Assembly: GCA_016215705.1 (NCBI GenBank)
Contig: JACRIR010000098.1
Location: forward strand, 1-26,067
Source of the DNA: Candidatus Poribacteria bacterium
Lineage (GTDB): Bacteria; Abyssobacteria; SURF-5
Length of the DNA: 26,067 nt
Reading direction: 5' to 3'
Shown: positions 1-26,067 of the stretch, piece by piece
How the letters are laid out: every line of letters begins with the position of its first letter
Position numbering within the stretch: the stretch's first letter is position 1
Notes under the pieces: generated by a model
What the model saw: the letters and a program-made list of their open reading frames with translations, nothing else
Told to the model about the DNA's origin: nothing
The model's database searches: none
Made by a program: the position numbers and the translations under genes

Positions 1-2
1 AC

Positions 3-83
3 TCACCCTTAGTGCCTCCTTTGAAAGAGACGGCGGCAAGGATCACCGACGAACTGCAATGCCGGAACAGTGATCCAAGGTGA
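3..83 (+). CDS. possible 3' end of an upstream gene
   Basis: An open frame enters from the left edge and ends at a TGA at 81-83. It reads as a charged, proline-containing tail (SPLVPPLKETAARITDELQC and then a few residues). The other two plus-strand frames close earlier (at 10-12 and 71-73). Codon choice looks like the neighbouring genes, but 26 codons is too short to assign a family. If it is real, it would lie directly upstream of the short-chain dehydrogenase, about 100 bases before its start. It could equally be chance. Confidence 0.3.
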   Translation, partial: SPLVPPLKETAARITDELQCRNSDPR

Positions 84-182
84 GTGATGACGAAGCCATC
101 TGAGGGAAACAACGAAATTGCCTGTTCGGGAACGCGATGCGCTTGAGGGAAATTCATGTTGGGTTCTTGGGGGGATATGAAA

Positions 183-1025
183 ATGGGTTTACTTGCGGGG
201 AAGGTTGCAGTTGTTACCGGCTCCGGCGGCGGCATAGGGCGATGCCATGCTCTTGCGCTGGCCAAGGAAGGCGCAAGTGTGGTCGTAAATGATGTTGGAG
301 GGGACCGCAGCGGCTCCGGCGCAGGCAAATCGATGGCCGACAAAGTTGTAGACGAGATCAAGTCTATGGACAGGCAAGCCGTGGCAAACTATGACAGCGT
401 GGCCACGATGGAAGGCGGCAGAAGAATAGTGAAGACTGCGCTTGAGGCATTTGGGCAACTCGACATCCTTGTCAACAATGCCGGCATCTTGCGGGACAAG
501 ACTCTGCTCAAGATGGATGAAGCTATGTGGGACGCCGTGATCGCGGTGCATCTCAAGGGAACATTCGCATGCACTCATGCCGCCGCGACCGTGATGAAGG
601 ACCAGGGGCGGGGCGGCCGGATCATCAATACGAGCTCGACATCGGGACTGCTCGGTATGTTCGGCCAGTCAAACTACGCTGCGGCAAAGGCCGGCATTGC
701 CGGATTCACCCGCGTATGCGCGCTTGAATTGACAAAGTACGATATCAGCGTGAACGCAATTGTCCCGATTGCCAAAACCCGGATGACTGAGGACCTTCCC
801 AGATATGCGGACCTGAAGGAAGGCGAGCTCGACCCTTCTCACATCTCGCCGGTGGTCGTGTTTCTAGCCTCTGACCTCGGGAAAGACATAAGCGGAAAGT
901 TCTTCTTGATTCGCGGGCCGCACATTTCCGCCATGGAAATCAAGACCACCGAGGGCGTCAAAAAGAACGGCATGTGGACGCCCAAAGAAATCGCGGCAAA
1001 CATTGACAAGATCATGGGTTGGTGA
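183..1025 (+). CDS. SDR-family (3R)-hydroxyacyl-CoA dehydrogenase-like oxidoreductase
   Basis: A short-chain dehydrogenase/reductase with the N-terminal Rossmann motif TGSGGGIG, the NNAG motif, and the catalytic Ser152 / Tyr165 / Lys169 set (YAAAK). The stretch VVVNDVGGDRSGSGAGKS is characteristic of the hydroxyacyl-CoA dehydrogenase domain of multifunctional enzyme type 2, so NAD-dependent oxidation of a (3R)-hydroxyacyl-CoA is likely. Exact substrate is inference. At about 280 residues it is slightly longer than FabG-type SDRs, with a C-terminal extension that ends in a helix. Start choice: ATG 183 gives the family-typical beginning MGLLAGKVAVVTG and has a GGGGGG tract 8 bases upstream. In-frame ATGs at 156 (GAGGGA upstream) and 177 are alternatives. 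Downstream lie a TetR gene and acyl-CoA genes, which fits a role in fatty-acid metabolism, although a hairpin and a promoter separate it from them. Confidence 0.88.
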   Translation: MGLLAGKVAVVTGSGGGIGRCHALALAKEGASVVVNDVGGDRSGSGAGKSMADKVVDEIKSMDRQAVANYDSVATMEGGRRIVKTALEAFGQLDILVNNAGILRDKTLLKMDEAMWDAVIAVHLKGTFACTHAAATVMKDQGRGGRIINTSSTSGLLGMFGQSNYAAAKAGIAGFTRVCALELTKYDISVNAIVPIAKTRMTEDLPRYADLKEGELDPSHISPVVVFLASDLGKDISGKFFLIRGPHISAMEIKTTEGVKKNGMWTPKEIAANIDKIMGW

Positions 1026-1048
1026 ACCCGGGATGTGAAAGGGCGCCG

Positions 1049-1089
1049 GAAAATCGGGGACACGATGTCGCATCGTGTCCCCGATTTTC
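1049..1089. repeat. perfect 19-bp inverted repeat (dispersed palindrome, copy A)
   Basis: The arms 1049-1067 and 1071-1089 are perfect reverse complements around a 3-base loop (TCG). Each arm has a central GGGGACACGATG / CATCGTGTCCCC block with AAAATC / GATTTT at the outside. The same core recurs at 21962-21988, 22170-22207 and 25171-25207, so this is a dispersed element and not a one-off hairpin. Placed 24 bases after the SDR stop and before the tetR promoter, it could also work as a bidirectional terminator, since the GC stem is edged by A4 and T4. Length and symmetry resemble REP-type palindromes. Confidence 0.85.
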
Positions 1090-1222
1090 TGAGGCGTGAT
1101 TCATCGCGCCCAATATGTGTTGTTTGGCTGCGGCCATGCAGCGATGTTCTCTCCGCGGCAAGAGCTCGCTTAGCGCTCATGTGCGCATCCGCCGTGGATA
1201 AGAAGCGGGCGGCATTTTTCCC

Positions 1223-1251
1223 TTGACAGAAACGGATGGCAAGTATATTAT
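1223..1251 (+). promoter_or_regulatory. sigma-70-type promoter of the tetR–acyl-CoA operon
   Basis: A consensus -35 box TTGACA (1223-1228), a 17-base spacer and a -10 box TATTAT (1246-1251). Transcription would begin around 1258, about 55 bases before the tetR ATG. The palindromic operator at 1255-1277 covers the expected start point. Confidence 0.85.
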
Positions 1252-1254
1252 TTA

Positions 1255-1277
1255 ATTGATTGACCCAATCAGTCAAT
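1255..1277. promoter_or_regulatory. palindromic operator, probable TetR-family binding site
   Basis: A 23-bp imperfect palindrome centred on 1266. ATTGA (1255-1259) mirrors TCAAT (1273-1277), and TGA (1261-1263) mirrors TCA (1269-1271). Size and half-site style are typical for TetR/AcrR dimers. It begins 3 bases after the -10 box, so a bound dimer would block initiation. The regulator is encoded immediately downstream, which suggests autorepression relieved by an acyl-CoA or related ligand; that last point is inferred from the neighbouring genes. Confidence 0.75.
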
Positions 1278-1311
1278 AGATCGCCCCGACGAAAGGGAGG
1301 CTCACTTCTAC

Positions 1312-2019
1312 ATGTCGCGCAGAATAGCGGCGCAAGACCGGGTTGCAGAGATCGTGAAGGCCGCCATCAGTGTGTTTTGTCGAAAGGGATTTCGACAGGC
1401 GCAAATGAGCGAGATTGCTTCAGAGGCGGGGGTGTCCCACGGAACGCTCTATACCTATTTTGCCAGTAAGGAACACTTGTTCAGCTACGTGATGGAGAAC
1501 GGCGCTCCCGGGGAGGGGAAATCCATGCCTCCCCCTGAGGCATCGTCGGCCCGGAGCGAACGAGATTTGCTTGAGATACTCAAGAAAGTTCTCAGGAAAG
1601 AGTGCCGGTTGAAAACTGTGGAGAAGTTTCTTCGGCGAAAACGCAGTGACGTCGACATGGCAAGCGAAATTCGGGAGATAATGGAAGAGTGGTGGGATAT
1701 AATGGAGCGAAATCGAGTGCAGATTGCCATCCTCGACAAGTCACAGGTGGAATTCCCTGAACTGTCAGAAATCTACGACAAGTACGGGCGGCGTGGTCTC
1801 GCGGACCGGGTCGAGGTCTATCTGAGCGACCGCAGCCGATTAGGTTTGCTTCGTCCGGTGAACTCGATCACGGGCGCTGCTCATTTGATGCAGAGTTCAT
1901 TGTCCCTGTTTTCATGGAAGCAGTTGATCAAGGACCGTTTGCCTGCTCTCGCGAAAGCGGAGGTGTTGCCGGACTTGATCGCAATCTTTACGCACGGATT
2001 GATACAAGAACAATCGTGA
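1312..2019 (+). CDS. TetR/AcrR-family transcriptional regulator
   Basis: A 235-residue protein with the classic N-terminal TetR helix-turn-helix: a helix around residues 12-25, then MSEIASEAGVSHGTLYTYF and SKEHLF at about residues 33-55. The remainder is a mostly helical ligand-binding/dimerisation region with no recognisable specific subfamily. The start ATG 1312 has an AAGGGAGG ribosome site about 11 bases upstream. It is the first gene of an operon with acyl-CoA synthetase (33-base gap) and acyl-CoA dehydrogenase, so a regulator of fatty-acid use in the style of FadR/PsrA is the likely role. The promoter carries a palindrome suitable for its own binding. Confidence 0.9.
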   Translation: MSRRIAAQDRVAEIVKAAISVFCRKGFRQAQMSEIASEAGVSHGTLYTYFASKEHLFSYVMENGAPGEGKSMPPPEASSARSERDLLEILKKVLRKECRLKTVEKFLRRKRSDVDMASEIREIMEEWWDIMERNRVQIAILDKSQVEFPELSEIYDKYGRRGLADRVEVYLSDRSRLGLLRPVNSITGAAHLMQSSLSLFSWKQLIKDRLPALAKAEVLPDLIAIFTHGLIQEQS

Positions 2020-2052
2020 AAGAAGGGAGAAATCCAGGAAGGATTTGGAGGT

Positions 2053-3666
2053 ATGATAATAGAAGATTTTACAGTTGAAACCGTTGAGATTGGAGGCTAT
2101 CCGATTCAAACCTTCAAGAAACGTTTCCGGAATGTTTGGGAGATGTTTTCCAAATGCGCCACTGCTTTTGAGAATGAAATCTTCCTGGTCGAGGAACAAA
2201 ACCGGCTCACTTTCCGGCAAACGGCGGAGATGGTAGCCGGCATGGCTGCAAATATAAAGGCGAAAACGGGCGTGAGCAAAGGCGACCATGTCGGAATCTT
2301 GATGGAGAATTCCATCCGCTTCATAATCACTTTCTGGGCCATCCAGAACCTGGGAGCGACAGCAGTCGTTTTCAATACCCGCCTGGCAGTTCCTGAACTG
2401 GAGCGACAGCTTCACTTTTCGGACCTGAAAGTACTGTTTTCTTCACCGCTCTTGTCAACAAAAATAGAAGAGATTCCTTCCGGTTCCCTTAGCTTCGGGC
2501 AGATCGTGTTCGGAGACGGCTGGCAGGAAGAGCTTTCCGGAAAGTCCCGAACAAATCCACCGGACGGAATTTCCGAGGACGACACGGCCCTCATTCTTTT
2601 CACTTCCGGGACGGCGGGAACGCCGAAAGGGGTAATGATTACTCATCGGAACATCATTACCAGCGCTCTCAAGGCGATGCGTATTATCTCTCAATACCCA
2701 GCTTTAAATGAGGCCGGACCGCAGAAAACATTGATTGCCGCTCCTCTTTTCCACGTCCTGGCGTTGCAGGAGCAAATGATGTCGGCGTTGGTTCTCGGCC
2801 GAGGTTGTGTTCTGCTTTCCTCCTTCAATCCGCAGGAAGTCGTGGACCTCCTAAAGCGTGAACGGGTCAGCATGATGGCGGGAACACCGACAATGTATTG
2901 GCTGCTACTCAATAGGACCCCCCTTCGCGAGGCGAATCTGGACAGCATCAGACTGATTACTTACGGCGGGGCTCCCATGCCACCGGACCTATTGAAGGAA
3001 CTCCGCCAAACTTTTCCCGGTGTAATATGTCTGAATGGATATGGTTTGACGGAAGCCTCTGTCATCAGCACGCTCCAGGATCGTTCCAGCGAACTTCACC
3101 CTACATCAGTAGGCAAGCCGAATTTGTGTTCCGAAGTCAAGATTGTCGATCTTGCCAACGGGGGAGAGTTGGGTGTGAATGCCGTGGGTGAATTGGCGGT
3201 GCGGGGCGCGTTAGTCTCAAAGGGATATTATAAGTTGCCGGAGGAGACTGCCAGGGTATATCGGAACGGCTGGTTCTACACGGGGGACATGGCATACCAG
3301 GACTCCGATGGATTTCTCTATGTTGTAGGGCGAACACGTGAGATGATCAACCGCGGAGGGGAAAACGTATATCCTGTCGAAGTGGAAAATGTCCTTCATC
3401 TCCATCCCAAGATTCTGGATGTCGCGGTTTTTGGATTGCCTGACCCTGTTATGGGCAGTGCGGTTGCTTGCGCGGTTGTCCCCAGGCCGGACACCGAAGA
3501 GATCAGCGTGAATGAAATAAGGGAGTTTTGCACAGGCCAACTGGCCGATTACAAGATTCCCCGAAAAGTCTTCATTGTATCGGATTTGCCGAAAAACCCG
3601 GGTGGGAAGGTGATCAAAAAGAAACTTATTGAAGAGTTCACAGAGGCAGCAAACTCCGACAAATGA
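2053..3666 (+). CDS. AMP-dependent acyl-CoA synthetase/ligase (FadD-like)
   Basis: A 537-residue member of the ANL superfamily that activates a carboxylic acid with ATP through an acyl-adenylate and transfers it to CoA. The phosphate-binding motif LFTSGTAGTPKG lies at residues 182-193, the GYGLTEAS motif follows in the middle, and the hinge/A8 region reads VGRTREMINRGGENVYP. The C-terminal catalytic lysine is Lys519 in PGGKVIKKK. Length fits medium/long-chain or aromatic acyl-CoA ligases; chain preference cannot be read. Ribosome site candidates are AAGGA near 2039 and GGAGG just before the ATG. It lies between the TetR gene and an acyl-CoA dehydrogenase, so it probably supplies the first step of the operon's pathway. 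Confidence 0.92.
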   Translation: MIIEDFTVETVEIGGYPIQTFKKRFRNVWEMFSKCATAFENEIFLVEEQNRLTFRQTAEMVAGMAANIKAKTGVSKGDHVGILMENSIRFIITFWAIQNLGATAVVFNTRLAVPELERQLHFSDLKVLFSSPLLSTKIEEIPSGSLSFGQIVFGDGWQEELSGKSRTNPPDGISEDDTALILFTSGTAGTPKGVMITHRNIITSALKAMRIISQYPALNEAGPQKTLIAAPLFHVLALQEQMMSALVLGRGCVLLSSFNPQEVVDLLKRERVSMMAGTPTMYWLLLNRTPLREANLDSIRLITYGGAPMPPDLLKELRQTFPGVICLNGYGLTEASVISTLQDRSSELHPTSVGKPNLCSEVKIVDLANGGELGVNAVGELAVRGALVSKGYYKLPEETARVYRNGWFYTGDMAYQDSDGFLYVVGRTREMINRGGENVYPVEVENVLHLHPKILDVAVFGLPDPVMGSAVACAVVPRPDTEEISVNEIREFCTGQLADYKIPRKVFIVSDLPKNPGGKVIKKKLIEEFTEAANSDK

Positions 3667-3768
3667 AAAAACGAAGCGGCTCCGATGAAAAGAAACCGAG
3701 TTATGTCCATGAAAATCACGATAAGAATTCACCAAATCCGCAATGAGGAACGGAAAGGAAGATGAACA

Positions 3769-4926
3769 ATGGACTTTCAACTGACTGAAGAACAAACAAT
3801 CTTCAAGAAGATGGTGCATGATTTTGCGGATGAACGCATTGCTCCGCTGGTTGACACCTGGGAGAGAGAAGGCGTTGCAATGGATCAAAAGCTCATCTCC
3901 GAGTATGCGGAACGGGGATTATTGGGGATTACCATTCCCGAGCAGTATGGTGGCGCAGGATTAGCGGCGTTTGACGCCATTCTGGCCATGGAAGAGTTGG
4001 CGCGAGTGAGCACTATCGCGTCCGGGCCCGTGTTTGAAAGCAGTTTCGGACCGATCCGGGTAGTGGAGCAGTTTGGCACCGAAGAACAAAAGCGACGCTT
4101 CATACCTCCTTGCTGTAAAGGCGAGAAATTCATGTCTATCGGCATGACTGAACCCGGCGCAGGCTCGGCGCTGACCGATCTAACGACCCGCGCCGTCCTT
4201 GAAGGGGACCATTACGTCGTGAATGGCCAAAAAAGGTTCATTTCCGGAGGAGGCCATTCGGATTTGTATATGGTCTATGTTAGGCTGAGTGAAAAGAAAG
4301 GACACAAGGGGATCGGCGGGCTGGTGATTGAAAAAGGCGCACCGGGATTCAGTTTCGGGAAACAGGAAGAGTTCATGGGACTTCGCGGGATGCCGAGTTG
4401 CGATTTAATTTTTGAAGACTGCATCGTGCCGAAGGAGAACCTGGTCATTCCTGAAGGCGGTTTCGCCAATCTGATGCAGGCTTTCTGTGTCGAGCGTTGC
4501 GGGAATGCCACTCAATCCCTCGGAATTGCATGGGGCGCCCTGGAAGCGGCCAAGAAGTATTCACAGGAGAGAGTTGCTTTCGGCAAGCCCATCTGTGAAT
4601 TTCAAGGCGTTCAATTCCTTCTGGCCGACATGGCCATGAAGGTCGAGGCAGCCAGGCTGCTGATATACCGGGCGGCTGTCAATGCCGGCATCGGATTGCC
4701 TTCAATATTCGAATCGTCCGTGGCCAAGTGTTTCGCCAACGAAATGGCCAAAGAGGTCACCGACATGGCGCTCCAGGTCTTTGGGGGTTATGGCTATTCC
4801 AAAGAGTATCCGATTGAGCGAATGCTGCGGGACAGCCGAGGCTGGCCGGTCGCGGGAGGCACCGTGCAAATGCAGCGGATAAACATAGCGGGCGCCATGC
4901 TGGGAAGACGGTTCAACCAAAGATAA
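3769..4926 (+). CDS. acyl-CoA dehydrogenase, FAD-dependent
   Basis: A 385-residue acyl-CoA dehydrogenase that introduces the alpha-beta double bond into an acyl-CoA, passing electrons to an electron-transfer flavoprotein. Family signatures are visible: MTEPGAGSALTDL (FAD/substrate contact), QERVAFGKPICEFQGVQF, and FGGYGYSKEYPIERMLRD near the C-terminus. At the usual catalytic position (YEGT in many family members) the sequence is AGGT, with Gly363. A Glu242 in FCVERCGNA instead matches the alternative catalytic position used by isovaleryl-CoA and long-chain acyl-CoA dehydrogenases. The start ATG 3769 has GGAAG upstream. A 102-base gap separates it from the synthetase gene; no separate promoter was found there. 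Confidence 0.92.
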   Translation: MDFQLTEEQTIFKKMVHDFADERIAPLVDTWEREGVAMDQKLISEYAERGLLGITIPEQYGGAGLAAFDAILAMEELARVSTIASGPVFESSFGPIRVVEQFGTEEQKRRFIPPCCKGEKFMSIGMTEPGAGSALTDLTTRAVLEGDHYVVNGQKRFISGGGHSDLYMVYVRLSEKKGHKGIGGLVIEKGAPGFSFGKQEEFMGLRGMPSCDLIFEDCIVPKENLVIPEGGFANLMQAFCVERCGNATQSLGIAWGALEAAKKYSQERVAFGKPICEFQGVQFLLADMAMKVEAARLLIYRAAVNAGIGLPSIFESSVAKCFANEMAKEVTDMALQVFGGYGYSKEYPIERMLRDSRGWPVAGGTVQMQRINIAGAMLGRRFNQR

Positions 4927-4935
4927 CAGGCAAGA

Positions 4936-4949
4936 TCACCGGGCGGTGA
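4936..4949. terminator. weak hairpin between convergent genes
   Basis: TCACC (4936-4940) pairs with GGTGA (4945-4949) around a 4-base loop, 9 bases after the acyl-CoA dehydrogenase stop and before the end of the convergent gene. There is no T-run, so any terminator role is weakly supported. Confidence 0.2.
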
Positions 4950-4964
4950 GCCGGCGAGAATGCG

Positions 4965-5807
4965 TCAAAGCTTTTCAACCACGGCGTCGAGGTCGCGTTT
5001 TTGCTTCTTATCGAGTTCCTTGAAAGGGAACCGGCAGCCAAAGTTGAAGCTGCGTTTCAACATGAGATATTTTAGCGCAGGGATTCCGCCATATCCCTTG
5101 ATTGCGTCCCTCAGCATGTTGATTTCCCGCTGAATCTCCTCCGTGGGAGTATTCCAGAGCGCGACAAATGGTTCGGGATATACGTTTCCCAGGGCCGAGA
5201 TGAAGCCATTCGCGCCGAGCGATTTGGCGTTCATGACGAAGTGATCGCCTCCGGCGAAAACGTCGAATGTCCTGCCGAACGAAGACACTATTTTGGCGAT
5301 TCTCTCCTCGTTTGCAGAACTGTCCTTTATTCCGGCAATCAGCTTGCGGTCGGCCATGACCTTCAGCGCGGAGATGCTGATTTCGTTATTTGAGTACTTC
5401 GGAATGTTGTAGCAGTATATAGGAACTCCGCTGTGCTTACGCGCGAACTCATAGAAGTCGATTATCTCATCGTCCGTGAACGGGTAGTAGATTGGCGGCG
5501 GAAGGAAAATGCCGTCGGCGCCTTTGTCGGAAACGAACCGGCAAAGCTCGGCCATGGAGTCGGCGTCTGTTTCCCACGGACAGCACAAGACTGTCGCCCG
5601 GGCCGCGCATGCCTCTATTACCGTCGCGAAGAGATGCTTCTTTTCCGATAAGCTCAAGTAGAGGAATTCGCCGGTGGTTCCAGCCGGGCAGATTCCTCTG
5701 ACACCCGCTTTGATGAGAAACTCGACGTGTGCCCGAATGGCGGCGGTGTCGAGAATTCCCTTATTGAAAGGTGTCAGGTTCGCAACATAGATTCCCTTGT
5801 CTTTCAT
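4965..5807 (-). CDS. dihydrodipicolinate synthase / N-acetylneuraminate lyase family aldolase
   Basis: A 280-residue TIM-barrel class I aldolase of the DapA/NanA superfamily. The Schiff-base lysine is Lys161 in AGIKDSS, the assisting tyrosine is Tyr133 in YCYNIP, and the substrate-carboxylate loop GTTGEF follows the second strand. These positions match E. coli DapA numbering closely. The superfamily covers lysine biosynthesis and several keto-acid lyases; nothing in the neighbourhood points to lysine genes, so the exact reaction is left open. The gene stands alone, convergent with the acyl-CoA operon and divergent from cca. The start ATG has a purine-rich AAAGGGAAAGAGAG stretch upstream and an extended -10 promoter further up. 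Confidence 0.85.
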   Translation of the reverse strand: MKDKGIYVANLTPFNKGILDTAAIRAHVEFLIKAGVRGICPAGTTGEFLYLSLSEKKHLFATVIEACAARATVLCCPWETDADSMAELCRFVSDKGADGIFLPPPIYYPFTDDEIIDFYEFARKHSGVPIYCYNIPKYSNNEISISALKVMADRKLIAGIKDSSANEERIAKIVSSFGRTFDVFAGGDHFVMNAKSLGANGFISALGNVYPEPFVALWNTPTEEIQREINMLRDAIKGYGGIPALKYLMLKRSFNFGCRFPFKELDKKQKRDLDAVVEKL

Positions 5808-5849
5808 TTGTCTCTCTTTCCCTTTTTGCCGCGACTTTTTCCAAGACAG

Positions 5850-5858
5850 ATTATAGCA
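5850..5858 (-). promoter_or_regulatory. extended -10 promoter of the aldolase gene
   Basis: Reading the minus strand, TGC-TATAAT occupies 5858-5850, a consensus -10 with the TG extension. A -35 box at the proper distance is poor (TATCAC), as is common with extended -10 promoters. The surrounding 13-mer TCTGCTATAATCT is identical to that in the pabB promoter. Confidence 0.65.
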
Positions 5859-5898
5859 GATCGGTCTTCGGAGTGATACTTTAGGGGCGTACGACTGC

Positions 5899-5927
5899 TT
5901 GACATTTGGGGGGGCTGTCTATAACAT
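5899..5927 (+). promoter_or_regulatory. probable promoter of the cca–nadD–yqeK operon
   Basis: A -35 TTGACA (5899-5904) is followed at 17 bases by TAACAT (5922-5927); an overlapping TATAAC (5920-5925) sits at 15 bases. The -35 is perfect, the -10 is moderate. It faces away from the aldolase promoter, giving a compact divergent control region of about 145 bases. Confidence 0.55.
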
Positions 5928-5953
5928 GAAGGGAGAAAGCGGTCTTAACGAAG

Positions 5954-7354
5954 GTGAGAAGAGAATTGCCGAAATTCCAGACAGAATATCGTATTCCGAG
6001 TCCTGTTCTCAGGGTCTTCGAGGCGTTTGAGGCTGAAGGAATAATAATATACCTCGTCGGCGGAACCGTGCGTGAGATTCTGCGCAAATGCGCAGAAGGA
6101 CTAAGCGATTTTGATTTTGCAACGCCGACCTCCGTGGAAGATACCGCGAGAATTCTCCGGAAGGCCGGAGTGCGGCCCATTCCCATCGGCCCCCAGTTCG
6201 GAACCATGGGGGCGTTTATCGATAACCTGAAAATCGACATAACCACGTTCAGGCGCGGTGAAGAATACGAGCCTCGTTCCCGCCATCCGCAGGTCGATTT
6301 CGGAGGAACCATCGAGGAGGACTTGCGGCGCCGTGATTTCTGCATGAACGCGATCGCGATGACGAAGTCGGGAGAGATAATCGACCCGTTTGACGGCATG
6401 CGAGACATCGAGAATAAGCACATCTCCGTTCCCGGAGACGCGGAGAAAACATTCAGTGATGATCCATTGCGCCTTTTGCGAGCGGCCCGTTTTGTCTCGC
6501 AACTCGGATACTCGGTTGTGCCGTCGGTCAAGAAGACGGCATTCAAGATGGCGTTTCTTATCACGGCGGTCTCACGCGAGCGCTGGAAAATGGAGATGGA
6601 CAAGCTGCTCATGGGCGAGAACGTTCATAAAGGGCTCGAGTACATGCTCGAAAGCGGCCTGATGGCTTTCATGATGCCTGAACTGACTGTGCTGAGGGGA
6701 TTCAATCAGACCGACGAGTACCATCACAAAGACGTGTGGGAGCACACCAAGCGCGCTCTCAATGCGTCTGTCAAGCAGCTCGATGTTCGGTGGGCTCTGC
6801 TATTGCATGACACAGGGAAACCCTACACGAAATCCATCGAAGACGGCCACGTGCACTTTTACCACCACGAGGTTGTCGGCGAAACACTTGCTCGAAGCAT
6901 AATGTTTCGGCTCAAATTCTCGAATGAACTGCGGAAAAAAGTCTCGGCGCTTGTCCTCAAGCATATGCGCCCGAACATGTATGATGACGACTGGAGCGAT
7001 TCCGCCGTGCGCAGGCTTGCAAAAGACGCTGAAGGCTACGTGTTCGATCTCATCAATCTTTCACGCGCCGATATAACCTCGATGCGGCCCGAAACCGTTC
7101 GTCGAGGGCTCTCGCGCCTCGACAAGCTCGAGCAGAGAATCAAAGGCGTGCTCGAAGAAGATTCAAAGCAGCCGTCGCTCCCGAAGGGGATGGGAAACGC
7201 GATTATGGAGCGGTTCGGAATTCCAGAGGGCCCGCAGGTGGGCGCATACATGGGCCGCCTCCATAAGGCGATCGAGGCGGGCAAGGTCGAGCCGGGCAGC
7301 GATTTCGAATACTATCTTAAGTTTCTGGAAGAAACAAAAGAACCGGGATGCTAA
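5954..7354 (+). CDS. cca: CCA tRNA nucleotidyltransferase with HD domain
   Basis: A 466-residue class II nucleotidyltransferase of the CCA-adding / poly(A) polymerase family. Near the N-terminus are LVGGTVREIL, the catalytic carboxylate motif DFDFATPT, the RRRDFCMNAIAM motif and DDPLRLLRAARF, followed by a C-terminal HD domain (HKDVWEHTKRA, LLHDTGKP, HHEVVGE). The role would be adding or repairing the 3' CCA of tRNAs; A-adding or poly(A) activity cannot be excluded from sequence. The start is uncertain: GTG 5954 has little space for a ribosome site, while an in-frame TTG at 5966 has AAGGTGA 8 bases upstream. It leads an operon with nadD (46 bases later) and yqeK. Confidence 0.9.
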   Translation: MRRELPKFQTEYRIPSPVLRVFEAFEAEGIIIYLVGGTVREILRKCAEGLSDFDFATPTSVEDTARILRKAGVRPIPIGPQFGTMGAFIDNLKIDITTFRRGEEYEPRSRHPQVDFGGTIEEDLRRRDFCMNAIAMTKSGEIIDPFDGMRDIENKHISVPGDAEKTFSDDPLRLLRAARFVSQLGYSVVPSVKKTAFKMAFLITAVSRERWKMEMDKLLMGENVHKGLEYMLESGLMAFMMPELTVLRGFNQTDEYHHKDVWEHTKRALNASVKQLDVRWALLLHDTGKPYTKSIEDGHVHFYHHEVVGETLARSIMFRLKFSNELRKKVSALVLKHMRPNMYDDDWSDSAVRRLAKDAEGYVFDLINLSRADITSMRPETVRRGLSRLDKLEQRIKGVLEEDSKQPSLPKGMGNAIMERFGIPEGPQVGAYMGRLHKAIEAGKVEPGSDFEYYLKFLEETKEPGC

Positions 7355-7400
7355 CTGCAAAGGCGCAGACCCGAGGCGCAAAGATCGTAAAGCAAGAAGA

Positions 7401-7985
7401 ATGAAAATCGGAATTCTTGGGGGTACGTTCGACCCGATCCACATCGGCCACCTGATAATCGCGGAGGAGGCGCTCTGGCAGTGTCGGCTGGATTCGGTGC
7501 TTTTCATGGTCACCGCGCATCCGCCTCACAAGAAGAGTCCGGAGGCTCCGGCAGAGGACAGATTCACGATGGTAGAATTGGCGCTCGAGGGTGAGCCGGC
7601 CTTCCGCCCATCGCGCCTCGAGATCGAGCGCGGCGGCAATTCTTACACCGTTCAAACGCTTAAGGAGTTGCACCGCTTGTATCCCGGCGCGGAGCACTAC
7701 TGGGTTGTCGGGGCGGACTCTGTGCTCGAATTTTCGACGTGGCAGAGTCCCGATGACGTGATTCAAATGGCCAACTTGATTGTGGTTCCCCGGCCCGGCT
7801 TCGATCTATCACAGACAGACCCGAAGCTGCAGGGCAAGACTCACGTGCTCCGGACTCCGGAGATCGCGGTGTCATCGACGATCATTCGCGCGCGGTTGCA
7901 CGAAGGAAAGCCCATCAGGTTCCTTGTTCCGGCGGCAGTCGAGCGGTATATACTCGAGCGGGGACTGTATTGCGTCGCAGGCTGA
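7401..7985 (+). CDS. nadD: nicotinate-nucleotide adenylyltransferase
   Basis: A 194-residue adenylyltransferase that makes nicotinic acid adenine dinucleotide from nicotinate mononucleotide and ATP in NAD biosynthesis. It begins with GILGGTFDPIHIGH, containing the (H/T)xGH nucleotide-binding motif, and ends with the SSTIIRARL motif and the family's C-terminal helix. Length is normal for NadD. It sits between cca and yqeK; pairing nadD with yqeK is common in bacteria. The yqeK start lies only 3 bases beyond the nadD stop. Confidence 0.93.
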   Translation: MKIGILGGTFDPIHIGHLIIAEEALWQCRLDSVLFMVTAHPPHKKSPEAPAEDRFTMVELALEGEPAFRPSRLEIERGGNSYTVQTLKELHRLYPGAEHYWVVGADSVLEFSTWQSPDDVIQMANLIVVPRPGFDLSQTDPKLQGKTHVLRTPEIAVSSTIIRARLHEGKPIRFLVPAAVERYILERGLYCVAG

Positions 7986-7988
7986 CAT

Positions 7989-8594
7989 ATGAGACAGAAA
8001 GCTCTTGCATCACAGGAATATCTTGAGGTGGCCCGAAGATGCGCGGAGGAGCATCTAAAGGGGCGATTGCTCGAACACACTCGCGGATGCGTTGAAATGG
8101 CGCAGAAGCTGGCGCGTCGATTCGGGCTCGATGCGGATAAGGCCGCGACGGCCGCATATCTTCACGATATCACGAAGGCGTTCTCGCTCGAACAACAGAC
8201 CGCGCTTCTGCAGAAACTGGGCATGTCGCCTGCGGAACTGGCGTCGCATTTGCCCGCGGTAGTTCATGGATGGCTGAGCGCCCTGATAGCGAAAAGAGAA
8301 CTCGGAATCGATGATCCCGAAGTGCTTCAGGCGATCGAAGCGCACAGCACGGGTTGCGCCGGAATGTCCGATTTGTCCAAAGTTGTCTTTATCTCCGATT
8401 TCATCGAGCACACGCGAAGGTTTCCAAAAGCCGCCGAGCTTCGCGGCCGCGAGTATCCCACCCTTGACGAAGCCGTCATAACCATCCTCAGACGCAAACT
8501 CGAATACTTGCTCGAGGGAAGGGCAATCGTCGACCGCCGCGCAATAGAATGCTGGAACGAGCTGGTGGAGAGAGCCAGACAGAAAGAAACGTAG
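7989..8594 (+). CDS. yqeK: YqeK-family HD-domain Ap4A hydrolase (symmetrical)
   Basis: A 201-residue HD-domain phosphohydrolase. The metal-binding residues are visible in LLEHTRGCVEMA, the HD pair in AAYLHDITK, the motif VVHGWLSA, and the later ISDFIEHTR. YqeK proteins hydrolyse diadenosine tetraphosphate symmetrically. It follows nadD almost without a gap. In many genomes rsfS comes next; here the operon stops and runs into a convergent ATPase/TOPRIM cassette with only 34 bases between the stop codons and no clear terminator. Confidence 0.88.
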   Translation: MRQKALASQEYLEVARRCAEEHLKGRLLEHTRGCVEMAQKLARRFGLDADKAATAAYLHDITKAFSLEQQTALLQKLGMSPAELASHLPAVVHGWLSALIAKRELGIDDPEVLQAIEAHSTGCAGMSDLSKVVFISDFIEHTRRFPKAAELRGREYPTLDEAVITILRRKLEYLLEGRAIVDRRAIECWNELVERARQKET

Positions 8595-8628
8595 GTGGCT
8601 GCGCGGACGGCGCATTTCGGGCCAAAAA

Positions 8629-9285
8629 CTATGGCACCGTCCCCTTCAAGGTGGATAGGAATTCAATGAACGGCTTGAAACATTGGGGACATCTGTCTGC
8701 AACCTCTTGATAATTGACCACGCTCAAAATCATCGGAGCATCGACCGTATCCCTGTAGTGCTGGCCGAATTTGTTGAAGAGTTCTTCAACAATGCGCTTT
8801 GGCGGATGATTGTGGTCTTGATCCTCGACCGGATTTCGCCATGTCGGCGTAAGGTGTTTTGCTCCAAGGCGTGACCTCAACGCTTCGTGAGAGGCCAAGA
8901 TGAGAACTTCCATGTCGTGTTTGAAGCAAAAGACCTTGAAGCGGTTCTTGGCATGAAAGTCGTCGGGAGCTTCTTTGCCAAGCAGGGCAGCATGGAAGTT
9001 ATTGAAGATTCCTCTCTCTAACTCCTCTACCGTCTCATGCGGGAATGCTCTGTTCTTGGGATAGAGGTCCGGCATGGCTACCACGACCGCGTGTGGATCG
9101 TTCAAGAGGATGTTTGCTGCTTTTCTTGGGACTTTTGTCAATACAGATTCCTTTTTATCGCCCGGAGGAGCTTCAAAGAAGACCACTGCAACGCCTTCGG
9201 TTCTTTTCTTCTCCAGCAGAGGCAACAGAAGTGCTTCCATAGCCGCCTTGTCGGAGGGGCCCTCAACATAAACAATGATTCTCAT
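8629..9285 (-). CDS. DUF4276-like TOPRIM-fold protein, partner of the upstream ATPase
   Basis: A 218-residue protein opening with MRIIVYVEGPSD, the TOPRIM-type first strand with the conserved acidic residue Glu8. A second acidic site is Asp73 in VVVAMPDLYP. A later HDMEVLILA (His123, Glu126) matches the H/E-LL pattern of DUF4276 proteins. The classical DxD is reduced to a single Asp here, so nuclease activity is plausible but not certain. Its ATG overlaps the ATPase stop codon in an ATGA junction, the sign of a coupled two-protein unit. Family assignment is by pattern recognition. Such ATPase plus TOPRIM pairs resemble OLD, Gabija and PARIS anti-phage systems; function here is inference. The last residues (LKGTVP) are encoded by a GGGGACGGTGCC stretch similar to intergenic repeat sequence. 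Confidence 0.7.
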   Translation of the reverse strand: MRIIVYVEGPSDKAAMEALLLPLLEKKRTEGVAVVFFEAPPGDKKESVLTKVPRKAANILLNDPHAVVVAMPDLYPKNRAFPHETVEELERGIFNNFHAALLGKEAPDDFHAKNRFKVFCFKHDMEVLILASHEALRSRLGAKHLTPTWRNPVEDQDHNHPPKRIVEELFNKFGQHYRDTVDAPMILSVVNYQEVADRCPQCFKPFIEFLSTLKGTVP

Positions 9286-10451
9286 GCGAGCTGCTCCAAC
9301 TCGTCGCTGCGGTGCATGAATTCGATCTCCTCTGCGCCGAAATCCTTAAGATTCGCCTTCAATACTTCTGAGTCTTTTGGTCGAATGAAAAGAGCCTCTC
9401 CACTCTCCTTCCGAAAAACCGCTATCCGAGATATGTCAAACTGCATGAGAAAGTATGAGGCATGCGTAGCCAAGAAAATCTGCGTTCGGTCGCAAGCTTT
9501 TTCGAACAATCCTGCCAGAATAGGCAATGTGCGCGGATGAACTCCTTGGTCAGGCTCGTCAATACAAATTAGCGATGGAGGATTCGGTTGCAGGGAGAGA
9601 GCAGTCCAACAGATGAGGCGCAAAATGCCGTCGGACAGATCCGCAAGGCTCAAGTCGCGATCTATGCCTTCTTCCTGCCAGAATGCAATAACTTCCCCAG
9701 GACCTCCACGAGCTTTCACCGTCAATCCCCTAAAGCCAGGAATAGCGGAACGCAAGTGCTGTTGAAGTTCCTCAAAGACAGGACGATGCTCGGTCATAAG
9801 ATAGTGAAGAAGGGAGCTTAAATTGCCGGCATCCTCATGTAGAACGGGCTCTTGTTCAATCGGAACCGACTTACGAATCTTCTCGTTTGCTATGTTGAAA
9901 GAGCTATAAAACCTCCAACCCTCAATATACTCCCGCAGGCTATAAAGAGTTGTCATTGCAGGGTTTGTCATAGCGCTAAGAGCAAGCTGATTTGGGCGCT
10001 TAAGAGAGATTTCTTGTTTCTTCAGTTTTCGTGATTCTGGATCTTGGACGACACCGCGACGCTCCCTTATGTTCATGAATAAATAACGCTCTTCAAACTG
10101 TGGGTCCAAGGGCTTGGACGATTGAACTCGTTCGAAGGAAACATGGGTACGCCCTACGGGGCCCATTAACTCGCCTTGATATTGAATCGGGATTTTCTTC
10201 CCTGAATCAAGTTCAAGGCTCCACCAAAACCTTTCCGGACCGGGGATATGAAATATTAACTGTCCAATGGAACCTGTAACGATCTCAGGAGGGACGTCTT
10301 GACGAACACTATTTCGCAAGAATCTGAGGAACTCAAAAAGGCTTGATTTCCCGGCGCCGTTTGCCCCGACGAATATCTCCAGAGGGCCAAAGAACGCCAA
10401 GAAGTCTCTGAATGGTCTGTATCCCTGAATCTTAACGGAAAGAAGCCGCAT
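9282..10451 (-). CDS. OLD/AAA_21-like ABC-type ATPase
   Basis: A 389-residue SMC/ABC-type ATPase. Walker A GANGAGKS is at residues 29-36, the signature LSDG at about 272-275, Walker B LICIDEPD with Asp298/Glu299, and the H-loop residue His330 in FLATHAS. The region between (about 45-265) is large and not a transporter domain; no membrane segment is seen. This layout matches the AAA_21/AAA_15 ATPases that partner TOPRIM proteins. Start ATG 10451 was preferred to 10481 because AGAAAGG lies about 9 bases upstream and the protein then begins MRLLSVKIQGYRPF, the usual beta-strand before Walker A. The gene is more A+T-rich (43-47% GC in sampled lines) than the shape genes beside it. Confidence 0.82.
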   Translation of the reverse strand: MRLLSVKIQGYRPFRDFLAFFGPLEIFVGANGAGKSSLFEFLRFLRNSVRQDVPPEIVTGSIGQLIFHIPGPERFWWSLELDSGKKIPIQYQGELMGPVGRTHVSFERVQSSKPLDPQFEERYLFMNIRERRGVVQDPESRKLKKQEISLKRPNQLALSAMTNPAMTTLYSLREYIEGWRFYSSFNIANEKIRKSVPIEQEPVLHEDAGNLSSLLHYLMTEHRPVFEELQQHLRSAIPGFRGLTVKARGGPGEVIAFWQEEGIDRDLSLADLSDGILRLICWTALSLQPNPPSLICIDEPDQGVHPRTLPILAGLFEKACDRTQIFLATHASYFLMQFDISRIAVFRKESGEALFIRPKDSEVLKANLKDFGAEEIEFMHRSDELEQLA

Positions 10452-10537
10452 AAGACAAGACCTTTCTGCTAACCAACGCATGCCAACTTGTTGTCTGACC
10501 TTATTAAAGATGCTTGTCCAAGCTAGCCAATTCTAAC

Positions 10538-10567
10538 ATAATGAATTTGGCGCACGCAACATGTCAA
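10538..10567 (-). promoter_or_regulatory. possible promoter of the ATPase/TOPRIM cassette
   Basis: On the minus strand, TTGACA (10567-10562) is followed after 18 bases by CATTAT (10543-10538). It lies just downstream of the FAD oxidoreductase stop and about 90 bases before the ATPase start. It would give the cassette expression independent of the long operon upstream on the same strand. The -10 is imperfect. Confidence 0.4.
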
Positions 10568-10580
10568 GCGGAACCTTCTC

Positions 10581-12140
10581 TCAAGTAAGAAGTTTCTTTA
10601 TTGCTTCTGCTGCTTGATTTCCCGCTGTCACTGCTTCGGGAAAGTGGGTGACCGGATTTAGGTATTCGGCATTGGCGAAGATGATGCTTCCGAATGGCTT
10701 GCCGAGTTTTGGAAAGACTTCGGTCATGTATCCGGGGTACGGAACGCAATAGTTGCGGTTGCGCAGGAATACGTGAATGGCATCGACTTTTTCGATTGCA
10801 CCGGGAAAGCGCATATCGAGTTCACTCAAAACCTGAGCGGCCATCTTCACCATCGCATCCCTGTCCTGCACGAGGTCGACGTCTTCCACGGACATCTTGT
10901 TGAAGCAGGTCATTATGTTCGGCCTCTGAGGTCCCTTGTCCCGACTGAACCAATCCTGAATCGTTATGGCCTGCACCGTGCAATCCATGACGCCCAGGCG
11001 GTAACCGCGCTGATAAATGGGTTTGCGGGAACAAAAGTGGAACGTCGGATAGCTGAACCTGCGCATCTGTCCCATCGCCTCTTTGAGCGCCGGGGGAATG
11101 TCTTCGATGATTTCCTTTGCGATATTAGCCTCGGCGTTGACGATAGCCGCTTTCGCGCGAACGGTGGAAACTTTTCCGTCATGCCAGTACGTTGCCAGCA
11201 CGTTGCCGTCCGCATCATGCCGAACCTTATATACAAAGGCGCTCGTGAGTATCCGTCCCGGGCCGGCCTCGTCTATCTTCTTTGCCAATGTGCGGTTTAT
11301 CAGGCCCAGTCCGCCCGGGAACGAACAAATGCCTGAGTCCTCGACGTAATCGCCTTCCCTGGCAGATGCAATGGCATAGTACGCCGAAACGTCACTCGTA
11401 TGCGGGTAAGGTTTCGCAAGGAGCTCGTACCATTTCCTGAACTCGGATGAATAACCTTTCATGAATTCGGAAAAGGGTATCTTGTCGAGCTCGTCCTTGC
11501 GGCCCTCGACGTCTATCTTCGGCATATCAATGAAATAGAATCTTATCATGTCGCGTTTGACCGCCAAAGGCAGCGGCATGCGGATGAAACCGAGAACACT
11601 GTAGGGATTGGCTATTTGAACGTTTCCCGGAAAGACAACGACGAGTGGGCTGGTATCTTTATCCGGCGACAAACCCAAGTCGCGGCATAGGTCCCACACT
11701 GAGTCGGCCCATGTGCCGGGCATCCCTATATATTGGCCGCCGAGCGAGAAGGGCACGCCTTCCCATTCGCAGTACATCGAGTTGCCGCCGAATTCCGGCA
11801 GAGCCTCAAGCAATAGAATATTGCGATCCTTCAGACGATAAGCCGCCGTCAGCCCGCCCGCTCCGCCGCCGACTATTACGACGTCCGTTTCCCGCTCCGG
11901 CTTCGGAGTTTCCGCAAGTCTTCCCTCACGGAACATACGGTTGGGGCTGTCGGGGAAAACCTCGCCGTGGAAAGTTATCGCGCTCTCGATTTTGTCCGGA
12001 GGAACGGGTCTCAAGCTCCGGCTTCGCGCCTTATGGTAATCCCATCCGACTCTTGCTCCGAAGGCGCCGGCGCCGAGAGCGATCACTCCACCGCCTGCCA
12101 GCAATGCCTGCCTGATAAATGCGCGTCTGGGGGTGTTCAT
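10581..12140 (-). CDS. Tat-exported FAD-dependent oxidoreductase (amine-oxidase/phytoene-desaturase fold)
   Basis: A 519-residue flavoprotein. The N-terminus is a twin-arginine signal (PRRAFIRQ, with a hydrophobic Ala/Gly stretch at about residues 12-30), so it is probably exported folded. The dinucleotide-binding motif DVVIVGGGAGGLTAAYRL covers about residues 86-103, followed by a second-strand acid in LLLEALPEFGGNS, the pattern of flavin amine oxidases and related desaturases. The C-terminal FAD-contact segment (FANAEYLNPVTHFPEAVTAG) is also present. Substrate is unknown. It is the last gene of the shape operon, 55 bases after the RNase E/G stop, an unusual position for such an enzyme. Confidence 0.8.
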   Translation of the reverse strand: MNTPRRAFIRQALLAGGGVIALGAGAFGARVGWDYHKARSRSLRPVPPDKIESAITFHGEVFPDSPNRMFREGRLAETPKPERETDVVIVGGGAGGLTAAYRLKDRNILLLEALPEFGGNSMYCEWEGVPFSLGGQYIGMPGTWADSVWDLCRDLGLSPDKDTSPLVVVFPGNVQIANPYSVLGFIRMPLPLAVKRDMIRFYFIDMPKIDVEGRKDELDKIPFSEFMKGYSSEFRKWYELLAKPYPHTSDVSAYYAIASAREGDYVEDSGICSFPGGLGLINRTLAKKIDEAGPGRILTSAFVYKVRHDADGNVLATYWHDGKVSTVRAKAAIVNAEANIAKEIIEDIPPALKEAMGQMRRFSYPTFHFCSRKPIYQRGYRLGVMDCTVQAITIQDWFSRDKGPQRPNIMTCFNKMSVEDVDLVQDRDAMVKMAAQVLSELDMRFPGAIEKVDAIHVFLRNRNYCVPYPGYMTEVFPKLGKPFGSIIFANAEYLNPVTHFPEAVTAGNQAAEAIKKLLT

Positions 12141-12195
12141 ATTTGCCTCTCTCTATCGCTTGCGAGATTCTCACTCGCGGGAGACCATAGATTGC

Positions 12196-13788
12196 TCAGG
12201 CATTATCCAGAACTTCTCCGGACCTTGTTGCCGTAATCGAAAAAAACTCCAGATGACAATCGCTGGAAGGATTCAATATGATTCTGCGTCCGAATTTCTT
12301 TTCAAGCGCCGGAATAGATTCCGGCTCGGTGATACGAAGTTTTTCGATCACGTCCTTGTGCGCCGTCAGGGTAAGCGAGTCATGTCCGTTCTCCCTGCAC
12401 TGCTTCTCCAGTTGTCTGAGCATTTGGAGCATAGTCGTCGTGGTCGATTTTACCCAGCCGGTCCCTTCGCAGTAGGGGCACAGTTCGCAGAGAGACGGGG
12501 TCAGGCTGAGTTTCACCCGTTTGCGCGTCATCTGCACAAGTCCGAGTTCGGTCATTCCGAGAACGTAGACCTTCGATCGGTCGGCCCTGAACGCTTCTTG
12601 AACCTCGTTCAAGAGTTTCTGCCGGTTGGTCGCTTTCTCCATATCAATGAAGTCCGAGAGAATGATTCCACCAATGTCGCGGAGTCTCAATTGCCGCGCG
12701 ATTTCTCTGGCGGCTTCCATATTCGTCTTGAAAACGGTGTCCTCGAGCTTGCGCTTGCCGGTGAATTTGCCCGTGTTCACGTCAATCGTGGTGAGCGCCT
12801 CCGACTGGTCAATGACGATGTATCCGCCGCTCGGCAGCCACACCTTCTTGTGGAGCGCCTTCTCGATTTGATTCTCGAGGTCGTTCTTCTCGAAGAGGGG
12901 AACGCCGCCTCGATAGAGTTCCACGCGTGGTTTCAGATGGGGCGCCAGGTTCTCGAGAAGGTTCAGTACGGTATCATAATCCGGTTTGGAATCAATCACG
13001 AATCTTTCGATTTCGTCGTTGAACACGTCGCGCACCACGCGGGCGACTTGTCCGAGGTCGCGGTGCAGAATCGAAGGAGCGGACATGCTTTCCATTCGAC
13101 GGATGATTTTTTGCCACAGACTTGTAAGATACTTTACGTCGGCCTCGAGTTCTTCTTTGCCTTTGCCTTCTCCGGCGGTTCTGACTATCACGCCCTGGCC
13201 CGGCGGGCATATTTTCGCCGCAATCTTCCGGAGGCGGTCACGTTCCTTTTCGTCTCCGATCTTGCGGGATACTCCGCGGTGCCTGACCGTCGGCATGAGA
13301 ACGAGGTAGCGTCCGGGCAGGGAGATATAATTGGTCAGCCGCATCCCCTTCTGGCCCATGGGTTCCTTGACTACCTGCACCATGATTTCCTGTCCGCGCT
13401 TGAGCATGTCCTCGATTCTTGTCCTTCGTTTGCGTCTTCTGTGAGGACGGAACTCTTCGTCTTCCTCGACGTCTCCCTCGTCTACGTCTTCGTCGAAATC
13501 ATCGATATTATCGGTAACGTCTGCGACGTACAAGAATCCGTTCTTCTCTGTTCCGACGTCGATGAATGCCGCTTCGATGCCGGGAATCACGCTCTTAACG
13601 ATTCCCTTGTAAACGTTGCCGACGAGTCGCCGCTCGACTGTCCGCTCGATGAAGAGCTCGGTCAGCTTGCCCTCCTCCAGAAGGGCCACTCTCACTTCGC
13701 GCAAGTCGACGCTCGCAACCAGTTCCCGGTGGGGTTCCACCGGCCCCTTACTGCTCTTTGAAGTTGCCTTCCTCCTGTATTTCCTCAT
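12196..13788 (-). CDS. rng: ribonuclease E/G family endoribonuclease
   Basis: A 530-residue RNase E/G catalytic protein for 5'-monophosphate-sensitive cleavage in rRNA maturation and mRNA decay. The S1 domain is at about residues 54-150 (RLVGNVYKGIVKSVIPG, AAFIDVG). Catalytic metal-binding residues are Asp336 (TIDVNTG) and Asp379 (LSDFIDM), and the Zn-link cysteines are Cys437 and Cys440 in CPYC. Between S1 strands there is an insert (about residues 92-124) of Asp/Glu runs followed by Arg/Lys runs. It lacks the long RNase E C-terminal scaffold, so RNase G-like. The start at 13788 overlaps the upstream gene by 41 bases; a GTG 48 bases further in, with AAGGGG upstream, is an alternative. Linkage of rng to mreBCD also occurs in E. 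coli. Confidence 0.92.
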   Translation of the reverse strand: MRKYRRKATSKSSKGPVEPHRELVASVDLREVRVALLEEGKLTELFIERTVERRLVGNVYKGIVKSVIPGIEAAFIDVGTEKNGFLYVADVTDNIDDFDEDVDEGDVEEDEEFRPHRRRKRRTRIEDMLKRGQEIMVQVVKEPMGQKGMRLTNYISLPGRYLVLMPTVRHRGVSRKIGDEKERDRLRKIAAKICPPGQGVIVRTAGEGKGKEELEADVKYLTSLWQKIIRRMESMSAPSILHRDLGQVARVVRDVFNDEIERFVIDSKPDYDTVLNLLENLAPHLKPRVELYRGGVPLFEKNDLENQIEKALHKKVWLPSGGYIVIDQSEALTTIDVNTGKFTGKRKLEDTVFKTNMEAAREIARQLRLRDIGGIILSDFIDMEKATNRQKLLNEVQEAFRADRSKVYVLGMTELGLVQMTRKRVKLSLTPSLCELCPYCEGTGWVKSTTTTMLQMLRQLEKQCRENGHDSLTLTAHKDVIEKLRITEPESIPALEKKFGRRIILNPSSDCHLEFFSITATRSGEVLDNA

Positions 13789-14458
13789 TTGCCTTTATCC
13801 TTAAGGGGCGGCCACCAAATCTTATTTCTGTTTTCATTATTCGCAGACATTTTGCCTTCTCAGGAGGAAGCTTAAGTATTGCCTGGGCCGCTTCCGATGC
13901 GCTGCAGGTTCCCTGGCCGCCCATTGTTATCTCCACCCGCAGCCACCGCAAGTCCTGCCCGGTCTCGACTCCCAAGTCTGCGACGAGTTGCCTTACGTCG
14001 ACTACACTGGTTCCTTTCTTGCGCGCGCGCTCGAACGGCGCCGAATCTCTTACAAGGAATTCCCTGACCAAAGCATGCGCGTTGTCCAATGCTGCTCCTG
14101 CGCCTAATCTTATCATATAGCAGGCCGACGATGCATCAGACAGGCGCGGCGAAGACCCCGAAACCAGGCCGCTCTCGAGCAGGTCAAGTCCTGCCGGCAT
14201 ATTCGCCGCCAGCCGCTCATGAAACTCGCGGGGCGCAAGCATCTTCATAAGCGTTACGTCGGCCAGTTCGCAAGTGCTTTCGTACCCGAGAGGCAGCGCC
14301 GGGCCCATGCTGAGTTTCTGATGGGGATTGAAACCCTCCGAATAGGCGACTGGAATGCCGCCGCGGTTGAGCGCTCGCGTGAGCGCCCGTACCATGTCAA
14401 GATGCGAAATGAACCTGATTCGGCCGAGTTTCGTATATTTAATGCGAAAGGTCCACAT
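13748..14458 (-). CDS. TIGR03936-type radical SAM-linked protein (DUF2344)
   Basis: A protein of about 236 residues starting MWTFRIKYTKLGRIRFISHLD, the hallmark opening of the DUF2344 / TIGR03936 family, with AYSEGFNPHQKLSMGPALPLG shortly after (written in two parts: AYSEGFNPHQ, KLSMGPALPLG). The family has no settled biochemical function; it is known to sit beside, or be fused to, TIGR03960 radical SAM proteins. Here it overlaps the radical SAM gene by 20 bases and RNase E/G by 41 bases. ATG 14458 (GGAG 9 bases upstream) is preferred to the TTG at 14479. A role in RNA modification or processing is suggested only by the RNase neighbour. Confidence 0.85.
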   Translation of the reverse strand: MWTFRIKYTKLGRIRFISHLDMVRALTRALNRGGIPVAYSEGFNPHQKLSMGPALPLGYESTCELADVTLMKMLAPREFHERLAANMPAGLDLLESGLVSGSSPRLSDASSACYMIRLGAGAALDNAHALVREFLVRDSAPFERARKKGTSVVDVRQLVADLGVETGQDLRWLRVEITMGGQGTCSASEAAQAILKLPPEKAKCLRIMKTEIRFGGRPLRIKANEEIQEEGNFKEQ

Positions 14459-16253
14459 GTCCGCAAACTCCGCAACCAAGGCATTGTTCTCTGCAATCCG
14501 CAGTGAATTGCTCGCTCCGTGACTTCTCGAGTTCTTGAATGAGGTACGACCTGGTTACTCCCGTCTCTACGTGGTCCCAAGGCAAGGAATCTTCGGGACG
14601 GTACGCGAAATCCGTGACCTGCCCGAAATCGGCGCCGCATGATGTCATCGCCGTTCGCCATGCGTCCACCCGAAGTTCGGATGACCATCCATCAAAGCGT
14701 GCGCCGGCGCGCCATGCCTCATATACGACGTTTCCCACGCGCCTATCGCCTCGCGCGAGAAGAGCTTCGAGCAGGCAAAGTATCGGTTCCCTCCAATTCA
14801 GCTTGACGTCTCTCGAGCGTACGCGCGATGTGATGGCGGAATATTTCCCGCGAAGCGCATCTTCGCCGACCATGTTCTCCCATTGGAATGGCGTATGGGC
14901 CTTGGGAATAAATGCAGAAACGCTTACGTTGGCGCGGAATCTGTTCCCCCGCGCTTTGCGGCCCAGGGCTCTGATCTTTTCGACCAGCGCGGCAATGGCC
15001 GCGAGGTCATCATCCGTTTCAGTCGGCAGTCCGACCATGAAATACAGTTTGAATACATCCCAGCCCGCTTCAAGCGCGCTCTCGAGTGAGCGGAACATCT
15101 CTCCTTCGGTGTAGTCCTTGTTTATGACGCGTCTCAAACGGTCAGTCGCCGCCTCGGGCGCGAACGTAAACCCGCTCTTGCGGACCTCCTGGATTCTGTC
15201 AGCAATCGCTATCGAGAAACTGTCGAGTCTGAGGGAAGGCAGCGCGATGGAAACGTGGCGTTCGGCCAGTTCGCAGGAGAGACGCCCGACGAGCTTTTCT
15301 ATGTTGCTGTAGTCCGTTGAACTGAGCGAGGCCAGGGTTATTGTCTCGTACCCTGTTTTCGCGAGTCCTTCCTCCACAAGCCGGCAAACGGTCTCCAAAC
15401 TTCGTTCACGCACTGGTCTGTAAGTCATGCCGGCATGGCAGAATCGGCAGCCGCGCGAGCAGCCTCTCATAATCTCGACTATGAACCGGTCGTGAACCGC
15501 TTCAACGAACGAAACAGGGGGAGCGGTGGGGAAGGGAGCCGCATCAAGGTCCTTGATCCAAAGCCGTTTCACTCTTTCGGGCGCGCGGCGTTTTGGGGTT
15601 ATTCCGCAGAATCTCTTTCCCTCGTATCTTGGCTCGTAAAGCGAAGGCACATACACCCCCTCGACGCCGGCCCAGTCGTCGAGGAGCTCTTGTCGTCGAC
15701 GGCCCTGTTGCTTGAACTCCGCGAATGCCTCAAGCAGGCGAAGTATAACTTCTTCGGCTTCGCCGATGACTAGTGCATCGAAGAAATCGGCCATCGGCTC
15801 GGGATTGAGCGAGCACGGGCCACCCGCAATGACGAACGGGTCTTTTTCTCCGCGTTCGGCGCCGAGCTTGGGAATCGAGGCAAGATCGAGCATGTTTATG
15901 ACGTTCGTGTAGTTCATCTCATATTGAAGCGAGAACCCGACAATGTCGAACTCGCCGAGGGGGTGGAACGATTCGAGCGAATACAGGGGAATCTTGCGTT
16001 GTCGCATTTCCTTTTCCATATCGGGCCATGGGGCAAAGACTCGTTCGGCAAGATAGGATGGATTCGCGTTGATTATGTGGTATAGGATTTTGAGACCCAG
16101 ATGCGACATCCCGATCTCATAAAGATCAGGAAAGGCCAGCGCCATGCGCGCGCGCGCGGAGGCCCAATCTTTGCCAAGGCCGTTGACTTCGCCGCCGACG
16201 TAACGGGCAGGCTTTGAAATCAGCGGAAGGAATTCCTCGAGTTTCTCAATCAT
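14439..16253 (-). CDS. TIGR03960-type radical SAM protein
   Basis: A 604-residue radical SAM enzyme. The N-terminal third resembles a B12-binding-like Rossmann domain (FPDLYEIGMSHLGLKILY, GPCSLNPEPMADFFD), but no DxHxxG cobalamin motif is visible. The [4Fe-4S] SAM motif CSRGCRFC has Cys265, Cys269 and Cys272, preceded by FIVEIMRG. The C-terminal tail carries four cysteines (Cys587, Cys591, Cys594, Cys597; CX3CX2CX2C), possibly an auxiliary cluster. The open frame extends upstream to 16784, but the start at 16253 is chosen because it forms a TAATG junction with the rodA stop and gives the family N-terminus MIEKLEEFLPLI. The reaction is unknown for this family. Confidence 0.87.
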   Translation of the reverse strand: MIEKLEEFLPLISKPARYVGGEVNGLGKDWASARARMALAFPDLYEIGMSHLGLKILYHIINANPSYLAERVFAPWPDMEKEMRQRKIPLYSLESFHPLGEFDIVGFSLQYEMNYTNVINMLDLASIPKLGAERGEKDPFVIAGGPCSLNPEPMADFFDALVIGEAEEVILRLLEAFAEFKQQGRRRQELLDDWAGVEGVYVPSLYEPRYEGKRFCGITPKRRAPERVKRLWIKDLDAAPFPTAPPVSFVEAVHDRFIVEIMRGCSRGCRFCHAGMTYRPVRERSLETVCRLVEEGLAKTGYETITLASLSSTDYSNIEKLVGRLSCELAERHVSIALPSLRLDSFSIAIADRIQEVRKSGFTFAPEAATDRLRRVINKDYTEGEMFRSLESALEAGWDVFKLYFMVGLPTETDDDLAAIAALVEKIRALGRKARGNRFRANVSVSAFIPKAHTPFQWENMVGEDALRGKYSAITSRVRSRDVKLNWREPILCLLEALLARGDRRVGNVVYEAWRAGARFDGWSSELRVDAWRTAMTSCGADFGQVTDFAYRPEDSLPWDHVETGVTRSYLIQELEKSRSEQFTADCREQCLGCGVCGHVDLSH

Positions 16254-17356
16254 TAGAAGATATGTGACCGTGTTTTGATGTTCAACAGAAGGCCCACACA
16301 GGCCATCATGGTAAGAAGGTTCGATCCGCCGTAGCTCATGAACGGCAGAGGGATACCGGTGACCGGCATGAGTCCGACGGTCATGAGCAAGTTGATAAGC
16401 ACCTGAAAGGAGACAACAGTGATGATTCCGACGGCAAGCATGCTCCCCAGGAAATCCCGGGAGCTCTGTGCTATCTTCAGCGCTTGAAATAGGAGTCCTG
16501 CATATAGCAGGGCCACGATGAGCGAGCCCACGAAACCCCACTCTTCGGCAAATACGGAGAATATGAAGTCGCTGTGTTGCTCCGGCAGAAAATTGAGCTG
16601 ACTCTGCGTGCCCCCCAGCCAACCTTTTCCGACAAGGCCCCCTGCGCCGACTGCTATCTTCGATTGGATGATTTGATAACTCGAGCCCAGCGGGTCGATG
16701 TCCGGATTGATGAACGAGAGAAGCCGATATTTCTGATATGTCTTCAGAGATTTCCAGAAGATCGGCATCATCGCGATTCCGCATCCGGCGAGAGTCGCCA
16801 TATGGCTGGGTTTCGCGTTGGCCGCGAAAAGCATTCCGCCGATAAGGGCAACCAATACGAGGCCCGTGCCCAGGTCGGGCTGGATTACTATCAGGCCGCA
16901 GGGCGCTCCGGCGATTGCCAGGGCCACCATGAGGAATCGAGGCTCACGGATTCGTTCTCTGACGGCATCCAGGTATCGCGCCAACGCAAAGAGTGTGGTC
17001 ACCTTCACGAACTCGGACGGCTGCAACTGGAAGCCGAACAGAGAAATCCATCTCTGCGCGCCCTTCACTTCTTTTCCTTCTATGAGAAGAATGAGGAGCA
17101 GAACCAACATGGCGCCATAGGCGTAATAGGAGAATCTCGCCATGAAGCGATAATCGATGATGATTGCCGCCGCCATACCGACCGTTCCCAAGAGCGCCCA
17201 CATCAATTGGCGTGAGAAGTATGGCCGAAACTCATCGATACCCGATCTGTAAGACGATGAAAACACTGTTAACAAGCCGATGACTATTAGCATGGAGGCG
17301 CAGAGAAAGGCAACGTAGTCGATGCCCCGGAATAGCTGTCTCAACGTGGCCTTCAT
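16253..17356 (-). CDS. rodA: RodA, SEDS peptidoglycan glycosyltransferase
   Basis: A 367-residue polytopic membrane protein with about ten hydrophobic helices. SEDS-family signatures are present: GSSYQIIQSKIAVGAGGL, GKGWLGGTQSQLNFLPEQH, and SDFIFSVFAEEWG, which includes the family's essential Asp, followed by LPFMSYGGSNLL near the C-terminus. RodA polymerises glycan strands in the elongasome together with the class B PBP2. Its start overlaps the mrdA stop in ATGA, and its stop overlaps the radical SAM start by one base, so stoichiometry is probably set by translational coupling. Confidence 0.95.
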   Translation of the reverse strand: MKATLRQLFRGIDYVAFLCASMLIVIGLLTVFSSSYRSGIDEFRPYFSRQLMWALLGTVGMAAAIIIDYRFMARFSYYAYGAMLVLLLILLIEGKEVKGAQRWISLFGFQLQPSEFVKVTTLFALARYLDAVRERIREPRFLMVALAIAGAPCGLIVIQPDLGTGLVLVALIGGMLFAANAKPSHMATLAGCGIAMMPIFWKSLKTYQKYRLLSFINPDIDPLGSSYQIIQSKIAVGAGGLVGKGWLGGTQSQLNFLPEQHSDFIFSVFAEEWGFVGSLIVALLYAGLLFQALKIAQSSRDFLGSMLAVGIITVVSFQVLINLLMTVGLMPVTGIPLPFMSYGGSNLLTMMACVGLLLNIKTRSHIF

Positions 17357-19305
17357 GTGGAAGTTCCCTCAGTGGTCGCTGCCGCCTGAACGGGTTGACG
17401 GCTTTTCATGATGCCTTCCGCTATCTTTCCGGCAACGATGACGGCGCTCTCAGAAGCATGGCCCGAATGTTCACAGAACACAACGATCACCACAGGCTCC
17501 AAGGGATAATCGAGAGCGGCCGCAAACCAGGCGTGGTCCCTCAGTTCGTATGGAATCTTTTCGAGTTGCGCTTTGGTCTCGGCGCGCACCTTGAATCTGG
17601 CTACTTGAGCGGTGCCGGTTTTGCCGATGAGCGGCACGCCCTCTTTTTTCGCGCGCCATGCAGTTCCATAAAGCGGCTGGCGCGATTCCACCGCCTGGCG
17701 CATTCCCTCCTTGACGGACGCCATCGCCTTTATGTTGCCGAGGGTAGCCCGGGGAGTCTTTTGGGCGTGAACCATCTCGAAACCTTCGGGTCCCTCGATG
17801 CTCTCGATCAGATATGGGGTGATGAGTTTGCCCCCGTTAACGACCGTTGCGACGGCTCTTGCCAATTGGAACGGTGTAACGAGCAAATACCCCTGACCGA
17901 CCGATACGTTCACCGTTTCCCCGTTGTACCATTTCTTCTCGGATGGATTCTTGAACATCTTCGCCTTCCACGCGCGTGAAGGAACGAAGCCGCGCATTTC
18001 GCCCGGCAGTCCGACGCGGGTCGATTCTCCCAGGCCGAACATGCGCGCGTATTTCTCTATGCGGTCGATGCCGAGACGAAGGCCGAGGTTATAGAAAAAC
18101 ACGTCGCAGGAATAGGCGAGCGCGCTTACCACGTTCATGCTCCCATGTCCATGGTCCTTCCAACAGCGGAAACTGCGTCCGATGTTCAGGGAGCCGGTGC
18201 AGACAAACCTTGTCTCCGGAGTAATCACTCCTTCGCTGAGTCCTGCGTAGGCCATGATTACCTTGAAAGTCGATCCCGGCGGAAAAGCCTGAAGGCTCCG
18301 GTTGATCAGAGGATGTATGGGGCTGGTCAGTATTTCGATCCTCTCGTCGTCTCTGCCGAAAGAGACAAAAGCATTCGGATCGAAGGAAGGCCTGCTGACC
18401 ATTGTCCGGATTGCGCCCGTGTTGGCGTCCATAACGATGACGGCGCCGGCATGCTCTCCCATTTCCGTCTCGGCTATCTGCTGGATCGTCGAGTCAAGTG
18501 TAAGACGCACAATGCTCCCCATGTTCGGAGGGTCTTCCCCGAGTGTCAGGAGGCTGCGGCCGGCAGTATCGATTCTCACTCGCGGGCTGCCCGTCGGGTC
18601 CAACTCGACTTGTGGATAGCCGTCCGCATACACCTGCACTTGCATGTGTCCGTCTTTTCCGCGGAGTGGTTTCTCGGCCACGAGTTCGATACCTGCCTTG
18701 CCGACGTAGTCGCCCATGTCATATCCCTGGTCCGACATGCGCTCGAGCTCGTCACCGTTGATCTCCCCAAGATAACCGAGCGCATGGGCGGCGTATCGGC
18801 CCAACGGAAATCGCCTGCACGGCTCGGCTGTTATGACGACTCCCGGGAGCTCCAGCGAACACTCTTCAATCTGAGCCGCCTGTTCGATCGAGACATCTCG
18901 CAACACTGTGATTTGTTTGAACGGAGCGTATCTCGAGGCGCGCGCCTGCTCGATGATCCTGTTTTTATCAAAATCCACGAATGACCGCAGCTTCGCCAGA
19001 GTCGCAGGCAGATTCGGAGACTCAGCGGGCGTAATGGACACGGTGAAGGAAGGCCTGTTATCGACGAGAAGGTTCCCGTTGCAATCATAAATGAGGCCGC
19101 GCGGCGCCTTGAGGGGAAGAAGGCGAATCCGGTTCTTGTCGGAGAGTCGTTTGTATTCCCCTCCGCTGATGAGCTGCAAGTGCGCAAGTCTCAGTGAGAA
19201 GATTGTGAAGCCTAATGCTATGGCCAGACTGAAGACTCGCAGCTTCTCATCGAATTTGATTCGTTCCCTATACTTTGCTTTCAGGTATAGTCTCATGCTC
19301 GACAT
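17353..19305 (-). CDS. mrdA: penicillin-binding protein 2 (elongasome transpeptidase)
   Basis: A class B penicillin-binding protein of 650 residues. One N-terminal membrane helix (VFSLAIALGFTIFSLRLA) is followed by the pedestal domain (APRGLIYDCNGNLLVDN) and the transpeptidase domain. Active-site motifs are Ser345-Thr-Phe-Lys348 (PPGSTFK), Ser399-Cys-Asp401, the SxD form typical of PBP2, and Lys562-Thr-Gly (GKTGTAQ). The start at 19305 overlaps mreD by 38 bases; an ATG at 19296 is equally possible and would shift numbering by three. It crosslinks the peptidoglycan made by RodA, encoded next. Confidence 0.95.
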   Translation of the reverse strand: MSSMRLYLKAKYRERIKFDEKLRVFSLAIALGFTIFSLRLAHLQLISGGEYKRLSDKNRIRLLPLKAPRGLIYDCNGNLLVDNRPSFTVSITPAESPNLPATLAKLRSFVDFDKNRIIEQARASRYAPFKQITVLRDVSIEQAAQIEECSLELPGVVITAEPCRRFPLGRYAAHALGYLGEINGDELERMSDQGYDMGDYVGKAGIELVAEKPLRGKDGHMQVQVYADGYPQVELDPTGSPRVRIDTAGRSLLTLGEDPPNMGSIVRLTLDSTIQQIAETEMGEHAGAVIVMDANTGAIRTMVSRPSFDPNAFVSFGRDDERIEILTSPIHPLINRSLQAFPPGSTFKVIMAYAGLSEGVITPETRFVCTGSLNIGRSFRCWKDHGHGSMNVVSALAYSCDVFFYNLGLRLGIDRIEKYARMFGLGESTRVGLPGEMRGFVPSRAWKAKMFKNPSEKKWYNGETVNVSVGQGYLLVTPFQLARAVATVVNGGKLITPYLIESIEGPEGFEMVHAQKTPRATLGNIKAMASVKEGMRQAVESRQPLYGTAWRAKKEGVPLIGKTGTAQVARFKVRAETKAQLEKIPYELRDHAWFAAALDYPLEPVVIVVFCEHSGHASESAVIVAGKIAEGIMKSRQPVQAAATTEGTST

Positions 19306-19825
19306 CGTACTTCAGCTTCAGTCGCTGGTACAACGGCGCGTTCGGTTTTCTTATTAGTTTGAACGCGGGCGGCCCCAGCGCCGAAGTGTAGAGAGAGGTT
19401 AATATGATCGTCTTGACAATGTGATATCCTGAACCGGGCTCGTATTGCAGTGTTATCTTCAAAAGGCAGAACAGAATGCCAAAGACGCTCGCGCTCACGA
19501 ACGTAACGAAAAGCTGCGCCGTCCAGTTCTCAGTCAACAGATAGTCCTGTGTGAGGGCGAGAAAATACGCCATGAACGTCAGCGAAAACGCGTTCATTCC
19601 GATGGCGCCGCCCGAGATAAAATCGCGCGAAAAGCCCAGAACGAACGCCAGCATCATCACTCTCCCGAAATGGGTCCGGCTGCTCGCAACGGTCACGGCC
19701 AAAACCGCGAGGTCCGGGCGTACGCTCGCGAACTCGACGGCTCTCATAAAGGTCGATTCGATGACTGCAAGCGCAAGGCCGGCCAAAAAGGCTGTTATCG
19801 TGAAGAATGCCATGTTACGTCTCAA
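19268..19825 (-). CDS. mreD: rod shape-determining protein MreD
   Basis: A 185-residue integral membrane protein with five or six hydrophobic segments (for example FFTITAFLAGLALAVIES near the start) and the ALTQDYLL segment in the middle. Sequence conservation in MreD is low, and the assignment rests on size, hydrophobicity and position between mreC and mrdA. The ATG overlaps the mreC stop codon (ATGA), and the end runs into mrdA. It is a membrane member of the elongasome. Confidence 0.88.
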   Translation of the reverse strand: MRRNMAFFTITAFLAGLALAVIESTFMRAVEFASVRPDLAVLAVTVASSRTHFGRVMMLAFVLGFSRDFISGGAIGMNAFSLTFMAYFLALTQDYLLTENWTAQLFVTFVSASVFGILFCLLKITLQYEPGSGYHIVKTIILTSLYTSALGPPAFKLIRKPNAPLYQRLKLKYDVEHETIPESKV

Positions 19826-20685
19826 CTATCTCCCGCATCACTTTCGGTTTTGATTTCGGATGCAACGGCCGTTACGATCAGGGCCACTTCCTCTAATTTC
19901 CCAAAGTCGGTCGCCGGTGTCACGGTCGCCCATTTGAAAAGTGTGCCGGGCTTGCTCTTAACCTCACCCACCTGACCCACAAGCAAGCCCATCGGATAAA
20001 TGCGACTGTTGCCGGAGGTGAGGAGAACGTCGCCCTTTTGCACATCCGCCGTCGACTCAAGGTACTTGAGTATACATCCGCCCTCATCGTTGCCCTGGAC
20101 AATGCCCTGGGCTCTGCTGCGCTGAACAACGACGCCGACCCGTGAGCTCGAATCGGTGAGTAACAAGACTTTGCTTGTATGTCCGCGGGTTTCTACCACG
20201 TACCCTGCCAGCCCGTATGAAGAAAGCGCAGGTAAATACATCCGGACTCCATGCGAGTTCCCTCTGTCAATCGTGACTTCGCCGAACCACGGCGTCGGAC
20301 TTGCGCCTATTACGCGGGCGACAATCTTTGGACCTTCTATTTTATTGGTAAAAGCAGCCAGCGCGCTCAACCGCTGTTCTCGCAGGAGCTCTTCTCTGAG
20401 AAGCGCTATTTCTTGCTGGAGTTGTCCTGCCTGCTTTCTGAGGGCGGCATTCTGCGCGCGGGTTCTGAAAAAATCGGGGACTATGTCGAGCGCATTGCGC
20501 CCGCCCGCATACATGCTTTCCGCCGTTTTTTGAAGGGGGGAAACCGCCTCCGAGGCGATTTCAATAGAAGCTCTCGACACCCATCTCCGATGCAGGCTGT
20601 CAATCATCAGCAGGCATGACATGCCGACAAGAAGAATGAGCGTTATTGGGCGTTTGTACTTCCATAAGAAATCAGGCAGGTACAA
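19822..20685 (-). CDS. mreC: rod shape-determining protein MreC
   Basis: About 287 residues: a short cytoplasmic N-terminus, one membrane helix (ITLILLVGMSCLLMIDSL), a coiled coil (about residues 65-105, with QLQQEIALLREELLREQ), then the periplasmic beta domains (WFGEVTIDRGNSHGV, TDSSSRVGVVVQRSRAQG). The open frame extends to 20802, but the residues before 20685 have no MreC character. A TTG at 20685 with AGAGGTG about 8 bases upstream gives the expected N-terminus YLPDFLWKYKRP, so a TTG start is proposed. No ATG occurs between the mreB stop and the membrane helix in frame. It organises PBP2 and RodA in the elongasome. Confidence 0.88.
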   Translation of the reverse strand: MYLPDFLWKYKRPITLILLVGMSCLLMIDSLHRRWVSRASIEIASEAVSPLQKTAESMYAGGRNALDIVPDFFRTRAQNAALRKQAGQLQQEIALLREELLREQRLSALAAFTNKIEGPKIVARVIGASPTPWFGEVTIDRGNSHGVRMYLPALSSYGLAGYVVETRGHTSKVLLLTDSSSRVGVVVQRSRAQGIVQGNDEGGCILKYLESTADVQKGDVLLTSGNSRIYPMGLLVGQVGEVKSKPGTLFKWATVTPATDFGKLEEVALIVTAVASEIKTESDAGDS

Positions 20686-20710
20686 CGGGTGGACACCTCT
20701 TAGGAAATGC

Positions 20711-20726
20711 GGGGGAAAAGACCCCC
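20711..20726 (-). promoter_or_regulatory. GC hairpin in the mreB–mreC gap
   Basis: On the minus strand, GGGGG (20726-20722) and CCCCC (20715-20711) enclose a 6-base loop, in the 88-base gap between mreB and mreC. There is no U-run, so it is not a normal terminator. It may slow polymerase or stabilise the upstream mreB message, so that MreB exceeds MreC; this is inference only. Confidence 0.3.
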
Positions 20727-20773
20727 AGCAACCCGCCGTGCTGGTAACAGGCTCATCATATTGCGCTTTGGGC

Positions 20774-21808
<1,035 letters not shown>

Positions 21809-21881
21809 CTATGTATCGAGCGGGTCTGCAACCCCCTCAAATCAGACATCGTTACCACGCAAAACGTCTTTCCGAGCACAG

Positions 21882-21910
21882 ATTTTACCATTTGCGGCAA
21901 AAAATGTCCA
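21882..21910 (-). promoter_or_regulatory. promoter of the mreB operon
   Basis: On the minus strand, a near-consensus -35 TGGACA (21910-21905), a 17-base spacer and a -10 TAAAAT (21887-21882). The leader would be about 85 bases before the mreB ATG. No other good promoter was seen within the shape operon, so transcription from here probably serves most of the following 11 kb. Confidence 0.7.
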
Positions 21911-21961
21911 CAAGCCGTTTTTTGTCACGAACACCCGACGTTTTCTGGCACGCGCTTCCTC

Positions 21962-21988
21962 GGGGACACTATGCCGCACCGTGTCCTC
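21962..21988. repeat. degenerate dispersed palindrome (copy D)
   Basis: GGGGACACTATG (21962-21973) faces CACCGTGTCCTC (21977-21988) over a CCG loop. Two central pairs are mismatched and one is G-U. The core GGGGACAC/GTGTCC is shared with copies at 1049, 22170 and 25171. It lies in the mreB–pabB intergenic region, upstream of both promoters. The wider stretch 21911-22080 contains no gene that I can support. Confidence 0.6.
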
Positions 21989-22080
21989 AAATGAGCGCCA
22001 ATCTCCAAGGAGTGCAAAAGGAGTTCGGGCCTGTTTCGCGCGCCGGAATGGATCGCCCCTTGTTCTTGGCTTACTCACCG

Positions 22081-22109
22081 TTGTCAAGCATAAGTCCTTC
22101 TGCTATAAT
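22081..22109 (+). promoter_or_regulatory. strong extended -10 promoter of pabB–pabC–rimI
   Basis: TTGTCA (22081-22086), a 17-base spacer, and a consensus TATAAT (22104-22109) preceded by TGC, giving an extended -10. Start of transcription would be near 22116, which leaves a leader of about 174 bases that contains the palindrome at 22170-22207 and a second hairpin at 22209-22230. Confidence 0.85.
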
Positions 22110-22169
22110 CTTTCACGCCTGACGTTGTATCCCGGGAATGATGCAAGTTCTGTGCCTGTTGGCGGCCCC

Positions 22170-22207
22170 TAATTCGAGGACACCATGGCGCATGGTGTCC
22201 CGAATTA
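22170..22207. repeat. dispersed palindrome (copy C) in the pabB leader
   Basis: TAATTCG (22170-22176) pairs with CGAATTA (22201-22207). A one-base bulge (A22177) follows, and then GGACACCATG (22178-22187) pairs with CATGGTGTCC (22191-22200) over a GCG loop. It is the same architecture as copies A and B with a slightly different core (CACC for CACG) and different outer arms. If the promoter at 22081 is used, this copy is transcribed as a 17-bp hairpin in the 5' leader. Confidence 0.8.
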
Positions 22208-22208
22208 A

Positions 22209-22230
22209 GGGAAACACTCGCCGGTTTCCC
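22209..22230 (+). other. second stem-loop in the pabB leader
   Basis: GGGAAAC (22209-22215) pairs with GTTTCCC (22224-22230) around an 8-base loop, immediately after the palindrome. No U-run follows, so it is not an obvious terminator. It lies about 46 bases before the pabB ribosome site. Confidence 0.4.
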
Positions 22231-22289
22231 GGGAGTAGAGATGAAGACGCACAGGCGAATAACGGTAATGACTCATAAGGATTTGGTTA

Positions 22290-23777
22290 GTGCAACACAA
22301 AATCATCGAAAATACCGACAAACTTCAGCCGCCACAGTTCTGCGTCATCCCGCGAGCCGGCAAGACGCCGGTTACGGTTTGTCGCCAGCCGCTTCCCGCA
22401 GGCCTCGGCCCGAGAGAAGTCCTTCGAGCCCTTGAGGGCGGGAAATGTCTGTTCCTCCTGGAAAGCGCCGATGGTCCCATGAAGACCGCGCGTTATTCCG
22501 TCGCTGCGTGCGACCCTGTCATGAGGCTCAGGGCAAAGCATTCCCTCTGCCGCCTGGAGGGACCACGCGAAAGAGGAGAACACCGTGGCGACCCCATAAA
22601 GACCATGCGCGAGATTCTTGCCCCGTATCGAATTCCGCGCCAGGCCTCACTGCCCACCTTCTTCGGAGGCGCCGTCGGTCTTTTCTCGTATGACATGAAA
22701 AACTATTTCGAGGAACTGCCTGATACGGCGGAAGAAGACCTCGAGACACCCGATTGCGATATTGTGCTGGTGGATACGGTTATCGTGTTCGACCGAATGC
22801 AGAATACCTCCGAGATCATTGCCAGTGAATTCGATTCGTCCAACCTCTCTGAATCTCATTCAAGGGCGCAATCGAAGGCGATGGCGATGTTGGCGAAGCT
22901 CAACGCGGGTGTGTCCCGCTCAGGAGGGGCGAGGCAAATCAGGTTCGGCGAGATAAGCTCCACGCATACTCCGGCGAAATATGCGGAGATGGTGAAACGC
23001 GCAAAGGAGTATATTGCGGCGGGTGACATATTTCAGGCGAACCTGTCGCAGCGTCTTTGCGCCCCGTTTGAAGGGAACCCGATTGAGCTTTACAACAGGC
23101 TGTGCCGGATAAACCCGTCACCGTTTGCCTTCTATTTCGATTTCGGCGACTTTCAACTCGTGAGTTGCTCGCCCGAGCGGCTCGTTCGCTTGACGGATAA
23201 CTTTGTCGAGACCCGCCCCATTGCAGGCACGCGCCCTCGTGGCCGTGACCCGCGCGAGGATGAAATGTTACGCAAGGAGTTGATAGCCCATCCAAAGGAA
23301 AACGCCGAGCACATCATGATAGTTGACATGGCTCGCAACGACATCGGGCGCGTGTGCGTCTGCGGCACAGTCAGGCCGGACGAACTCATGGTGATCGAGA
23401 AGTACTCGCACGTGTTTCATATCGTGTCGAATATAGTCGGGACGCTGCTGCCCGGCCGTGATTGTTTTGACCTGCTTGCCGCAGTGTTCCCGGGGGCAAG
23501 CATCACCGGTGTGCCGAAGATACGGTGCATGGAAATAATCGATGAACTCGAACCCGTTCGGCGCGGCCCCTATACCGGCTCTCTCGGGTGGATATCCTAT
23601 TCGGGAGACATGGACCTCAATATCATTATCCGCACTTTTGTGGTGAAGGACGGAGGCGCCTATATTCAGGTCGGCGGCGGCATAGTAGCCGATTCCATGC
23701 CGGAACGCGAATATCACGAAAGTTTGAGCAAGGCTCAGGCGCTGGTGGAGGCGCTGAAAACGGGGGAACGGATGTGA
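22290..23777 (+). CDS. pabB: aminodeoxychorismate synthase component I (PabB; TrpE-related)
   Basis: A 495-residue chorismate-utilising enzyme. The N-terminal domain has FLLESADG (LLES at residues 56-59), the catalytic domain has RPIAGTRPRG (Ala312), HIMIVDMARNDIGRV, and the C-terminal signature PYTGSLGWISYSGDMDLNI ... QVGGGIVADS. The last block is closer to PabB than to anthranilate synthase (which usually has GGAVG and MDFAI). The motif PIAGT rather than PIKGT, together with LLES, keeps anthranilate synthase as the alternative. The start is GTG 22290, with AAGGA 8 bases upstream. It overlaps pabC by 4 bases, which supports p-aminobenzoate/folate synthesis. No glutaminase partner (pabA) lies in the window. 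Confidence 0.82.
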   Translation: MQHKIIENTDKLQPPQFCVIPRAGKTPVTVCRQPLPAGLGPREVLRALEGGKCLFLLESADGPMKTARYSVAACDPVMRLRAKHSLCRLEGPRERGEHRGDPIKTMREILAPYRIPRQASLPTFFGGAVGLFSYDMKNYFEELPDTAEEDLETPDCDIVLVDTVIVFDRMQNTSEIIASEFDSSNLSESHSRAQSKAMAMLAKLNAGVSRSGGARQIRFGEISSTHTPAKYAEMVKRAKEYIAAGDIFQANLSQRLCAPFEGNPIELYNRLCRINPSPFAFYFDFGDFQLVSCSPERLVRLTDNFVETRPIAGTRPRGRDPREDEMLRKELIAHPKENAEHIMIVDMARNDIGRVCVCGTVRPDELMVIEKYSHVFHIVSNIVGTLLPGRDCFDLLAAVFPGASITGVPKIRCMEIIDELEPVRRGPYTGSLGWISYSGDMDLNIIIRTFVVKDGGAYIQVGGGIVADSMPEREYHESLSKAQALVEALKTGERM

Positions 23778-24637
23778 ATCCAACTCTCGTCTACCTCAAT
23801 GGCAATTTTGTCCCCGAGACGGAGGCTTGCGTTTCCGTCTTTGACAGAGGATTCCTTTACGGAGACGGCGTGTTCGAGACGATGCGTTCGTATGACGGAC
23901 GTATTTTTCGGCTTTGGCAACACATCCGACGGCTTCTCGAATCGGCCGACCTTATAGGTCTGCGGCTTTCTCATCGCCCGGAGCAGCTTGCTGAAATTTG
24001 CGTTCGACTCATGAAGAGGAACGACACCCAGGACTGTATTCTGAGGCTTAGCGTCACGCGCGGAAAATCGACCGGCGGAGTGGGTATCGCGCATGTGGCC
24101 GAGCCGACGATTGTAGCCTTTCTAAGGTCGCCTAGGTCTCTTCCGGCCGATGCGTATTCCAACGGAGTGTCTGCAAAAATCGTCTCGATACGCAGGACCG
24201 CGTCAAGCTCGCTTAGCGCTCGAATGAAATCCATGAACTTCCTCAACAACATCCTGGCCAAAGCTGAGGCCGAGAGCGGGGGAGCCGATGAGGCCATAAT
24301 CCTGAATCAGACCGGATACGTGGCGGAGGCCAGCACGGCGAATATCTTCTTTGTGCGCGACAACTGTCTCGTGACGCCAAGCCTCAAATGCGATATTCTT
24401 GCGGGGATAACGCGCTCCGCGGTTCTGGAACTTGCACCGGCGTTGGGAATTCAATGCGAGGAAAGAGGCATAACGCCCTCCGAGATTGTCGAATTCAGTG
24501 AGTGTTTCCTCAGCAGCAGCGGAGTCGAGCTTCTTCCTATTAGGAAAATTGACGGTTCCGTAGTGGGCGCCGGCAAGCCGGGTCCGGTGTATGCGCGCCT
24601 GCATGAGGCCTATCGCGACCTGGTTCGAAAAGGCTAG
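23774..24637 (+). CDS. pabC: class IV aminotransferase, probable aminodeoxychorismate lyase
   Basis: A 287-residue fold-type IV PLP enzyme. It begins with the typical YLNGNFVPE and FDRGFLYGDGVFETMR. The Schiff-base lysine is Lys152 in RMKSMNFLNN, and the cofactor-phosphate region reads EASTANIFFV and GITRSAVLEL. Sequence alone does not separate lyase from branched-chain or D-amino-acid transaminases, and the KSMNFLNNILAKAEA block is BCAT-like. The GTG start overlaps the pabB stop (GTGA) with GGGGGA upstream, which argues for aminodeoxychorismate lyase, giving p-aminobenzoate. The longer open frame upstream is an overlap with pabB. Confidence 0.78.
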   Translation: MNPTLVYLNGNFVPETEACVSVFDRGFLYGDGVFETMRSYDGRIFRLWQHIRRLLESADLIGLRLSHRPEQLAEICVRLMKRNDTQDCILRLSVTRGKSTGGVGIAHVAEPTIVAFLRSPRSLPADAYSNGVSAKIVSIRRTASSSLSARMKSMNFLNNILAKAEAESGGADEAIILNQTGYVAEASTANIFFVRDNCLVTPSLKCDILAGITRSAVLELAPALGIQCEERGITPSEIVEFSECFLSSSGVELLPIRKIDGSVVGAGKPGPVYARLHEAYRDLVRKG

Positions 24638-24640
24638 TGA

Positions 24641-25147
24641 ATGACCTCGACCCTTGAGTTGACCTTTCAAAAGCTCTCGATGCCGCATCTCGAAACAGTC
24701 CTCGAGATCGAGCGTCAAAGCTTCAAGACGCCCTGGAGCAAGTTCGCTTTCATTCATGAAATGCGGTTTGAAAGGTCTGTGTTCAAGGTCGCAAAAGTCG
24801 GAGACCACGTCGTCGGCTACGGGGGGTTCTGGCACGTTCTCGATGAGGCCCATATCTCGAACATAGCCGTTCACCCCGATCATCGCCGCAAAGGAATCGG
24901 CAGAAGACTGCTGAGTCATTTGCTCGAGGAGGCGGTCGCGCGGGGGGCGCTGAAGGCAACCCTGGAGGTGCGCAGATCGAACATCGCGGCGCAGAAGCTC
25001 TACGAAAGTTTCGGCTTTAAGATTGTCACCGTCAGAAAGTACTATTATTCGGACGAGAACGAGGACGCGCTTATCATGTGGAACGACGATATCGCGGCAA
25101 CACTGGCGGGCGCTGACAGCCGGAATGCTCTGGAAACTCCGGAATGA
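24641..25147 (+). CDS. rimI: RimI-type ribosomal protein S18 N-alanine acetyltransferase
   Basis: A 168-residue GNAT acetyltransferase. It carries the RimI opening (ERQSFKTPWSKFAFIHEM), the substrate strand ISNIAVHPDHR, the acetyl-CoA pyrophosphate loop RRKGIGRRLL, and the C-terminal NIAAQKLYESFGF and YYYSDENEDALIM. The last block, with tyrosines and Asp/Glu, is characteristic of RimI. The ATG lies 3 bases after the pabC stop, with AAAGG within the end of pabC, so it ends the pabB–pabC–rimI operon. It is about 15-20 residues longer than E. coli RimI at the C-terminus. Confidence 0.88.
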   Translation: MTSTLELTFQKLSMPHLETVLEIERQSFKTPWSKFAFIHEMRFERSVFKVAKVGDHVVGYGGFWHVLDEAHISNIAVHPDHRRKGIGRRLLSHLLEEAVARGALKATLEVRRSNIAAQKLYESFGFKIVTVRKYYYSDENEDALIMWNDDIAATLAGADSRNALETPE

Positions 25148-25170
25148 ACGTGTCCGGCGCAATAAACTGA

Positions 25171-25229
25171 AAATAGGGGACACGATGCCGCATCGTGTCC
25201 CCTATTTCTTATATGTCCCCGATTTTCTA
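25171..25229. repeat. dispersed palindrome (copy B) with an extra right arm
   Basis: The arms 25171-25187 and 25191-25207 are perfectly complementary over 17 bp around a CCG loop (AAATAGGGG outside, GACACGATG inside). At 25214-25228, 6 bases after the right arm, TGTCCCCGATTTTCT repeats the right arm of copy A (1076-1090) exactly over 15 bases. The element lies between the convergent ends of rimI and the amidohydrolase gene, where it could also act as a bidirectional terminator. The rest of the 138-base gap shows nothing else. Confidence 0.8.
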
Positions 25230-25285
25230 AACAGTGCGACAACGGCGCTCAATCGTTAGTAACTCCACAGGCCGTCTTTCTTGCC

Positions 25286-26067
25286 TTAGATCTTATAAAC
25301 CCTCTCCGCTGCCGAGCCCATCACGATGTCAACTTCTTCTTTGCTGAAGGTGAATTCCTTGCAGTCTACCGCGTTGATCACGCCCTCAACCCATTTCCTG
25401 GAGGGCATCACAAGTTGGAGATACGGGTTGTCGGTGCCGTACATCACGCGCCATGGGCCGATTTCGTCAAGCGCGCAGCGAAGCATGTGATAGAACTTTT
25501 CGGGATGAAAGAGGAATGTGCGCTGCCAGCCCGAGATATCGACATGGAGATTCCACTTCGTGCCGGCGAGCGCGAGCGCTTCTTCCCACCAGCAGAGGCC
25601 GACGTGCGCCATGACCATCTTGAGGTCCGGGAAGTCCGCCGCCGCGCTGTCGACAAAGACGGGCCGCGCATATTCTGCTTTCATCGGCGCGGGTTGTGTT
25701 CCGGTATGGAACAACACGGGCACATCGAGTTCCACAGCTTTCCGGTAGAGCGGATAGCAGACCGGATCGTCGGGATAGAATCCGGTCGTAGGGTGAAGCT
25801 TCAGTCCGCGCGCTCCTTGCTCGGTTACGCCCTTTTCGAGTTCCTTCACGGCGTCTTTGCGGCGCGGGTCAACTGCCACCAGGTGCGCCAGCCGTTTGGG
25901 ATGCCTGGCGGCAATCTCTCCGAATATGCGGTTCACATCGGATATTGGCGCGCAGTCCGGTGTTCCCGAGCAGGGCTCGTCGGCGCCCATGGCGTAATCT
26001 ACCGTAGTAATGACCGACACGTCCACCCCTGCTTCATCCATGTCCGCGATGAGGAGTTCGCCGGTCG
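25286..26067 (-). CDS. amidohydrolase family protein (5' end outside the window)
   Basis: A TIM-barrel metal-dependent hydrolase of the amidohydrolase-2 (ACMSD-like) type. The visible 260 residues include LIADMDEAGVDVSVI, LVAVDPR, GARGLKLHPTTGF, VLFHTGTQPAP, MVMAHVG and the metal-ligand motif MYGTDNPY near the end. An in-frame ATG exists at 26041, but the open frame continues to the window edge with family-like residues (TGELLIAD), so the true start is beyond it. Substrate (decarboxylase or hydrolase) cannot be told. It converges on rimI, separated by palindrome copy B. Confidence 0.85.
   Translation of the reverse strand, partial: TGELLIADMDEAGVDVSVITTVDYAMGADEPCSGTPDCAPISDVNRIFGEIAARHPKRLAHLVAVDPRRKDAVKELEKGVTEQGARGLKLHPTTGFYPDDPVCYPLYRKAVELDVPVLFHTGTQPAPMKAEYARPVFVDSAAADFPDLKMVMAHVGLCWWEEALALAGTKWNLHVDISGWQRTFLFHPEKFYHMLRCALDEIGPWRVMYGTDNPYLQLVMPSRKWVEGVINAVDCKEFTFSKEEVDIVMGSAAERVYKI

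Follow-up and report, generated by a model that had tools for sequence, protein, structure and literature searches.

Between the genes for an amine-oxidase-type FAD protein and a YqeK-like HD protein, the 26,067-nucleotide stretch analyzed here (referred to as the window) carries two overlapping genes that a preliminary description had read as a split OLD-like defence unit, consisting of an ABC-type ATPase and a DUF4276-type TOPRIM effector. To investigate if this pair is an anti-phage system and, if so, whether it represents a new combination, we analyzed both genes, their encoded proteins and the surroundings of their relatives in other genomes.

Organization of the gene pair

The genes and the elements associated with their expression are as follows.

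8629..9285, minus strand: DUF4276 TOPRIM-fold putative nuclease effector (HEC-01B type), 218 aa
9282..10451, minus strand: OLD/Rad50-class ABC ATPase (HEC-01A type), 389 aa
9282..9285, minus strand: ATGA stop/start overlap of the ATPase and DUF4276 genes
10538..10567, minus strand: possible sigma-70-like promoter (TTGACA-18-CATTAT), 10/12 consensus bases, not above chance in the region

Both open reading frames were found at the coordinates originally assigned to them, and the overlap that had been reported between them is real. The ATPase and DUF4276 genes are adjacent in all 23 named relatives, and their junction reads ATGA in 21 of these and GTGA in the other two. The sequence AGAAAGG lies immediately 5' of the ATPase start codon at 10451, and an alternative in-frame ATG at 10481 is possible. 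Since the relatives align from position 10451 and AGAAAGG is located upstream of it, the coordinate initially chosen for this end of the ATPase gene is sound. With GC contents of 0.482 (ATPase) and 0.498 (DUF4276), the two genes are the lowest in the window, while the other genes range from 0.51 to 0.59. The ATPase gene was also confirmed to be richer in A+T than the nearby shape genes, with a GC of 0.482 and a GC3 of 0.487 compared to a GC of 0.529-0.580 and a GC3 of 0.60-0.70 for mreB-rodA. The suggestion that the pair has a promoter of its own gained little from the analysis, as it relies on a single 10/12 match to a sigma-70-like sequence in a region that contains three such matches with 2.0 expected by chance.

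Protein families, folds and the putative active site

The ATPase matched the Pfam families PF13304 (AAA_21, 93.5 bits) and PF13175 (AAA_15, 52.6 bits), and its top model among 107 PADLOC families was PDLC04175 (HEC-01A, E 8.8e-53). Matches to NCBIfam were exclusively sub-threshold, and the weak similarity to the mad3 ATPase of MADS (NF047739, 91 bits) is far under the 420-bit cut-off of that family. All four nucleotide-binding motifs noted earlier are present and invariant or near-invariant in 23 homologues.

10341..10367, minus strand: Walker A, GANGAGKSS (GANGAGKS being residues 29-36), core residues invariant in 23 ATPases
9627..9638, minus strand: ABC signature, LSDG, residues 272-275
9555..9560, minus strand: Walker B, D298-E299, invariant in 23 ATPases
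9462..9464, minus strand: H-loop, H330, invariant in 23 ATPases

The structural model of the ATPase (mean pLDDT 86.9) aligned with Z scores of 18-20 to the Septu/retron protein PtuA, SMC and Rad50 heads, and AriA (18.1 for the latter). The ATPases of the Myxococcota relatives (L061:1967-3655 and L062:5298-7004) are extended at the N-terminus by about 170 residues, which may represent an additional sensor domain.

For the small protein, the proposed profile search returned DUF4276 (PF14103, 69.8 bits with a cut-off of 30.2, covering positions 1-191 of the 192 in the profile) as the only Pfam match at E values up to 1, and DUF4435 was not among the matches. This agrees with the earlier view that the effector differs from the DUF4435 effector of PARIS. 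All six PADLOC matches were to HEC-01B (PDLC04188, E 5.9e-13) and none to AriB. No match to the DUF4276 protein was obtained in NCBIfam, or among solved structures searched by sequence with the single protein or a profile. The small protein could have turned out to lack a TOPRIM fold; the opposite was observed, as AlphaFold2 predicted a TOPRIM-like fold with high confidence (pLDDT 90.6) from a 21-sequence alignment. The top Foldseek matches of this model were OLD TOPRIM regions (E 3.2e-4 for the best, to 1e-3). In VIA-align the model reached Z 11.0 with the uncharacterised archaeal protein 2p62, 10.3 with the C-terminal region of Burkholderia OLD (BpOLD) and 8.0-8.5 with GajA, while unrelated Rossmann-like folds did not exceed 7.1.

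The following positions make up the putative active site.

9262..9264, minus strand: E8, putative metal-A ligand (like BpOLD E400), invariant in 21 DUF4276 proteins
9250..9252, minus strand: D12, putative metal-B ligand (like BpOLD E404), invariant in the 21-sequence alignment
9061..9069, minus strand: D73-L74-Y75, D-x-Y replacing the TOPRIM D-x-D, D73 and Y75 invariant in the 5- and 21-sequence alignments
8908..8910, minus strand: E126, putative metal-B ligand (like BpOLD E508), invariant in the 21-sequence alignment

Of the residues highlighted in the preliminary description, E8, D73, H123 and E126 did not vary among five aligned sequences, and E8, D73 and E126 remained invariant in the 21-sequence alignment, while H123 was either His or Tyr in the latter. 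In total, E8, D12, D73, Y75 and E126 were invariant among the 21 sequences, and the D12 position is occupied by Glu in two more distant relatives of the 5-sequence alignment. The metal ligands are E400, E404, D455, D457 and E508 in Burkholderia OLD (PMC6755086) and E377, D381, D431, D433 and E480 in Thermus OLD (PMC7049728). E8 and D12 are spaced by four residues like E400 and E404, and the 53 residues from D73 to E126 equal the distance from D455 to E508; in the AlphaFold2 model a helix begins at E126. Judging from fold, motif order and spacing, E8, D12, D73 and E126 plausibly match the two-metal ligands of OLD.

The reduced TOPRIM motif had been regarded as unusual, but D-x-Y with its single Asp is common to all relatives aligned here. 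E8 and D73 are thus accompanied by Tyr75 where the OLD superfamily has the second Asp of a complete D-x-D, and we therefore describe the protein as OLD-like instead of filing it as a canonical OLD nuclease. Since the second Asp of the motif reaches metal A only through water in Burkholderia OLD (PMC6755086), metal-dependent nuclease activity of the DUF4276 protein is plausible despite Tyr75.

Distribution, genomic surroundings and horizontal transfer

A DUF4276 profile scan of 84,980 species genomes yielded 23 loci, all with an ATPase gene directly upstream of the DUF4276 gene. Their hosts belong to at least seven named phyla, including KSB1, Acidobacteria, Desulfobacterota, Myxococcota, Cyanobacteria, Bacteroidetes and Planctomycetes. 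The DUF4276 frame is shortened in one cyanobacterial locus (L060) and split into two pieces in a Planctomycetota locus (L068:7001-7693), where the upstream ATPase is intact.

The neighbourhoods of these relatives are reported as a plain listing of loci. In the KSB1 locus (L049) the pair is part of a BREX operon, with pglX, the pair, an AlbA_2 protein gene, abiEi, pglZ and brxL all on one strand and a 4-nt overlap between pglX and the ATPase start. Genes resembling JetC/JetD (Wadjet) occur within 7 kb of the pair in L061, and a gene for an HmaA-like helicase is located directly upstream in L062. In addition, a PLD-SNF2 helicase gene was found near the pair in L070, and the copy in L021 has a fragment of an N6/N4 methylase on one side and a type III restriction gene on the other. 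In five filamentous cyanobacteria (L052, L054, L055, L056 and L060) the pair separates ureB from ureC in the same orientation as both, which places a putative defence unit within the urease genes, and in L060 it is followed by a PIN-like gene. In a Bacteroidetes genome (L058) the pair is flanked by hrcA and the gene for a nuo-type antiporter. MNT/HEPN- or PIN-like genes were noted by eye near some relatives.

The closest relative by DUF4276 identity is the KSB1 copy, with 66% for DUF4276 and 80% for the ATPase; the window ATPase is also 80% identical to one Acidobacteria copy. Between the window and the same KSB1 and Acidobacteria hosts, Rng is only 41% and 50% and MreB 61% and 62% identical, respectively, while the two other genomes of the window's family share 94% (MreB) and 76-77% (Rng). 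The pair is missing from both of these family genomes (n=2) and is thus not core; universal presence at this place, which would have spoken against the reading of the preliminary description, was not observed. Together, the high ATPase identity relative to Rng and MreB and the absence from the family relatives indicate that the pair was acquired by horizontal transfer from another lineage. In dN/dS comparisons of the window with the KSB1 and Acidobacteria copies synonymous sites were saturated, and few changes underlie the comparisons among cyanobacteria. The lower identity of DUF4276 than of the ATPase to the KSB1 copy reflects faster divergence, as expected if the effector meets a variable target, and other causes are possible.

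The order pcnB-nadD-yqeK is conserved in both family relatives (with dapA also in the sister genus genome G001), and the genes after yqeK differ. The argument that yqeK would often be followed by rsfS proved uninformative, as the frames after yqeK in the two sister genera did not appear rsfS-like by eye. In G001, the FAD oxidoreductase-rng-rSAM-rodA block is on the same contig about 94 kb from the yqeK block, which places the window pair where two blocks meet that lie apart in the sister genus. At positions 7989-12140 of the window the yqeK block adjoins the FAD oxidoreductase-rng-rodA block. Tentatively, the block orientation fits a single inversion with its breakpoint at the pair. No tRNA gene, long direct repeat or integrase-like frame was found at the site, and the copy lies outside any defence island.

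The same genome contains a second HEC-01 pair (L019:3203-4984, G000:C127) composed of a 385-aa ATPase (HEC-01A, E 3.9e-156) and a 204-aa HEC-01B protein with a weak DUF4276 match, as well as a partial HEC-01A-type ATPase frame that has no intact N-terminal half and is located near a contig end (L018:201-956, G000:C139).

Class assignment and proposed function

The window pair is a member of HEC-01 (Hma-embedded candidate 01 in PADLOC-DB), a catalogued and little-studied candidate defence type, and not a new combination. Both genes have HEC-01 as their top models, which supports the defence reading and at the same time argues against novelty. The order of ATPase and adjacent DUF4276-type gene is that of HEC-01, and relatives are embedded in or located beside defence loci; the sole difference is the isolated position of the window copy, surrounded by housekeeping genes. 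In the open literature no paper containing "DUF4276" was found, and "HEC-01" appeared as a defence system in one paper only, as part of a list. Reading the two genes as a split OLD-like unit, in which the ATPase is paired with a DUF4276 TOPRIM effector, is likewise supported by the PF14103 match, the predicted fold and the relatives in defence loci.

Gabija GajA and the Class 1/2 OLD proteins also combine an ATPase with a TOPRIM domain that is among the closest solved folds (Z 8-10) and share the E-x3-E/D, D and late E ligand pattern. In contrast to the two separate window genes, their domains are fused, Class 2 has a UvrD-like helicase neighbour, and their motif is D-x-D instead of D-x-Y. BREX recruits TOPRIM-linked OLD-ABC dyads as backup suicidal effectors (PMC12839542), and the KSB1 relative within a BREX operon resembles this arrangement. 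Unlike in those systems, PglZ was not detected in the window's host genome (92% complete assembly), and the pair therefore apparently acts without BREX here.

Taken together, we consider it probable that the two genes, gained by horizontal transfer, form an anti-phage unit that belongs to type HEC-01 and to the OLD-ABC/TOPRIM dyads. In such a unit, the ATPase and the DUF4276 protein would form a complex in which the ATPase may serve as the infection sensor, responding for example to a phage anti-restriction protein or an altered nucleotide or DNA state. ATP-dependent switching would then release or activate the DUF4276 TOPRIM nuclease, which could end the infection by two-metal-ion cleavage of nucleic acid from the host or the phage. 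The assignment of sensor and lock to the ATPase and of nuclease to DUF4276 follows the analogy with AriA and AriB of PARIS, which act on tRNA; there, AriA releases the two-metal TOPRIM ribonuclease AriB (PMC12409363). Points against a defence unit are the housekeeping surroundings of the window copy and several relatives and the Tyr in place of the second Asp of the TOPRIM motif.

These surroundings would also suit a domesticated DNA-repair or chromosome-maintenance ATPase/nuclease pair, and the ATPase fold is close to Rad50 and SMC heads as well. A non-defence role is conceivable given that the archaeal OLD-family protein Cran1 acts in the cell cycle (PMC12796447), but the patchy, horizontally transferred distribution of the pair, its absence from both family relatives and the copies inside BREX and beside Wadjet genes make this explanation improbable. 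We regard a toxin-antitoxin or mobile-element maintenance unit devoid of an anti-phage role as very unlikely: the Pfam label of AAA_21 is a putative AbiEii toxin, a TOPRIM effector could be toxic and MNT/HEPN- or PIN-like genes occur near some relatives, but no close relative was found in plasmid, phage and viral-contig collections with the DUF4276 protein as query, the site has none of the mobile-element marks listed above, and the association with chromosomal operons is stable. A PARIS system in the strict sense (Class 4 OLD) shares the split architecture of adjacent ABC ATPase and TOPRIM nuclease genes, the ATPase fold and matches to the AriA models (E 7.4e-25), but HEC-01A scores far better and the effector belongs to DUF4276 instead of the AriB-type family, which makes this assignment highly doubtful.

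Within the preferred reading as an HEC-01 defence unit, a further, speculative proposal that we hold with low confidence is that DUF4276 forms a distinct TOPRIM effector class with a D-x-Y site and a substrate unlike those of OLD, Gabija and PARIS. Together with the ATPase it might constitute a backup unit that is both portable and self-sufficient. Such a unit could join BREX, Wadjet, type III restriction and Hma-like loci, and on its own could also insert into housekeeping operons, for example that of urease, and rely on their transcription.

The window pair provides a clean stand-alone copy of a catalogued, little-studied candidate defence pair and offers a specific active-site hypothesis comprising E8, D12, D73, Y75 and E126. 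If the pair does defend its host, the OLD/PARIS/Gabija group would gain a further, separate family of TOPRIM effectors, and the view of such dyads as backup weapons of BREX loci would be strengthened.
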